A stretch of DNA of 64,000 nt from Trueperaceae bacterium (GCA_002707365.1 PAMQ01000017.1:62001-126000), one strand, 5' to 3'; shown: positions 1 through 64,000, counted from the stretch's first letter. Made by a program: numbers and translations. Notes: generated by a model not told the origin, from the sequence alone.

Positions 1-1
1 G

Positions 2-1684
2 CCCTTTGCAGCTTACTGCAGCGATCCGTGTGATGGCCGTAGCCAAGGGACGACTGGAATGTTCGATAGCTTGCCATACCGAAATGACGCAGCTACTGTA
101 CTTAGACGCCTCATCCGTTCATTACCTACACGCGCTGCTGTAATGGGAGTCGCCACTTGTGACAAAGGCCTCCCTGCGACTTTACAGGCCTTAGCCGGTA
201 GTAGCGGACTACCTGCAATTGCAGTTCCTGGGGGCGTGACTTTGCCGACCGTTGGCGGCGAAGATGCTGCACAGGTACAGACATTGGGAGCTCGTTTTTC
301 TCACGAACTGATCGATATTGAATACGCTGCTGAAATGGGTTGCAAGGCGTGCGGGTCCAGTGGCGGGGGCTGCCAATTTCTCGGCACTGCAGCGACTGCT
401 CAGGTCATTGCAGAGGCTCTAGGTATGGCTCTTCCTCATAGTGCCCTAAGCCCTTCTGGTGAACCAATTTGGTTAGATCTAGCTCATCGTTCAGCGCTGG
501 CACTTCTACGCCTTACATCCCTCGAAACGCCTCTGTCCATGATATTGACTGAAGCTGCTGTCGATAATGCGTTACTTGTCCACGCTGCTTTCGGAGGATC
601 CACTAACCTCTTACTACATATTCCCGCTATTGCTCATGCTGCTGGTCTCAGACCACCCACCGTTAGGGAATGGAATCAGGCCAATCGAGCAACCCCGCGT
701 TTGGTAGACGCCTTGCCTAACGGACCTCGTAATCACCCAACTGTCCAGGTGTTCATGGCTGGTGGTGTGCCCGAGGTGATGCTTCACTTAAGGAATATGG
801 GGCTTCTTGATACTCAGGTAAAAACGGTGACCGGGGAGACTTTAGCTAGCAACCTAGATTGGTGGGAATCAAGTGAACGCCGTGTAGCTGTACGGAATCG
901 AATTGAACAAGCGGGTATTAATGTCGATCAGATCATTATGGATGCTGATACCGCTCGTTCCGCAGGATTGACAAGCACAGTCCTCTTTCCAGTAGGTAAT
1001 CTTGCTCCGGAAGGTTCAGTGATAAAGGCTACAGCCATTGACCCTTCATTAGTTGGCAACGATGACGTGTATCGGCACAGTGGTTCTGCAAGGGTGTTTG
1101 TGGATGAGTCCGATGCTATTGAGGCGGTTAAGGGTGGAGGCGAAAGACCTATAGAGGTAGGTGAAGTACTAGTTCTCATAGGTGCAGGACCGTCCGGTAC
1201 TGGGATGGAAGAAACAGCGCAACTCACGAGCGCCCTTAAATACTTACCGTGGGGAAAGCACATTCCGATACTTACTGATGCCCGTTTTTCTGGATTGTCG
1301 ACTGGCGCCTGCATAGGTCATGTAGGACCTGAGGCCCTAGCAGGAGGACCAATTGGGTGTCTTCGTGACGGTGACCAAATAGAGATCATAATCGATCGCC
1401 ATAATTTAGTAGGAACGATAGATTTGGTTGGCACTGCTGAAGGAACGCTAGGGTCTCAGGAAGCTACTGCTCTTCTAGCCTCTCGATCACCACATCCGGC
1501 GCTCAGTCCACACCCAGATCTACCGGATGACACTAGATTATGGGCGGCTCTGCAGCGTGTCAGTGGAGGTACATGGGCTGGATGTATCTATGATGTAGAT
1601 AGGATAGTCGAAGTCCTTGATGCGGGTTTAGCAGCCTTGAATGGCCAAGAACCGTGGAAGAGTGAGGAATTTAGTGAACAATAA
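2..1684 (+). CDS. IlvD/Edd-family sugar-acid dehydratase, YjhG/YagF type (5' partial)
   Basis: Dehydrates an aldonic acid such as D-xylonate to a 2-keto-3-deoxy acid with an Fe-S cluster. The frame stays open from base 2 through the edge, and residues before the first ATG (base 59) read [13 protein letters not shown], the family signature, so the gene starts outside the window. YjhG/YagF proteins are about 650 aa; 560 are present. Cluster and active-site segments are [10 protein letters not shown] and a later [12 protein letters not shown]. The C-terminal swivel domain carries [11 protein letters not shown]. The match to the YjhG/YagF branch rather than IlvD rests on [11 protein letters not shown], recalled from that branch. 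It heads a catabolic region with two PhyH oxygenases immediately downstream, so a sugar-acid route is likelier than branched-chain amino-acid synthesis. The exact substrate is unknown. Confidence 0.85.
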
Positions 1685-1767
1685 TTAGTTAAACTAAAGC
1701 ATTGGGGGCAAACTAGATATGGTGAGGCCTAATTATAGGCAATTCGTCTTAGAGGAGGGCTGTTGAG

Positions 1768-2667
1768 TTGAGTCCTAATTTTATTGATGGCACCACTGTA
1801 AACGAAAATGGGAGTATTGGAGGCTTCTACCGAGAAAACGGATATGTCGTGGTTCCCGATGCTCTGGGTCGAGCTGAAATTGATGAACTAATTGCTGAAA
1901 CGCTACTTATTTGTCGTGGGGAACGGGGGGAGATAAATCGCCTCCAGCCTTCAGTCCCTGAAGAGGAGGATGCGGAGGTTCTTAAGAGAACGCTTTGTGT
2001 TCACTTTCCTCACAAGATTTCAGCTGTTATGCGCCGCTACTTGGCTCACCCAAATATGGTCAAAGTGCTTACAGAAATTATTGGGCTTAATGTCAAAGCT
2101 ATGCAATCAATGCTGTTTATTAAGGCCAGTGGCAAGCCAGGCCAAGCATGGCACCAGGATGAGGCATTTATTCCTACTCGAGATCGTTCACTAACCGGTG
2201 GTTGGATAGCTCTCGATGATGCCACGTTAGAAAGTGGTTGCCTTTGGGTGATTCCAGGGTCTCATAAACTAGGTACGTTATGGCCGACACAGGTGCAGAA
2301 CGATGACCGATTTGACTGTACGGCCGAGTCAACAGGATTCCCGTATTCCGATTCCGATGCAATACCCGTACAGGTCAAAGCTGGCGCCATTGTCTTTTTC
2401 AACGGGTACCTTCTGCACCGGTCGTTTCCTAACAAGTCCCATGGAAACTATCGGCGAGTGCTAGTAAACCACTATATGAATGCAGCGTCGTTGCTTCCCT
2501 GGCAGAAACCGCAGGAAGAAGAAGGAATGGGAAGTCTAGACTATCGAGATATTGTGATGGTAAGCGGTAAGGATCCGTACGCGTGGAAGGGAACAAAGAA
2601 CATCGCTGAACCATCCGTACGCCCGTCTGGCGAAGGAGGTTGCGAAAAATGGGGTTCAAAAGAGTAA
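1768..2667 (+). CDS. PhyH-family Fe(II)/2-oxoglutarate dioxygenase
   Basis: Non-heme iron oxygenase of the phytanoyl-CoA dioxygenase family (299 aa, usual length), which hydroxylates a small molecule using 2-oxoglutarate. The iron facial triad is visible as H129 and D131 (WHQDEAF) plus H217 (LLHRSF), with R229 or R230 (NYRRV) expected to bind 2-oxoglutarate. PGSHK near the centre is also typical. The start is TTG at 1768, chosen because AGAGGAGGG (1751-1759) lies at good spacing and no ATG is nearby. It follows the dehydratase by 83 bp and precedes a second PhyH gene by 99 bp, so these two oxygenases may be co-transcribed. The substrate cannot be told from sequence; PhyH proteins act on lipids, ectoine, phosphonates and many other compounds. 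Confidence 0.85.
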   Translation: MSPNFIDGTTVNENGSIGGFYRENGYVVVPDALGRAEIDELIAETLLICRGERGEINRLQPSVPEEEDAEVLKRTLCVHFPHKISAVMRRYLAHPNMVKVLTEIIGLNVKAMQSMLFIKASGKPGQAWHQDEAFIPTRDRSLTGGWIALDDATLESGCLWVIPGSHKLGTLWPTQVQNDDRFDCTAESTGFPYSDSDAIPVQVKAGAIVFFNGYLLHRSFPNKSHGNYRRVLVNHYMNAASLLPWQKPQEEEGMGSLDYRDIVMVSGKDPYAWKGTKNIAEPSVRPSGEGGCEKWGSKE

Positions 2668-2766
2668 GATGACAACGGTAAATTCCCTTACCTCTTATTA
2701 CGAAAAACATTTCGGCGTGGGTTTTATGTACCTTGTGTCCTAATAACGGCTCCAACTAAAGGTTAG

Positions 2767-3558
2767 ATGAAAGGGTGGAAGTTGACAGATCTTAACCAAG
2801 CATTTTTTGAAATGGATGTGCATGGGTTTACTTTGCTCGAAGATGTTTTAACCGATGACCAAGTTACCAAGATGCGTGAGGTACTTATGGATCTCGACGC
2901 TAAAATCGGTGAAGAACAACGCTTTTTAGGAAGCGCTGGTCACGTTTCTAATCTGCCGGCCCTTGATCGTATCTACCATTCGATAATTGATCACGCTCGT
3001 ACGTTGCCTGTCATTGAGCATGTCCTTGGGGAATCAATTGTGCTGGGTAGTTTGAATGCCCGGGTAGTGCGACCCGGAGATCCAGAACAAGGGCTTCACA
3101 GTGATATAAGAGCTGATCTTCTCAATTCGAACTCACCCGTAATGGTTAACACAGTGTGGTTGCTTGACGATTTTACTTTCGAGAATGGGGGAACTCGTAT
3201 CGTTCCTGGTTCCCACCAGAGTGGTCTGGCCGGCCCACCCGATGGGATGATAGTTAAGCACGTTCATCATCTGGTCGCCCCAGCTGGAAGTGTATTGGTC
3301 TTTAATGGTCAGTGTTGGCACGGTGGAGGCGCAAATACTACCAACGAGAGGCGACACGCTCTTTTTGGGCATTACCGAAAAAACACGTTATTGTTTCAAA
3401 ACGATCCACATGACGGCTTTAACCCTGATTGGCATCAAAGTCTATCGCTCAGACAGCGACAGTTGCTTAGGATGGAGGGCGGTGTCGGTACTCCGCACGC
3501 GTCTGATGCTCAGCTAAGAGCATCTTTCTCTCAAGGCAATATCCCAAAAGGGGAATGA
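2767..3558 (+). CDS. PhyH-family Fe(II)/2-oxoglutarate dioxygenase (second copy)
   Basis: A second PhyH oxygenase of 263 aa, clearly divergent from the one just upstream. The iron triad is H111 and D113 (LHSDIRAD) with H185 (CWHGGG), followed by R195/R196 (NERRHA) for 2-oxoglutarate. PGSHQSG is the conserved mid-protein turn. The ATG at 2767 has only a weak AAAGG upstream; a TTG at 2782 behind AAAGGGTGG is a possible alternative start. Two adjacent but non-identical PhyH genes suggest two oxidation steps or two related substrates rather than a recent duplication. Downstream lies a 200-bp convergent gap to gnd in which I see no clear terminator. Confidence 0.85.
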   Translation: MKGWKLTDLNQAFFEMDVHGFTLLEDVLTDDQVTKMREVLMDLDAKIGEEQRFLGSAGHVSNLPALDRIYHSIIDHARTLPVIEHVLGESIVLGSLNARVVRPGDPEQGLHSDIRADLLNSNSPVMVNTVWLLDDFTFENGGTRIVPGSHQSGLAGPPDGMIVKHVHHLVAPAGSVLVFNGQCWHGGGANTTNERRHALFGHYRKNTLLFQNDPHDGFNPDWHQSLSLRQRQLLRMEGGVGTPHASDAQLRASFSQGNIPKGE

Positions 3559-3758
3559 TTGGAATCCATCACAATCTACTCTGGTATTGTGCTTATCAAC
3601 ATACTTTCGGTAACCTTGTGGCGTTAAGAAAATTCACAGATCTACAAAGAGATTAAGAGTGAATTAATTAAGTGTAGTTACGATGCGGCAGTACCTAAAG
3701 GTTTTGATGTAGGTGCTAAGCGGATCACTCCAATATAGAGTAAGTTTTGACAGTGCAA

Positions 3759-5213
3759 TTAAGCATTATAGGTACGTGATGAGACTTTTCCGCCTCGTCC
3801 AGTCCAGTTAGTGTGATGGAACTCTCCCCGCGGATGGTCAACCCTTTCATAAGTATGGGCCCCAAAGTAGTCTCGTTGGGCCTGGAGAAGATTCGCTGGC
3901 AGTTCGGCGTGACGATAACCATCAAAAAACGCTAGAGCTGCTCCCATAGCTGGTGTTGGTATCCCTGCCTGGACCGCAGTAGACACCGTACGCCTCCAAG
4001 ACCCCTGAGAAGATTCGATTTCATCACGAAAGAAGTCATCAAGTAAAAGGTTTTTTAGGGCTTGGTTTTTGCTGTAAGCAGAGCGGATGTCTTTGAGAAA
4101 ACTGGATCTGATGATGCAACCACCGCGCCACATTTGTGCTATGCCACCGTAATTGAGCTCCCAGTCGTATTGCTCAGCGGCAGCCCGTATGAGCATGTAT
4201 CCCTGAGCGTAAGAGCATATTTTAGAAGCGTATAGTGCTTGCTCCAGGTCTTCAATGACCTTAGCCCGATCCAGTTTTGGGGAGACTGAAGGTCCTTTAA
4301 GGACCTGTGAGGCCTCTTCACGTTCAGCCTTGATAGAGGAAAGAAAACGAGAAAAGACAGCCTCACCAATGAGCGTAAGAGGGATACCCAGTTCTAAAGC
4401 ATTGACAGCTGTCCATTTACCAGTTCCTTTTTGGCCTGCAACGTCAAGAATCTTTTCTACTAGAGGTTCCCCATCAGAATCTTTAACAGTGAATATTTCA
4501 GCTGTAATATCGATCAAGTAAGAATCAAGTTTGCCTGACCGCCAACCGGAAAATACTTCTCCGATTTCCTCGGCTTGCATCCCGAGGCCAGATTTCATTA
4601 AGTGATAGGCTTCAGTGATGAGCTGCATATCACCATATTCAATGCCGTTATGAACCATTTTTACGAAATGTCCTGCCCCACCATCACCAACCCAATCGCA
4701 ACAAGGGGTACCGTCTACTTGGGCGGCGATACTTTGAAAAATGGGCCCAATGTGTTCCCAAGCTTGGTGAGAACCACCTGGCATTATTGAAGGTCCAGTC
4801 CGGGCGCCTTCTTCTCCTCCTGAAACTCCGGTACCGACAAATAAGAGTCCTCGAGACTCGAGATTTTCTGCTCGTCGTACTGAATCAGGATAGTTAGTGT
4901 TTCCGCCATCGATTACGATATCTCCAGCCTCAAGGTACGGCAATAGAGAATCAATAACTTTGTCGACTGCAGGTCCCGCCTGAACCATTAGCATGATCTT
5001 GCGGGGTCGCTTTAAATTTACAACGAGATCTTCTAGCGAATCGAAACCAACTACTGACGTTCCTTTGGCTGGGCCCTCAATAAATTCGGTCGTTACACTA
5101 GTCGTTCGGTTATAAACTCCAACTGTGAAGTTATGGTCGTTCATATTGAGGACCAAATTTTGGCCCATAACGGCGAGGCCAACAAGGCCAATATCAAGGT
5201 TCGGGGTGTCCAT
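3759..5213 (-). CDS. gnd: 6-phosphogluconate dehydrogenase, decarboxylating
   Basis: Oxidises 6-phosphogluconate to ribulose 5-phosphate, CO2 and NADPH in the oxidative pentose phosphate pathway. The N-terminal Rossmann motif GLAVMGQN, the catalytic block HFVKMVHNGIEYGDMQ, the signature GQKGTGKW and the C-terminal AQRDYFGAHTYER are all intact. Length, about 484 aa, fits the long E. coli/eukaryote type. The open frame extends to an ATG at 5231, but GAAGAGGAGA (5219-5228) then lies inside the frame and ideally placed before the ATG at 5213, so I take 5213. Glucose-6-phosphate dehydrogenase is also present in the window (33085-34524) but not linked. The gene has its own upstream region of about 360 bp and is probably transcribed alone. 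Confidence 0.96.
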   Translation of the reverse strand: MDTPNLDIGLVGLAVMGQNLVLNMNDHNFTVGVYNRTTSVTTEFIEGPAKGTSVVGFDSLEDLVVNLKRPRKIMLMVQAGPAVDKVIDSLLPYLEAGDIVIDGGNTNYPDSVRRAENLESRGLLFVGTGVSGGEEGARTGPSIMPGGSHQAWEHIGPIFQSIAAQVDGTPCCDWVGDGGAGHFVKMVHNGIEYGDMQLITEAYHLMKSGLGMQAEEIGEVFSGWRSGKLDSYLIDITAEIFTVKDSDGEPLVEKILDVAGQKGTGKWTAVNALELGIPLTLIGEAVFSRFLSSIKAEREEASQVLKGPSVSPKLDRAKVIEDLEQALYASKICSYAQGYMLIRAAAEQYDWELNYGGIAQMWRGGCIIRSSFLKDIRSAYSKNQALKNLLLDDFFRDEIESSQGSWRRTVSTAVQAGIPTPAMGAALAFFDGYRHAELPANLLQAQRDYFGAHTYERVDHPRGEFHHTNWTGRGGKVSSRTYNA

Positions 5214-5573
5214 TAAGCTCTCCTCTTCCATCGGTATGCCTGGAGCAGTTGTAATCAGCCGCCTTTGCTCTAGTTAAAACCTTTCTTCCACTCTGCGTGT
5301 GAGGACCAAGGCCTAAGGACTAACATAAGCCGATTGGAGCAGAAGAATTCGCCGAATTTAAGGCGGCTTGCATCAATACTGCCGCCCTAGTCTAACATCG
5401 GAACCGCCAATAAATCATAAAGCTTCATTACCTTAATCACCTTAATCTTCGTGATTCAAATCGGTTAGGATGCTGGTTCGTTACTCCACCGATTGTCTTG
5501 GCTGTGGAATGGAAAAGTGATCCAAAGAACGGAGGGTCTTGGTTTTGTGCACAGGGAACTAAACCGAGTCATC
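5214..5573. promoter_or_regulatory. Intergenic region upstream of gnd with a tandem 9-bp repeat
   Basis: This 360-bp gap lies between the end of the ROK gene and the start of gnd, both on the minus strand. It has no convincing open frame. ACCTTAATC occurs at 5430-5438 and again at 5440-5448, a direct repeat with a 10-bp period that would put both copies on one face of the helix. A minus-strand TATGAT lies nearby (5413-5418), without a good -35 box. A regulator binding here to control gnd is a guess. Confidence 0.3.
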
Positions 5574-6488
5574 CTAACGCCTATCAAAAAATATTTTCCC
5601 AACTCCTTTTAGAGCGCTATGGTCTATGTCAGCAGCTTGTTTAATTGCTTTGAGGGAAGGAACGCTGTGCAATGTATCGGAGAGGCCAGAAAGATATAGT
5701 TCGTAAGACTTTGCTATTTGCCCCCCAAGAATGATGCTTTCGGCACCAAAAGGAATAATGTGGCGTTCCAGGAGTACGTTACCAATTATTGTAGCCACTT
5801 CTCTGAAAACCCCTCTAGCTGTATTATCTCCAGCAAAGGCTTTATTGGCGATATCTACGACTTCAAGGCTTTCGCCTCTGCGTTCCCGATAAAGCTTCAT
5901 AATGTGAGAATTTGAAGTGTAGTGATCCACGAGACCGTCGCGGTACGGTTGTCCCGCAACCCAACCAAGCCTAGGTACTCCTGGGCCTTTTTCAACAACC
6001 TCTCCATCCACAATAAATGCGCTACCGAGGCCGGTTCCCAATGTTAGGACAATCGTTCGGCGATAATCGCGGGCAGCACCACACCAAGCTTCGCCCCGGG
6101 CAAAGCTCGCAGCATCAGGATCAAAAATCATCGGGATATTGACATGAAGATTGAGGCGTTCACGGAGTTCTTTCTGAATGTTAACCCCGTAAATAGCTTC
6201 GTACTTGTTCAAGCCCCTAATTCGACTGATTCCTTCCTTGTAATTCAAAGGGCCGCAGATGGAAATGCCGATTCCTAAAATATCTAGGTTGTTGAGTCGC
6301 GCAAACGAAAGAGCAGAATCTAGTATCGCTGCGAAGGTTGTAACTATGATTTCGGCAGGTCCGGTGGAATCAATTTCGCAGTGATTAAGAGAGTCAGGTA
6401 GGACAAAACCGGAGTTGTCGACTATAGCTGAGGCCAAAGAGGTCCCACCTACGTCCATAACCGCAGCGTAATCAACGCGAGTACTCAC
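5574..6488 (-). CDS. ROK-family sugar kinase
   Basis: Cytoplasmic ATP-dependent kinase of the ROK family (304 aa), expected to phosphorylate a hexose or amino sugar. The N-terminal phosphate loop VMDVGGTSLASA, the catalytic segment FDPDAASFARGEAW and the second ATP motif LGTGLGSAFIVDG are visible. There is no DNA-binding N-terminal domain, so it is a kinase and not a NagC-type repressor. The usual ROK zinc motif (CxCGxxGCxE), expected after the second ATP motif, is missing: that stretch reads PGVPRLGWVAGQPYRDG. The start is GTG at 6488; no strong ribosome site precedes it. The neighbouring minus-strand TIM-barrel gene lies 51 bp upstream and is probably in the same transcript, suggesting that kinase and isomerase/epimerase act on the same sugar. 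Confidence 0.8.
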   Translation of the reverse strand: MSTRVDYAAVMDVGGTSLASAIVDNSGFVLPDSLNHCEIDSTGPAEIIVTTFAAILDSALSFARLNNLDILGIGISICGPLNYKEGISRIRGLNKYEAIYGVNIQKELRERLNLHVNIPMIFDPDAASFARGEAWCGAARDYRRTIVLTLGTGLGSAFIVDGEVVEKGPGVPRLGWVAGQPYRDGLVDHYTSNSHIMKLYRERRGESLEVVDIANKAFAGDNTARGVFREVATIIGNVLLERHIIPFGAESIILGGQIAKSYELYLSGLSDTLHSVPSLKAIKQAADIDHSALKGVGKIFFDRR

Positions 6489-6539
6489 AGCTCAGCTTTC
6501 TGAATCCAGTGTTTTTGAGTGCGCAATGCCATGGATGTT

Positions 6540-7379
6540 TTACCTAACTTTTGTGGGTGTCCAGAATTTCATAAGGCTTTCCGATGTTTTGAAACAGGCC
6601 TCTTCGGGGCTCATCTTAAAAAGCTCACTCTTGAAAGGTTCGACGCCTATGGGCCCATTAAAGCCGAGGTCCTTTAGGGTGCCAAGGAAACTAGAAATCG
6701 GGATTACACCTGTAGCACCAGGCAGATCGCGAACACCGTCAAGCTGGTCAGCTACTGGGCAATCAGGAGCATCGTTTATGTGCACTTCAACAACCTCTTC
6801 AAGATTGAGTTTAGCAATGTCGCCTATGGTTTCCTTAGCCGTATACCAGTGGAAGCAGTCGAGTAGCAAACCGGTATTCTGACCCACCGCTTTAGTTAGC
6901 TCTTTCATCTCTATCATCGTGTGGATAAAAGGGTAGCGCATGGCCGACCACATTGTTTTGGGTCCCACGTATTCGAGGCCGAGTCGCAATCCATGATCGT
7001 TAAGTATTTCCGCAACAGGCTTGAGCCGTCGTACATGAAGATCAAAATTCTGCCGATACGTGAGGTCATCAGAGGAAGGCAGGACGTAGGTTGAAGTACG
7101 CGATATACCTAAACTCGCAGCTAACGCGGCTAGTTCGGGTAGCTCAGAAAGGTCTTCGCTATAGGCTGATTGACTGACACGAAAATCCACTGGTAGCGTA
7201 AAAGAGGAAAGCTTTAGTTTGCATTCGTTAGCAAAGTCTGTGACCTTATTAACATCCAGCTCGGAAGCCTCCCTAATATCAATATGGCAAGCCTCAAAAC
7301 CATGCTCCGATGCGAGGCGCAGTGTCGCTAAAAGGGGTTCAGAAATACCGATTGCCCGAGGTAGTAGTGTTGTGTACAT
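6540..7379 (-). CDS. Sugar phosphate isomerase/epimerase-like TIM-barrel protein
   Basis: Xylose-isomerase-like TIM barrel (AP endonuclease family 2 fold), 279 aa. Candidate metal ligands follow the family order: E in GLEYVG, D and H in LLDCFHW, H in EVHINDAP, and a late E in GVEPF. Such proteins isomerise or epimerise sugars, keto-sugars or inosose, or dehydrate them; the reaction here is not predictable. The start ATG at 7379 has AAGGGG a few bases upstream. It lies upstream of the ROK kinase on the same strand and is divergent from a Gfo/Idh/MocA oxidoreductase across a 230-bp gap, a common arrangement in cyclitol and rare-sugar catabolic loci. Confidence 0.75.
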   Translation of the reverse strand: MYTTLLPRAIGISEPLLATLRLASEHGFEACHIDIREASELDVNKVTDFANECKLKLSSFTLPVDFRVSQSAYSEDLSELPELAALAASLGISRTSTYVLPSSDDLTYRQNFDLHVRRLKPVAEILNDHGLRLGLEYVGPKTMWSAMRYPFIHTMIEMKELTKAVGQNTGLLLDCFHWYTAKETIGDIAKLNLEEVVEVHINDAPDCPVADQLDGVRDLPGATGVIPISSFLGTLKDLGFNGPIGVEPFKSELFKMSPEEACFKTSESLMKFWTPTKVR

Positions 7380-7609
7380 AAAAATCCCCTTGTGATTACT
7401 GGCATTGAAGGCTACTTATCTTCAAGTTCGGCCCATACACTCGTCAATCCTACCTGCCCGTAAAGTTAAAATGTTGGAATTGGTAATGTTCCATATAGAA
7501 ACACTATGATTCTGATGAGCTTTTTCAAGTCATTTGATTTATGGTTCGGTGGTTCACAAGTTGGGGTACAGAAAAATCTTAGAAAGTATCAGTACGGCAA
7601 AATATCAGA

Positions 7610-8689
7610 ATGGGGCGTCAAGTTATGAGCGAAACTCTTAAGGTAGGGGTCATAGGTGTAGGTGGGATCAATCGTTCTCATATGCCAGGCTGGGAAGCTT
7701 CTGATCACGCTGAAGTTATCGCTGGAGCCGACATTAACGAGGAGGCTTTAAAGCAATGGGGCGCGAAACACAACATTAACCAGCTTACAACCAATCCACA
7801 GGAAATCTTTGATAATCCTGATATCGATATTATTGATGTCTGCACCCCGAACATGTATCACATGCCAATTACAGTTAGTGCTCTAAACGCAGGAAAGCAC
7901 GTAATTTGTGAAAAGCCCCTAGCTCCCACTACAGACGATATCCGTACAATGATTAAGGCACGTGATCGCTCTGGAAAACAACTAATGACCGCTCAGCACT
8001 GGCGCTTTGCTGGTACCTCGCAAGCTATTAAACGTGAAGCTGATAGTGGTGTTTTGGGCGATGTGTACCATGCCCGCGCTTGGATGCTTCGTCGTAACCA
8101 CTTCATTCCCACACCTACTTTTATTCACAAGCAGCATTCTGGTGGAGGAGCCTGCATTGACATTGGTGTACACGTTCTTGATCTCACTCTGTGGTTAATG
8201 GGTAATCCTCAACCGGTTGCAGTGAGTGGTGTCGCTCGTACGGAGTTAGCGATGAAGGACGGACAGTTCACTCCCTGGCGTCCTGGAGTAGAAATCCCTA
8301 AAACATGGGATGTTGAGGAATTCGCGTCTGCTTTTGTCCGTTTTGAAAATGGTGCGACGTTAATTCTAGAAGTGAGCTGGTTATTGCATCATGATACGCA
8401 AGGGGACGATATGCAGGTGTGGCTTTATGGTTCTGAAGGAGGATGCCATTGGCCCAGTGCGAAGTTTCTCAATAGTAATTACCAAACTAAAGAACTCTAC
8501 AAACGTTATCTAGGTATGACAGCTGATCTTATGGAACCCCATGCACTAGAATGCGTCGAGTTCGCCAAGGCGATTGCGGAAGGTAGGCCATCACCAGTCC
8601 CAGCTGAACAATCGCTACAAGTACAAAGTATTTTGAACGGTATTTACGAGAGCCAGAAAAAAGGTCGGGAGATCCGATTAGATATCTAG
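7610..8689 (+). CDS. Gfo/Idh/MocA-family NAD(P)-dependent oxidoreductase
   Basis: Oxidises or reduces a hydroxyl of a sugar, sugar acid or cyclitol. The Rossmann motif GVIGVGGIN is at the N-terminus, the family EKP motif appears as CEKPLAPT, and GGACIDIGVHVLDL carries the catalytic aspartate-histidine segment. Length (359 aa) is normal. The frame opens at ATG 7610, which lacks a ribosome site; an in-frame ATG at 7625 is preceded by GGGG and would give MSETLKVGVIG, so 7625 may be the true start. A TIM-barrel gene follows after 21 bp with a strong ribosome site, so oxidoreductase and isomerase are probably co-expressed. Confidence 0.88.
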   Translation: MGRQVMSETLKVGVIGVGGINRSHMPGWEASDHAEVIAGADINEEALKQWGAKHNINQLTTNPQEIFDNPDIDIIDVCTPNMYHMPITVSALNAGKHVICEKPLAPTTDDIRTMIKARDRSGKQLMTAQHWRFAGTSQAIKREADSGVLGDVYHARAWMLRRNHFIPTPTFIHKQHSGGGACIDIGVHVLDLTLWLMGNPQPVAVSGVARTELAMKDGQFTPWRPGVEIPKTWDVEEFASAFVRFENGATLILEVSWLLHHDTQGDDMQVWLYGSEGGCHWPSAKFLNSNYQTKELYKRYLGMTADLMEPHALECVEFAKAIAEGRPSPVPAEQSLQVQSILNGIYESQKKGREIRLDI

Positions 8690-8710
8690 GTCAGGAGGGG
8701 AGAAAAAAAT

Positions 8711-9580
8711 ATGAAGACAAGGACAGCTGCGGTACCAATTGGGGTAAGGCGTACTAATTTAGAAGCTTGGCAAAGAAATATTCACGACCTCATCGACTGG
8801 TTAAACAGTGTGGAAATCAATGTGGTTGACCTTGGTCCTGACGGCGACAAAATTGCTGAGGTAGTTTCTTTGGCGGGGCTGCAAGTTGGCTCGGCAGACC
8901 TTCCCGATCCAGAGGGCTTAATTTCTCCAGATTTAGAGACGAGGCAGCAAGCCTTAACCGTAAATACTAAATACGTACAAGAATGCTCCGAGTTTGGGGT
9001 GGAAAACTTTTTTGTTCTGATGAAGCCAGAAGACCCAATGTGCTCTAGGGATCAGAACTTCGGGTACATGGTTGAATCATTTACCGAACTTACCCCTGTT
9101 CTGGAAAAAACAAGTTCCAGGATCGTGATAGAAGGATGGCCTGGACCTGGGGTTCTCGTCTCTACTCCAGAGACGTACCGGGCTTTCTTTAATGAGTGCC
9201 CGTCACCCAACATTGGCGTTAACTACGACCCATCTCACTTGATTCGCATGGGCATAGATCACATCCGTTTTCTGGAAGAGTTCATCGACCGCATCTATCA
9301 CGTACATGGTAAAGACACGGAGATTTCTAATGAACGTCTCTATACTTACGGCAATGAAGTGCCAACAACTTTTACTACACGTGACTATGGCGGACCGCAT
9401 TGGCGTTACACTATTCCCGGACACGGCGAGGCGCGTTGGGTCCGAATTCTAGAGATCCTAAAAGCATCCAGGTACAAAGGTTACATTTCTATAGAGCTTG
9501 AGGACACTAACTATAACGGTTCTGAGGAAGGCGAAAAAGCCGGGCTGATCAACAGTGCTACTTTCCTCGCCAGCTGTTGA
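8711..9580 (+). CDS. Sugar phosphate isomerase/epimerase-like TIM-barrel protein
   Basis: Second xylose-isomerase-like TIM barrel (289 aa). Likely metal ligands are E in VIEGWPG, D and H in NYDPSHL, H in YHVHGKD and E in SIELEDTNY, the usual order for the fold. AGGAGGGGAG lies directly upstream at good spacing, making ATG 8711 secure. The 21-bp gap after the Gfo/Idh/MocA gene indicates an operon; this pairing is typical of inositol and 3-keto-sugar catabolism, where a dehydrogenase makes a keto-sugar that the TIM-barrel enzyme converts further. The specific reaction is inference only. Confidence 0.78.
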   Translation: MKTRTAAVPIGVRRTNLEAWQRNIHDLIDWLNSVEINVVDLGPDGDKIAEVVSLAGLQVGSADLPDPEGLISPDLETRQQALTVNTKYVQECSEFGVENFFVLMKPEDPMCSRDQNFGYMVESFTELTPVLEKTSSRIVIEGWPGPGVLVSTPETYRAFFNECPSPNIGVNYDPSHLIRMGIDHIRFLEEFIDRIYHVHGKDTEISNERLYTYGNEVPTTFTTRDYGGPHWRYTIPGHGEARWVRILEILKASRYKGYISIELEDTNYNGSEEGEKAGLINSATFLASC

Positions 9581-9652
9581 GCGTGTCTTTGCCCTCAGTT
9601 AGTTCTAGGTCGATCTTTGACTAAGCCACCACCTGTTTTCAGCTAAGTGACG

Positions 9653-9658
9653 TACACT
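9653..9658 (+). promoter_or_regulatory. Candidate -10 box for a leaderless DUF1932 transcript
   Basis: TACACT ends 7 bp before the ATG at 9666, which has no Shine-Dalgarno sequence. This spacing would place the first transcribed base at or next to the start codon. No convincing -35 box is visible at 17 bp. Confidence 0.35.
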
Positions 9659-9665
9659 GTGGTTC

Positions 9666-10514
9666 ATGACCAGACCGACCATAGGTCTCCTTCATCCGGG
9701 TTCAATGGGATCCTCTATAGGTAGAGCAGCTACGACAGGGGGACTAGATGTCCTTTGGGCCTCTGAACATAGGTCAAGAGAGACATGTGAAAGAGCAGAA
9801 AAAGACGGCCTGAGCGACGTTATTAAGGTGGTTAAATTAGCCCGCACGTCCGATATTGTGCTTTCCGTCTGCCCGCCTCATGCGGCTATTGATGTGGCTG
9901 AAACAGTCATCCAAGCAGGGTTTAAAGGCATCTATGCGGATCTTAACGCACTTTCTCCAGAAACCGCTCGGGGAGTTTCTCAAATCATTATGGAGTCAGG
10001 CGCGGACTATGTCGATGGAAGCATAATCGGGCCTCCAGCCAGAAGCGAGGGAAGCACTCGTTTATACCTGTCGGGGTTCCGGGCACAAGAACTCAACAGT
10101 CTCTTCGCAGGTTCGCCCCTTGCTGTCGTCGTTATGAATGGTAATGGAGTAGAAGCATCTGCACTTAAGATGGCGTACGCCTCTTGGACGAAAGGCACGA
10201 CTGCGCTACTCTTAGCGGTCCGGGCGCTCGCGGTTGCGGAGGGAGTTGAGGACGAATTAATGTCCGAATGGGACGTATCTCAAAAAGGATTACGAGATCG
10301 TTCAGAGAAAGCCGCGGAAGGAACTACCGAAAAAGCATGGCGTTTCGTAGGCGAAATGAACGAAATAGCGGCTACTTATGATTCAGCGGGCCTCCCTGAT
10401 GGATTCCATTGTGCAGCAGCAACTGTTTATGAGCGAATGAGTAAATTCCGGGGGGTAGAAGCAACTATGCAAGAAATCTTAAGCGCCTTATATGAAGAAC
10501 AAGGCAATGGCTGA
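9666..10514 (+). CDS. NAD(P)-dependent dehydrogenase with DUF1932 C-terminal domain
   Basis: A 282-aa member of the 6-phosphogluconate / 3-hydroxyisobutyrate dehydrogenase superfamily. The N-terminal Rossmann motif is GLLHPGSMGSSIG, and the helical C-terminal part (ASALKMAYASWTKGT and following) is of the DUF1932 type. Members of this branch oxidise short beta-hydroxy acids or act on four-carbon sugar acids, but the substrate is open. It follows the TIM-barrel gene by 85 bp and has its own candidate leaderless -10 box. An alcohol dehydrogenase gene follows after 42 bp. Confidence 0.75.
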   Translation: MTRPTIGLLHPGSMGSSIGRAATTGGLDVLWASEHRSRETCERAEKDGLSDVIKVVKLARTSDIVLSVCPPHAAIDVAETVIQAGFKGIYADLNALSPETARGVSQIIMESGADYVDGSIIGPPARSEGSTRLYLSGFRAQELNSLFAGSPLAVVVMNGNGVEASALKMAYASWTKGTTALLLAVRALAVAEGVEDELMSEWDVSQKGLRDRSEKAAEGTTEKAWRFVGEMNEIAATYDSAGLPDGFHCAAATVYERMSKFRGVEATMQEILSALYEEQGNG

Positions 10515-10556
10515 GCCTGAACCTTTGAACCCACCAGCACTTTACTGGAGGGTCGG

Positions 10557-11582
10557 ATGAAGGCAATTTATCTTGACGCTCCCGGATCTTTCCGCCTCGC
10601 GGAAGTATCAGAGCCAAAAAAGCCCACAACTGGTGAAGTTTTAGTTCGAGTCCTACGGGTAGGAATTTGCGGTACAGATCTTCACGCCTTTCAAGGCAAT
10701 CAAGCTTTCATAAAATTCCCACTTATTCTTGGCCATGAACTTGCAGTTGAGGTTCTGGAAGTTGACCCTAGCGTGTCCGGACTAAATCCAGGAGATATTT
10801 GCACCGTAATGCCATACCTATCGTGCGGGACTTGCATAGCGTGCCGGAGTGGGAAGACCAACTGCTGCGTGACGTTACAGGTCCTCGGTGTTCATTCTGA
10901 CGGTGGAATGTGTGAGCGGATAGTACTTCCCTCCGACTTGCTTTTCAAGCTTGGTGACATCCCAATTGCTGAGGGGGCTCTTGTAGAAATGCTTTCTATA
11001 GGCGCCCACGCTGTAAGCCGCGCAAGCATAGAACCCGACGAAGTTGTGTTAGTCATTGGTCTCGGACCGATTGGATTAGGCACGATTGCTTTTGCTAAAG
11101 AACGAGCGGCCAGGGTTGTGGGAGTAGACATTAGTGAGAGTCGCCTAGATTTTGCGCGAAGCCTCGGTTTGGCGGCAGTCATTGACGGCCGTGATTACGC
11201 CGAAGGAGGTATTGAAGGGTTGCTGGAGGAGCTTGGCATTAGGGAGTTACCCATTGTCGTTTTTGACGCTACCGGTAATTCTAAATCAATGATGACTGCA
11301 ATTGATGTTGTCCCTAACGGCGGTAGGTTAGTTTTCGTTGGGCACACCGTCGATCAACTATCGTTCTTTAACCCTGAGCTACATAGGCGAGAGATCACAA
11401 TCCTTTGTAGTCGAAATGCAAACCGAGGGGATTTCAAAACCGTCCTGGATTTATTACGTGCTAGAGAAATTGAAGTAGGATCTTGGATCACTCATCGAGC
11501 ATCTCCTGAACAGCTTATAGCTGACTTCTCCACTTGGATTGATCCCGAAGAAGGAGTTGTGAAGGCCATGTTGGAGTTTTGA
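10557..11582 (+). CDS. Zinc-dependent alcohol / polyol dehydrogenase (MDR family)
   Basis: Medium-chain dehydrogenase of 341 aa. Catalytic zinc ligands are C38 (GICGTDLH) and H60-E61 (LGHEL); the structural zinc cysteines are C90, C93, C96 and C104 (CGTCIACRSGKTNCC). The nucleotide-binding motif is VIGLGPIGLG. The family includes sorbitol, threonine and galactonate dehydrogenases, and the context of sugar-processing enzymes favours a polyol or sugar-acid substrate. GGAGGG stands 4 to 5 bp before the ATG. It is the last gene of a plus-strand run beginning at 7610 and is followed by a 144-bp gap. Confidence 0.88.
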   Translation: MKAIYLDAPGSFRLAEVSEPKKPTTGEVLVRVLRVGICGTDLHAFQGNQAFIKFPLILGHELAVEVLEVDPSVSGLNPGDICTVMPYLSCGTCIACRSGKTNCCVTLQVLGVHSDGGMCERIVLPSDLLFKLGDIPIAEGALVEMLSIGAHAVSRASIEPDEVVLVIGLGPIGLGTIAFAKERAARVVGVDISESRLDFARSLGLAAVIDGRDYAEGGIEGLLEELGIRELPIVVFDATGNSKSMMTAIDVVPNGGRLVFVGHTVDQLSFFNPELHRREITILCSRNANRGDFKTVLDLLRAREIEVGSWITHRASPEQLIADFSTWIDPEEGVVKAMLEF

Positions 11583-11726
11583 AATTCTGTAGCTAATTAT
11601 AAGGGTCTTGGGCAAAGTCATAGTTGTTGCTTCCAAATTAACCAACACACTCAGGAAAACAAGGCTAGGGATTAAAAAATAAATTGTGGAGTCGTTGTTT
11701 CGCAATAATCGATAGGAGTAAATCGC

Positions 11727-13034
11727 ATGGTCGAAAAATGGACAGTAGACCAGGTTAATCCGGAGGCAGTAGGAATATCCTCACTAAGGCTCGAGCGAGT
11801 TCGCAAGTGGCTTGATTCGCAGGTGAGTTCAGGAAGAGTTCCGGGCGTCAGCGCCCTGATAGCTCGTCGGGGAAGAGTAGCATTCTTTGAAGCTAGTGGG
11901 ATTGCCGATGTTGATTCTTCAAGGCCTTTTACCCAAGACACTATCGTACGTATCTTCTCAATGACCAAGCCGATCACTTCCGTTGCAGCCATGATGCTTT
12001 ACGAGGAAGGACTTTTCCAACTAGATGATCCAGTTGGACTCTATTTACCAGAGTTCACCAAAACACGGGTTTGGGCGGGTGGCGATGCGGTTTTGTCACA
12101 AACTATACCCACGGAACGACCAATGACAGTGCGTCACCTTTTGACGCATACTTCGGGCCTCACTAAGGGATCAGGAGTAGATCCAACAGGTTTCATGCAA
12201 GATAATCCAGTTGCCGAAGAGTACCGTGCTCGCGGAATAAATTTTCATGGAAAGCACGGTACTCTCTCAGAGGTAATATCCAGGCTTCCTGGAATTCCCC
12301 TCTTGTGCCAACCAGGCACTGCCTGGAATTATGGCGTCTCCACAGATGTGCTCGGACACCTAATAGAAATTTGGTCAGGACTCTCCCTCGAAGAGTTTTT
12401 CCGTGTCCGAATTTTCGAGCCTCTAGGTATGAACGACACGGATTTTCATGTGGAACCTAGTAAACACGATCGTTTTGCAGCTTGTTATCGCCCGCTGGAG
12501 GATATCCGGGTTAGTCAGGACGGTACTAAGGATGAATCAACTGCCAACCCTACTGGCTATAGGTTGTTTGACGGTATTAACGATAGTCGTTTCATACGTC
12601 CGGCTGGAACGTTCTCGGGCGGTGCTGGGTTAGTTGGTTCAATGCCGGATTACGCTCGCTTCTGCCAAATGTTGCTTAATCGAGGGCAGTTAGATGGCAA
12701 AAGGTTATTGAGCCGTCCTACTGTAGAGTACATGTGTACCAACCAGTTGCCGCAGAATCGTGATTTGCCAGCTATGAACCAGGAAGCCTGGAATTCAACT
12801 AGTTACGCTGGGATTGGTTTTGGACTTGGTTTTGCTGTGGTAGTAAACCCCGTTAAAGCCCACTTGATTGCTTCGCTTGGTGAGTGCCACTGGGGTGGTT
12901 CCGCGAGTACCATGTTTTGGATAGATCCTAAAGAGGATTTATTCGCTATCTTTTTCACGCAATTGCGTCCGTCTAACACTCACCCATTCCGTCGGGAATT
13001 TCGTGTTCAGGTGAACCAAGCTTTAATAGATTAA
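11727..13034 (+). CDS. Serine hydrolase, class C beta-lactamase / esterase fold
   Basis: A 435-aa protein of the beta-lactamase-related family. The nucleophile motif SxxK is S78-M-T-K81, and the Tyr motif is around Y202 (WNYGVSTD), where the third position is Val rather than Asn as in EstB-type esterases. A late HWGGSAST segment replaces the KTG box of true beta-lactamases. There is no signal peptide, so it is probably a cytoplasmic esterase or transacylase and not an antibiotic-resistance enzyme. TAGGAG precedes the ATG at good spacing. In this context it could remove an acyl or lactone group from a substrate, but this is not shown by sequence. Confidence 0.83.
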   Translation: MVEKWTVDQVNPEAVGISSLRLERVRKWLDSQVSSGRVPGVSALIARRGRVAFFEASGIADVDSSRPFTQDTIVRIFSMTKPITSVAAMMLYEEGLFQLDDPVGLYLPEFTKTRVWAGGDAVLSQTIPTERPMTVRHLLTHTSGLTKGSGVDPTGFMQDNPVAEEYRARGINFHGKHGTLSEVISRLPGIPLLCQPGTAWNYGVSTDVLGHLIEIWSGLSLEEFFRVRIFEPLGMNDTDFHVEPSKHDRFAACYRPLEDIRVSQDGTKDESTANPTGYRLFDGINDSRFIRPAGTFSGGAGLVGSMPDYARFCQMLLNRGQLDGKRLLSRPTVEYMCTNQLPQNRDLPAMNQEAWNSTSYAGIGFGLGFAVVVNPVKAHLIASLGECHWGGSASTMFWIDPKEDLFAIFFTQLRPSNTHPFRREFRVQVNQALID

Positions 13035-13105
13035 TCAGTGGTTTTTGTGGAACCAAACAAATTGCATTGAAGTTAATCAAACATAGGTGAGGGCCCGTGC
13101 TTAGG

Positions 13106-13876
13106 TTACGACAACCCGAAATTCTTATGGAGGAATTTCCAGCATGATGCAGCCTCCTCGTCAAAATTTTGCCAGTTGCATTCAACGGAAATCATTCCGG
13201 TGTACTCAGCTAGTTTTAGCTCAGTGTAAAAATCACTCAGTGGCCAATTGCCTAAGCCAGGGGCAACTCTACCTGTGTCAGCAACATGGACGTGTCCCAG
13301 CCAATCACCAAGATCACGAAGTGACTTGATTGGTTCTTCTTCGACCTGCATGTGGTAAAAGTCCGCAAGGACCCGTACGGTGAGGCGATTAACTTGTTTA
13401 GCTAGTTCTACGCCCTCCACAACAGTGTTGATGATGTTGCTTTCACCTTTGTTCAGCGGCTCAATAACTATTGTTACGCCCGTGCCTTCTGCCGTATCAC
13501 CAACTAATTGAAAGAAGCTTGTTAGTTGATCGAGGGCCCGCTCATGGGAAAATCCCTCGGGTACATTACGGGCGCCCGCACTACCGATGACGGCTATGCG
13601 AGCACCTAGAGAATCAAGGCGACTGACGGCCCTGCAGACGTAAGTAGTTAAACGCTCTTGGTCGATCGTGTTGCCGACGATTTTCAGGTCTTTCGGAAGA
13701 AACACATTGAATGCTCTTGTCCGAATTGGTGAGTTGATAAAGCGTTGGTAAATCGGTTCGTAAACGCTGTCGTTTTCGTCTGGAATTAGGGATGTTACCT
13801 TAGGCTCAATGTAGTTGAAGCCGGCAGTCTGGACGGTATGGGCTTTCTCAATCGGTGCGCAACATCCCAAAAGCAC
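13106..13876 (-). CDS. Sugar phosphate isomerase/epimerase-like TIM-barrel protein
   Basis: Third xylose-isomerase-like TIM barrel (256 aa). Expected ligands are visible: E in IVIEPLN, D and H in LADFYHM, H in HVHVADT and E in SVECNW. EPLN with DFYHM is the pattern of hydroxypyruvate-isomerase/tagatose-epimerase-like members, though I would not name a substrate. The start is GTG at 13876 with TAGGAGAA 7 bp upstream. It lies 31 bp after the fourth TIM-barrel gene on the same strand, so both are probably made from one transcript. It converges with the serine hydrolase across 71 bp. Confidence 0.78.
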   Translation of the reverse strand: MLLGCCAPIEKAHTVQTAGFNYIEPKVTSLIPDENDSVYEPIYQRFINSPIRTRAFNVFLPKDLKIVGNTIDQERLTTYVCRAVSRLDSLGARIAVIGSAGARNVPEGFSHERALDQLTSFFQLVGDTAEGTGVTIVIEPLNKGESNIINTVVEGVELAKQVNRLTVRVLADFYHMQVEEEPIKSLRDLGDWLGHVHVADTGRVAPGLGNWPLSDFYTELKLAEYTGMISVECNWQNFDEEAASCWKFLHKNFGLS

Positions 13877-13907
13877 TAATGTTCTCCTATCTTCAGTCTA
13901 TACGTGT

Positions 13908-14684
13908 TTATTTCTTTAACCCCATCGCTTGTAAGTTCCGGTAGCTAATCGCTAGGCTCTCGAAAGGGTCGCGTTGACATATGTCTTGCTCAACCGCGTA
14001 AATTTCTGTGCCTGAGGACCGACAAGCATCAAGGATGGCAGGCCAGTTTAAGTTTCCCTCACCCACCTCTGCCATAATCTGCTGCCCATTTTGATGGATA
14101 ACCATATCTTTCAAGTGAATCACGGGAATCCGGCTAGATAGCGCCTTGATCCAGGCGGCTGGGTCACCACCGCCATGTTGGATCCAATAAGTATCGAGTT
14201 CTGAAAATACATACCGGGGGTCTAACTCCTCAAATAGCATTTCGAATAATGAACGTCCATTTACGCGGAGGAACTCGAAACTGTGATTATGGTAGCTGAA
14301 GGTAAGGCCAGCTTGGTTTAAGCGAAATCCAATTTCGTTAGCTTCAGTTGCGAAGTTTCGTACTCCGTCCACACCTGATTCGCGAAAGGCACTAGGCATA
14401 CTTCCAATTGCCACATGACGACAGCCCCATAGTTGGTGTTCGGCTATGACAGCTTGTAAGTCATCCTTGAGGCGTTCATACGAAATGTGGGTAGCGCCAC
14501 AAGATAGTCCGTGCTCATCAAGCAGGGATTTAACTTCGTGCGGGTCGATGGCTCCAAACTGAGAAATCTGTACTGACTTGTAGCCGATAGCTGCAATCTT
14601 TCGGAGTGTTTCAGCTATATCCTTTGGGGTCTGTGTGTAATCACGAACTGTGAAAAGCTGAGCAGCAAGAACTTTATTCGGCAT
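13908..14684 (-). CDS. Sugar phosphate isomerase/epimerase-like TIM-barrel protein
   Basis: Fourth xylose-isomerase-like TIM barrel, about 259 aa, and distinct in sequence from the other three. Segments at the barrel ends include SYHNHSFEF, SELDTYWIQHGG, VIHLKDMV and YAVEQD; the NH and E..D..H..E residues are consistent with metal binding. The pattern YHNHSFEF resembles the IolE/IolI-like and 3-keto-sugar-processing members. The frame opens with TTG at 14696, but the ATG at 14684, preceded by GGGAG, gives the more usual MPNKVLAAQLF start. It is the first gene of a two-gene unit. Confidence 0.78.
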   Translation of the reverse strand: MPNKVLAAQLFTVRDYTQTPKDIAETLRKIAAIGYKSVQISQFGAIDPHEVKSLLDEHGLSCGATHISYERLKDDLQAVIAEHQLWGCRHVAIGSMPSAFRESGVDGVRNFATEANEIGFRLNQAGLTFSYHNHSFEFLRVNGRSLFEMLFEELDPRYVFSELDTYWIQHGGGDPAAWIKALSSRIPVIHLKDMVIHQNGQQIMAEVGEGNLNWPAILDACRSSGTEIYAVEQDICQRDPFESLAISYRNLQAMGLKK

Positions 14685-14888
14685 TGGGACTCCCAACCAT
14701 GCGACTTACGTAAACATAATAAGCGCCAACAGAAAACCCCTAATCGCTAAGAAATTCGGTCACTTGTTTTCCGAGTAAGGCGTCATTGTAGCCCAATCAA
14801 ACTCGACGCCTAAACGACCCAAAAGATCAACAAGATAGGGGAGATTAACTACTTTTAACTTCAGGAGGCACCTGCCTTTAAAATCTCG

Positions 14889-14917
14889 CGTGACGAAGGA
14901 GTTTGCTTCTCCTCACG
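14889..14917 (-). terminator. Weak hairpin after the PhyH gene
   Basis: On the minus strand, GTGAGGAG and CTCCTTCGTCAC can pair with a small interior bulge just beyond the stop codon of the PhyH gene, followed shortly by TTTT. The stem is imperfect, so this is only a tentative terminator. Confidence 0.3.
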
Positions 14918-14918
14918 G

Positions 14919-15764
14919 TTACAGTACTAGGCTTTCCTCTCCGAGATTGTCTCTAAGCCATGTTTTTAACGGTACGTCTTCTTCTCTTGGTGATGTGAAA
15001 GAGTAGTTGGCGCCTGCTCCTAGTAGTTGCCTGCGGATGGGGTCGCTTCTTTCCATGTAATGGGCGACAGTCATGTCATCCCTTGGTTTTAACCAGCGGT
15101 AACTATAGCCGTAGAACAATACCTTACGAGTTATATCTGAAGTGTTGTGTCCACCAGCGTGCCATAACCTACGGTCAAAAAACACTGCAGTTCCGGGAGG
15201 AACACGTACAGGTATTGCTCCTTCAGGTTCGCTAACGCCGTCATCTGGCAGTTCAATACTGTTCTTCAAGTGACTTCCTGGAATTACGTGAAAATTACCT
15301 CGGTTGGTATCGGTTGTATCAGTAAGGAAAAAACCAACTTTTAGCGACACGCGTGGTCGCGGTGTAGTCTCAAGATCGTTATTGAGTTGTCCTGTGTCTT
15401 GATGCCAACCGAGCCTCTTTAATTGAGGTCTTTCTTCTATTGGTACTGGTGGGGTCATGAGCATGTGACTGTGATACAGCTGAATGTGCCAACCAAGAAT
15501 GCCCCAAACCTTACCAAAGGTCTTAGGGCAATCAAGGAGTTCTAGAAAAGCGGCGTCCCGACCGATGAAATCCATGTACTGTATTTTGGTGTGTGGTTCT
15601 AGATTCTGTTCAACTCGACGTTCAGCCTCAAGCCGGTCAACCACTTGGTTAAGATTGTCTACTACTTCTGTTGGGATTGCGTTCGGTACTATGAGGAAGC
15701 CGTTCTGTTCGAAGAGTTCCTTTTCCTCCTCGGACAACAGATGATTCAGTATCTCGGGGTTCAT
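14919..15764 (-). CDS. PhyH-family Fe(II)/2-oxoglutarate dioxygenase (third copy)
   Basis: Third PhyH oxygenase, 281 aa from the chosen start. The iron triad is H and D in GWHQDTGQL and H in LWHAGGHN, with R in ITRKVLFYGY as the probable 2-oxoglutarate ligand; PGSHLKN is conserved. The frame can be extended to GTG at 15797, but GGGGAGG at 15771-15777 sits 6 bp before the ATG at 15764, which decides the start. It stands alone between the TIM-barrel pair and serS. It is not closely similar to either tandem PhyH protein at 1768-3558. Confidence 0.86.
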   Translation of the reverse strand: MNPEILNHLLSEEEKELFEQNGFLIVPNAIPTEVVDNLNQVVDRLEAERRVEQNLEPHTKIQYMDFIGRDAAFLELLDCPKTFGKVWGILGWHIQLYHSHMLMTPPVPIEERPQLKRLGWHQDTGQLNNDLETTPRPRVSLKVGFFLTDTTDTNRGNFHVIPGSHLKNSIELPDDGVSEPEGAIPVRVPPGTAVFFDRRLWHAGGHNTSDITRKVLFYGYSYRWLKPRDDMTVAHYMERSDPIRRQLLGAGANYSFTSPREEDVPLKTWLRDNLGEESLVL

Positions 15765-15770
15765 AATGCA

Positions 15771-15777
15771 CCTCCCC
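15771..15777 (-). promoter_or_regulatory. Shine-Dalgarno site deciding the PhyH start
   Basis: GGGGAGG on the minus strand lies 6 bp before the ATG at 15764 and inside the longer open frame, so it excludes the GTG at 15797 as the main start. Confidence 0.7.
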
Positions 15778-16006
15778 AGGCTGATTGTGGTTACCACAAT
15801 TCATATTACCTCTAACCTTTAAAAATATGCACCCTGAATTTGTGTCTAGGCAATTTCACCTGAATCCTTCAACTGCTTTAGTTAGCATCTCAAACTCAAC
15901 CAGGAACGGCTTCTAACTTCTTTTTAAGGTTGGGATTAGCTAAATACATTTCGAATATGAAGAGTTTATCGACACCCCACGTCCTGATTCGGTAACCTTT
16001 GAGCAT

Positions 16007-17287
16007 ATGCTAGACATAAGATTCATTCGCGAGAATACTGAGGTCATTCGGAAAGCTATCCTCAACAAGCAGCTGCCCCAGGCGTTAGAACGCTTAGACG
16101 CACTCCTGTTAGCAGATGAGGAATTTCGTAGTTTACGTAAGGATTTAGAGGAACTACAAGCCGTGCGTAATCAGCGGAGCAAAGAGATCGGTGAACGTAA
16201 AAGATTAGGTGAGAGCGCCGAAAGTCTCATCGAAGATATGGGCAGGGTATCTAGTGACGTTAAGAGGTTAGAGGAAAAATCACGAAGTTTAGAAGAGGCA
16301 ATCCAAGGGCATCTCCTTGAAATCCCAAATATTCCCCACTCTAGCGTCCCTTATGGGGAAGGTGAACAAGACAACACGGTGGTTAAGGAATGGGGAAAGA
16401 AAAGTGATTTCCCCTTCGAAGCAAAACCACATTGGGACTTAGCAGTCCAACGCGGATGGATAGACTTCGAAGCTGGCGTTAAACTCACGGGAGCAGGTTT
16501 TCCGGTATTCAAAGGAGACGGAGCGCTCCTCGTTAGGGCACTCAAAACATTTTTTCTAGATTCTCTGGTTTCCGCAGGCTATTTTGAGATTCGCCCACCG
16601 ATACTGGTTAATGAAGAATCAGCAACAGCGACTGGACAGCTCCCTGACAAAGAAGGACAAATGTACCAGAATACTGATGGTTACTATTTAATCCCAACAT
16701 CAGAGGTGTCAGTAACTAACTTGCATCGTGACGAAATCCTCAGCCAAACTGATTTGCCAGTACGATACGCAGCATTCACGCCGAACTTTCGTCGTGAGGC
16801 TGGGAGTTACGGCAAGGAAGTAAGGGGTTTAAATCGACTTCATCAATTCGACAAGGTAGAGATGGTTCAGTTCGTCAAGCCAGAAGATAGTTATGAGGCT
16901 CTCGAAGAGATGGTTGCCTTCGCTGAAAGCTTACTAGAGGCTCTCGAATTACCGTACAGAAGGCTGTTGATGTGTAGTGGGGATATGGGTTTCACGCAAG
17001 CCAAAAAATACGATTTAGAAGTGTGGAGTGGTGGACAAAACCGATGGTTAGAAGTTTCTAGTGTAAGTAACATGGAAGCTTTCCAGGCAAGTCGTCTGCA
17101 AACTAGATATCGGCCGGATAGCACAGGTAGTAAAGTCAGGCCAGAACTAGTTCACACTCTGAACGGTAGTGCTCTTGCTTTCCCGCGTACCATAGCAGCG
17201 ATCCTGGAGAAGTTCCAGCAGACTGATGGCCGCGTAGAAATACCTAAAGTGTTACGGCCGATAATGAACAAGTCGTTTATGGATTAG
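16007..17287 (+). CDS. serS: Seryl-tRNA synthetase
   Basis: Charges tRNA-Ser with serine, a class II synthetase of 426 aa. The N-terminal coiled-coil arm covers about residues 30-105. Motif 2 is present around FRREAGSYGKEVRGLNRLH, and motif 3 around NGSALAFPRT, followed by PKVLRPIM at the C-terminus. No ribosome site precedes ATG 16007; TAACCT ends 8 bp before it with TCGACA 18 bp further upstream, so the mRNA may be leaderless. It stands between catabolic genes and is probably monocistronic. No T-box leader is present. Confidence 0.97.
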   Translation: MLDIRFIRENTEVIRKAILNKQLPQALERLDALLLADEEFRSLRKDLEELQAVRNQRSKEIGERKRLGESAESLIEDMGRVSSDVKRLEEKSRSLEEAIQGHLLEIPNIPHSSVPYGEGEQDNTVVKEWGKKSDFPFEAKPHWDLAVQRGWIDFEAGVKLTGAGFPVFKGDGALLVRALKTFFLDSLVSAGYFEIRPPILVNEESATATGQLPDKEGQMYQNTDGYYLIPTSEVSVTNLHRDEILSQTDLPVRYAAFTPNFRREAGSYGKEVRGLNRLHQFDKVEMVQFVKPEDSYEALEEMVAFAESLLEALELPYRRLLMCSGDMGFTQAKKYDLEVWSGGQNRWLEVSSVSNMEAFQASRLQTRYRPDSTGSKVRPELVHTLNGSALAFPRTIAAILEKFQQTDGRVEIPKVLRPIMNKSFMD

Positions 17288-17540
17288 ATGAAGCAATTAC
17301 TTCCACGGCAGACCCCCCCTGGGTGCATCCGCTCTTATAGAAACTTACCAAAAACAATGTTGTTTAGCCAAAAAGAACATCAAGAAATTTGAAAGTTACT
17401 AGTGTGGGTAACGAAGGTGGAACGCGCCCATAAGTGGGAGCAGCGTGATCTTCATAACGCTCATGGTAGCCTGACTTGCAGCTTTTTGGTTGAACATTGG
17501 GGTTTTATGACATCAAAGAGCGAAACAAGGAGGTCGCCCC

Positions 17541-18458
17541 ATGAGGAACCTATCGGTTTTTGACCTGGCTTATCCGGATGAAGCTAAGCAGCGTGTCATC
17601 ATTAATACAGATGCAAAGAATGAGGCAGATGATCAATTTGCAATCGTTCACGCATTACTTACGCCCTCTTTTGAACTTCATGGCATTATCCCAGCTCATT
17701 ACGGGACGGTCAAAACCCCGCATAGTTTGCAGGAAAGTTACGAAGAAACGGTAAAACTTCTTAAGCTAATGGACCTTGAAGATGAAGTGCTAGTCGAAAA
17801 GGGTGCTCCTTGTGCTCTGCCAGACGCTGTGACCCCGGTGGCTTCTCCAGGCGCCAATCTGATTATTGAAGAGGCCATTAAGGCCGACTCTAGGACGCTC
17901 AATGTTGCCTTTTATGGGCCACTCACTGATATGGCTTCGGCGATCTTGCTTGCACCGGAGATCCAGGAACGACATGTTCGGGTAATTTGGATTGGTGGTG
18001 GCCCCTGGCCTAATGGAGGCCCAGAGTTTAACCTTTCGAACGACATTAACGCCGCCAATGTGGTGATGCAGTCGAAGATCGAACTGTGGCAGGTTCCCCG
18101 AAGTGTTTACCAAACTATGGGCGTTACCCATGCCGAACTAATTGAGAAGGTCTACCCTCACGGCAAGATAGGTGAGTATCTTGTCGAGCAGCTATTGGAA
18201 TTCAATGCGAAGGCAAATCCGCATATGGAGTATCGCTCCCTGGGTGATTCACCTTGCGTTGGCATCATATTAGACCCCAACTGTGGCCAGTGGTCATGGT
18301 GCCCCGCACCGATATTCGACCCACAGATGCACTACATTCACACTGGAAAGCACCGGCCTATTAAGGTTTATCGAACAGTGAACACCCGGTTTATTCACGA
18401 AGATTTGTTCGCGAAACTTGCGCAGCGTCACCGTCTTAGTCAGGTCGACAGAGATTGA
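17541..18458 (+). CDS. Nucleoside hydrolase-like protein
   Basis: Member of the inosine-uridine nucleoside hydrolase fold (305 aa), expected to split a ribonucleoside or similar N-glycoside into base and sugar. The N-terminal calcium site appears as NTDAKNEADDQFAI (D24, D30, D31). This is two residues longer than the classical DTDxxxDD motif and starts with Asn, so activity on standard nucleosides is uncertain. YGPLTDMAS and WIGGGPWPNGGPEFNLSNDINAA match the family core. CAAGGAGG lies 7 bp before the ATG. It is flanked by serS and by a gene-poor repeat region, and appears to be a single-gene unit. Confidence 0.75.
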   Translation: MRNLSVFDLAYPDEAKQRVIINTDAKNEADDQFAIVHALLTPSFELHGIIPAHYGTVKTPHSLQESYEETVKLLKLMDLEDEVLVEKGAPCALPDAVTPVASPGANLIIEEAIKADSRTLNVAFYGPLTDMASAILLAPEIQERHVRVIWIGGGPWPNGGPEFNLSNDINAANVVMQSKIELWQVPRSVYQTMGVTHAELIEKVYPHGKIGEYLVEQLLEFNAKANPHMEYRSLGDSPCVGIILDPNCGQWSWCPAPIFDPQMHYIHTGKHRPIKVYRTVNTRFIHEDLFAKLAQRHRLSQVDRD

Positions 18459-18980
18459 GGAGATTGAGTCTCTTGTAGTCAAGCATCTCTAACCTCTAGG
18501 GCCTCAAGCCTTTCGTTCATCTCTTCAAGCACTAGAAGAATGTCAAGAAAAAAGGGTTAGTTGTTAGCCTCAGGTTCCATTGCGTACTCTTTGTCCCCAG
18601 ATTGAGGCTCTGGTTACAGTTATTTGTCCAAAATGGATTTGTGCTTACATTTCGTTTGTGTGCGGGCATATTGTGCCTCCCCGTGATTGGTTCGGAGATG
18701 AATAGCGATGAAGGCGGAAGTCCAATTGACTGACACCATCTACGAGTAAATCCGCCTCCATCAAATGGTCCCATTGGCGCAGGTGTTCCAGTGCACCTGC
18801 GCCTCCCTGGTTTACCTGTGGCAGTGCAAGTGCAGTGGGGTGTAGGGTTTTGTAGCTTCGCTCTTAGAAAAACTCTTTCTTGGTTAACCGCGAAAAAGCC
18901 TGCATTAACTTGCACGTGCACCAACTCTTGTCTGCACCCTCAACAAGTACCAGAAGAATGTCAAGAAAACGGGTTAGTCG
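18459..18980. repeat. Gene-poor region with imperfect direct repeats and hairpins
   Basis: This 522-bp gap contains no gene I can support. A 36-nt element at 18534-18569 recurs at 18952-18986 with 32 of 36 aligned positions identical; the second copy runs into the stop codon of the ThDP enzyme gene. Between the copies are a perfect 10-bp inverted repeat with an 8-nt loop (18776-18785 and 18794-18803), an 11-of-12-bp inverted repeat (18707-18718 and 18751-18762) and the palindrome TGCACGTGCA (18911-18920). An antisense frame at 18532-18924 encodes nothing recognisable. It could be a degraded mobile element, a structured RNA or a non-coding relic. Confidence 0.5.
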
Positions 18981-20615
18981 TCAGCCCGGAACTACCTCTT
19001 CTACTTTAGTTACCACTTCCACTAAGGCAGGTTTGCCTTCTCGATTGGCGTCCAAAGAACGCTGGAAAGCTGAAGAAAGGTCGTTCGGTGTTTCAACGCG
19101 CTCGGCATGAGCACCTAAGCCTTCAGCAACCTGAGCGTAATTTCCCCCCAAAGCATTGCTGGCATAACGGGTTGTTGCAGTTGGCATGTGTGAATCGTAT
19201 TTAGTCATAACGCCGTTATTAAGAACTACAGTAATAATGGGGATCTCTTCACGTACAGCAGTCTCCAAATCCATGCCGCCCATACCAAACGCAGCATCAC
19301 CCATGACATTCACCACGGTTTTTTGTGGAGCTGCAAGTTTCGCCCCGATAGCCAAACCCATGCCATACCCTAACTGAGTAGATTTACCCCAGCCGAGGTA
19401 ACCCCGCGGGGTATTTGTATTCCAAGTTGGGACTAATTGGTCACGCGGGTAGCCAGAGTCATGCGTGATGATCGTGTTGCTAGTACCGCAGGCCGCCTTT
19501 ATTTCCTGGAAAACCCGGTAGGGACTGATAGGTACTTCTTCACTATTGAATCGAGAATTCCAGTCCTCCTGAAACTTTTGCTGCAGGGTTGCTAGGCGTC
19601 CCACCACATCACGATTATCAGGTGCACCTTCATCTCCGAGATGGTTTTTAACTTCTTCAATCATTTGGCGTAGAACAAGTTTAGCGTCACCTACCGCTGC
19701 ATAAGCAACTTCGTAATCTTTCCCAATGTCCTCCGGACAGTTAGTCACTTGAGCCAAAACTACCCCGTCAGGCATAGGGGTAGTAAACGTATTACGAGTA
19801 AAGCTAGTGCCAACTCCCAGGCCGAAGTCCATTTGCCCTAAGAAGTGACTTACTGCTGGTGTGCAACTGTGACCACCCGTTCCTAAGGAGAGAGCATGAT
19901 CTTCGGGAAAAGCACTCTTTCCCGCAAGGGTAGTCATTACCGGGGTGTTTGTAAGTTCTGCAAATTCAATTAATTCAGGTGTAGCTTGAGCGTAGAGAAT
20001 CCCCTGACCAGCTACTATTACTGGTTCCTTCGCATCCAACAATGCCCCAACGACTCCTTCTATGTCTTTTGGTGATGCCATTGAAAGATGATGTTGGACT
20101 GGATAGTACGAGAAATCCTCTTCTGGAAAATCTTGTGTCATGACATCGACAGGCATTTCAAGAAGAACCGGACCAGGATTTCCACTCCGCATCCTAGTGA
20201 TAGCAGTTCGCATCAGAGTTGGGATGTCCTGAATCCTATGAATACGGGCTGCCCATTTTGTAATGGGCGTATATGTTGTAACTGCATCAAAGGTTGGGTT
20301 TATTCCTAATCGAGGTAAGCGTTCTCCGCCAGGTAGATGAAGCATAGGTACTGAATCAGCATAGGCTTGAGCTACGCCAGCAAACGCATTTTCTGAACCG
20401 GGTCCTTGCTGCATTGTGAACACACCGAAATTACGACCGTTACTAACACGGCTGAAACCATCTGCGATGTTCACTCCTGCGCGCTCCTGGCGGCAGATTA
20501 TAGGGCGGATTCCAATCTTAGCTGCTGCATCGATCAGTGTCTGGTGGGGAAAAGCAGCGAGAAACTCGACCCCTTCGGCTTGTAGTACTCGCGCCATAAC
20601 ATCGTAACCATTCAT
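18981..20615 (-). CDS. Thiamine-diphosphate-dependent enzyme, acetolactate synthase / 2-keto-acid decarboxylase type
   Basis: A 544-aa ThDP enzyme with the usual three domains. The cofactor-activating glutamate is E44 in CRQERAGVNIADGFSR, and the ThDP/Mg motif is GDAAFGMGG...LNN in the C-terminal third. It is not IlvB: there is no regulatory-subunit gene nearby and the N-terminal motif AAFPHQTLIDAA differs. Such proteins decarboxylate or join 2-keto acids. The start ATG at 20615 has no strong ribosome site but lies only 18 bp after the acetoacetate-decarboxylase-like gene, so the pair is likely co-transcribed. Its 3' end carries one copy of the 36-nt repeat described at 18459-18980. Confidence 0.85.
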   Translation of the reverse strand: MNGYDVMARVLQAEGVEFLAAFPHQTLIDAAAKIGIRPIICRQERAGVNIADGFSRVSNGRNFGVFTMQQGPGSENAFAGVAQAYADSVPMLHLPGGERLPRLGINPTFDAVTTYTPITKWAARIHRIQDIPTLMRTAITRMRSGNPGPVLLEMPVDVMTQDFPEEDFSYYPVQHHLSMASPKDIEGVVGALLDAKEPVIVAGQGILYAQATPELIEFAELTNTPVMTTLAGKSAFPEDHALSLGTGGHSCTPAVSHFLGQMDFGLGVGTSFTRNTFTTPMPDGVVLAQVTNCPEDIGKDYEVAYAAVGDAKLVLRQMIEEVKNHLGDEGAPDNRDVVGRLATLQQKFQEDWNSRFNSEEVPISPYRVFQEIKAACGTSNTIITHDSGYPRDQLVPTWNTNTPRGYLGWGKSTQLGYGMGLAIGAKLAAPQKTVVNVMGDAAFGMGGMDLETAVREEIPIITVVLNNGVMTKYDSHMPTATTRYASNALGGNYAQVAEGLGAHAERVETPNDLSSAFQRSLDANREGKPALVEVVTKVEEVVPG

Positions 20616-20633
20616 GTTTTCTAGTTTATCAAG

Positions 20634-21464
20634 CTAACGCAGGATCCTCTGGTCGCTAAGGTCCTTGCCGCCAATAGTACGAGTTAAGCTTGAACCCCGG
20701 TATTCAAGGATGTCCAAGTCATAAAAGGCGTTGATGATGTTGTATTGCGTTGGTACGTCTTCCCATCGGGCTTGATGGAAAGCAACACTACCATCACCCA
20801 CAGCCCTGTATTTCGTGATTGCGTTGGAATTTCCTGCTGGAGTTAAGCACGCGTATTCAATATCGGCGGTGCCCCACTCGCCAGTTCGGGGCATGTACTT
20901 GTAGTGTAATAAACCGTCGATGTTGCTAACAGAATTGCTGGTTCCACCAAGTTCCTGTTCAGTCAAGTTGAATGCCTTGAGGTTAAGGAAACGGAAACCC
21001 ATCCAGCTGGCAGTGGCATGATGCTCTCCGGACAGAACATTTGGTTCTGGAAGTTCGCAGTAGATTTTTGAAAACCCAAGTTCTTCTCGGCCAGTGATAA
21101 TCGGGTCTGTGAGGTTTTCCCACAATACTGTGAGAAACGGACCTCTAGCTGTATCTTGTTCGCCTTGGAAGATTGCAGGGAAGGTAACGCCAAGGGTGTT
21201 ATAGCCCCGTCCTGCCAGCCACTTGATTTCAGTCATGTACGAGGCAGTGACGGTTACTACCGGTTCCCCTGCGAGAGAGAATCCTTCTGGTAAGAATCGT
21301 TCGAGTTTTTCTGGGTCGGTAATAAAACTAACTGAAATACTGGTACTTTTGGGGCTGTCGGCACCATCGAACGTACGCCCGTCCGGTCCGCGACGGGGTC
21401 CAGTGCGCGGACCAAAGTGAATTGGCATGCGGTACATATTGGGAGCTTTTCGGTTTCCTGCCAT
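20634..21464 (-). CDS. Acetoacetate decarboxylase-like protein
   Basis: Acetoacetate decarboxylase (ADC) family, 276 aa. The Schiff-base lysine expected from the family is K133 in GREELGFSKIYCELPEP, within the conserved GRE(E)LG block. Family members decarboxylate beta-keto acids or carry out aldol/dehydration chemistry through an enamine. An arginine-rich N-terminal extension (RTGPRRGPDGR) precedes the fold. It is followed by the ThDP enzyme after 18 bp, which suggests joint processing of keto acids; the true substrate is unknown because ADC-like proteins have drifted widely. Confidence 0.75.
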   Translation of the reverse strand: MAGNRKAPNMYRMPIHFGPRTGPRRGPDGRTFDGADSPKSTSISVSFITDPEKLERFLPEGFSLAGEPVVTVTASYMTEIKWLAGRGYNTLGVTFPAIFQGEQDTARGPFLTVLWENLTDPIITGREELGFSKIYCELPEPNVLSGEHHATASWMGFRFLNLKAFNLTEQELGGTSNSVSNIDGLLHYKYMPRTGEWGTADIEYACLTPAGNSNAITKYRAVGDGSVAFHQARWEDVPTQYNIINAFYDLDILEYRGSSLTRTIGGKDLSDQRILR

Positions 21465-21523
21465 CAGATTATCCGTACCTTTCTTTCAAGTGTAGGCGTA
21501 AGCTTAGTACAAGGAATGGAGAA

Positions 21524-21832
21524 TTACTGCTCTTCAATCGTCCGAGGTACCTTAAAGAACCCGTCTTCAAGTTCTACCCCAACTTGTAGGGCCACATTTT
21601 GATCTAGGGGAGGTATAGGAATGTCTTCGCGGTACACGTTCTCTGTATGGATTGGACGAGCTAGCTCTTCGACATTTTCAGTATTTAACTCAGAAAGTTG
21701 TTCAAAGTAACCTAGAATTGAATTGAGATCAGCCTTCACCTTTTCCATTTCATCCGGCTTTAACTCGAGCCGAGCAAGAGTCATTAGGTGTTGAAGGTCA
21801 TCGTTGGTAATCACTGACAAGAAGTCTAACAC
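21524..21832 (-). CDS. gatC: Asp-tRNA(Asn)/Glu-tRNA(Gln) amidotransferase subunit C
   Basis: Small GatC subunit (102 aa) that stabilises GatA and GatB in the transamidation route to Gln-tRNA or Asn-tRNA. The family pattern is clear: an N-terminal helix ITNDDLQHLMTLARLEL, a middle FEQLSELNTE and the C-terminal LEDGFFKVPRTIE tail. gatA and gatB are not in the window. The frame starts with GTG at 21832; a GTG at 21814 (giving MITNDDLQ) would be equally compatible with the family and neither has a clear ribosome site. It lies 26 bp after the FixH/YtkA-like gene on the same strand. Confidence 0.9.
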   Translation of the reverse strand: MLDFLSVITNDDLQHLMTLARLELKPDEMEKVKADLNSILGYFEQLSELNTENVEELARPIHTENVYREDIPIPPLDQNVALQVGVELEDGFFKVPRTIEEQ

Positions 21833-21858
21833 TCACTGTGAGTTATGGAGTTATATAA

Positions 21859-22404
21859 CTATTGTTTTTCTTCTGGACGCCGATTGGTAAAAACAACAAC
21901 TGCAGTAACAATTAGAGCGACAATTGTTGGTATTCCAACTAGCCAAATAAGCCAGGTTGAGATGGTGCGAGAGGAAGTTGCAGTTGGTGGGAAGACAAAG
22001 GTAATAGGTTCGATTGGTTCTCCAGTACCAATTGTTAATTCTAGGGTAGCGCTTGCCTCCTCCTGTCTAAAAGTTTGGTCTCGCAGAAGCAAAGAGTAAA
22101 CTCCAGGGCTAGTGAAGGTTAATGCCCCAAGATAGATTCCAGGTACTTCGTTTTCGAAAAGTTCAATAGCGATTGTGTCATTAGAAACGGATGATGTTAA
22201 TTCTGCTTTTAGGATGGCATCTTCTATTGGTACGAGGATAGGATCCGTCATGATTACAGTTAAGCGGACCTTTTCATTCAGCACCGGGGGGTTTGGGTCT
22301 ACAGTAACGTTACCCAGCACCAGAGTGGCGTGGGCAGAAGCAAATTGGGCAGCTAAACCAAAAAAAATAACCATAAGTAAGGTTGCGAGCGATATTGTCC
22401 TCAT
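21859..22404 (-). CDS. Exported FixH/YtkA-like protein with C-terminal membrane anchor
   Basis: About 181 aa. Residues 1-24 are a signal peptide ending ASA, so the mature protein would begin with His (HATLVLG), then a beta-rich domain with the spacing of YtkA/FixH or CopC-like folds, a Pro/Thr/Ser linker and a C-terminal membrane segment (STWLIWLVGIPTIVALIVT) followed by a charged tail. Function is not known; FixH-like proteins serve cytochrome oxidase assembly or copper handling. The frame extends to GTG 22431, but the ATG at 22404 overlaps the upstream stop as ATGA and has AAAGGG upstream, so it is preferred. Confidence 0.6.
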   Translation of the reverse strand: MRTISLATLLMVIFFGLAAQFASAHATLVLGNVTVDPNPPVLNEKVRLTVIMTDPILVPIEDAILKAELTSSVSNDTIAIELFENEVPGIYLGALTFTSPGVYSLLLRDQTFRQEEASATLELTIGTGEPIEPITFVFPPTATSSRTISTWLIWLVGIPTIVALIVTAVVVFTNRRPEEKQ

Positions 22405-23078
22405 TGCACATCCCTTTCTTCCCACAACCAAGATCTTAACGATTGGTTACTTTCAATAAACTGTTTTGCAACGTCCCGACCTAGGTAACGATAGTGCCAT
22501 GGTTCGTACATATAGCAGGTTTCTTTTTCCTGACCCTGGTTGTAACTCATGACGAAGCCAAAGCGCCAACTGTTGTTAGTCAACCAAGATCCTTCTGGCG
22601 TCATACTCCAATCTGGCACATCCCAAGGAGCTGGGCCTCCAGCAGCACGAAAGTCTATGGTGGTTCCTAGTTGGTGTTCGGAATGACCAGCCCTTGCGCT
22701 TGACCGTAGTGCGGATTCTTCGCCTTCCAGGCTAACCCAGTAATCGAAGGTGTTCGCCTGGTATTGATAACTTCGATAGGCTGACTGGACTTCTAATGGG
22801 CTCCCAGCCACCTTTGCAGCTTCTAATAGGGCTACTAAATCATCTACGACGAGGCGTCGAACAAAGTGATTGCCTGGCAAACCAATGTCTGACAATGGTG
22901 TCAGATCAATGGGTACGTAGTCAACTGAAAGTGAGTAAATTGTGTCTAATAATGTCGATTGCCATGCATCGTATGTAGCGTGGGTAGCTGGTAAGTCGTC
23001 ATAACGACATTCTGGTAACGAGATTTGGTTATGTTGGTTGCCTAGCACTAACAAGGCTGTAATTACGATTAGGAACAC
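22401..23078 (-). CDS. D-alanyl-D-alanine carboxypeptidase, VanY (M15B) type
   Basis: Zinc peptidase trimming D-Ala from peptidoglycan stems (225 aa). Zinc ligands are H135 and D142 in SEHQLGTTIDF and H195 in EPWHYRY, with E192 as the catalytic base; the substrate motif AYRSYQYQ is at about 100-107. The N-terminus has a short hydrophobic stretch consistent with an exported or anchored protein, followed by a Cys at 24. The start is GTG at 23078, 9 bp after an in-frame stop, so little extension is possible. Its stop overlaps the next gene by 4 bp, so the two are translationally coupled, pairing a wall enzyme with a FixH/YtkA-like protein. Confidence 0.9.
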   Translation of the reverse strand: MFLIVITALLVLGNQHNQISLPECRYDDLPATHATYDAWQSTLLDTIYSLSVDYVPIDLTPLSDIGLPGNHFVRRLVVDDLVALLEAAKVAGSPLEVQSAYRSYQYQANTFDYWVSLEGEESALRSSARAGHSEHQLGTTIDFRAAGGPAPWDVPDWSMTPEGSWLTNNSWRFGFVMSYNQGQEKETCYMYEPWHYRYLGRDVAKQFIESNQSLRSWLWEERDVQ

Positions 23079-23361
23079 TCTGGAAGCTTACGTGTGGTGG
23101 GGCTGTTAGTCAATCTTGTGATTGGTTCCTCTTAATGAAAATTAGGAAAGTATTAGGCATCCCGATTCCCTTTTTCCCAATAATGAGATCAATTAGGGGT
23201 TGTTGATTTTACTTATGGTTGACAACAGAATAAAACCCAGTACACGTTGACATTGCATTCCATATAAGTTGCAGAAAGGATTTGTCCTCCAAGGCGTCAT
23301 GAACGTGTCGAGAATGAGGAGTGCGTTTCGGGTCAAGCATGGCTATGTTGGAGGCCAGTTG

Positions 23362-24906
23362 TTAGAAGCTTGGGCCTAAGACGGTCCCACGCATCTCCAT
23401 TGGTTGTCCTAGAATTAGGAGTGCTAGAGCCCCGAAGCTAAGGACAAAAATCAACATTGGCCACATCGCTATAACGCCCCGACTACCAAAGTCCCTCAAT
23501 GCTATCCAGATGGTTACTAAGATTGCCAACATCGTATAAATAGTGGTTATTGAGGCTGTTATTGGGAAGAGCCAGGCGGTCGGCACAATTTGAGCGAGCC
23601 GCCAATTAGGGTCTACAGCGAAACCACGGTATTCCAAGAAGTGCTGAAATACCGGGATCGTTGATAAAGCACCGGTTAAGAAATGGAAAAGGTAATGGGA
23701 GCTCCAAAAGCCCACGCCAAGAACTAAGGTTACGTACCCCCATCGTTGAAGCGACCGCGAGAGATTAAACCCAGCACCCCCGATAAGATCAGCGGTCATA
23801 GCTGTTAAACCCGTTATTAAAAGCCCTATGGCCGTTACGAGTAGGAAAATAGTTCCAAGTAAAGTCAGCTCATTTTTCAAGGCGAAAATACCTGCAATGC
23901 TTTGCGCAACATCAAAGAATGGCCCGGTCATAGCAACAGCATTTAGGAGGCCCCAGTGAGCTAGTAGGATAGCGAAAATAGTAAGAGCTAGTCGCCCGCG
24001 CCGTAACCATGGGGCGGCTACTAGCTCCCACCAAGGTGGCCTAACGCTCAACGCAACGTTATCGTATGGACAGGCTCGGACGCAGTTAAAGCAACTTGTG
24101 CAATCCATGTTCGATTGGAGAGTTGGAACAAATAAATCAGTTTCACAACCAGGAAAGTAACCTTTCCCATTAGGATTCTTGATTTCATCTAGCGGGATGA
24201 AGGCAGCTACTTCTGAATTACCCTTTTTGATGTCCGTGACGCGCCCGTGAAGGCAGGGTTTGTGAACGCACTCACGACATACGTTATGGTCAATGGCAGT
24301 AATCATTGTTGGTGAAGAACTAGAAAGAACGAAATTGAAATTACCTAAAGGACACACGAAACGACAAAAAGTGCCGGCTGGAAATAGTGAGTCAACTACT
24401 AATGCTGATCCAAAGTAGCCCAAAGCCAACCAGGCTGTTAGCCACGGGCTAGCCCACAGGTCGAAATACTCGTAACTAAACAGGTAAACGAGAGTAAGTA
24501 CCCCAACAAGCCACTTGTTTTGGAGTGCACGAGGCCAATTAAAGCTTGGTAGGATCTTCATCAATTTTTTCGTTGCTCCGCGAGTAAGCATTAAAGGGCA
24601 CGCTGCGCAGAAGGCGTTGCCAAATATAGCAAGGGCTAAAACTAGAAGGCCGCGATATTGCAGCCAAACTGTTGTGGTGGCAATGTTTCGTGGAGCTAGC
24701 TGCCTTCCAGTTAGTCCATCAATAATCACGAAAGCTGCAAGAATCAGTAGGGGCAACTGGAAGGCTAAACGAGAGTATTTCCAGCGAACTATGTCACGTA
24801 AGCCAGGGATCCGAAATAGGTCTTTTCCCACTGGTTGGCGGGTAATTGGTCCCGCACTCGGGAGCAGCATATTCTCGTCTTGTTGGGAATGGTTCGAGGG
24901 AAGCAT
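23362..24906 (-). CDS. Membrane polyferredoxin of the CcoG/NapH/NosR type
   Basis: A 514-aa integral membrane iron-sulfur protein with several transmembrane helices before and after a ferredoxin region. Cysteine motifs in order are FCAACP, FCRFVCP, CRECVHKPC and DCTSCFNCVRACP, the last a standard 4Fe-4S ligand set. CcoG, NapH and NosR share this design and move electrons across or at the membrane; CcoG is known to reduce Cu(II) during oxidase assembly. There is no adjacent oxidase, nitrate reductase or nosZ gene. It lies 10 bp after the His-rich exported protein gene, so the two are one transcript, and metal reduction is a reasonable but unproven role. Confidence 0.8.
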   Translation of the reverse strand: MLPSNHSQQDENMLLPSAGPITRQPVGKDLFRIPGLRDIVRWKYSRLAFQLPLLILAAFVIIDGLTGRQLAPRNIATTTVWLQYRGLLVLALAIFGNAFCAACPLMLTRGATKKLMKILPSFNWPRALQNKWLVGVLTLVYLFSYEYFDLWASPWLTAWLALGYFGSALVVDSLFPAGTFCRFVCPLGNFNFVLSSSSPTMITAIDHNVCRECVHKPCLHGRVTDIKKGNSEVAAFIPLDEIKNPNGKGYFPGCETDLFVPTLQSNMDCTSCFNCVRACPYDNVALSVRPPWWELVAAPWLRRGRLALTIFAILLAHWGLLNAVAMTGPFFDVAQSIAGIFALKNELTLLGTIFLLVTAIGLLITGLTAMTADLIGGAGFNLSRSLQRWGYVTLVLGVGFWSSHYLFHFLTGALSTIPVFQHFLEYRGFAVDPNWRLAQIVPTAWLFPITASITTIYTMLAILVTIWIALRDFGSRGVIAMWPMLIFVLSFGALALLILGQPMEMRGTVLGPSF

Positions 24907-24916
24907 GGTTCAGACT

Positions 24917-25837
24917 CTATTCATCCAATACCATAGTCGAGAACTCGATTACCTCTTCGTTGCTACCAAGAATATGAAGAAGGACGTCCCACTCGCCAGC
25001 CATAGCGAAGTTTAGTTTTACCCGATTCACCATAGCTCCTAACGTACCTTTGGTAGCTTCGTTAAGGTCCTGTAAATGATCATGGATTAAGGTCAGATTA
25101 TCTCCATCGGTGCTATGTTGCATTCCCGGCATGCTCCGCTGAACTTTCATTCCGGAGTGTACGGGTTTTTCCTCTCTGAAGACAAATGCTAGGGCCTCTG
25201 TCTGACCACCATTGGTAAGGCTTGGTGCTGGTAGGAAAGCAGTAAACACTTGTGTCGCTTTTTCGCTAATGAGGCTACTAGCATTAAACGCTATACTGGC
25301 CTCTTCATTTCCATACTTTAAAACAACCCGCCAAGTTCCTTGGTGGAACTCTTCGGCACCAGTGAACCAAGGAACTACAATCCCGGAAAATCTCTGATGG
25401 TCGTCTTCCGAATCATGGTGATGATGTTCATGTCCATCATCCTCCTGAGTCGCGTGGTGTTCTTCAATTGCTGGTTTTCCGTGGAGTAGGACTGTAGTCT
25501 CGGCAATGTCTTGGTTGGGATTTATTAACTGTACCTTTAGGCTAGAGTCTTCCTTGATGCCGTTAATTAACAGCACGAGATTACCAATATAGGTTTTTTC
25601 TGCGGGGATCACGACTGGGTATGTATGGACCTCTAATGTCCCAAGGTTAAGCATGTTAAGCGGTCCTTCTGGCATGCTAGTTAGACTAGAGGACTCGTGT
25701 TGGTGTCCCTCTCCATGATCATGATGATGCTCTTCTTTATGGCCATCGTGCTGGGCAAGGCCGAGACTGTAGGTAGTTACTAGCACTGCAACTATCCATT
25801 TGAAGAGCTGGCGGGCATTGAGGAAAATTATCTTCAT
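24917..25837 (-). CDS. Histidine-rich exported protein with YtkA-like C-terminal domain
   Basis: About 306 aa with a signal peptide (cut near residue 28, LGLAQ). The mature N-terminus is a histidine cluster (HDGHKEEHHHDHGEGHQH), and a second His/Asp/Glu cluster lies near residues 130-155. The C-terminal part contains SMPGMQHS followed by FAMAGEWDVLLHI, a pattern of YtkA/FixH-like domains. The clusters strongly suggest binding of Cu, Zn or Ni in the periplasm. GGAGATC precedes the ATG. The gene is followed by the polyferredoxin after 10 bp. I do not recognise a named family for the full-length protein. Confidence 0.6.
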   Translation of the reverse strand: MKIIFLNARQLFKWIVAVLVTTYSLGLAQHDGHKEEHHHDHGEGHQHESSSLTSMPEGPLNMLNLGTLEVHTYPVVIPAEKTYIGNLVLLINGIKEDSSLKVQLINPNQDIAETTVLLHGKPAIEEHHATQEDDGHEHHHHDSEDDHQRFSGIVVPWFTGAEEFHQGTWRVVLKYGNEEASIAFNASSLISEKATQVFTAFLPAPSLTNGGQTEALAFVFREEKPVHSGMKVQRSMPGMQHSTDGDNLTLIHDHLQDLNEATKGTLGAMVNRVKLNFAMAGEWDVLLHILGSNEEVIEFSTMVLDE

Positions 25838-25968
25838 AATGATCTCCTAGAATTTGCACATCGTTAGTTCTGCACGACGTGTTTATTGTAGTAACTAAGG
25901 CATTTCAGTGAACGAATTATTGTTGAGCCTAGCACCCAATATGGGTTTAGGGACCCATGAAGAGAGCG

Positions 25969-26292
25969 TCAAACAATGGGCGTTCGAAGTGATAGGCATG
26001 GGGGTGCTCGACTCCGGCTACCCTGAAATCTTATTCGAAAGGGTTTGGGGGTAGAAGAGGCTTGACGTGGAATAAGTAGAGGAGGAGGGAATACCCATAC
26101 GGTAGGGTTATCGGCCTCCACTGCCAACCAACTATCAGAGAAATAATGAACATGAAAACCGGCCTGATCAGAATGTACGTGGCCAACGTCTGAATGATCA
26201 CCATTAGAGGAAGCTCCTTGGGCGACAATCAGCAAAGCAGCAAAATACGTTTTTGTCCCTATCCGAAAGGCCTGTTGCCAACGCTTCGGCAT
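25969..26292 (-). CDS. Small exported protein with histidine motif, unknown function
   Basis: A 107-aa protein with an N-terminal signal-like segment (TYFAALLIVAQGASS) and a short region rich in His and Asp (GDHSDVGHVHSDQAGFHVHYF). The C-terminus is Pro/Arg/Ser-rich and could be poorly folded or the product of a frameshift near the end. Its ATG overlaps the stop of the upstream lipoprotein gene as TAATG, good evidence that it is translated with that gene. A 131-bp gap separates it from the His-rich exported protein. The His pattern matches the metal theme of its neighbours, but I recognise no family. Confidence 0.5.
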   Translation of the reverse strand: MPKRWQQAFRIGTKTYFAALLIVAQGASSNGDHSDVGHVHSDQAGFHVHYFSDSWLAVEADNPTVWVFPPPLLIPRQASSTPKPFRIRFQGSRSRAPPCLSLRTPIV

Positions 26293-26687
26293 TACTTGCT
26301 CCCTGGAACAGCGATTTTTAAGGTACCTTGAGCCTTATCACCGTCCATGAGTTCGATTTCAGCAGTTATTACCCAATCTCCTGCCATAGTGAACTCAAAC
26401 GTATCGGCGCGATATTGGCCTGTTAGGATTTTCTTTGCTGTTCGGATAACGGGGATCATTCCGGCATGTGTCATATCGCCCGTTATTTTTACTGCAGCTG
26501 CGTCAGTTGGAGCGTTGTCTTTGTAAACCTTAACTATCATTGGAGTGATACCTAGGGTAGGTTCCGAGGCGGGCTGGATTATTACATCCACCTTTGAATT
26601 GGAGGAGGTAGACCCACTTCTATCTTTTGGTGGCTGACACGACGTTAGGATGATACAAATGAGAAAGACCCATGCATATGAACGCAT
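26292..26687 (-). CDS. FixH/YtkA-like lipoprotein
   Basis: A 131-aa lipoprotein: signal peptide with lipobox LTSC, lipidated Cys at 17, then a Ser-rich linker and a single beta-sandwich domain. GDMTHAGMIP with Met/His residues and the end FTMAGDWVITAEIEL are typical of YtkA-like domains, which are thought to help copper or oxidase assembly. It opens a minus-strand set (lipoprotein, small His protein, His-rich protein, polyferredoxin). The start ATG at 26687 has no strong ribosome site; TAAACT stands 10 bp upstream. Confidence 0.7.
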   Translation of the reverse strand: MRSYAWVFLICIILTSCQPPKDRSGSTSSNSKVDVIIQPASEPTLGITPMIVKVYKDNAPTDAAAVKITGDMTHAGMIPVIRTAKKILTGQYRADTFEFTMAGDWVITAEIELMDGDKAQGTLKIAVPGSK

Positions 26688-26777
26688 TAACGGGCGTAGT
26701 TTAGCACGGTATTATGAGCGGAAATCTGTCCTTGAACGCAATTCGCGGTAGATATTTGGCAAGCAAACCCAAAGTCT

Positions 26778-27524
26778 TTAGGGAGGCGTTAGCCTCCCCC
26801 TGAGCTGTAAGAACTCTACTATGCTTTTCGCTAAGGCATGAGCAGGAGCCTGGCTGTCTTCTAAATACGACAAATCTTTCGGGTTAGAAAGGTAGCCGAG
26901 TTCAACGATTAAACTTGGTGTATCGCGATGGACACTATGTCGAAATCGTTTGTAGTTAAAAGCGTAATATTCTAGCATTCCACTAGTTAAATTAGCCTCA
27001 TCATCAGGAAAGCCGCTAGCTAACAAATAGGTCCGATCTACCAACTTCTTAAGTTCAGGTTCCGCAGGGTTTCGAGCAGGCATGAAATGGGCGCTCTTGT
27101 ACCCACGACGGTGGCGGTTGACGTTAGCATCAATATGAATTGAAAGTACCAGATCCGCACTATAACGACGAGGTATTTTTGCTGGGAGAAGATCAACCAC
27201 AATGCCTTGGGCCTCCAATAAACGTTGGAGGTGTTGAGCGATTGCAAGATTAAGCGAAACTTCGTCTATCCCATCAATGGATCCACCTGTATTATTCCTC
27301 AAAACTGCTAATTCATCAGGATGGTTGTTAGCATTAAGATGTCCAACCTGGATCCCAACACGAGGATTAGGTAACAATAACTTCGAGACTAATTTTGTAA
27401 AATTAACATGGGCTGAAGTTGGATGGGATGCGATTAATCCACTTTTATACCAATTAAGTCCGAAATAAAAGCTAATAGCCAAAAGCAAGACCACAAAGGC
27501 TGTAAGACGTCGTCGACCATTCAC
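26778..27524 (-). CDS. N-acetylmuramoyl-L-alanine amidase (Amidase_3)
   Basis: Zinc amidase that cuts the bond between glycan and stem peptide in the cell wall (248 aa). A membrane-anchor helix at residues 8-24 tethers it at the membrane. Zinc ligands are H62 (QVGHLN), E88 (DEVSLN) and H130 (SIHID), and the catalytic Glu is in IVELGYLSN. The usual DPGHGG start of the domain reads QVGHLN, slightly unusual. It starts with GTG at 27524. Its last codons form a GC-rich hairpin that may act as terminator (26781-26798). It could be co-expressed with the envelope genes downstream, though the hairpin argues against it. Confidence 0.9.
   Translation of the reverse strand: MNGRRRLTAFVVLLLAISFYFGLNWYKSGLIASHPTSAHVNFTKLVSKLLLPNPRVGIQVGHLNANNHPDELAVLRNNTGGSIDGIDEVSLNLAIAQHLQRLLEAQGIVVDLLPAKIPRRYSADLVLSIHIDANVNRHRRGYKSAHFMPARNPAEPELKKLVDRTYLLASGFPDDEANLTSGMLEYYAFNYKRFRHSVHRDTPSLIVELGYLSNPKDLSYLEDSQAPAHALAKSIVEFLQLRGRLTPP
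26781..26798 (-). terminator. Hairpin overlapping the amidase 3' end
   Basis: GGGAGGC, loop TAAC, GCCTCCC forms a perfect 7-bp stem within the last codons of the amidase gene, directly followed by its TAA stop. There is no long T run after it, so termination efficiency is uncertain. Confidence 0.45.
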
Positions 27525-27632
27525 AGTTGGAAAAAAGTTCTTTGGCTCACGACTTTATTAGCAACTCGCGAGATCTCTTAATTTCAAAAATACCCTCATG
27601 GGTCGGTGGATCTATTTGTGTTACTGAGTAGC

Positions 27633-28289
27633 TTATAAACGTTCTCCCGTAAGCCAGAAGATTATGTGCTCGTTCACGTTCTCAATATGGTCTCCTAATC
27701 GCTCAAGAGAACGTCCGACACTAAGAAGCTGACTAGCTACGCTTATCGTATTAGCATCTTCAATCATATACGTTAGTAGTTCACGTTCCATCTGGCCATA
27801 AAGGTCGTCTATCTCGTCATCCATTACCCAAGCGTGCCTAGCGGCCTCAATGTCAGATTCAGTCAGGGCCTTAATGGTGACTTCAATCATTGTACTTAAA
27901 ATCGTTAAAATGCGATCCATATCAAGGTATTTTTTTAACGGAGGTTTTTCAGAAAGAGCTATTGAGGCCCTTGCAACTCTCACTGCGTAATCCCCTGCGC
28001 GTTCTATGTCACTTAGAGCACGATGAACAGCACCAAGGAAACGTAGATCCCTTGCTGCGGGTTGCCTGCGAGCTATGACACTTAGAATCCGTTGCTCTAA
28101 TTGTTCCTGAATCTTGTCAATATGTACATCATCATCAATGCATTTTTGAGCTGACTTGACGTCAGCCTCGACTAGACCACGCTGTGCCAGATTGACTGAT
28201 TCTCTCACCTGGCTAAGCATTCGAACTGTAGAAGCATTTATTTTCTGGAGTTCCTGGTCTAGGGCATTCATAAAAGTTGAGCCTATCAT
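27633..28289 (-). CDS. phoU: Phosphate signalling protein PhoU
   Basis: Two-domain helical regulator (218 aa) that links phosphate transport to a PhoR-type kinase. The repeated pattern (D..H.D.I, R..RDLRFLGA, ERAGDYAVRVA and later RSLERLGDHIENV) is characteristic, with the E/D-rich metal-binding motifs in both repeats. The ATG at 28289 is taken because TACTAT ends 6 bp upstream, fitting leaderless expression; an ATG at 28271 is an alternative. It is divergent from a PhoB-like regulator and kinase, which supports the assignment, but no pstSCAB genes are in the window. Confidence 0.9.
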   Translation of the reverse strand: MIGSTFMNALDQELQKINASTVRMLSQVRESVNLAQRGLVEADVKSAQKCIDDDVHIDKIQEQLEQRILSVIARRQPAARDLRFLGAVHRALSDIERAGDYAVRVARASIALSEKPPLKKYLDMDRILTILSTMIEVTIKALTESDIEAARHAWVMDDEIDDLYGQMERELLTYMIEDANTISVASQLLSVGRSLERLGDHIENVNEHIIFWLTGERL

Positions 28290-28295
28290 AAGGCC

Positions 28296-28301
28296 ATAGT
28301 A
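28296..28301 (-). promoter_or_regulatory. Candidate -10 box for leaderless phoU
   Basis: TACTAT on the minus strand ends 6 bp before the phoU ATG (28289), matching the -10 to +1 distance. No good -35 box is seen. Confidence 0.4.
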
Positions 28302-28444
28302 TTAACTGCGTCTGTCATGCAGAAGTCAGCTCCGCCTAATACGCTAACTTACTAGGTTCGCTAAGAAGATGACAGTTTGCTGACAAAGTAGCGGTAGAAT
28401 TGCGGACGTGAATTTTGCTCCAAATAGGAGGCCCTAGGCTTAAG

Positions 28445-29110
28445 ATGATAGGTGCGAGCCTTTTAGTCGTAGAGGATGACCCTACTGTACTTGCGCTAGT
28501 GTCTTTTCATCTTGAGCGTGCTGGCTTTAAGGTTGTACAGGCTCAGGATGCTCGGTCAGCATGGTCGTTAGTAGAAACTGTTGATTTGATCGTTTTAGAC
28601 CGTATGCTTCCTGACGAATCCGGAATTACATTCTTAGATAGGATACGACGCACAGCCGCTATTTCTTCGCTACCTATCCTAATGTTGACTGCCCGCGCTA
28701 CGGAAAATGATCGCGTGGAGGGTCTGGAATCAGGTGCCGACGACTATATGGTAAAACCCTTTAGCGTGGCAGAGCTTGTCGCGCGGGTTCGCGCTTTACT
28801 ACGGCGAACGAAGCCCGTAAAGAATATCGATGTTGATGAGCTTCATATTGACTATGTAGCGGTTCAAGTTACTTTTCAGGGAATTCCAGTCTCGTTAACT
28901 CGGCGGGAATTTGAGTTGATTTACTTCTTGGCGTCTCATCCTGGACGGGTGTTTTCCAGATCAGAACTTCTTGATCGTGTATGGGGAGAAGATTTTCTTG
29001 GTACCGAGAGGACTGTAGACCAGCATATTGCTCAATTGCGTGCTAGCCTCAAAGATGAACTAATTGAAACAGTACGGGGAAGGGGGTATCGGCTTGTCAG
29101 TAGAAAATAG
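28445..29110 (+). CDS. OmpR/PhoB-family response regulator
   Basis: Two-domain transcription regulator (221 aa from the chosen start). The receiver domain has the acidic pair E10-D11-D12, phosphoacceptor D52 (IVLDRMLPD), T82 and K104 (MVKPF). The C-terminal winged-helix domain includes the PhoB-like LTRREFELIYFLASHPGRVFSR stretch. The frame reaches back to TTG 28415, but a receiver normally begins about eight residues before the acidic pair and AGGAGG (28426-28431) lies upstream of the ATG at 28445. It is divergent from phoU and overlaps the next gene, a kinase. A PhoB-like role is probable. Confidence 0.9.
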   Translation: MIGASLLVVEDDPTVLALVSFHLERAGFKVVQAQDARSAWSLVETVDLIVLDRMLPDESGITFLDRIRRTAAISSLPILMLTARATENDRVEGLESGADDYMVKPFSVAELVARVRALLRRTKPVKNIDVDELHIDYVAVQVTFQGIPVSLTRREFELIYFLASHPGRVFSRSELLDRVWGEDFLGTERTVDQHIAQLRASLKDELIETVRGRGYRLVSRK

Positions 29111-30110
29111 CCCTGGCCTTTGGTTTGATGACCTAGTCGAAGGGGTCATCTTAGTCGAAGAAGGTCGAGTTACTGCTCTTAATCGCGTCGCTTTGGAGTT
29201 GCTTGATGTTGACCAGGATGCCGCGATTGGCGTGCCCCTAATTGCCGTGCTTAGGGATCATAGGCTCGAGGAAGCATATACCGAGCAGCAAACAGTTGAG
29301 GTAGAAACACGTGGTCGTATCATAAGCGCTAAACCTATCGTGAATGGCCTTTCCTTATCCGATGTCACTGGGGTGCGATCTAGCGTCAAGAATGCACAAG
29401 AGTTATTAGCTGTATTGTCACATGAACTGCGTACCCCGACGACTTCGGTTCGCGCAATACTGGAGACTTTACGGTTAGAAATTGATGATGACATGCGCAT
29501 GCAGTTCCTGGGTCGAGCCAGTGAAGAGTGCGAACGTCTTGTCCGTCTCATTGAGGATCTTACTGTCGATGTGAAACCACCACGAGAAAGACGCCTAAAG
29601 TTAGAAGACGTTTTGGGTAGGGCCCGCACTATAGTTGAGCCGACACTTGAACAGCATGGGGTGAGCCTAGAATTGATGATTTCTGATCTGACTGTTTGGG
29701 CTGATTCGGATAAGCTTCTTCAGGCAGTGATTAATCTTATTGAAAATGCCGCAATTCATGGTCCAGATTTTGCTTCGATCAAGGTCTGGGCAGACATTGA
29801 CCCTGAAAATCAAGGTTTCGCAAGGGTTTTTGTAAGGGATACTGGAAATCCACTAGACTCGTCTCGCTTTGAAGAGCTTTTCAAGCTTCATGCTCGTGGA
29901 CCGTCTGCCAAAGCAAGGGGAACCGGTCTCGGCCTATACATTGTTCGCTCTATTACGGAGGCTTGGGGCGGGAAAGTATGGATAGAAAGAGACAAACAAG
30001 GTGGCGGAAACACCTTCGCGGTCACAGTACCCTTAGTAGCTTGTGGCGCAAGCGAAGGGAGTCAAAAGGAAATTAATCCATCCGAGCACATATCACTAGA
30101 AGTGTTGTAG
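29094..30110 (+). CDS. Soluble sensor histidine kinase (PhoR-like)
   Basis: Partner kinase of the preceding regulator, about 338 aa. A PAS-like N-terminal domain (FDDLVEGVILVEEGRVTALN) is followed by HisKA with phosphoacceptor H110 (LSHELRTP) and the HATPase domain with N box NLIENAAIHGP and G box GTGLGLYI. There are no membrane segments, so it does not sense through its own transmembrane domain; PhoU and a transporter would be the input in the Pho system. The start is TTG at 29094 behind GAAGGGGG, overlapping the regulator stop by 17 bp; a TTG at 29064 is less likely. Translational coupling is expected. Confidence 0.88.
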   Translation: MSVENSPGLWFDDLVEGVILVEEGRVTALNRVALELLDVDQDAAIGVPLIAVLRDHRLEEAYTEQQTVEVETRGRIISAKPIVNGLSLSDVTGVRSSVKNAQELLAVLSHELRTPTTSVRAILETLRLEIDDDMRMQFLGRASEECERLVRLIEDLTVDVKPPRERRLKLEDVLGRARTIVEPTLEQHGVSLELMISDLTVWADSDKLLQAVINLIENAAIHGPDFASIKVWADIDPENQGFARVFVRDTGNPLDSSRFEELFKLHARGPSAKARGTGLGLYIVRSITEAWGGKVWIERDKQGGGNTFAVTVPLVACGASEGSQKEINPSEHISLEVL

Positions 30111-30203
30111 TAATTGAACTTAAAGTCGTTTAAATTTTCGTTTATTTGGTAGTCCTAGGTCCAAGGAATACCCAAGTGGGGTTATTTTCCTTACCTCAAA
30201 TTA

Positions 30204-31256
30204 CTAGGCAGAGTTTCCTGCCACCGCAATTTTTATGACAGTTTCATCACCAAGTCGATAGTCGCCGTTTAAAGCTTTAAACCCAGCTTCCACCTTATCA
30301 AGTGGAAGGATATGGCTAATCATCTTTCGGAATGGGAATTCATTTTTCTCCAGGATGGGAAGGCCCCTCGTAAAGTGCTCGTATGTGCTACCCCAGATTG
30401 CTTCTATACGCATGTTTCGTTTCATCATTAGGCGGTTGATGTTCATTTCTATAGAACCCATGTCTACGTAATGCCCTACTTCAACAAACGTACCGCCGTA
30501 ACGGACGTAACCCATACCTTCGATAGTGGCAGGGAGAAATCCAGCGCATTCGAATACCACATCAGCCCCACCCTGGTGTTGAGTGTGGCCAAGTACAAGT
30601 TCTTTTCTAGATTCTATTGAGGGAACTTCTTCTATGTTTATGACTACGTCAGCTCCCATCATTTTCGCCAAAGAGAGTCGGTCTTCTGGCCCTCCAATTA
30701 CAATAATTTTTCCTGCACCACTTATTTTGGCGCAAGCGACAGTCAGAAGTCCTATCGCACCCGATCCCTGGACCACAACAGTATCCCCAATTTCAATACC
30801 AGCTCGCATGGCTGCGTGTACTCCGATAGTGAAGGGTTCAGTTAGCACGGCCACCTCAGGAGGCAAGTCAGTTTTTAGGTAGCAAGTGTTTTCCAGATAT
30901 AACGCGATGTAATCGCTGAATCCACCGTGAAAGCATGGGTCTTTTTCTGGACCGAGAAAACCATAGACTCCGCTCTTCGTACCAGGAGCAAAAACTATAC
31001 GATCTCCCTCTCGTAAAGGTCTACCAACATGGTCAGATGTGACCTCATCGCCCATAGCTACAATCACGCCGACATTTTCATGTACCAGAACTGTTTTAAC
31101 TTGGAGGCCATTTTGCCACATATGCAGGTCGGTTCCGCAAATTCCGGCTAATTCTTGACGTAGTAGAATTCCGTGTGGTGGGGGGGAGGGAATTTTGTGC
31201 TCCTGCACTTCAAAATCTTTTTTATTGGTTACTACTACCCGGCCAGTCATATTCAT
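30204..31256 (-). CDS. Zinc-type alcohol dehydrogenase family protein (MDR) without structural zinc
   Basis: Medium-chain dehydrogenase of 350 aa. Catalytic residues C40 (GICGTDLH) and H59-E60 (LVHENVG) are present, the Rossmann motif is VQGSGAIGLL, but the four structural-zinc cysteines are absent (the loop reads APGTKSGVYGFLGPEKDPC). It resembles MDR enzymes acting on sugars, cyclitols or small alcohols. Strong ribosome site GGGGGAAG precedes the ATG at 31256. It converges with the histidine kinase gene and stands next to a membrane protein gene of the same strand. The substrate is unknown. Confidence 0.8.
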   Translation of the reverse strand: MNMTGRVVVTNKKDFEVQEHKIPSPPPHGILLRQELAGICGTDLHMWQNGLQVKTVLVHENVGVIVAMGDEVTSDHVGRPLREGDRIVFAPGTKSGVYGFLGPEKDPCFHGGFSDYIALYLENTCYLKTDLPPEVAVLTEPFTIGVHAAMRAGIEIGDTVVVQGSGAIGLLTVACAKISGAGKIIVIGGPEDRLSLAKMMGADVVINIEEVPSIESRKELVLGHTQHQGGADVVFECAGFLPATIEGMGYVRYGGTFVEVGHYVDMGSIEMNINRLMMKRNMRIEAIWGSTYEHFTRGLPILEKNEFPFRKMISHILPLDKVEAGFKALNGDYRLGDETVIKIAVAGNSA

Positions 31257-31337
31257 ATGCTTCCCCCTTAACTAGATCTGCACGTACCATCGATCTTAGT
31301 CGTTAATGTAGACAAAAAAATCCGCCCATCGAGAATA

Positions 31338-32051
31338 TTACTTTACAATGGACGAGGCGTTCCTCAGTTCCCGAGTTTTAGGAGGGACGATTCGACTGTC
31401 AGGAAAAAACTTTTGGTAAAAGGAAGGTCCTACTAGCCAGAGCGCTATTATGCAAACAGCGGTAGCTACAATAGTAGATTCATGTAATGCAAAAATCTTT
31501 GCAACCGATATTTTGTCTTCATTCGCTGCAACTAGGGCAATTCCCCCCGTAGACCAAGCTAGTAGATAAGCCAGAGTCGCGTTAAAACTACCGGCCCAAC
31601 GAGTTAAGTGAGGGGAAGGGTAAAGAGCCAACCATCCAAGGATGATGAGCTCAAGGCCAAAGACTAATATGCCTAAACTATGCATTCCGGTATTTGTTTC
31701 AAAAGCAGCAAATAAAGTCACGGCCAATAGCCCGGTGGTTGGTCCATATGCTAGCGCCAAAACATAGAGCGGGAAGCGATGCAAAGCACCCAGCACACTT
31801 AACAACTGCAGAGGGTCATTAAGGTAATTGGATAGTTCGCCAGCGTAAGTCCCAAGGAAGCTTATTAGAGTTGCTAGTGTTACCAGCAATATCACGTGTA
31901 TAACAACCTTAGGTTGGGCGAGTGCGCAAAAATCGCGCTTAAGGATACCTCCAGAGAGAGAGACTAGGACAAGAAATACAGCCGCAACTGAACAGTAGGC
32001 AACTACAGGATTGGCCCAAAGAATATCTAAAAGAGCCTTAGCGTTTTGCAC
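31338..32051 (-). CDS. Multi-pass membrane protein, unknown function
   Basis: A 237-aa protein with about six or seven hydrophobic segments and a short basic C-terminal tail; I do not recognise a family. The segment FPLYVLALAYGPTTGLLAVTLFAAF faintly recalls ECF-type substrate-binding membrane proteins, but this is a weak impression. The start is GTG at 32051 without a visible ribosome site, 27 bp after the glycosyltransferase stop, so the two are probably co-transcribed. The reading frame is long, uninterrupted and strongly hydrophobic, which supports a true gene. Confidence 0.6.
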   Translation of the reverse strand: MQNAKALLDILWANPVVAYCSVAAVFLVLVSLSGGILKRDFCALAQPKVVIHVILLVTLATLISFLGTYAGELSNYLNDPLQLLSVLGALHRFPLYVLALAYGPTTGLLAVTLFAAFETNTGMHSLGILVFGLELIILGWLALYPSPHLTRWAGSFNATLAYLLAWSTGGIALVAANEDKISVAKIFALHESTIVATAVCIIALWLVGPSFYQKFFPDSRIVPPKTRELRNASSIVK

Positions 32052-32078
32052 GTGGCGAGTGTAGCATGGCTTGTATGG

Positions 32079-32942
32079 TCATTCTATAATCTTGGAATCG
32101 TCCAAAGTGCGACCAAAAGGACTCTCGTTAAACGTCTTCTTGCGGAACATATCCGCTATGTCAGAATATGCCTTGCGCTGCTGTTCTTGACGCGCAGTAC
32201 GTTTGCGGACATTAGCTTCCATCTTGACAATTAAACTGTGCAGCACTCTAAACCAAGGAGGTCTATAACGGCGAGAGACTTGCATTGCTCCACGGTAGCC
32301 TTCTACAAGAAATCGAGGTGCATCTGGAGTCGAACTACCACCTATGTGGGTGACTCTAGTTGGAATAAGTAAACATTTGTAGCCAGATTGTCTCAGCCTA
32401 TAGCACCACTCAACGTCCTCGTTATAGAACCTAAGGCTGGTATCCATCCCGCCAACAACCTGAATAGCTGATTTGCGAATTACCTGTAGAGCTCCGGATA
32501 GCCAGGAAACTGCCCGTTGCCCAGCAGCCGAAAGCCCCCAAAAATTTGGTTCGTAAAAAGGACCGTGTTGTTGACGGACGCCCTCTCCAGTTAAAAAAAT
32601 AGGCCCGGTCATTGCCACGGCTGGATCAACGAATGGGCGCATTAAATGATCGAATGTTTCAGCTTCAACATAAACGTCTGCGTTCATGTGGACGACGAAA
32701 GGAGTATGGTGACGCAGGAGCCCGACATTTACTGCATTGGCAAGACTGTGATTAGCAGTCTCGATTATTTCGACATTGGCGAAACGGTTACATAGTTCAT
32801 CTACAAATGTTTTATCGGGAGCGGTATCAACAACACATATTTTGCTTTCCGGTACGAATCGGGCAATTCGTTCTAGGCATTCCTCCAGCATCGTGGGGGT
32901 CTTATGGTGCACAACAATTATTCCAAGGTTTCTGTCTCCCAC
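32079..32942 (-). CDS. Family 2 glycosyltransferase
   Basis: GT-A fold glycosyltransferase of 287 aa. The N-terminal IIVVHHKTPTMLEECL, the DxD-like MNADV (86-90), and the central GGMDTSLRFYNEDVEWCYRL with the ED base motif are typical of the rhamnosyl- and related transferases. It likely adds a sugar to a surface glycan or lipid carrier. The start is GTG at 32942. Expression appears linked to the downstream membrane protein (27 bp). No other polysaccharide genes are adjacent. Confidence 0.85.
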   Translation of the reverse strand: MGDRNLGIIVVHHKTPTMLEECLERIARFVPESKICVVDTAPDKTFVDELCNRFANVEIIETANHSLANAVNVGLLRHHTPFVVHMNADVYVEAETFDHLMRPFVDPAVAMTGPIFLTGEGVRQQHGPFYEPNFWGLSAAGQRAVSWLSGALQVIRKSAIQVVGGMDTSLRFYNEDVEWCYRLRQSGYKCLLIPTRVTHIGGSSTPDAPRFLVEGYRGAMQVSRRYRPPWFRVLHSLIVKMEANVRKRTARQEQQRKAYSDIADMFRKKTFNESPFGRTLDDSKIIE

Positions 32943-33084
32943 AGGAACAGTGTTACACGTCCTGATGAGAAACCGGGTTTTGAAGGTTAAGACGGTAGTC
33001 AGTACGAAAGTTAGTTCGCCTCACTGTCCTTTAGTTCTATTAGAGAAAGGTTATTCCGAAGGTTCATGCATATAAAAAATTTGT

Positions 33085-34524
33085 TTAGTTTTCTGCGGGG
33101 TGCCATTGGCGATCTTGGGCCTCTAGAAACATATCAGCGGCTTTTGGCCCCTGAGTACCTGCCGGATAGAAGTGGGGCTCTTCGGGACTTAGGTCAACGT
33201 GCTTAATCAGAGGCCCGATTATGCGCCATTGCCCTTCAACTTCGTCGGCCCGTACGAATAGTGTTGCGTCACCCATCAGAGCATCGCAAAGGAGGGTTTC
33301 ATAAGCATCGGGGATTGGGTGGTCAATATTGCTGTCGTAAGAGAAGTTGAGGTTGATGCGGTTTAAATTCATTCCCTGGCCCGGTATTTTGCTATTTAGT
33401 TGTAGAGCGATTCCTTCGTTAGGCCCAAGCCTTAACACAATCCGGTCTGATTCAAGAGCAGAGGTTTGCGCAAATGGTATTTTTTGGGCTGCTTTGAGCG
33501 CTATTACTATTTGCGTGAATTTTGCCTCGAGGCGTTTACCGGACCGTATGAAGAACGGAACTCCCGACCATCGGGAGTTAAGGATGTCGAGACGGATAGC
33601 AGCAAAAGTAGCTTGGTGGGAATGCGGTGAGACGCCATCTTCAGCCCGATAACCTATCATCTCTCCTGAGGCGGAGTACTGACCTAGTATGGCCTTATCT
33701 GGGCCTATGTCTTTTATGGCGTCAAACACCTTGACCTTTTCGTTTCTGACGTTCATTGCGTTGTAATCCAAGGGAGGCTCCATAGCGATTAAGGCGACCA
33801 ATTGGAGTAGGTGATTTTGGATTACGTCCCTGATAACGCCTGTCTGTTCATAAAAGCTTCCCCTACCTTCCATTCCCATTGGCTCGGCCATCGTGATTTG
33901 AATATTATCGATATATTTATTAGACCAGATCGGCTCTAACAAGGTGTTTGCAAAGCGCAATACAGCCAAGTTTTGAGCCGTTTCCTTGGCTAAGTAGTGG
34001 TCTATCCTATAGATTTGATCTTCCTTGAAGTTCTTAAGAATAGAAGCATTGAGCCTTTGAGCGCTACCGAGGTCAGATCCAAATGGTTTCTCAACTATTA
34101 ATCGCGTGAAACCAGATGAGTGATTAAGGCCAGCGCCAGCAATTCCGAGAGCGATTCCCTCATAGGTGTCTGGAGGAGTGGCTGTGTAAAAGATTCTGTT
34201 CTGTAGGCCTAAACTATCTAGGAAGTTACGTAAGGATTCGAACCCAGATTCATGTTCATAATCACCCTGCACGTAGTGAATGCGATCAACGAGACTCGAC
34301 CAAACCTTTTCATCGAAATCTGGCTCGAAATTGCGTAAAGATTCTGTCAGCCTATTGCGTAAGGCATCTCTAGTTAGATCACTACGGGCATACCCAACAA
34401 TCTCAGTTTTAGGGTGGATGCGCCCTTTAAGGCATAGTTGATAAAGGGCTGGAAGTAATTTTCGAGCCGCCAGGTCACCAGTGATGCCGAATATAACAAA
34501 GGCGCAATCAGGTGTTTGTTTCAT
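33085..34524 (-). CDS. zwf: Glucose-6-phosphate 1-dehydrogenase
   Basis: First enzyme of the oxidative pentose phosphate pathway: glucose 6-phosphate to 6-phosphogluconolactone with NADP. The NADP loop GITGDLAARK, the EKPFGSD block and the active-site signature RIDHYLAKE are intact; 479 aa. The open frame begins at TTG 34539; the ATG at 34524, preceded by GGGG at suitable spacing, is the better start. 6-phosphogluconate dehydrogenase is present at 3759-5213 but a lactonase gene was not seen. Region upstream is over 500 bp and probably holds its promoter. Confidence 0.96.
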   Translation of the reverse strand: MKQTPDCAFVIFGITGDLAARKLLPALYQLCLKGRIHPKTEIVGYARSDLTRDALRNRLTESLRNFEPDFDEKVWSSLVDRIHYVQGDYEHESGFESLRNFLDSLGLQNRIFYTATPPDTYEGIALGIAGAGLNHSSGFTRLIVEKPFGSDLGSAQRLNASILKNFKEDQIYRIDHYLAKETAQNLAVLRFANTLLEPIWSNKYIDNIQITMAEPMGMEGRGSFYEQTGVIRDVIQNHLLQLVALIAMEPPLDYNAMNVRNEKVKVFDAIKDIGPDKAILGQYSASGEMIGYRAEDGVSPHSHQATFAAIRLDILNSRWSGVPFFIRSGKRLEAKFTQIVIALKAAQKIPFAQTSALESDRIVLRLGPNEGIALQLNSKIPGQGMNLNRINLNFSYDSNIDHPIPDAYETLLCDALMGDATLFVRADEVEGQWRIIGPLIKHVDLSPEEPHFYPAGTQGPKAADMFLEAQDRQWHPAEN

Positions 34525-36242
<1,718 letters not shown>

Positions 36243-36438
36243 GAGAGAAATGTTTACTTTATTTCACGCTCCGCATCGTATTCGTTAGTAAGAATTAGGG
36301 TAACAAGGAAGATTTTCTTCTTAACCCAGGGGATGAGGATTGAACGGCAACAAAGATAGATAAGGCCAACGTATTACCAGTAGGGCCTAGTATGAACTAA
36401 GTGGTTATCTATTGTCTTGTTAATTATGGAAGTTGAAT

Positions 36439-37407
36439 TTACTGAGAAGTTATCTGCGCTATATGGTGAAGATGCCAGTCGATATCTTTTACGTTTGAAC
36501 ATGTGATTTCAAAGGGCACCAGGACAGTTTCACCTTTGTCGATCCCTATCATTAGACTACCTTTACCCGCTTTCAATTGCATTACAGCCTCGTAACCCAA
36601 CCGTGAGGCGAATACTCGGTCCTGAGTAGATGGACTACCACCGCGAATTACGTGCCCAAGTATGCTCGATCTGACCTCGAATTCACAGCGTTGACGGATG
36701 GAATCCTGGAGCGCTATCGCACCACCTTCATACGCTCCTTCTGCCACTATTACGATGCTAGAACTCTTCCCAGGTTGTTTGGCTTGCATCACTAGTTCAG
36801 CAGCCTGTTCGCCTTGCAAGTTTTGTTCAGGTAGCAGAATCGCCTCGGCTCCTCCACCTAGACCAACGTGAAGCGCTAGATTGCCTGAATCGCGGCCCAT
36901 AAGTTCCACCAAGAAGAGTCGGTCATGGCTCGCGGCCGTATCGCGGAGGCGGTCTACAAAATCTAATGCAACATTAATAGCTGTGTCAAATCCAATCGAT
37001 AAATCTGTACCAAAAATATCATTGTCAATCGTGGCAGGAATACCGATGACCGGAATTTCGTGTTCGATGGAAAGCTGTGAAGCCCCTCTGAAAGAGCCGT
37101 CACCCCCGATAATCAAAAGTCCGTCTACGGCTCGGTTTTTGAGGGCCGTAGCAGCTCGGGCGCGTGCTGCTGGCTGGTAAAATTCTTCGGACCGAGCCGA
37201 CCTGAGAATTGTGCCCCCAAGCTGAATAATATTACTTACACTACGAGTATTTAAATCAGCAAAATTATCTTCGATGAGGCCCTGGTATCCATTAAAGACT
37301 CCGGAAACTTTAATTTCGTTATGGGCTGCGCTTCGGACTATAGCGCGGATTGCTGCATTCATGCCAGGTGCGTCGCCACCACTAGTAAGAACAGCAATAT
37401 GCTTCAT
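36439..37407 (-). CDS. pfkA: 6-phosphofructokinase
   Basis: ATP-dependent phosphofructokinase of glycolysis, 322 aa. The N-terminus MKHIAVLTSGGDAPGMNAAI, the catalytic TIDNDIFGTD and the substrate motif MGRDSGNLALHVGL are typical of the bacterial allosteric type (the ATP site has GGDGS). The open frame reaches 37455, overlapping the divergent transhydrogenase frame, but the canonical start is ATG 37407. There is no ribosome site; TATACT lies 8 bp upstream of that ATG, fitting leaderless translation. Confidence 0.96.
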   Translation of the reverse strand: MKHIAVLTSGGDAPGMNAAIRAIVRSAAHNEIKVSGVFNGYQGLIEDNFADLNTRSVSNIIQLGGTILRSARSEEFYQPAARARAATALKNRAVDGLLIIGGDGSFRGASQLSIEHEIPVIGIPATIDNDIFGTDLSIGFDTAINVALDFVDRLRDTAASHDRLFLVELMGRDSGNLALHVGLGGGAEAILLPEQNLQGEQAAELVMQAKQPGKSSSIVIVAEGAYEGGAIALQDSIRQRCEFEVRSSILGHVIRGGSPSTQDRVFASRLGYEAVMQLKAGKGSLMIGIDKGETVLVPFEITCSNVKDIDWHLHHIAQITSQ

Positions 37408-37415
37408 CGAAAACC

Positions 37416-37421
37416 AGTATA
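37416..37421 (-). promoter_or_regulatory. Candidate -10 box for leaderless pfkA
   Basis: TATACT on the minus strand lies 8 bp before the pfkA ATG (37407). The -35 region is weak. This box would put transcription start close to the start codon. Confidence 0.4.
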
Positions 37422-37504
37422 GCGGGTAATCTATCCTTGATCGGCTATCGAACATGGCTTTAGGTATCGCAATTAGATCCCGTATCAGTCATAATGCTCC
37501 AGTG

Positions 37505-38647
37505 ATGATAATTTTTTCTGGGTTGACTCAAAAAAATGATTCCCGAATAGCGCTTACCCTCCAATCGGTGGGAAAGCTAGTTACGCTGGGAGCCACCGTA
37601 GAGATAGAAGCTGGATACGGTGCTCGGCAAGGGATAACTGACGGCGAGTTTGAAAAGGCTGGGGCTGTCGTGCGTTCGGACGGCGATGTGGCCTTAAGCG
37701 AGGCTGACGTAGTTGTTGGATTGTCTGAGCCTGGTGTCGGAACAGTAGAGAAACTAAAGGAGGGGGCCATATGGGTTGGCTTTTTAGATCCTTTCCGGCA
37801 GCTTGAACTTGTACGTGCATTAGCAGCAGGGTCAATTAGTAGTCTGTGTATGGAATTGATTCCACGAACTACTTACGCGCAAAAGATGGATGCGTTGTCG
37901 TCACAAGCAAGCCTGGCGGGGTATAGCGCTGTTATTGCGGCAGCCGACAGGATAAGAAAATCTTTGCCGATGATGACTACTCCGGCAGGTACGATTCCGC
38001 CTGCGCGAGTTTTCATAATTGGAGTCGGTGTAGCTGGATTACAAGCAATCGCTACAGCTAAACGACTTGGTGCGAGAGTAGAAGCCTTTGACACTCGGCC
38101 TGTTGTAGAGGAGCAAGTTCAGTCTCTTGGAGCTAGATTCGTCAAGATCGACGTTGGTGAGACGGGTCAAGGTGCTCAGGGCTATGCTAAAGAGCTTACC
38201 GAAGAACAACTGGAATCGCAGAGAAAGCAAATGGCCCGGCATTGTGCTGACGCTGACATTGTGATTACAACTGCCCAGTTATTTGGCCGTCCCGCACCTC
38301 GCATTGTGACTCAGGAGATGCTCGATGGGATGAGGCCTGGGAGTGTTGTGGTGGACCTTGCAGCGTCGACCGGAGGAAATGTAGAGGGTAGCGTACCCGA
38401 TGAAGAAGTGGTTCTGGAAAATGGTCCGACGATCCTTGGATTTTCTAATCTTGAAGATCAGGTTGCAGTTGATGCTAGTCAAATGTATGCAAACAATGTC
38501 TTTAACTTAATTGAACATGCTTGGGATAAGGAGAACAAAAAAATGACTCTAAATCTCGAAGATGAAGTAGTCGGTGCTTGTATGCTCACCCACGAAAAAC
38601 AAGTTATACATGACGGTGTACGCGAACGCTTGGAGGAAGACGCATGA
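37505..38647 (+). CDS. pntA1: NAD(P) transhydrogenase subunit alpha part 1
   Basis: NAD(H)-binding domain I of proton-translocating transhydrogenase, which uses the proton gradient to make NADPH from NADH. From ATG 37505 it is 380 aa, close to the 384 aa of Rhodospirillum PntAA, and begins MIIFSGLTQ.NDSRIALT. FIIGVGVAGLQAIATAKRLGA is the Rossmann motif and MRPGSVVVDLAASTGGN is conserved. CATAAT lies 9 bp upstream with a poor -35 box. The frame could be read from 37454 but that part overlaps divergent pfkA. It overlaps the next gene by 4 bp (ATGA). Confidence 0.94.
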   Translation: MIIFSGLTQKNDSRIALTLQSVGKLVTLGATVEIEAGYGARQGITDGEFEKAGAVVRSDGDVALSEADVVVGLSEPGVGTVEKLKEGAIWVGFLDPFRQLELVRALAAGSISSLCMELIPRTTYAQKMDALSSQASLAGYSAVIAAADRIRKSLPMMTTPAGTIPPARVFIIGVGVAGLQAIATAKRLGARVEAFDTRPVVEEQVQSLGARFVKIDVGETGQGAQGYAKELTEEQLESQRKQMARHCADADIVITTAQLFGRPAPRIVTQEMLDGMRPGSVVVDLAASTGGNVEGSVPDEEVVLENGPTILGFSNLEDQVAVDASQMYANNVFNLIEHAWDKENKKMTLNLEDEVVGACMLTHEKQVIHDGVRERLEEDA

Positions 38648-38922
38648 CCATTCTGCTTTTATTTATATTTGTTTTAGCCATCTTTCTTGGCCTTGAGCTA
38701 ATCACTAAGGTTCCGTCTCAGCTTCATACCCCGCTAATGTCTGGGTCTAATGCTATAAGCGGCATCACTCTTGTTGGAGCAATACTTGCCTCAGGTTTGG
38801 GTGGGTCTTTCGGCACGGTCCTTGGCACTTTGGCTATTGTGTTCGCGACGGTTAACGTCATTGGTGGTTATTTGGTTACTGATCGGATGCTAAGCATGTT
38901 CCGAACCGGTCAGAAGGGGTAG
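38644..38922 (+). CDS. pntA2: NAD(P) transhydrogenase subunit alpha part 2
   Basis: Short membrane part of the alpha subunit (92 aa), containing three hydrophobic segments of domain II; the family core is GAILASGLGGSFGTVLGTLAIVFATVNVIGGYLVTDRML. It starts with ATG overlapping the pntA1 stop by 4 bp and ends 2 bp before pntB, so all three polypeptides come from one transcript. The split alpha organisation is that of Rhodospirillum and Thermus/Deinococcus, not of E. coli. Confidence 0.92.
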   Translation: MTILLLFIFVLAIFLGLELITKVPSQLHTPLMSGSNAISGITLVGAILASGLGGSFGTVLGTLAIVFATVNVIGGYLVTDRMLSMFRTGQKG

Positions 38923-38924
38923 CA

Positions 38925-40301
38925 GTGGACTTTCTAGTCAATCTAGCCTACATTGTCGCTTCAGTACTTTTCATCTTTGGCCTTAAGATGCTAGGCCGAG
39001 CCGAAACAGCACGCAGAGGAAATATGATCTCGGCGATCGGTATGTTCCTAGCAGTTGTAGTTACTCTCTTGGTGGGAGGTCTAGACTTTACGTGGATAAT
39101 TGTTGGGATCGTCGTTGGTGGGGCGATTGGGGTTTTTGCTGCCCGCACAGTACAGATGACGTCAATGCCAGAAATGGTGGCCCTGTTCAACGGTTCAGGA
39201 GGGTTGGCTAGTCTCTTAGTTGGTTGGGCTGAGTATTTGCGCAATCCAGAAGTTGCTACCTTCACCGTTACTGCTGTAGTCCTCACTGTCCTCATCGGTG
39301 GCGTTGCGTTTACGGGAAGCTTGGTAGCCTTAGGTAAGTTAGCTGGATGGATAACTGGGCGGCCTATTCTCTATCGCGGTCAGCAGATTGTCAATGCCCT
39401 AATTTTAGTTGGAGTTGGGGTAGTTGCTGTTCTATTCATATTGGAGCCCGGAGTAAACGGGACTCTATTCCTCGTAATCATTGGAGCCGCTCTTCTCTTG
39501 GGCGTTTTAGCCGTGATACCGATTGGTGGAGCGGATATGCCAATCGTTATCTCTTTGTTGAATAGCTATTCTGGGTTAGCTGCAAGTGCTGCTGGATTCA
39601 TTCTTGGGAATAACGTATTGATTGTTGCGGGTTCTCTTGTAGGTGCCAGCGGCTTAATACTCACCCGAATTATGTGCAAGAGTATGAACCGATCTTTGGC
39701 AAATGTACTCTTCAGTGGTTTTGGGGCTGTGATTGAAAGCACTTCTAAACAGGTAGAAGGTGAAGTGAAGCCTTTGACCAATCAGGACGCCTATTTTATC
39801 CTTGAGGCGGCAAGTAGTGTTGTTTTCGTACCAGGTTACGGCATGGCAGTAGCTCAAGCTCAACATGCTGTTCGAGAGTTGGCTGATCTTTTGCAGAGTA
39901 ATGGGGCAGATGTGCGTTATGCAATCCACCCGGTGGCAGGTAGGATGCCAGGGCATATGAATGTGCTTCTCGCAGAAGCAAATGTACCCTATGAACAGCT
40001 TGTAGAGCCTGAAGATGTCAACCCCACTATGGATACGATAGATGTTGCGGTAGTGATTGGGGCTAATGACGTGGTTAACCCTTCTGCACGAGAGGATAAG
40101 GCGAGTCCTTTGTTCGGCATGCCTATTATTAACGTAGATAGTGCCAGAACCGTTTTTGTTTTGAAGCGATCTATGAGTCCAGGGTTTTCTGGCGTACAAA
40201 ATCCTCTTTTCTTTAAAGACAATACGAGAATGCTTTTCGGAGATGCTAAGTCGACCATTGCTGAACTTGTCTCTGAATTTAAAGACTCACTTTCAGCTTA
40301 G
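38925..40301 (+). CDS. pntB: NAD(P) transhydrogenase subunit beta
   Basis: Membrane helices and NADP(H)-binding domain III of the transhydrogenase (458 aa). Membrane segments occupy the first half; domain III has PGYGMAVAQAQHAV, IHPVAGRMPGHMNVLLAEA, VIGANDVVNP and MPIINVDSARTVFVLKR. The start is GTG at 38925 after AAGGGG. A GC-rich hairpin follows the gene at 40411-40440. The transhydrogenase would complement zwf and gnd as NADPH sources. Confidence 0.95.
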   Translation: MDFLVNLAYIVASVLFIFGLKMLGRAETARRGNMISAIGMFLAVVVTLLVGGLDFTWIIVGIVVGGAIGVFAARTVQMTSMPEMVALFNGSGGLASLLVGWAEYLRNPEVATFTVTAVVLTVLIGGVAFTGSLVALGKLAGWITGRPILYRGQQIVNALILVGVGVVAVLFILEPGVNGTLFLVIIGAALLLGVLAVIPIGGADMPIVISLLNSYSGLAASAAGFILGNNVLIVAGSLVGASGLILTRIMCKSMNRSLANVLFSGFGAVIESTSKQVEGEVKPLTNQDAYFILEAASSVVFVPGYGMAVAQAQHAVRELADLLQSNGADVRYAIHPVAGRMPGHMNVLLAEANVPYEQLVEPEDVNPTMDTIDVAVVIGANDVVNPSAREDKASPLFGMPIINVDSARTVFVLKRSMSPGFSGVQNPLFFKDNTRMLFGDAKSTIAELVSEFKDSLSA

Positions 40302-40410
40302 AGGGAGACAGGTAAAGAGCCCGCTAATACGGGTACTGTTTAGCAGGTAAATCGTTTTGCCTGAGGGCGTAAATACACAACTCTTAAGTAGGATTTGAAG
40401 ATTTGGATTA

Positions 40411-40440
40411 GCTGGGGCGCTGAGCGAATAGCGCCCCAGC
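40411..40440 (+). terminator. GC-rich hairpin downstream of pntB
   Basis: GCTGGGGCGCT and AGCGCCCCAGC pair over 11 bp around an 8-nt loop, 110 bp after the pntB stop. No T run follows on either strand, so it may terminate in a factor-dependent way or protect the mRNA end. Confidence 0.5.
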
Positions 40441-40546
40441 AGTAGCTAAGGGGGGAGGTAGAGCTCGTCTGACTGACACTTAGTTAGTTTGGGACCAAGC
40501 CTAATGACCGTATAGAAATGCTTTATCGTCGCCACACGCATTAAAC

Positions 40547-40575
40547 TTGACAAGACTAGACTCAGGTAACATAAT
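40547..40575 (+). promoter_or_regulatory. Near-consensus clpB promoter, leaderless
   Basis: TTGACA (40547-40552), 17-bp spacer, CATAAT (40570-40575), with the clpB ATG at 40582, 6 bp later. Transcription would start at or next to the start codon and no Shine-Dalgarno sequence exists. No CIRCE operator (TTAGCACTC inverted repeat) is seen nearby. Confidence 0.75.
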
Positions 40576-40581
40576 AGTGGT

Positions 40582-43155
40582 ATGAACAATGATCGGTTGA
40601 CAGAAGCAGCTCTCAAGGCTTTGCTGGATGCTCAGAACATGGCCCGGACACGTGGCCACCAGGTTATTACGGCTTCTCATTTGGCAGCGGCGCTACTTTC
40701 TGATTCAAAGGGGTTAGCGGCGAAGGTCTTTGTGCATGCTGGCGGTGACCTGGATAACAGTCGCCAAGCACTTAGTACCTTTATCAATGAATTGCCAAGA
40801 GTATCTAACTGTGACCAGCAATATATGGCACCCGAGATGGCATCTGTGTTTCAAGAGGCTGAGGGGCTAGCTATCTCTTGGGGAGACAGGCACATTGAGG
40901 TTGACAATCTGTTGGTTTCAGTGTGGAAGTCAATCACTGCAATCATTCCAGTACCAGTTGGGAGCGATCTCTTAGAAACAGCGTTACTACTACGCGATGG
41001 AAAAAAGATAGACAGCCGATCTGGTGCTCCGGAGGTAGAGGCACTTTCCATCTATGGAGTGGATTTAACCCAACGAGCACGTGACGGCGAGCTAGATCCT
41101 GTTATTGGGCGTGACGAGGAGATACGGCGTGCTGTTCAGATTCTTTTACGTCGGACAAAAAATAATCCAGTCCTTATTGGGGAACCAGGCGTGGGGAAGA
41201 CAGCTATAGCAGAAGGTCTTGCGCAACGAATTATTAATAAAGATGTCCCCGACGGGTTACAAGAAAAGCGGATTATCCAATTGGATATGGGTAGCCTCCT
41301 TGCCGGGGCTAAGTATCGTGGTGAGTTTGAGGAGAGGTTAAAGTCGGTTATTCAAGAAACTGTAGACTCGAATGGCGAAATAGTTCTTTTCATAGATGAG
41401 TTACACACAATAGTTGATGCTGGCAAATCTGAAGGATCTGTCGATGCTGGTAATATGTTTAAGCCACCACTTGCCCGCGGTCTTCTGCGTTTGCTTGGTG
41501 CAACGACTCTCAATGAGTACCGTAAGATCGAAAAAGATGCTGCTCTTGAACGTCGCTTCCAGCCAATTATTGTCGACGAACCTTCTGTGAGTGAGGCAAT
41601 TAGTATCTTGCGTGGAGTTAAGGGGAAATACGAGGTTCATCATGGAGTACGAATCAGCGAGTCTGCGATCATTGCAGCGGCAAAAATGTCGCACCGGTAT
41701 TTAGCTGATAGGCAACTGCCGGATAAGGCAATCGACATTATCGATGAGGCAGCTAGCCGAATCAGAGTACAGATGGATAGCCTCCCTGAAGAGTTAGATC
41801 GCTTGGGACGCCAGAAATTACAACTTCAGGTCGAACATAAAGCGCTCAACCAGGAGAATGACGCTAACAGTAAAAATCGGGTCAATCTGATTGAAGGCGA
41901 ATTAAAGGCATTGGAGGTAATTATTGATAAAGGTCAGTCTGATTGGGAATCAGAACGAGCGGTTTTAGAGCAAATAAGAATCACCCAAGAAAATCTAGAT
42001 AGCGTGTGTACTCAGATTGAAGCCGCTGAAAGAGATTACGACCTAAATAGAGCTGCTGAACTTCGATACGGTCACCTTCCTAAATTGCAAGACTCTCTTA
42101 GCGAATTGTCTTCTAAGCTTGAAGGAGCAAAATATCTTAGTCTTGAAGTTCGTGAAAATGCAGTTGCCGAGATCGTGGCGCGCTCTACCGGCATTCCTGT
42201 TTCAAGACTTGTTGAGGCTGAACGTTCGAAGCTCCTTCGTCTCGAAGAAGAGCTACATCACCAGGTGATTGGTCAGGATAGGGCTGTTTCGGCAGTAGCA
42301 GACGCTATTAGGCGTTCGCGGGCAGGGCTATCTGATGAAACTCAACCCATCGGGTCTTTTATTTTTTTGGGTCCCACTGGCGTAGGAAAAACTGAAACGG
42401 CTAAGGCTCTTGCCCGAAATTTGTTCGATTCTGAGGACAACATTGTTCGAATCGATATGTCAGAGTATATGGAGAAGCACGCTGTTTCCCGGCTAATAGG
42501 AGCTCCTCCAGGTTACGTTGGTTATGAGCAAGGTGGCCAACTTACGGAGGCTATTCGCCGGAAGCCGTATAGCGTAATTTTGTTTGACGAGATCGAAAAA
42601 GCACACCCTGACGTGTTTAATGCGCTTTTACAGCTTCTTGACGAAGGTTGGCTAACCGATAGCCAAGGTCGTACGGTAGATTTCCGTAACACTGTGGTGA
42701 TAATGACGAGCAATATTGGGAGTCCGGAGATTCTCGCAGCCAATCATAGTGGGGCTGATCATAAGGACATACGTAAGACTGCCGTGGGGCTTTTGCAAAA
42801 GCGTTTTCTTCCGGAATTTCTTAATCGAGTAGACGACATAATTGTCTACCACGCTCTAAATCAAGAACAGGTCTCAGCTATCGCAGAGATCCAACTGGCA
42901 AAGATTAGGTCTAGATTAGCTAAGAAACGTATCGATTTACACCTTTCTCCTTTTGCCTTAGAATATCTTTCCAAGTTGGGATTTGATCCTGTATTTGGAG
43001 CCAGGCCTCTCCAAAGAACAATTAGAGAAACTGTTGCAACTCCTCTTTCGAAAATGCTGATTAGTGGAGAGTTGCAGGAGGGGCAGCATGTCAATTTAGA
43101 AGCTACTTCTGAGGGATTGCAGTTTAATGTCCGAGGCCTAATGGCAGTTAATTGA
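40582..43155 (+). CDS. clpB: ATP-dependent chaperone ClpB
   Basis: Disaggregase that works with DnaK to resolubilise aggregated proteins (857 aa, normal length). It has the N-terminal Clp repeat, first Walker A GEPGVGKT (about 200-207), the long coiled-coil middle domain typical of ClpB (absent in ClpA/ClpC without it), second Walker A GPTGVGKT (about 597-604) and C-terminal sensor GARPLQR. No ribosome site precedes ATG 40582; the promoter positioned 6 bp upstream implies a leaderless mRNA, so heat-shock control would act on transcription from this sigma70-like promoter. Confidence 0.97.
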
Positions 43156-43247
43156 AAATTAGGGCTAACCTAAAGATTCCTGTTTGAGTGTGTAATAGCC
43201 CCCTTATTCGGGTGTAGGACGTTTAACATCTTACCCCCGGGGGGCCC

Positions 43248-44672
43248 GTGGTAGCTTTAAGAATGCTTTTCAGGCGATCGCCTTTGGCTGAATTGGGACC
43301 GACCCATAAGGCCCTTGCGCAGGGTGAATATGAGGCGGCTTTTGCCCTTCTAGAGACTGTTGCGAAACGGCCGCGAAACTTAACGTTCCAGGCAACTTAT
43401 CGGTTGCATCTTGCCGCACTTTATGCCCTTTATGAGGAAGAAGGCATCGAGGGTGGCGCGTTGGAACTTAGGACTGCAGTTGGGATAGATCAGACTATTG
43501 TGCACGAACCTCTTTATCAAGCGCTTTATTGGGAATTTGCTGCTTATCGTGGTGAATCATTAGGAGAAGTTAAGCTAGGCATAAGAGAGATTTCTGTTCT
43601 TGAAGATCCTATAGCTGGGTATCATGCAGCCTGCGCTTTGCTTGCTGTTGATGGTAACAAGAGCGCAGCCGTGATCCTTGATTTGCTCGGTGCTACAACA
43701 CTTCCAAGGCACCTGGACTGGCGGCGTTGGTCCCGACTTGGTCAGGCTCAACAGAAGCTTGGTAAGTTTGAACAGGCTATCCATTGCTTTGAGCAAGCGG
43801 TGGCCCTTACTGAGGGCTACGAAAGAGAATCAGAACGTATTAATCTCGCTAGTTGCCAATTTGAGACAGCCAACCATCAGGGGGCTCTAACTACCCTCAA
43901 AGACGTTAATGACGAGGTGCTTGGGGATAACGAAGAATTTGCTGTAAAACGGTACCTCCTTGGCCGCATTCATCTTGAAAATAATAATCCTAATCAGGCC
44001 CTAGAAGTTCTTTTAGAGGGGTATATGATTAGAGGATTAGCTAGAGAAACGGCATTTAGTATCGCCTACGCCATCGGACAGGTCTTAATGACTCTGGGTA
44101 GATTTAAGGAAGCAGTCAAGGCTTTTGCTGAAGCAGTTGAACTTTCAGAAGGTGACAATAGGACCATAGCCCTCCATGAACAGGCTCACGCTCTCACCGA
44201 ATCTAAATGTTACGCAGAGGCTCAACTTGTTTACGAAGACATTCTTTCTGATCCTAGCTATGCCCGTCGCGTAGAGGTATTTGCTGGCTTAGCCGAGGTT
44301 CTGTTTAGAAGTGGAGATTATGAGGCAGCAGAAACAATATCTAGGCGTGCCCTAGATAACGGTGCTACTGCGGCAGCATGTTTTTGTTTGGGAAACATAT
44401 CATTTGAGTGTTTTCGGTACGAAGACGCCGCGACATGGTATGAAAAAGCTGCAAGTGCTTCTAAAAAAGGCAGCCCCGACTGGGTCGGGGCGCAACAGAT
44501 GCTTGCCGATGTATTTGCTCAAATTGGATCGAAGGCTGCCCCCCGCTTGCTTCAACACGCTGAGGCTGCTATAGAATACACCGATCCCAGTAATGAATGG
44601 CATCTGACATTAAGCCGTTATATTGAATTAGCGCAATCCCAGCTCAGAAGAAACTATCAAAAGGTTAATTGA
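43248..44672 (+). CDS. Tetratricopeptide-repeat protein, unknown function
   Basis: A 474-aa helical protein containing several TPR units, for example WSRLGQAQQKLGKFEQAIHC and later GQVLMTLGRFKEAVKAFAEA and FAGLAEVLFRSGDYEAAETI. TPR arrays are protein-protein interaction scaffolds; no catalytic domain or signal peptide is evident, so it is probably cytoplasmic. The start GTG 43248 lies behind GGGGGG; an ATG at 43263 is an alternative. It is downstream of clpB (92 bp) and could be stress-linked, but nothing shows this directly. Confidence 0.75.
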   Translation: MVALRMLFRRSPLAELGPTHKALAQGEYEAAFALLETVAKRPRNLTFQATYRLHLAALYALYEEEGIEGGALELRTAVGIDQTIVHEPLYQALYWEFAAYRGESLGEVKLGIREISVLEDPIAGYHAACALLAVDGNKSAAVILDLLGATTLPRHLDWRRWSRLGQAQQKLGKFEQAIHCFEQAVALTEGYERESERINLASCQFETANHQGALTTLKDVNDEVLGDNEEFAVKRYLLGRIHLENNNPNQALEVLLEGYMIRGLARETAFSIAYAIGQVLMTLGRFKEAVKAFAEAVELSEGDNRTIALHEQAHALTESKCYAEAQLVYEDILSDPSYARRVEVFAGLAEVLFRSGDYEAAETISRRALDNGATAAACFCLGNISFECFRYEDAATWYEKAASASKKGSPDWVGAQQMLADVFAQIGSKAAPRLLQHAEAAIEYTDPSNEWHLTLSRYIELAQSQLRRNYQKVN

Positions 44673-45062
44673 GAACCAAACCACATATTTAGTACCAAGG
44701 TGGTTTACTTAGGGACGGTTTAAGTGGCCATAAACATAGCTTTTTATATCTTTTAAAGTTTTTACAGAAGTTAAATGGGTTGAATGAATCTTATAAAGCA
44801 ACCAGAGGGAACTTAGTTTATACAAGGGCAGACTTATGTTGGTTGTCACCAAACTTTGACTGGCCTCGGCTTTAAGTAATCACCCAGGACACAGCGTGGG
44901 CCCAATAACTACAAGCTCACCAATTTAGATTATCCTGAAAGAAGTAAGGGAACCGTGGTTCAGATATGCGGGCAATCTCGTCTTATTAAAGCCTAAGGCC
45001 CTAGAACTAGTTAGCAGTCTTTTGATAAACATATCCTCAAGTGACTGGAAGCAGGTGATGTC
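44673..45062. other. Gap between the TPR gene and rqcH
   Basis: A 390-bp region. After the TPR stop, AAACCAC (44678-44684) and GTGGTTT (44700-44706) could form a weak hairpin; no strong T tract follows. No tRNA-like fold was found by eye. The last bases carry the AGGTGAT ribosome site of the next gene. Nothing else is supported. Confidence 0.35.
45053..45059 (+). promoter_or_regulatory. Ribosome binding site pointing to a non-ATG start
   Basis: AGGTGAT matches the extended anti-Shine-Dalgarno complement and lies at usual spacing before ATT at 45063. It is too far from the first TTG in frame (45102) to serve it. Confidence 0.5.
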
Positions 45063-46634
45063 ATTATAGAAGGCCTACTGATTGCAGAGAAGCTTGATCG
45101 CTTGAAGGGAATTCTCCCTAGCAAGGAAAGCTCATGGCGCTTCCCTGATCCTCAAACATTTGTGCTGTCTATGGGGGATACTAGTTTGTGGTTATGGATA
45201 AAGCCCCCGCACCCAGAAATGACAGTCAGTTGCGATATGGCGAAACGAGGAAAGTATCAGACTGGTTTTCAGGAGTTATTGCGGGCTAAGGCTAGTGGAA
45301 GTCTAATTTCGGCTGCACAAAAAAAATTAGATCGAGTGGTTGTTCTTTCTTTTTCTGCAGAGACTGGCTTTGTGCCTATTCCCCCAGTACAACTCGTGGT
45401 GGAGTTGACAGGCCGTAATTGTAATCTTGTTCTAATTGATGAGAATAGGACGATCCTTGGAGTTGCTCGGGATGTTGACATAGATAAAAATCGTTTCAGG
45501 CAACTGGGTCGTGGAATTAGGTATGCATTCCCTCCGCCTTACAAAAAACTTAATCCGATTCATTCTTCTTCTCAGGAGTTGACAGAGGCGCTTAGTGGCA
45601 AAAGCCTAAAGCATGTAAAAAGCATAGTTGACGGCATAGGTCCTAATCTAACAGAGGTCCTAGGTAGGGTTGTAGGGATTTCCACCATAGACGAGCTTAA
45701 GGAGGACTCTCTCAAAAAAGTGGTCTCATACCTCAAGATTCTTGCAAAAAACCCAACAGATATTATTAATCAAGTAATTGAAATGCCAAAACTTTCGATA
45801 CGAAGAGAAAGTGAACGGCATCATCGGGCTAGGCAGAAAGTTGAAAAGGAGCAGCTTAAACGTTTAACCGTCATTGAGCGTAGGCTTTCGGATATTGATC
45901 GGGCTCGCAAAGCAGTTAAGGTCGGAGGTCAAATTAAACAGGAAGCAGATCTGCTTATGGCCTATACACAAACGATTCCTGAGGGGGCGAATAGTGTGAC
46001 TTTGATTGATTTTGAGGGAGAGGAGAGAACCTTCTTAATAGATGCTCGGATAAGTCCTGTAGAGAATGCTCAGATTCGTTATGCATCGGTCAAAAGGCGG
46101 CGAGATAGACTCGCACAAGCGCAGAAGCTTGAGCAGGATTTACAAAAAGAACGCGAATCAATCAAGGAGTTCCTTGAAAATCTGGATGTCTTGCCCGTGG
46201 AAGCCCTTGAAGCTGAGTTGGAGGGTTTTCAAAATAGGGTAACCATCTATCGTAAGCAGTCACCAGGCCTTGCATTTGTATCACCCCGTGGTTTAAATAT
46301 TCTAGTCGGACGTAATGCTACCGAGAACGACGCAATTACTTTCAAGCTTGGTAAGAGTCTGGATATATGGCTCCATGTTCAAGGGTATCGAGGCTCACAT
46401 GTTCTGATCCAAGCTAAGAATAAAGAGGTGCCATTTGATACGATCCTTATAGCTGCCTCCTTGGCAGCAGGGTATTCACAAGCCCGTAACTCCGAGAATG
46501 TAGCTGTAGATTACGCTTTGAGGAAAAATGTGTGGCGGGTTAAAGGCATGCCAAAAGGAAGCGTGCACTTTAGTCACCAGAAAACCGTTTATGTTGACCC
46601 AATTCGCAAGTTATCTGACAGAGATAACCTATAG
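45063..46634 (+). CDS. rqcH: NFACT-domain ribosome quality-control protein (RqcH-like)
   Basis: Binds stalled 50S subunits and helps add alanine tails or rescue them (523 codons). The NFACT-N domain holds ELTGRNCNLVLID and the C-terminal NFACT-R part holds IWLHVQGYRGSHVLIQ and QTVYVDP; a coiled coil lies between. The first TTG start (45102) would remove conserved EGLLIAEKLDRLKGIL residues that match the usual NFACT beginning. Upstream to the stop at 45042 there is no ATG, GTG or TTG; ATT at 45063, behind AGGTGAT, is the best start, with ATA 45066 and CTG 45045 as alternatives. Rare AUU starts are known in infC, also a translation gene. Confidence 0.8.
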   Translation: MIEGLLIAEKLDRLKGILPSKESSWRFPDPQTFVLSMGDTSLWLWIKPPHPEMTVSCDMAKRGKYQTGFQELLRAKASGSLISAAQKKLDRVVVLSFSAETGFVPIPPVQLVVELTGRNCNLVLIDENRTILGVARDVDIDKNRFRQLGRGIRYAFPPPYKKLNPIHSSSQELTEALSGKSLKHVKSIVDGIGPNLTEVLGRVVGISTIDELKEDSLKKVVSYLKILAKNPTDIINQVIEMPKLSIRRESERHHRARQKVEKEQLKRLTVIERRLSDIDRARKAVKVGGQIKQEADLLMAYTQTIPEGANSVTLIDFEGEERTFLIDARISPVENAQIRYASVKRRRDRLAQAQKLEQDLQKERESIKEFLENLDVLPVEALEAELEGFQNRVTIYRKQSPGLAFVSPRGLNILVGRNATENDAITFKLGKSLDIWLHVQGYRGSHVLIQAKNKEVPFDTILIAASLAAGYSQARNSENVAVDYALRKNVWRVKGMPKGSVHFSHQKTVYVDPIRKLSDRDNL

Positions 46635-46784
46635 TCAGAAACTATAACCGCATTTAGATCCTGGTTTTAGACGATAAAATCGGTTTCCAGGTTGGGCCGT
46701 GGTTACTTCTTAGTCTTGCTTTTTTGGAGATAAAGCCTCTTGGACGTTGGTTATTCTAACTGTGTTAGCCCTAGGTTTTCTTAT

Positions 46785-47705
46785 CTAAGCTTTTCCAGTA
46801 GAGCCAAATAGTTTAAGTCGACTTTTCACCATACTCTTTACTTCTTCCCGGGCGGGGCCAATAAGGTTGCGTGGGTCATATTCATCAGCCTTATCAGCCA
46901 AAACCTCTCGTAATCGCGCAGTGAAAGCTAGGCGTAAATCGGTATCAGTATTTATTTTAGCGATACCGTGCGTTATTGCCTTGCGAACGTCCTCTTCAAA
47001 GATGCCTGAAGCATTTTTCAGAGAACCACCCGCATTGTTGAGTCTACTGACTATCTCTTTAGGCACCCCACTAGCTCCGTGCATAACCAGTGGGTTGGGT
47101 AACCTTAGGGCAATTTCTTTAATTCGGTCGTGGTCTATAAAAGGTCGGCCAATCCCCTTGTTTGCTCCATGGGAAGTGCCTATTGCAATGGCGAGGTAAT
47201 CAGCTCCACTGCGAGATATAAACCGTTCAGCTTCATCGGGTTTGGTAAGCAGCGCGTCTTCCTGAGATACTACTATATGTTCCTCAACGCCACCGAGACG
47301 ACCAATTTCTGCTTCTACAGTAACTCCAACAGCGTGTGCAGCTGTCACCACAATTTTAGTTTCGGCAATGTTGACTTCTTCATCTTCATGCGATTTATCA
47401 ATCATCACCGATGTGAAACCGTAACGTAGAGCTTTAATGCACGATTCATAGGATGAACCGTGATCTAAATGAATCGCTACTGGAACGGAGGCGTCTTCAC
47501 CCATCGTTTTAACGATGTCCACCAATTGTTTGTCTCCGTATTTAAGCGCGCCTTCTGAAAGAGATAAAATCACAGGGCTTTTGGATTCTTCGGCAGCTTC
47601 AATAATAGCCTGCGTAATCTCCATGTTAGTGGTATTAAACGCACCAACACCGTATTTACCGAGACGGGCAGGCTTCAACAGTTCTAGCCCAGACTTTAAT
47701 GACAT
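46785..47705 (-). CDS. fba: Class II fructose-1,6-bisphosphate aldolase
   Basis: Zinc aldolase of glycolysis and gluconeogenesis (306 aa). Zinc-site segments are HLDHGSS, VEAEIGRLGG, HGASG and INTDTDLR in normal order, and GVGAFNTTNME is the typical N-terminus. The ATG at 47705 has no ribosome site; TATACT ends 6 bp upstream, giving a probable leaderless transcript. Together with PfkA it indicates an Embden-Meyerhof route. It converges with rqcH. Confidence 0.96.
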   Translation of the reverse strand: MSLKSGLELLKPARLGKYGVGAFNTTNMEITQAIIEAAEESKSPVILSLSEGALKYGDKQLVDIVKTMGEDASVPVAIHLDHGSSYESCIKALRYGFTSVMIDKSHEDEEVNIAETKIVVTAAHAVGVTVEAEIGRLGGVEEHIVVSQEDALLTKPDEAERFISRSGADYLAIAIGTSHGANKGIGRPFIDHDRIKEIALRLPNPLVMHGASGVPKEIVSRLNNAGGSLKNASGIFEEDVRKAITHGIAKINTDTDLRLAFTARLREVLADKADEYDPRNLIGPAREEVKSMVKSRLKLFGSTGKA

Positions 47706-47711
47706 TTAGAA

Positions 47712-47717
47712 AGTATA
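47712..47717 (-). promoter_or_regulatory. Candidate -10 box for leaderless fba
   Basis: TATACT on the minus strand ends 6 bp before the fba ATG (47705), a good leaderless geometry. The -35 region is not clear. Confidence 0.5.
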
Positions 47718-47755
47718 CCTTAGTCCAATTTAGTTAATTGGAAGGCTATTCAAGT

Positions 47756-48115
47756 CTATTTTTGAGTTGATTCATTACCTGTTTTATCTATTTCATGTTC
47801 AGATGTGTTGTCAGGCTCATTCGTTTGTTGTTTGCCTCGAAGAGCCCGAATTTTTGCCATGTCCATAGCTCTTCCATTAAGATAGCCACTGCCGAAACCT
47901 AGCGCAGCAAAAAGGATAACAACCAACAAATTGTCCTTATTGTCTACCACTAGTAGTAAAGCAACGATAAGAAGCAGGGTAGAGGCAATACGTATGGGTA
48001 ATCGCCATTTGGCAGTAATTTGGTTTTGATCCTCAGACGGTAAACCTCGGAGGTGCCCAGCTATGTAAATAACAGCTATAGCTATGAAGAATACCCAATT
48101 TGGTAAGTCAATCAC
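47756..48115 (-). CDS. Small membrane protein, unknown function
   Basis: A 119-aa protein with about three hydrophobic segments (residues 8-20, 43-58 and 64-80) and a polar, acidic C-terminal tail. I recognise no family. The start is GTG at 48115, with GGGAG 5 bp upstream, immediately after the mqnB stop, so it is translated from the same mRNA. Co-expression with a menaquinone-pathway gene is the only functional hint. Confidence 0.55.
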   Translation of the reverse strand: MIDLPNWVFFIAIAVIYIAGHLRGLPSEDQNQITAKWRLPIRIASTLLLIVALLLVVDNKDNLLVVILFAALGFGSGYLNGRAMDMAKIRALRGKQQTNEPDNTSEHEIDKTGNESTQK

Positions 48116-48116
48116 T

Positions 48117-48833
48117 TTAACTCCCTTCGTGGGCCAGGCACGATAATGTTTTTACCATAGCCCCGTTCACGGCACTAATTGCGCCTGGTATGTCCCAGGC
48201 TTCTCGCTTTCTTTCTCCTACTATATTGCTAATCCCACGCAATTCTGCGAAAGGCACTCCAAGCTCATGACATACTTGAGCAGCAGCAGCGCCTTCCATA
48301 GATTCTACCGAGACTTTGAAGCGGTCTTTAAGGAAAGCTGCTTCTTCTAACGTACCAGTTACTGTTTCAGAAGTTCCAAAAGTTACTGTAGCTAAACTGT
48401 TGCTGTCGGCTACTACAGAAGTTAAATAAGGATCAACTGGAAACTCGTTATAGAGGGGAGGATTCCCCCCAGATAGGGGGATTCCAATGCTTGACATGTC
48501 TTCCCAGCCATTATTTCCACGAACACCAGTATCAAGATGTATCTCTCTACTAGCTAGGGCAACCTGTCCGACATTCAGAGATGTACCTAGGTAGCTTCCC
48601 CCAATCCCAAATTGAATAACCCCTCTTGGATTTAGTTGTTTGATTGCAAGCGCAAGCCCAGCAGCAGCATTCACCTTGCCAACGCCATGGTGCAGAACAA
48701 AGAGTTCTAAACTTTCAAGTCGGCCTATAAAACCCTTTCCAAAAGACAATTCTGCAGGTTCTTTTAACTTGATTATGCTGTACAGAAGACTCGCTTCCTT
48801 TGCGGTGGCTGTAGCGAGGAGAAAACCTGTCAT
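48117..48833 (-). CDS. mqnB: Futalosine hydrolase
   Basis: Nucleosidase of the alternative (futalosine) menaquinone pathway, releasing hypoxanthine from futalosine (238 aa). It belongs to the MTA/SAH nucleosidase fold, with VESMEGAAAAQV as the active-site block. The C-terminal RGISNIVGERKREAWDIPGA pattern matches MqnB rather than MtnN. The ATG at 48833 has TAAACT 5 bp upstream and no ribosome site. Menaquinone made this way is standard in Thermus and Deinococcus. Confidence 0.82.
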   Translation of the reverse strand: MTGFLLATATAKEASLLYSIIKLKEPAELSFGKGFIGRLESLELFVLHHGVGKVNAAAGLALAIKQLNPRGVIQFGIGGSYLGTSLNVGQVALASREIHLDTGVRGNNGWEDMSSIGIPLSGGNPPLYNEFPVDPYLTSVVADSNSLATVTFGTSETVTGTLEEAAFLKDRFKVSVESMEGAAAAQVCHELGVPFAELRGISNIVGERKREAWDIPGAISAVNGAMVKTLSCLAHEGS

Positions 48834-48838
48834 AGCAC

Positions 48839-48844
48839 AGTTTA
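48839..48844 (-). promoter_or_regulatory. Candidate -10 box for leaderless mqnB
   Basis: TAAACT on the minus strand ends 5 bp before the mqnB ATG (48833); no Shine-Dalgarno sequence is seen. Spacing is slightly short. Confidence 0.35.
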
Positions 48845-48970
48845 CTGGAGAGCGGTGGATGGTATCACAAGTAGAGAATAGGTAACCAATAACATAGGTT
48901 GGTTCTGCAAATGAATTTAGTTAGCACCGTTATTAAGCATCAAGTTTATTCTCAAATCCCCTCTTCTAAA

Positions 48971-49012
48971 GAAGGGTGACAGAGAGAATCATGATTCTCT
49001 CTGTCACCCTTC
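48971..49012 (-). terminator. Perfect 42-bp palindrome after ftsY
   Basis: A perfect palindrome with 21-bp arms and no spacer (GAAGGGTGACAGAGAG... mirrored). It lies about 140 bp downstream of the ftsY stop and before mqnB. On the minus strand only TTT follows, so it may be a strong hairpin terminator, a transcript stabiliser or a protein-binding palindrome. Confidence 0.5.
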
Positions 49013-49150
49013 CGAATACACAAAGCAACAGGTGTAAGCTCACGCTTGCAGACAAACCATTTATTCTGCCTATTGTTTGGAATTATTCGTTTCGCCTAAC
49101 TTATTAGTAAATAGTAGATCCAGGTTGAGGTTTATGATTCGGGCCTGAAA

Positions 49151-50092
49151 TTAGGTTGTGTGATCAGGTCGGTGCAGTAAGGCTTTAACGTAGGAAGCTG
49201 CATCATACGGTTGTAGGTCATCGAGAGTTTCTCCGATACCGATGAATTTAATAGGCACATGTAAATCGCGGACAATAGGGACAATAACACCCCCCTTTCC
49301 GCTACCATCAAGCTTAGTCACTATTATTCCTGTTAGGGGGATAGCCTGGTGAAACCTCTTTGCCTGCTCCAAACCATTCTGCCCTGTTATCGCATCGAGC
49401 ACTAGCCAAACATCAGCTGGTTCAGAATCTTCAACTTTACTTATTACACGATGAATCTTTTTCAATTCTTCCATTAAATTGTGTTTCGTATGTAGGCGAC
49501 CAGCAGTGTCGACGAGAAGCAAGTCGCTGCCATTGGCTTTACGAGCAGTGGCAGCGTCAAAAGCAACAGCACCAGGGTCTCCTCCGTGCCCCCCCGTAAT
49601 AGTTGATATGTCAAGTTTGTCTCCCCAAAATTCAAGTTGAGCAGATGCCGCTGCTCTAAAGGTGTCAGCTGCCCCAAACATTACAGAACGTCCAAGATTA
49701 CGATAGTAGTGTGCAAGTTTGGCTATTGTGGTTGTCTTGCCTACCCCATTGACCCCGACTACCATTATCACTTGGCCTTTAGGTTCAACAACTTTCCTAG
49801 TGACGTCAATATTGAAACCAACCTGACGTAACTTATGTCTAATTCCAGGTGGTTCTAGTTGGTGCAACAAAGCTTTTTCTAAGGCGCTTTGAAAAGGGGT
49901 CCCGTCCTCAAGATTGGCTTTGGTGTCGTTGATTATTTCGTCTGACAACTCCATACCAACATCAGCAGATATCAGGGAAAATTCAAGAGAATCCCAATCC
50001 ACATGTGATGTTTTTGAGGACGAGGGGAAATCGAAAAATAGGCCCTTACGTGTTTTACTGAGCCCGTTTGTTAATCGAGAAAACCAGCTCAT
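49151..50092 (-). CDS. ftsY: Signal recognition particle receptor FtsY
   Basis: SRP receptor GTPase for co-translational membrane targeting (313 aa). NG-domain motifs are GVNGVGKTT (G1), [18 protein letters not shown] (G3) and [10 protein letters not shown] (G4/G5). The acidic A domain of E. coli FtsY is missing, as in many non-enteric bacteria. The ATG at 50092 overlaps the gltX stop as ATGA, so translation is coupled to gltX. Confidence 0.95.
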
Positions 50093-51603
50093 TGATCAGC
50101 AGTCTTTGCCTTCTTTTTAGGGTCATTAGAGCCTGTTTCCTTTTGGGGGCGGTCGTCTAAGAGCCCGGCGTTGATTACTTGCAAAGCACGGCTAATGCGT
50201 CCAAGTGCTGTTTGTTTACCAAGAATTGTTAATAAATCAGTGACACCAGGGGCTTGACTACGGCCCGTCAAAGCTGCTCTAAGCGGTTGTAAAACCTTGC
50301 TCATGCTTACGGCTTGGGACTGAACATAGTCTCGTAATAGGTCATCGATACTATCGTAATCATAAAATTCCAGTATCGATAACCGTCGCTCAAGGTCCTC
50401 CAGGTACTTTTGTCCGGCGAATAATCGCTTAAGGGCATCATCCTCATAAGGAAAACCACTGTCAAAGAAGTAACGCGCTTGGTCTACGAAATCGATTAGA
50501 GTTTCAGTTCTGGGTCGGAGAACATCAATAACATCGAGAAGATAATCTTCGTCGGACCATTTGTATCCTGCCTTGACAAACAGTGGTTCGACCCGAACTG
50601 CCAAGTTTTCTAAAGAGAAGATCTCTCTGAGATATTTAGCGTTAAAGTGACGTAAACGTTTTGAATCGAAAATAGGTTCACCTGGAGATAATCTTTTAAG
50701 AGTGAAATGCTCAATCATATCGTGTATTCCAAAGAATTCACGGCCATCGGGCATGCTCCACCCAAGCGTCGCTAGGTAGTTTAAAAGGGCTTCCGGGATT
50801 ATTCCTTGTTCGCGATAAGACTCAAGGCTTGTATCGGTTTTCCGCTTACTTATTTTGCTTTTGTCAAGGTTACGTAATAAAGGTAGGTGTAGGAACTCGG
50901 GCTGTTGCCAGCCGAAAGAGCGATAAAGGTGAATATGTAGTGCTGTGCTGGAAATCCACTCTTCAGCCCTAACGACGTGAGTCACTCCCATTAAATGATC
51001 GTCAACTACTACTGCAAAGTGATAGGTAGGATAACCGTCACTCTTTATCAGAACGGCGTCACGAATTTCTGTATGAGGCCAGCAAATCTCGCCACGCAAG
51101 CTATCAATGAATCTTGTTTCTCCTTCGTCTGGCGCCTTAAAGCGTATTACGTGCGGCTCTCCCTCAGTAGCTCTTCTTTCTTGTTCATTACGCGCCAGGT
51201 TTCTACCACGGCCGTCATAGCCTTGGGGTTGGCCAAGTTGTTTCTGCTTGTGGGCCATAGATTCAAGCTCATCGTCAGTCTCAAAGGCCCTATATGCGCA
51301 ACCAGATTCGAGGAGGAGTTCTGCATGATTTCGATATAAATCGAGTCGCTCGCTCTGTCGATAAGGGCCATTATTTCCACCAACCTCAGGTCCCTCATCT
51401 GGGGTTAAACCAAGCCAATCCATAGCGGACAAGATCCGTCGTTCTGAGTTAGGATCGTAACGCTGTCTGTCAGTATCTTCAAGTCGAAATATGAATCGGC
51501 CGTTCCCTTGTTTTGCCAAGACATAGTCAAAAAGACCAACGTACGCGGTGCCAACATGGGGGTCACCGGTTGGAGAGGGAGCGATTCGAGTCACGACAGT
51601 CAT
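50089..51603 (-). CDS. gltX: Glutamyl-tRNA synthetase
   Basis: Class I synthetase for tRNA-Glu, about 504 aa. The HIGH motif appears as PTGDPHVGTA and the KMSKS motif as KISKRKT. The open frame extends to 51666, but the ATG at 51603 follows GGAGG with good spacing and gives the usual MTVVTRIAPSPTG start. With gatC elsewhere in the window, this synthetase may be non-discriminating and charge tRNA-Gln with Glu, but that is not decided here. It overlaps ftsY. Confidence 0.95.
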   Translation of the reverse strand: MTVVTRIAPSPTGDPHVGTAYVGLFDYVLAKQGNGRFIFRLEDTDRQRYDPNSERRILSAMDWLGLTPDEGPEVGGNNGPYRQSERLDLYRNHAELLLESGCAYRAFETDDELESMAHKQKQLGQPQGYDGRGRNLARNEQERRATEGEPHVIRFKAPDEGETRFIDSLRGEICWPHTEIRDAVLIKSDGYPTYHFAVVVDDHLMGVTHVVRAEEWISSTALHIHLYRSFGWQQPEFLHLPLLRNLDKSKISKRKTDTSLESYREQGIIPEALLNYLATLGWSMPDGREFFGIHDMIEHFTLKRLSPGEPIFDSKRLRHFNAKYLREIFSLENLAVRVEPLFVKAGYKWSDEDYLLDVIDVLRPRTETLIDFVDQARYFFDSGFPYEDDALKRLFAGQKYLEDLERRLSILEFYDYDSIDDLLRDYVQSQAVSMSKVLQPLRAALTGRSQAPGVTDLLTILGKQTALGRISRALQVINAGLLDDRPQKETGSNDPKKKAKTADQ

Positions 51604-51729
51604 GCTAGGAGCCTCCGATGGAATAGAGCCCAGGTCATAGGACGTTAGGCTAGGTACAGGAAGCATTGTAGCTCAGGTTGGGCATGCCTTGGGGTCGTCT
51701 GGACGTTAGGTACGTTTGTCGCGACTACC

Positions 51730-52527
51730 TTAAGAGAGGAAGTTCCAAAGTAAAGTAAAGGTCGCTAGTAACCAAAGATAAGGAGCAAACCAGCGGAATT
51801 TTCCGCGCCGCAACACAGCGAACAAACAGTATAGGGCAATGTAACCTGTCACGAATGACGTAAGTGTCATTAGCGTAAGGGAGCCTAGTCTGATTTCTTT
51901 TGGTAGGTCAAAAAGGCCTAGAACCGCTACACCAAGGGAGATTACCAAGTACATCATAAAAGAAAAGCGCGGGGCTAGTTCATTAGAAGCGCCTCGGGAT
52001 AGTAATGCAGATATAGTTATGCCAGATCGTGATATCCCAGGGATAACTGCCAGGCCTTGGGCCACCCCAGTAAATACAACGTCAAAAATAGTTAGATTAC
52101 CCACCTTGGTTTTCGAGCCAGAACATGGTGCGAACCAGAGGAAAAGCCCTGTAATAATTAGGGCAAACGAAACTGGAATCGGAGAATTAAGTTGTTCGAA
52201 AACCTCTCTTAGGCCGAGACCAAGAAAAATCGTCGGGATAGAAGCTAAGAGCACTCGGATTGCAAGAGCCCATCCTTCTTGTGTTCTGCCCCGAGGAGAT
52301 TTAAGGCCTGAGAAAAAACCCGTTACAGCAAAATACACATCTCGCCTTAAGAAGACAATAACCGCTAGGAGTGTACCCGTATTGGTTGCTATATCAACGT
52401 GGAGAGGAAGCGACTTTCCCCAACCAAGATAGTAGTTGACGAGAACAAGGTGGCCTGAACTGGATATAGGGAGGAACTCTGTCAGGCCCTGTACGAAACC
52501 GAGAATTATCGCTTGCAAAGAACTCAA
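51730..52527 (-). CDS. uppP: Undecaprenyl-diphosphate phosphatase
   Basis: Integral membrane phosphatase that recycles the lipid carrier for peptidoglycan synthesis (265 aa). Active-site motifs GLTEFLPISSSGHLVL and GISRSGITISALL are intact, with about seven or eight membrane helices. The start TTG at 52527 lacks a clear ribosome site; an in-frame TTG follows at 52518. It stands between gltX and rpsI, each apparently with its own transcript. Confidence 0.95.
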   Translation of the reverse strand: MSSLQAIILGFVQGLTEFLPISSSGHLVLVNYYLGWGKSLPLHVDIATNTGTLLAVIVFLRRDVYFAVTGFFSGLKSPRGRTQEGWALAIRVLLASIPTIFLGLGLREVFEQLNSPIPVSFALIITGLFLWFAPCSGSKTKVGNLTIFDVVFTGVAQGLAVIPGISRSGITISALLSRGASNELAPRFSFMMYLVISLGVAVLGLFDLPKEIRLGSLTLMTLTSFVTGYIALYCLFAVLRRGKFRWFAPYLWLLATFTLLWNFLS

Positions 52528-52717
52528 GGTAAGTTCGTGGGAGTTTGATTAAGAGGGTTTGCTACTTCTACCTGGTCATATTGACGGATTTGGGGAATTC
52601 TTGATCTTAGGCTCATTATGACTGAGGTGAAAATAATCCTGGGAACTATTGTTATGCCAGTAATTCTAGGTTCTCGATCCCGGACTCCACTCGTATCCGA
52701 TTTTGGGCTGGTCCAGT

Positions 52718-53107
52718 CTATCGTTTACTGTATTGGGGGGCACGTCTAGCCTTATGTAGGCCGTACTTTTTACGTTCCACCACTCGGGCGTCTCGCTTGA
52801 GGTACCCTCCTTGCTTAAGGGTGGGTCGGAAATCAGGGTCTAATTTCAAGAGTGCTCGTGCTACTCCAAGTTTAATGGCATCCGCCTGGCCGGAAGGGCC
52901 ACCGCCAGCCACAGTGATTAAGGCATCATATCTACCTGCGGTGTTGGTTGCCTTGAGAGGTTCCAGCGCCTGAACGGCAGCCAGGATACCTCTAAAATAG
53001 GTTTGGAAATCCTTGCCATTAACAATGATTCGTCCATTGCCAGCGCGGAGAAACACACGAGCCACTGCTTCTTTGCGACGGCCAGTTCCATAGTATTGTT
53101 CTTTCAT
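52718..53107 (-). CDS. rpsI: 30S ribosomal protein S9
   Basis: Universal small-subunit protein (129 aa) whose C-terminus contacts tRNA in the P site. [15 protein letters not shown] at the N-terminus, [15 protein letters not shown] in the middle and the basic tail ending [11 protein letters not shown] are conserved. Its ATG overlaps the rplM stop by one base (TGATG), so the L13-S9 pair is coupled. The sequence style is close to Deinococcus S9. Confidence 0.98.
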
Positions 53108-53532
53108 CAGCTAAGCTCCATATCCACGGGTTTCTGGGCTTGATGTGGGTGATTTGATCCAGCATACACTTTAAGACGACGAATCAATTTTCTGCCAAGA
53201 CGATTTTTTGGGAGCATGCCCCAAACAGCACGTTCAATTACTCGTTCAGGACGCTTTTGAAGCATGTCGCGCGCCTTTATTTCTTTGAGGCCACCTTGGT
53301 AACCACTGTACCGAGTGTAGATTTTCTTGTCTAGCTTTGCCCCAGTGAATACAACTTTCTTAGCGTTAATAACGATTATGAAATCTCCTCCCGGTTGGTT
53401 GGGAGTGTAATCTACCTTATGTTTGCCACGCAGGAACTGTGCGATTTGAGTTGCGAGGCGACCAACTGTTTGGTCCTTAGCATCAACCAGTAACCAGTCG
53501 TTATGGGGTTCTTGGGGAAAGTACGTCTTCAC
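53107..53532 (-). CDS. rplM: 50S ribosomal protein L13
   Basis: Large-subunit protein that binds 23S rRNA early in assembly. Conserved segments are [43 protein letters not shown] and [13 protein letters not shown]. The frame reaches GTG 53574, but alignment with the usual MKTY start favours GTG 53532 (giving 141 aa); AAGGA lies 9 bp before it. It is first in the L13-S9 operon. Confidence 0.95.
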
Positions 53533-53721
53533 GTCCGTCACGTCCTTAAGGGATCGGCTTTGATAAATACCCACACGATAAATCGTTGCGTAGAAATCAA
53601 GCCAGACGCGAGTTTAGCATACGGTTGGCTGAGCGTAAAGGTAATCTCACTGGTAATTGGGGGCTATCCTACGGCAGTTACTTAATATTATGCGAATTGG
53701 TGGGGTATGATTGAGTAGAAA

Positions 53722-54726
53722 ATGAAATTGCGTTTAGACCCATGGGCAGTCGAGTACCAATCGTCATTTCAAGCTAATGAAAGTGTTTCCGATACGGTGG
53801 ACGCAGTTGATATTTCGGTCGAGCGAGAAGAAGAGGATTGGATCCCGCTCAAACCGATCAACCCTGCTGAGCCTACGGCGTTAGTATTCTTAGATGGGAG
53901 CCGACGCATTGAGGCTCGAGTTTTTCTGGAAGATGGCGGTGACGAATTTGTTTATGGGGCTCTAGGAAGTTACGGAGTCGGGGCAGTGGTGTCAGATTTG
54001 AAAATTGCTACCTATCCTGATGCCTTCCAAGTTGAACGTATATGTGCTTTGAGTGGAGGGCAAGGCTACGAAGACCTTTCCTTGCCGGAAACGGGAATAC
54101 ACAGTTTAGGGGACATGCGGTACCGGGTGGTTAGTACCAACGAACGGGACCCTGATGCAGTTGTACGGCGCCTTCAGGCCGAAATGCGTGACGCTGAAGC
54201 GCAACTAGCAGCCAGACTGGTCACCCAATACCCTAATGCTTTTGTAATTTGTGATGGGCCAAGGCCATTGTTGGCTTCAGAACCTAATTTGATCGGTTAT
54301 ATTAAGTCAATCCACGAGTTAAAGATTGGGGATGCGCAACTTGAAATTGTGCGAAAACTCGAAGAAGGACAACGATCCCCGATATATTTGTTAAGAAGTG
54401 CAAATCCTCAACATCAAAGATTTGAGTGGTTTTTACGTTTGAGGGACCCGAATCCTTGGTTCTTTAGTCTTGCAGGTATGGTCCGTCTTCAGGCCCTTGC
54501 TGGTCCAAATCCAGATAATACAGTTGAGGCTGCTGCTGCTATAGCTGATTGGAGCTGTTCTGTGTTACCTCACTTTGCAACCAGGCAACATCAAGACCCC
54601 CGTGCACCACAGCAACTGCTCCCAGTCCGGGCTCTTGAGGAGGAATTACGTAGACGAATGGGCAATCCAGAATTGATTCGACGCCGAATTACACGCTTCC
54701 TTTCTACCTCTAGCGGCGTAGCGTGA
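53722..54726 (+). CDS. nurA: NurA nuclease
   Basis: 5' to 3' nuclease that works with the HerA translocase in DNA-end resection (334 aa). The NurA N-terminal metal-binding Asp is in VFLDGSRRIEARVF, followed by GALGSYGVGAVV, and a second acidic segment FVICDGPRPLL. It opens the nurA-herA-sbcD-sbcC set. ATG 53722 has no ribosome site; TATGAT lies 10 bp upstream. Its stop overlaps the herA GTG by 4 bp (GTGA), so the two proteins are made together. Confidence 0.85.
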   Translation: MKLRLDPWAVEYQSSFQANESVSDTVDAVDISVEREEEDWIPLKPINPAEPTALVFLDGSRRIEARVFLEDGGDEFVYGALGSYGVGAVVSDLKIATYPDAFQVERICALSGGQGYEDLSLPETGIHSLGDMRYRVVSTNERDPDAVVRRLQAEMRDAEAQLAARLVTQYPNAFVICDGPRPLLASEPNLIGYIKSIHELKIGDAQLEIVRKLEEGQRSPIYLLRSANPQHQRFEWFLRLRDPNPWFFSLAGMVRLQALAGPNPDNTVEAAAAIADWSCSVLPHFATRQHQDPRAPQQLLPVRALEEELRRRMGNPELIRRRITRFLSTSSGVA

Positions 54727-56600
54727 GTACAAAACAGGCGATTGGGATTGTCCTCGGCTCCGAGGACGCGACCCCACTCCAGTTTTGGTTCGCTGTCAAC
54801 GAGTCAGTCAAGGTACAGCTTGACGATCTTGTAAATGTTGAAGTTGAAGACCCTTCGAAGTCGGGTGCCTTGGTGAAGTTCTACGGTGTCGTGGATGAAG
54901 TGCGTCGTAAACTCGAAGGGATTCAATTCGAAGGCGACACCGTACTGGTCGCTGAGGGTCTTCTGCCAGCCAATATTTCATATGCTGCGCACGTGCTAGT
55001 TTCTCGTGTTGAACCTGAAGAGTTTCTCCCACCCGGTCCCGGCGATACCGTCTTAGCGGCTACAGGAGAGGCGTTGGAGAAAGTTTTATACCTCGATACC
55101 ATGGAAGCGCCTTTTCCGGCTGGCGTTCTTCGCAGTGGCGATCCGGGGTATATAAACTTTGATTTTATAAGTGGAGAAAAGGGTGCTCACGTCAATATTT
55201 CTGGGATTTCTGGTATCGCAACAAAGACGAGTTATGGACTATTCCTGCTTTATAGCATGTTTAACGCCCGCCAACTTAAGAATCCTGAAAGACCTGTTCT
55301 GGATGGCGGTTCAGCCAAGGCAGTTGTATTTAACGTCAAGGGAGAAGACTTGATGTTTTTAGATAAGCCCAACCAACGGCTCATGACCGAAGAGGGTCGT
55401 TGGCAGGAGCGGTCTCGTAGCGACCAAACCCGTTACGATTTACTGGGATTGCCTGCTAGGCCGTTCGAACTTTGTCAGATGCATGCGCCTGCACGTGAAG
55501 CATCCAAAGGTGGGGCTCTCATGCCTGACCTTCAGCAGCGCGAAGGTGAAGGGGTGGCTCCTTACGTGTGGACTGTGCATGAATTTGCGGACGAACGAAT
55601 GCTTCCCTTTGTTTTGTCCGATCGCGATGCCATGAGCAATCTCGGTTTCTTAGTTAGTCATCTTGAAGAACGGCTTTATCGTTTGAGTGAAAAACAGCGT
55701 GGACCCCACATTGAAGTTGAACGGTTTTCAGAGGCTCCTGAACAATTCTTAGGTGGGGATGACCTCGGCCCCCCAATCCAGATTAACGAGGATATTGGTC
55801 CTGAAAGCTTTAATGATCAGGGAACAGAGTCCAATGATGTAGGACTTACGGAAAAGCTTGAAACGTTCGGCGACCTTATCGATTTTTTAGAGTTCAAGTT
55901 GTTAATGGATAACGAGGGTGACGGCGATAGAGCTTGGACAGCTAATCAGGCCAAGGCAACTCGTGAGGCATTTATCCGTCGCTTGAGGGGAGCAGGTAAA
56001 CATTTGGCTCGCTTGATTCGAGGGGACCTGGCTCTACGTACTTTGGAGCGACGTCAATTAACAGACATATTTGATAGTACAAAACAAGTCCATGTCGTAG
56101 ATATCCATCAATTGCACCCAATAGCACAGATGTTTACCGTCGGCGTTATCCTTAAGCAAATATTTGACAAGAAAGAAGCTGGGCGTTCGGAACGAGTCTT
56201 TATAGTCCTTGACGAGCTCAACAAGTACGCACCGTCTGAAGGCGAAAGCCCCATCAAGGATGTTCTATTAGACATAGCGGAACGAGGAAGAAGCCTCGGG
56301 GTAGTTCTGATTGGGGCTCAGCAAACAGCTTCTCAGGTGGAGCGTAGGGTTGTTGCTAACGCTGCTGTAAGAGTAGTGGGACGCCTTGATCCTGCTGAGG
56401 CAGAACGTCCAGAGTACCGATTTATGCCAGGAGGGTTCCGCCTTCGGTCAACAATTTTGGCTCCAGGAACCATGATTGTGCACCAACCTGATGTTCCTAG
56501 CCCAATGATGCTTACTTTTCCTTTCCCAGCATGGGCAACTCGACCTAAAGAAGTGGACGCATTTGTTTCGGACGAAGAAGCGCTCGACATTCTTGGTTGA
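54723..56600 (+). CDS. herA: HerA hexameric DNA translocase
   Basis: FtsK/HerA-type ATPase that drives DNA into NurA (625 aa). A beta-barrel HAS domain is at the N-terminus; the Walker A is GISGIATKTSY (K168, T169), a bacterial HerA variant, and Walker B is VFIVLDELNKYAP near residue 497. The C-terminal RVVANAAVRVVGRLDPAEA segment includes the arginine-finger region. A loop-rich acidic region at about 340-385 lies between the Walker motifs. The start is GTG overlapping the nurA stop by 4 bp. It is followed by sbcD after 273 bp. Confidence 0.88.
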   Translation: MSTKQAIGIVLGSEDATPLQFWFAVNESVKVQLDDLVNVEVEDPSKSGALVKFYGVVDEVRRKLEGIQFEGDTVLVAEGLLPANISYAAHVLVSRVEPEEFLPPGPGDTVLAATGEALEKVLYLDTMEAPFPAGVLRSGDPGYINFDFISGEKGAHVNISGISGIATKTSYGLFLLYSMFNARQLKNPERPVLDGGSAKAVVFNVKGEDLMFLDKPNQRLMTEEGRWQERSRSDQTRYDLLGLPARPFELCQMHAPAREASKGGALMPDLQQREGEGVAPYVWTVHEFADERMLPFVLSDRDAMSNLGFLVSHLEERLYRLSEKQRGPHIEVERFSEAPEQFLGGDDLGPPIQINEDIGPESFNDQGTESNDVGLTEKLETFGDLIDFLEFKLLMDNEGDGDRAWTANQAKATREAFIRRLRGAGKHLARLIRGDLALRTLERRQLTDIFDSTKQVHVVDIHQLHPIAQMFTVGVILKQIFDKKEAGRSERVFIVLDELNKYAPSEGESPIKDVLLDIAERGRSLGVVLIGAQQTASQVERRVVANAAVRVVGRLDPAEAERPEYRFMPGGFRLRSTILAPGTMIVHQPDVPSPMMLTFPFPAWATRPKEVDAFVSDEEALDILG

Positions 56601-56861
56601 TTACGAGGCACAAGAAAGTGGTAGGTGAAAAAGATTCAGAACGGCTTCACTGGATCTGATTAGCAACGTACTGCAGGTCCTTGTGCCACTCCAGCTTCCT
56701 CGAAAGACTAAACACAAAGTTTTGATCTACGAATATGGAAAAATTTCAGAACTCACCATATGCTTTTTGAGTAGGCAAATAGGGTGTTTCTGTGATTTCT
56801 GTTCGGGAAAAACCTGAGGCTATTATTTATTGGCAATAGTGGTGGTTTCATACGGGCACGT

Positions 56862-56867
56862 TAGACT
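56862..56867 (+). promoter_or_regulatory. Candidate -10 box for leaderless sbcD
   Basis: TAGACT ends 6 bp before the GTG start at 56874; no Shine-Dalgarno sequence precedes it. The -35 region is not recognisable. Confidence 0.4.
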
Positions 56868-56873
56868 GGTCGA

Positions 56874-58052
56874 GTGAGGATACTCCACACTGCTGATTGG
56901 CATGCCGGCCGGTCGTTACTTGGAATCGATCGGACGCCTGAGGTCGCAGAAGTACTCCTTGAAATTGCTGAGGTGGCCCTACTTTCCGAAGTAGACCTCA
57001 TTTTGGTAGCGGGAGACCTATTCGATGGGAAAAGTCCTGGAGCTGCTGCAGAGGAAGCCGTGTTTTCCTTCTTCTTGCGCACTGGGCAAGCGGGGATCCA
57101 AAGCGTGGTCATTGCTGGTAATCACGATTCTCCGGCGCGACTTGATGCTTTTGGTGGTGTTTTAAAACTAACTAATGTTCACATGGTGGGGCAACCCAGG
57201 GTCGCTGGGGGCGGGGGAGTCTTCCGAACCGAGATTAACGGACAGGCTCTACAGGTAGCCACGTTACCTTTCGTTTCCGAGAGGCGCATAGTGCGGGTCG
57301 GAGAGCTTCTAGGGGGTGATGCAGGCCAACACCGAGAGGGATATCAACACAGTATGCGCAAGTTGATTTACAACTTGACTAGTAACTTTGACCCACAAAG
57401 CGTCAATCTACTTATGTTGCATGCCACGATGGATGGCGCAACAATGGCGAACTCCGAGTACGCCTTTCACAGTACTGAGAGCTATACCTTAGGTGCTGAT
57501 ATGTTGCCAGAAACAGCTAATTACGTCGCCTTGGGCCACATTCACAAGGCGCAATCGGTTCAAGGTATGGCGAGCTACCGTGCACGTTATCCCGGTAGCG
57601 TAATTCAACTCGACTTTGGGGAACAAGGAGACAATAAGACAGTTCTACTCCTAGAAGCTGAACCGGGTAAACCTACTGAGATTATTGATGAGGTGCCGAT
57701 ACGTAGCGGCCGCAAACTCCGGAAGATTTCGGTTGATCTGTCTACCCTAGACCAGGAAACTCCTAAAATAACGGAGTTCGACGGTTGGTTAAAGTTAGCC
57801 ATTAAACTAGATTCTCCAAGGCCTGGTTTAAAAGAGCGGATATTGTCTGGCTTCCCGAACGTAATAGCTGTAGAGACTGAATTCTTTCAGTCCGACAATC
57901 TAGCAGAACAAGGAATAGACGTCGAACAGTTGCCACTAACAGAAGCCTATGAACAATACTACCAAGCCGAGAAGAAGCAGAACTTACCCGAAAATCTTGC
58001 TAAAGAGTTTCAGGAGCTACACGAAAATGTGTATGACGAGGACGATACATGA
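56874..58052 (+). CDS. sbcD: SbcD/Mre11 nuclease
   Basis: Metallophosphoesterase nuclease subunit of SbcCD (392 aa). Metal-site motifs occur in order: HTADWHAG (D8, H10), VAGDLFDGKSP, AGNHDSP and LGHIHKA. It opens DNA hairpins and protein-blocked ends with SbcC. It starts with GTG at 56874 and overlaps sbcC by 4 bp (ATGA). Downstream of nurA-herA, it completes the Mre11-Rad50-like half of the resection set. Confidence 0.93.
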   Translation: MRILHTADWHAGRSLLGIDRTPEVAEVLLEIAEVALLSEVDLILVAGDLFDGKSPGAAAEEAVFSFFLRTGQAGIQSVVIAGNHDSPARLDAFGGVLKLTNVHMVGQPRVAGGGGVFRTEINGQALQVATLPFVSERRIVRVGELLGGDAGQHREGYQHSMRKLIYNLTSNFDPQSVNLLMLHATMDGATMANSEYAFHSTESYTLGADMLPETANYVALGHIHKAQSVQGMASYRARYPGSVIQLDFGEQGDNKTVLLLEAEPGKPTEIIDEVPIRSGRKLRKISVDLSTLDQETPKITEFDGWLKLAIKLDSPRPGLKERILSGFPNVIAVETEFFQSDNLAEQGIDVEQLPLTEAYEQYYQAEKKQNLPENLAKEFQELHENVYDEDDT

Positions 58053-60838
58053 TTCCGCTGAGATTAGAGTTACGTGGATTTACCTGTTTTATAGGGACTA
58101 CAGTTGTGGATTTTGAGGCACTTGAGGTAGACCTATTTGCAATAGCTGGTCCGACAGGAGCGGGGAAAAGCACCCTATTAGATGGACTTACATACGCTCT
58201 TTATGGAGAGACTGCCCGGCTTGGCGGTCGAGCAGCCTCTTTGATGAGTCCAGGTGTCAACGAGATGACTGCTCAAGTCGTGTTCCGTAGTGGCGATAGG
58301 ACGTATCGAGTTACCCGGTACGCTTCGCGCAAAAAGAGTGGAGTCCAGAGTCAGGTGCGTCTAGAACGACTGTCCGAAGATAGTACTTGGGTGCAATTGC
58401 CAGAAAGCGAAAAGATACGTGAAGCCAATTACAGAATATCGGCGGTAGTGGGTTTAGATTTCGATGGTTTTACCCGGGCTGTTTTTTTGCCACAGGGAGA
58501 ATTCCACGAGTTCTTACGTGGCGATGCTGGCAAACGCCGAAGGTTGCTTTCCCGATTGATGGGGCTTGATACGGTGGAAAAAATGCAGACAATGGCTGGC
58601 GAGAGGGCAAGGGAGGCTGAGGCAGAAACGCAGGCAATAACCACTCGTTTAAAAGAGGACTATTCTGGTGCTAATCCTCAAACTCTTAGGTCGCTCCGTG
58701 GTGAGCGTGAAAGGCTTGTAAGCAGCGTTGAAGAACTCACTGATCAACAGAGACAACTTACAGCTGAACAACAAGAACTACATGGTTTGAAGGTTATTTG
58801 GGAGGAGAAAAGAAGATTCGAGAACCTCCTGGAAGGGTTTGCTAAGAAAGAATCGGAAATGGCTAATGCATCTCAGCGATGCCAGCAGGCATTAGCTGCA
58901 AGGACTCTACTTCCTCAGGTACAACACATGGGTGGAATTAAGCAACGTCTGGGAGTTGCTAAATTCGAACTTGATAAATCGCACCAGGATTTACTAGTAG
59001 CGGAGGAGGCGTTGGTTCTGGCTAAGAGATCTCAAGCCGAATCTGTGCAGGCGCGCTCTAGAGAAATGCCGGAAATAGAGAAGGGGTTAATGGCCATCGC
59101 TGAGGCTGGACCCTTCGCAGAGCGTCTCATTGCTCGTGGAGGAACGCTTGATATGGCTAAAGAGGGAGTTGAGGAGTATCAGGAGGCAGCTTGGGAGGCT
59201 TTCCAACGCCAAGAAGCACGAGTTGATGAAATTATTCGTCTAAGAGCAGACCTCGAGGATATTACTGCGAAAGTTTCGACTATTAAGACTGCTATAGGTA
59301 GCTTAGAAGTTGTTATTTCTAAACAAGAGCCGCACCTCAAGAAAATTAAGAATCATGGAATCAAAGCTAGAGAGAAAGCGCGAGAAGCCGAATTGGCTTT
59401 CACTGCAGCTGAAAATGCTAACCGTGCTGCTAACCTATGTGCCCACTTAAAATTGGGTGATTCTTGTCCTGTGTGTGGCAACCTAGTGAAACAAATACCG
59501 ATTAATGAGGAAACCGACTCGGGCCAATTAAAGGTTACTAAGGACAAGGCCGCCCAGAAGGTAGAAGATTTGCTTGAATCCTATCGGGGGTTAAAGGCTA
59601 CCCTAGAGATTGATCGTACCCGTCTAGCAGAACGTACATCTGTAATGAAAGACCTGGAAGCTGAGATCAGTGAAAAACGGAAAACCCTTGATTCTCTTTC
59701 TGAAACCTTTTCCAGCACCGGTATTGCCCTAGACGGAGATCCTAAAGAGGAATTGCGAAACCGTCGCAAATCTCTGCTTGCAAGTTTGGCGTTGTGGGTT
59801 TACAAGCGGACTGGTGGAGAAGATCCTGCAACAGCTAATTCAAGGTATATTTCCCGCCGGGATGAACTTCAGTTCCAATTAGATCGTGCGAGTGAAACCC
59901 TAGCAAACTCTAATCAAGACGTAGAACGGAACCGGATGTCTCATGAAATGAATGGTCGAAGAGTTTCAGAATTAACGGACGAGCTTTCTTCCACTGAGAG
60001 GCAGAATTTAGCGGCAATCAAGGAAGCCGGTTTTGTTTCGACCGAAGCGGTTTTTGAGGCTGTACTCTCGGATGAAAATATTGCGGAGCTCAAAAATAGG
60101 TTAGATAGCTATCAGGGTGAGAAAGAGGCAACTGAAATTCGACTTATGGAGGTCGAAAAGAGAAGGGGCGGTCGACAATTTGAGATTGCGCAGTATGAAG
60201 AGCATAGCCAATTGGCCACCGGGGTTGCTATTAAGCTTTCTGACTCGCAGAACGCTTTAGGAAGAATAGAAAGGGAACTACAGGATCTTGAAGAACGATT
60301 TCTGAAAGCAAAGGACCTTCGCAAAAGCTTAACGAAGGCCCAAGAGCGGTCTGACATTTACCGGACTTTAAGCCTCGATCTTCGAGGGGATCGGTTTCAG
60401 GAGTTTTTAATGACACGTATTCAGGCCCGTCTCGCTAAACGCGCCTCGCATATTGTTAGGAACGTAACTGACGACCGCTACGATCTTCAATTGGTTGATG
60501 GGGAATTCTATGTTTCTGACGCATGGAATCCTGGGGAGAACCGTAGTGCTAGGACCCTTTCTGGTGGCGAGACTTTTATCGCTAGCTTAGCGTTGGCTCT
60601 AGCTCTATCTGATACTCTCGCTGGAAACAAAACTCTTGGGGCTCTGTTTTTGGATGAAGGCTTTGGGACCCTGGATAGGATCACGCTTGATGCTGTCACA
60701 GCAGTTTTGGAAAACCTAACTCGTGAAGGCAGGATGGTTGGAGTGATTACTCATGTTGAAGCCCTGACAGAAAGAATGCCTGCCAGGTTGTTGGTTACCA
60801 AGGGGAGGGAAGGATCGTCGGTTCACTGGGATTTATAA
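58049..60838 (+). CDS. sbcC: SbcC/Rad50 ATPase
   Basis: SMC-like ATPase partner of SbcD (929 aa). The N-terminal Walker A is GPTGAGKSTLLDGL, long coiled coils follow, and the zinc hook is CPVCGN with C473 and C476. The C-terminal half holds the ABC signature LSGGETF and Walker B LGALFLDEGFG. The hook near the centre of the coiled coil is consistent with normal Rad50 architecture. Its ATG overlaps the sbcD stop by 4 bp. Confidence 0.95.
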   Translation: MIPLRLELRGFTCFIGTTVVDFEALEVDLFAIAGPTGAGKSTLLDGLTYALYGETARLGGRAASLMSPGVNEMTAQVVFRSGDRTYRVTRYASRKKSGVQSQVRLERLSEDSTWVQLPESEKIREANYRISAVVGLDFDGFTRAVFLPQGEFHEFLRGDAGKRRRLLSRLMGLDTVEKMQTMAGERAREAEAETQAITTRLKEDYSGANPQTLRSLRGERERLVSSVEELTDQQRQLTAEQQELHGLKVIWEEKRRFENLLEGFAKKESEMANASQRCQQALAARTLLPQVQHMGGIKQRLGVAKFELDKSHQDLLVAEEALVLAKRSQAESVQARSREMPEIEKGLMAIAEAGPFAERLIARGGTLDMAKEGVEEYQEAAWEAFQRQEARVDEIIRLRADLEDITAKVSTIKTAIGSLEVVISKQEPHLKKIKNHGIKAREKAREAELAFTAAENANRAANLCAHLKLGDSCPVCGNLVKQIPINEETDSGQLKVTKDKAAQKVEDLLESYRGLKATLEIDRTRLAERTSVMKDLEAEISEKRKTLDSLSETFSSTGIALDGDPKEELRNRRKSLLASLALWVYKRTGGEDPATANSRYISRRDELQFQLDRASETLANSNQDVERNRMSHEMNGRRVSELTDELSSTERQNLAAIKEAGFVSTEAVFEAVLSDENIAELKNRLDSYQGEKEATEIRLMEVEKRRGGRQFEIAQYEEHSQLATGVAIKLSDSQNALGRIERELQDLEERFLKAKDLRKSLTKAQERSDIYRTLSLDLRGDRFQEFLMTRIQARLAKRASHIVRNVTDDRYDLQLVDGEFYVSDAWNPGENRSARTLSGGETFIASLALALALSDTLAGNKTLGALFLDEGFGTLDRITLDAVTAVLENLTREGRMVGVITHVEALTERMPARLLVTKGREGSSVHWDL

Positions 60839-60932
60839 GTTTATAGGTTGGATTACGCCTGAACCCAAAAATTCTTTTAAGGAACCTGTTTCATGAAATA
60901 TAGCCCAAAGTTTTGATTGGGATTTGCGGAAG

Positions 60933-61385
60933 TTAGGAAGAAGGGTCTTCTCCAAGTTGTTGTATTTCTTCAATGAATCGATCCACGCTATCAAAGTCTC
61001 GATACACGCTAAGGAATCTAATGTAAGCCACCCCGTCCCTTATTTTTAGGAACTTAAGGGTTCGAAGGCCTATTTCCTCAGAAGCAATCTCAGGGACCTG
61101 GACCTCGTCTTCGAAGCTGTAAGTAAACTCACGCATTTGCTTTTCGGTGATTGGTCGCTTGTTGCAAGCCATGCGTAATTTGTCGAGAAGCTTATCTGGA
61201 TTAAAAGCTTCTTGGCGGCCAGACCTTTTATGCACCATTAGTGCCTCAAACTGAGCTCGCTCATAGGTTGTGAAGCGACGGTGGCAGTCATCGCATTCTC
61301 GCCTACGCCTGATTGCTGCACCTTCGTCAGAGGGTCTTGAGTTTATTACCCGAGTTTCTTCGGATGAACAGTAAGGACACTTCAT
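60933..61385 (-). CDS. nrdR: Transcriptional repressor NrdR
   Basis: Nucleotide-sensing repressor of ribonucleotide reductase genes (150 aa). Zinc ribbon cysteines are C3, C6, C31 and C34, followed by the ATP-cone domain (VHKRSGRQEAF... KFLKIRDGVAYIRFLSVY). The ATG at 61385 has no ribosome site; TAACAT ends 6 bp before it, indicating a leaderless transcript. I saw no NrdR-box pair near its own promoter. The SDR-like gene lies 36 bp upstream on the same strand. Confidence 0.95.
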   Translation of the reverse strand: MKCPYCSSEETRVINSRPSDEGAAIRRRRECDDCHRRFTTYERAQFEALMVHKRSGRQEAFNPDKLLDKLRMACNKRPITEKQMREFTYSFEDEVQVPEIASEEIGLRTLKFLKIRDGVAYIRFLSVYRDFDSVDRFIEEIQQLGEDPSS

Positions 61386-61391
61386 TGTTCT

Positions 61392-61397
61392 ATGTTA
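61392..61397 (-). promoter_or_regulatory. Candidate -10 box for leaderless nrdR
   Basis: TAACAT on the minus strand ends 6 bp before the nrdR ATG. The -35 region is weak. Confidence 0.45.
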
Positions 61398-61421
61398 TCT
61401 AGGCTAGCCGCCATAGGTATA

Positions 61422-62360
61422 TTAGAACGTTGTCTTGTCATCGTCGTTAAACTGTAAAATTCGGTCAAAATCTTTATCTAGACTGCCCGCTTCTGAATCA
61501 CTCTCATGCATAGTTTCCGTTGGATTTATTTTGTGGGCTGACCATGTTCGTCCATACGTTTTTGAATAATTATTTCCATTCCGTTCTGTATCGTCTACAT
61601 TATTATCGTTACCTATTGTTGCTTCCAGATCGTCTTGCCTGACACTCTCATCTAAGGCTGCTCGTACCTCAGGAGATAATTCAGTACTAAATTCGGGGCG
61701 TTTTGGGAGGGTAATATTGAAGATTTGACCAGATATGCCGGAGGCTTGGCTAGAACCAAGGAATAGTGCAGTTTTTGAAAGGCGAGCATCGTGTCTGGGG
61801 TCCGAAGAAATTCTGGACGGGAAGATGAGATTGACCCTGACTGAAGCAATTTGACCATTAATTGCTGCTGAAAGCTCCTGCATGGCCCCCCTAACCGAAA
61901 CCATATGAGGTTCGGAAGAGCTAGTTGGGGGACCAACTATAACAAACCAAAGCGGTCTTCCCAAATCGGAAGCCGCCTTAAGAGTTAAGAATGAACTAAT
62001 TACGTTTTCCTGCTGTATAGTTCTGAACTCGGTTTCAGTGAGATTGCAGAAAGGAGTATTGCTTTGTTGGGTTGCTGTATGAACCACGCCAGTTAAATCC
62101 CCAAATATCTCACGAACTTTTGTAAAGACTTTTGTTACATCAAACTGTACTGACATGTTAGCTTGGATAGGAATAGCGCGACCACCTTGTGATTCAATTT
62201 CTGCGGCAGTTTTTGAGGCGAGGTCAGCATCGGGATCTGTGCACACTACATCGTGACTAGTTTGACCAAACGCAAAGGCAGCTGCCCGTCCGTAGCCCTG
62301 CCCGACGTTTGTGATGATTACAACATTAGCGGACGCCATATCTATAAGCCTACTGCGCAT
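61422..62360 (-). CDS. SDR-fold protein with lost active site and acidic C-terminal tail
   Basis: A 312-aa short-chain-dehydrogenase-like protein. The nucleotide loop is degenerate (TNVGQGYG at 17-24, normally TGxxxGxG), and in place of the catalytic YxxxK the expected segment reads PHMVSVRGAMQEL. About 85 C-terminal residues are rich in Asp, Glu, Asn and Ser and look disordered. It is probably not a normal oxidoreductase but a binding or regulatory protein. The ATG at 62360 follows TAGAGT at 7 bp; an ATG at 62339 is also possible. It lies 36 bp before nrdR. No named function can be given. Confidence 0.65.
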   Translation of the reverse strand: MRSRLIDMASANVVIITNVGQGYGRAAAFAFGQTSHDVVCTDPDADLASKTAAEIESQGGRAIPIQANMSVQFDVTKVFTKVREIFGDLTGVVHTATQQSNTPFCNLTETEFRTIQQENVISSFLTLKAASDLGRPLWFVIVGPPTSSSEPHMVSVRGAMQELSAAINGQIASVRVNLIFPSRISSDPRHDARLSKTALFLGSSQASGISGQIFNITLPKRPEFSTELSPEVRAALDESVRQDDLEATIGNDNNVDDTERNGNNYSKTYGRTWSAHKINPTETMHESDSEAGSLDKDFDRILQFNDDDKTTF

Positions 62361-62617
62361 TGCAGTAACTCTACAACCTCTACCCCAGAGTTCCCACTGA
62401 TCTAACCCAAAAAAGAGCTGAATAATGCTTAGAGGAGAGACCTAGGGTGATTAGTCAGGCTGAAATTATATGTTTTTAAGGTGCAAGGACGGAGAAAAAC
62501 CACAACTCAGCAGTGGGGAATAAGTGGATACTTAAGTTGTATTGGGTAGGATTGTTAGGACGCTGCTAGAATAGGGCGTGTTAGATCAAAGAGTACCCTC
62601 GAAGGGGGGGTTGGGTC
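62361..62617. promoter_or_regulatory. Divergent promoter region between the SDR-like gene and accD
   Basis: A 257-bp gap holding the upstream regions of two divergent genes. On the minus strand TAGAGT (62368-62373) is 7 bp before the SDR-like start. On the plus strand TAGAAT (about 62569) stands ahead of the GGGGGGG ribosome site of accD. No open frame is recognised. Confidence 0.35.
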
Positions 62618-63505
62618 TTGGCGCTTGAACGGTTTTTCCGCCGTAACCGGCCGACACGTGGGGATGATGAAAATAGCCCAGCTGGGCTGTGGTTGAAATG
62701 CGACTCTTGTAACTCCCAGATTTACCGGAAGGATCTGGTTGGGAACCTTTACGTTTGTCCTGAGTGTGATCACCATCATCGTATGCCTGTCGAAGCTCGA
62801 ATTGAATTTCTTGTAGATGAAGGAAGTTTTCAACGGTGGTCAGGTGATGTTATGCCTGAAGATCCGCTGGCTTTTGTTGATACTGAGACTTACACCGAAC
62901 GTATGTCTAAAGTTCAACAGAAAGCTGGTCGACCGGATGCAATTGTAACAGGAGCAGCTCAAATAGATGCAGAGCCTATTGCGATAGCAGTAATGGATTT
63001 TTTCTTTATGGGTGGTTCGATGGGGTCTGTCGTTGGCGAAGAGTTCGTGCGAGCTGCGGAACGAGCAGTAGACGAGGGCCGGTCATTAGTTGTATTTACG
63101 GCCTCAGGGGGCGCAAGAATGCAGGAGGGCGCTCTTAGTCTTATGCAGATGGCAAAGACTACTGTTGTTCTCGAAGCGCTGTCCCAGAAGCGATTACCAT
63201 TCATTAGCGTTTTGACTGATCCTACGACCGGTGGGGTAACTGCTAGTTTCGCTACCTTGGGAGATTTGATTCTTGCGGAGCCTCGAGCCCTGATATGTTT
63301 CGCGGGTCCCAGGGTGATACAACAGACGATTAAGCAGGAACTACCTGAAGGCTTTCAGCGTTCTGAATTTTTATTGCGGAAAGGCATGTTGGACGATGTA
63401 GTTCAACGTCGTGATTTGCGAGACAGATTGGCGATATATATCCGTATGCTGCGGGGTGGACTACGTGAACCGTCGGCGGAGGTTAAACGTGCCACTGTCT
63501 TTTGA
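62618..63505 (+). CDS. accD: Acetyl-CoA carboxylase carboxyltransferase beta subunit
   Basis: Carboxyltransferase beta subunit of the first step of fatty-acid synthesis (295 aa). The zinc ribbon has C28, C31, C47 and C50 (CDSC...CPEC), and the crotonase-fold segments [21 protein letters not shown] and TGGVTASFA are conserved. The start is TTG at 62618 behind GAAGGGGGGG. It overlaps accA by 17 bp, so the two subunits are made from one transcript at matched levels. Confidence 0.96.
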
Positions 63506-64000
63506 AAAGCCTATCGAGGATTTAGAAATAAAGATCAGCGATATGAAGACTTACGCCAGTGACCAGGAACTTGATTTGACCGAAGAAATTGATCTTCTTG
63601 AGCGACGTCTTGACCGTTTAAAGGTAGAGACGTTTTCTAGTCTTTCACGGTGGCAGCGTGTTCAGGTTGCAAGAGCACCAGGAAGGCCTACCAGTTTTGA
63701 CTATTTGCAAACTGTGTTTACTGATTTTCAAGAACTTCATGGAGATCGAATTCTTGGTGATGATCCAGCGGTAGTTACGGGTTTAGCTAGGCTTGATGGA
63801 CGCAATTTGATTGTAATTGCACAACAAAAGGGGAGGGATACGAAAGAGAATATACAACGAAATTTTGGTATGTCACATCCGAGTGGTTATAGGAAAGCCA
63901 TCAGGATGTTTGATCTGGCAGACAAGTTCAGATTGCCAGTTATCACTCTTATAGATACGCCAGGTGCCTACCCGGGAGTTGCCGCAGAGGAACAGGGGCA
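63489..64000 (+). CDS. accA: Acetyl-CoA carboxylase carboxyltransferase alpha subunit (3' partial)
   Basis: Partner of AccD. The frame starts with GTG 63489, 6 bp after GGAGG (63478-63482) inside the accD end, and reads through the right edge without a stop, giving about 170 of the usual 310-320 residues. Visible are the helical N-terminus [39 protein letters not shown] and [10 protein letters not shown], all typical of AccA. The gene is cut by the window edge and should continue beyond it. Confidence 0.95.

Follow-up and report, generated by a model that had tools for sequence, protein, structure and literature searches.

We found a set of minus-strand genes in a Trueperaceae bacterium that, in our preferred reading and with moderate confidence, forms an envelope module supplying and reducing copper for heme-copper oxidases while being encoded apart from them. 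Its conserved core is made up of a YtkA-type lipoprotein (YTKA), a membrane iron-sulfur protein (POLY) and an exported beta-sandwich protein with a C-terminal TM helix (YTK2), and an exported His-rich protein (HIS) and a small ORF (SML) form an accessory cassette. The observations beneath this reading are at the sequence level and comprise the genes themselves, conserved motifs, synteny, the copper genes neighbouring the module in relatives and the mutual exclusivity of YTKA and PCuAC.

The genes were found in a 64,000-nucleotide stretch of DNA (the window) from a genome of 2.08 Mb that is 97% complete. An earlier note on this DNA had described four minus-strand genes, and all four ORFs were present with operon-like spacing: YTKA (26292..26687, 131 aa), SML (25969..26292, 107 aa), HIS (24917..25837, 306 aa) and POLY (23362..24906, 514 aa). 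The start of SML overlaps the stop codon of YTKA (TAATG), a 131 nt gap (25838..25968, minus strand) separates SML from HIS and is a candidate regulatory stretch, and 10 nt lie between the end of HIS and the start of POLY. YTK2 (21859..22404, minus strand) sits just downstream on the same strand, with a VanY carboxypeptidase gene between it and POLY. The ORFs are more than chance, since POLY and YTKA are present in 52 and 53 of 111 genomes, respectively, and the motif spacing of SML is exact in seven genera. Neither in the window nor in those loci of relatives that were read did the neighbourhood of the module show a recognisable oxidase, nitrate reductase or nosZ, which supports the earlier proposal that it is independent of an oxidase operon. 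An Rfam scan of the region gave no match, scans for sigma-70 promoters and for terminators scored close to shuffled sequence, and the predicted fold of the RNA between SML and HIS (z=-1.5) was not significant alone.

POLY loci were taken from about 40 relatives and mapped by profiles, which were run on stop-to-stop frames because longest-ORF calls in GC-rich relatives produced false antisense ORFs; the phylogenetic profile sampled 111 genomes of the order. Of 41 loci, several of them on cut contigs, 29 have YTKA upstream of POLY, at most 6 kb away and in the same orientation, and 32 have YTK2 within 5 kb of POLY, again on its strand. Outside Trueperaceae, the genes of the core frequently lie side by side, and no oxidase gene surrounds them. 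HIS is present in only 6 of the 111 genomes. These synteny counts and the rarity of HIS define the core as YTKA-POLY-YTK2, with HIS and SML as accessory genes. A single conserved unit of YTKA, SML, HIS and POLY, as the earlier note had it, was ruled out by the distribution of HIS; YTK2, an equally conserved fifth member, had been missed.

An alignment of POLY revealed that all Fe-S cysteines, H404, H408 and a C-terminal PMxxRG motif are common to 32 relatives, and that POLY of the window carries Gln83 at a position that is His in almost all relatives, a point against the copper supply reading. When hydropathy and charge were averaged over the alignment, an N-in/C-out topology with nine TM helices resulted, and by the positive-inside rule the cysteines would all be cytoplasmic and H404/H408 and PMEMRG periplasmic. 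The predicted model had a pLDDT of 80.7, and a fold search against the PDB returned nothing below E=0.4 and no solved relative. Pfam and profile scans gave only weak ferredoxin and NapH matches. NapH/MauN was matched weakly by all 32 members; the N-terminal match of POLY to it (E=1e-5) covered residues 89-215, and the score against TIGR02163 was 25.3 bits for a curated cut-off of 213. The CcoG profile TIGR02745 was matched by 1 of the 32 (E=0.0075), and no CcoG above its cut-off was found in any of the 111 genomes of the order. Because neither family cut-off was reached, POLY is, by these tests, neither CcoG nor NapH. The earlier assignment to a CcoG/NapH type was thus not supported: POLY failed the CcoG family test, and its NapH/MauN match is weak and part-length. 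CcoG reduces Cu(II), and POLY may work like it; the case for copper reduction by POLY itself appears evenly balanced.

YTKA passed the Pfam test for YtkA, the family of CtaK (PF13115; 31.6 bits, cut-off 25.9). Its lipobox Cys, MTHAGM and MxGDW were invariant in an alignment of 21 relatives, and this set of Met and His residues would suit Cu(I). Furthermore, its profile matched PDB 9LL2 (E=1.5e-7), which is described as H. pylori CrdA. The alignment of 21 for YTK2 revealed an invariant His right after the A-x-A signal-peptidase site, an N-terminal His being a feature that recalls CopC. YTK2 was modelled as a beta-sandwich (pLDDT 90) and its fold search also matched CrdA (E=8e-4); by analogy, Cu(II) binding by YTK2 is plausible. 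Alignment of HIS showed that GxxH and HxH are conserved in its C-terminal part, which has an F-M-G-W tail weakly resembling YtkA; matches to YtkA itself were sub-threshold. Neither HIS nor SML had a confident Pfam match, and phmmer of HIS against the PDB returned chance matches only.

We found that the space around POLY in several Trueperaceae holds CopC, CopD, MbnP, MbnH, DUF2946 and further YtkA-like proteins, whose families were verified. Leaving aside one family, f4, 20 genomes bear CopD, and in 6 of these it lies at most about 2.4 kb from POLY. Copies of YTKA also occur together with CopC, HIS and DUF2946 (locus L088), with CopC, MbnP, MbnH and a CxxC-RAPP protein (L093), and with DUF1775/YcnI and a ferric-reductase-like protein (L092). 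These neighbours, the CrdA and Pfam YtkA/CtaK homology and the exclusivity with PCuAC agree with the metal put forward earlier, and the module very probably handles copper.

In B. subtilis, copper assembly of the oxidase under copper scarcity requires the YtkA protein CtaK, a role known only from this species; YcnJ combines CopC, CopD and YtkA in one protein, and CtaK occupies the place held by PCuAC in other bacteria (PMC13344008; PMC9145763). PCuAC was present in 50 of the 111 genomes; YTKA and PCuAC occurred together in none, and neither was found in 8. YTKA and POLY are absent from all genomes of f4, and PCuAC is present in 49 of its 50. Outside f4, PCuAC was found only in G014, which has POLY, lacks YTKA and carries PCuAC adjoining Sco. 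Since f4 is one family and G014 the other case, this exclusivity represents about two independent events.

Several genomes further support the copper supply model. In G050, subunit I of a heme-copper oxidase is missing, as are COX2, Sco, POLY and YTKA, and in G061, where COX2, Sco, POLY and YTKA are also absent, the sole heme-copper subunit I reads as NorB-like, so that POLY and YTKA are lacking alongside a missing or NorB-like oxidase. In G011, POLY is gone from its syntenic place and YTKA has lost MTHAGM while still passing Pfam YtkA. POLY and YTKA are also present in the four genomes of family f5, each of which lacks COX2 and encodes a single cbb3-like subunit I; they keep the module with a cbb3-type oxidase only, in an order where no genome has CcoG. 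Because these f5 genomes lack COX2, the module is not CuA-specific and a CuA-only role was ruled out; most POLY genomes carry CuA-type oxidases. Nor is the module indispensable, since G011 retains its oxidases despite the loss of POLY, and G037 (97% complete) has an oxidase and Sco, yet neither the module nor PCuAC. G064, another exception to the YTKA/PCuAC profile, is only 71% complete. The window's genome has one COX2, one CtaD-type COX1 and one Sco, and neither CopD nor PCuAC was found in it.

The accessory ORF SML is likely a metal-sensing arrest-peptide leader of the CruR/CutF type. In CruR a CxxC motif is followed by 45 residues and then RAPP, which is required for CruR copper control (PMC9426467). 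CruR brings ribosomes to arrest in vitro, and proteomes avoid RAPP, which nevertheless occurs near the end of small secretory arrest-peptide proteins (PMC12992588); CutF, a relative of CruR, senses copper outside the cytoplasm (PMC9973294). SML failed the test for a CxxC sensor motif and has HxH-x6-HxH instead. The codons of the first HxH (residues 38-40) lie at 26173..26181, those of the second (residues 47-49) at 26146..26154, near the position of CxxC in DUF2946 leaders, and those of RAPP (residues 95-98) at 25999..26010, all on the minus strand, with RAPP 9 residues ahead of the SML end. SML relatives were found in seven genera (the window, L043/L032, L046/L035, L045, L048, L055 and L089/L085), all with HxH-x6-HxH or x7, and RAPP follows the starts of the first and second HxH by 57-58 and 48-49 residues and lies 1-10 residues from the end. 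The spacers between HxH and RAPP are identical at only 1-6 of 43 positions, one close pair at 25 excepted. At a further locus, L042, the first HxH and RAPP at 57 are kept, the second HxH is changed and the tail is longer. When 1.02 Mb of loci were read in six frames, HxHx6HxH occurred 23 times, with RAPP at the SML distance in 13, which represent seven distinct places because the loci overlap, against a chance expectation of 0.015. In every SML locus, HIS, CopC/CopD or POLY follows SML.

Sister loci (L048, L055, L087/L088 and L093) carry leaders with CxxC and RAPP, in which CxxC-to-RAPP is 45-47 residues, compared with 48-49 from the second HxH in SML. Pfam DUF2946 (PF11162) did not match SML of the window or its L046 relative, whereas the classical member at L055 does match. 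In the predicted fold of L046, as a single example, base pairing is possible between the RAPP codons and the HIS Shine-Dalgarno sequence, which a stalled ribosome would then free. By analogy, translation of SML would arrest at RAPP. The fixed HxH-to-RAPP length across near-unrelated spacers, which resembles the CruR design, argues for the leader reading; the sign of the response (genes on or off by metal) does not follow from this likeness, since CruR and CutF act oppositely. The middle of SML reads TM-like in another frame, and a frameshifted gene was ruled out by the exact HxH-to-RAPP spacing in the annotated frame.

In the copper supply model, periplasmic copper would be bound by YTK2, a candidate membrane-anchored Cu(II) binder, and, where present, by HIS as an extra His/Met-rich binding protein. 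POLY would draw electrons from the cytoplasmic side and reduce Cu(II), possibly at a periplasmic His/Met site, and Cu(I) would then be handed to YTKA as copper chaperone, which would take the role of PCuAC in supplying Sco and the oxidases. We infer this route, Cu(II)-YTK2-POLY-Cu(I)-YTKA, from the features above. SML would sense metal through HxH-x6-HxH during its synthesis and stall or be released at RAPP, setting HIS and POLY expression according to metal supply. More tentatively, and somewhat short of an even case, RAPP leaders of a His-based class (HxH-x6-HxH, about 45 residues, RAPP) may control a new Fe-S cupric reductase/chaperone relay (POLY and two YtkA-like proteins) that, in Deinococcota, replaces PCuAC and CcoG as the copper supply of the oxidases. 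A literature search with partial coverage returned no description of this module or of an HxH-RAPP leader in Deinococcota; a few CruR homologs are mentioned in Deinococcus (PMC9426467), and RAPP-type leaders have hardly been described in Deinococcota so far. POLY, YTKA and YTK2 are candidates for supplying reduced copper to oxidases without CcoG or PCuAC, and, if the leader reading is true, metal-sensing arrest peptides ahead of copper genes use histidines besides cysteines.

Other explanations were weighed against these readings. POLY could have diverged from CcoG and the YtkA-like proteins from FixH, with Cu(II) reduction for CuB insertion as their sole role, which would account for a protein of the same kind (membrane Fe-S with cytoplasmic clusters) and for the f5 genomes that have a cbb3 oxidase and POLY without CcoG. 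We consider this unlikely, given that a single POLY member matches TIGR02745 and no genome exceeds its cut-off, that most POLY genomes have CuA-type oxidases, and that no cbb3 linkage was seen. A module for nickel, cobalt or zinc is less probable still: it is true that HIS matches the zinc protein ZrgA (E=0.0015) and that His-only CutF-like proteins have been described beside HupE/UreJ, i.e. Ni/Co genes (PMC9973294), but the ZrgA match is below cut-off and confined to the His-rich stretch, and no such transporter was recognised beside POLY, where relatives instead have CopC, CopD, MbnP and MbnH. Least probable, and very much so, is an iron module akin to FtrABCD, combining a membrane ferredoxin with periplasmic metal proteins. 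FtrD is a polyferredoxin, and P19/FetP/FtrA structures are among the weak fold matches of YTK2. FtrD is also the fourth component of FtrABCD (PMC11966278), in keeping with such a module; however, CrdA is the better match, the neighbours are copper rather than iron genes, and no Ftr1-type permease (FtrC) was recognised among the POLY neighbours in the loci read.

As for SML, its signal-like N-terminus and two HxH motifs would also suit an ordinary small exported metal-binding protein in which RAPP is incidental. This is rather improbable, since the HxH-to-RAPP length is constant within one residue over the dissimilar spacers, RAPP ends the protein in seven genera, and the motif is avoided in proteomes save in arrest peptides (PMC12992588). 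SML, which the earlier note had taken for a metal-capture protein, is therefore better explained as a RAPP leader.

The copper supply module shares parts with several known systems. As in the CtaK/YcnJ system of B. subtilis, YTKA is a YtkA-domain lipoprotein with His and Met residues, and the CopC, CopD and YtkA parts of YcnJ co-occur in relatives, there as separate genes; the B. subtilis system has no POLY or YTK2. CrdA of Helicobacter pylori resembles YTKA by sequence profile and YTK2 by fold, but CrdB/CzcBA efflux genes were not recognised at this locus. PCuAC has the same proposed job, copper to oxidases, and a distribution complementary to that of YTKA; it belongs to an unrelated family and stands in f4 and G014 instead of YTKA. 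Like CcoG/FixG with FixH, POLY is a membrane Fe-S protein whose clusters are predicted on the cytoplasmic side, and it is encoded near exported YtkA/FixH-like proteins, but it fails TIGR02745, its C-terminal half consists of further TM helices, and it has no oxidase or Cu-ATPase linkage. With the NapH/MauN ferredoxin-type proteins it shares the N-terminal TM and Cys pattern, although it falls far below the curated cut-off and no Nap or Mau genes accompany it. Finally, like CruR of Bordetella pertussis and CutF of Rhodobacter capsulatus, SML is a small exported ORF ahead of copper genes, with some 45 residues between its metal motif and the RAPP or Pro-rich motif at the C-terminus and with a long gap to the next gene. 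It differs from them in using HxH-x6-HxH instead of CxxC, in escaping Pfam DUF2946, in coming after another operon gene, YTKA, and in having its host in Deinococcota.

Genome G011 is a natural case of loss of POLY, the membrane iron-sulfur protein proposed as a Cu(II) reducer. We found that POLY was absent from its syntenic place at this locus (L090 9080-9487), and that the neighbouring YtkA/CtaK-type lipoprotein YTKA had lost its MTHAGM motif while retaining the Pfam YtkA match. In G045, YTKA was adjoined by DUF1775/YcnI and a ferric-reductase-like membrane protein (L092 34-2089), the second of which could partner YtkA as an alternative metal reductase. The sole oxidase of the four-genome family f5 (G040, G044, G048 and G052) was diverged and cbb3-like, scoring under the ccoN cut-off, and neither COX2, the CuA-carrying subunit, nor the cupric reductase CcoG was found in these genomes.

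Residue 83 of the window POLY, within predicted TM2, is Gln (codon 24658-24660, minus strand) and is His in nearly all relatives. Two Chloroflexota genomes carried POLY relatives with 33-35% identity (L040 and L041, 8001-9464), adjoined by a calcium/cation exchanger-like gene and having no YtkA neighbours.

In most Trueperaceae, POLY is separated from YTK2, the second exported YtkA-like protein, by a VanY-type carboxypeptidase gene (window 22401-23078, minus strand), which looks like a syntenic neighbour and not a part of the module. The exported His-rich protein HIS of G007 (L046 5119-6606) was longer at its N-terminus by ~200 residues. This extension, for which Pfam returned no match, was largely helical-looking with repeated CRxxI motifs, and is perhaps a periplasmic metal-stress domain resembling Spy/CpxP.
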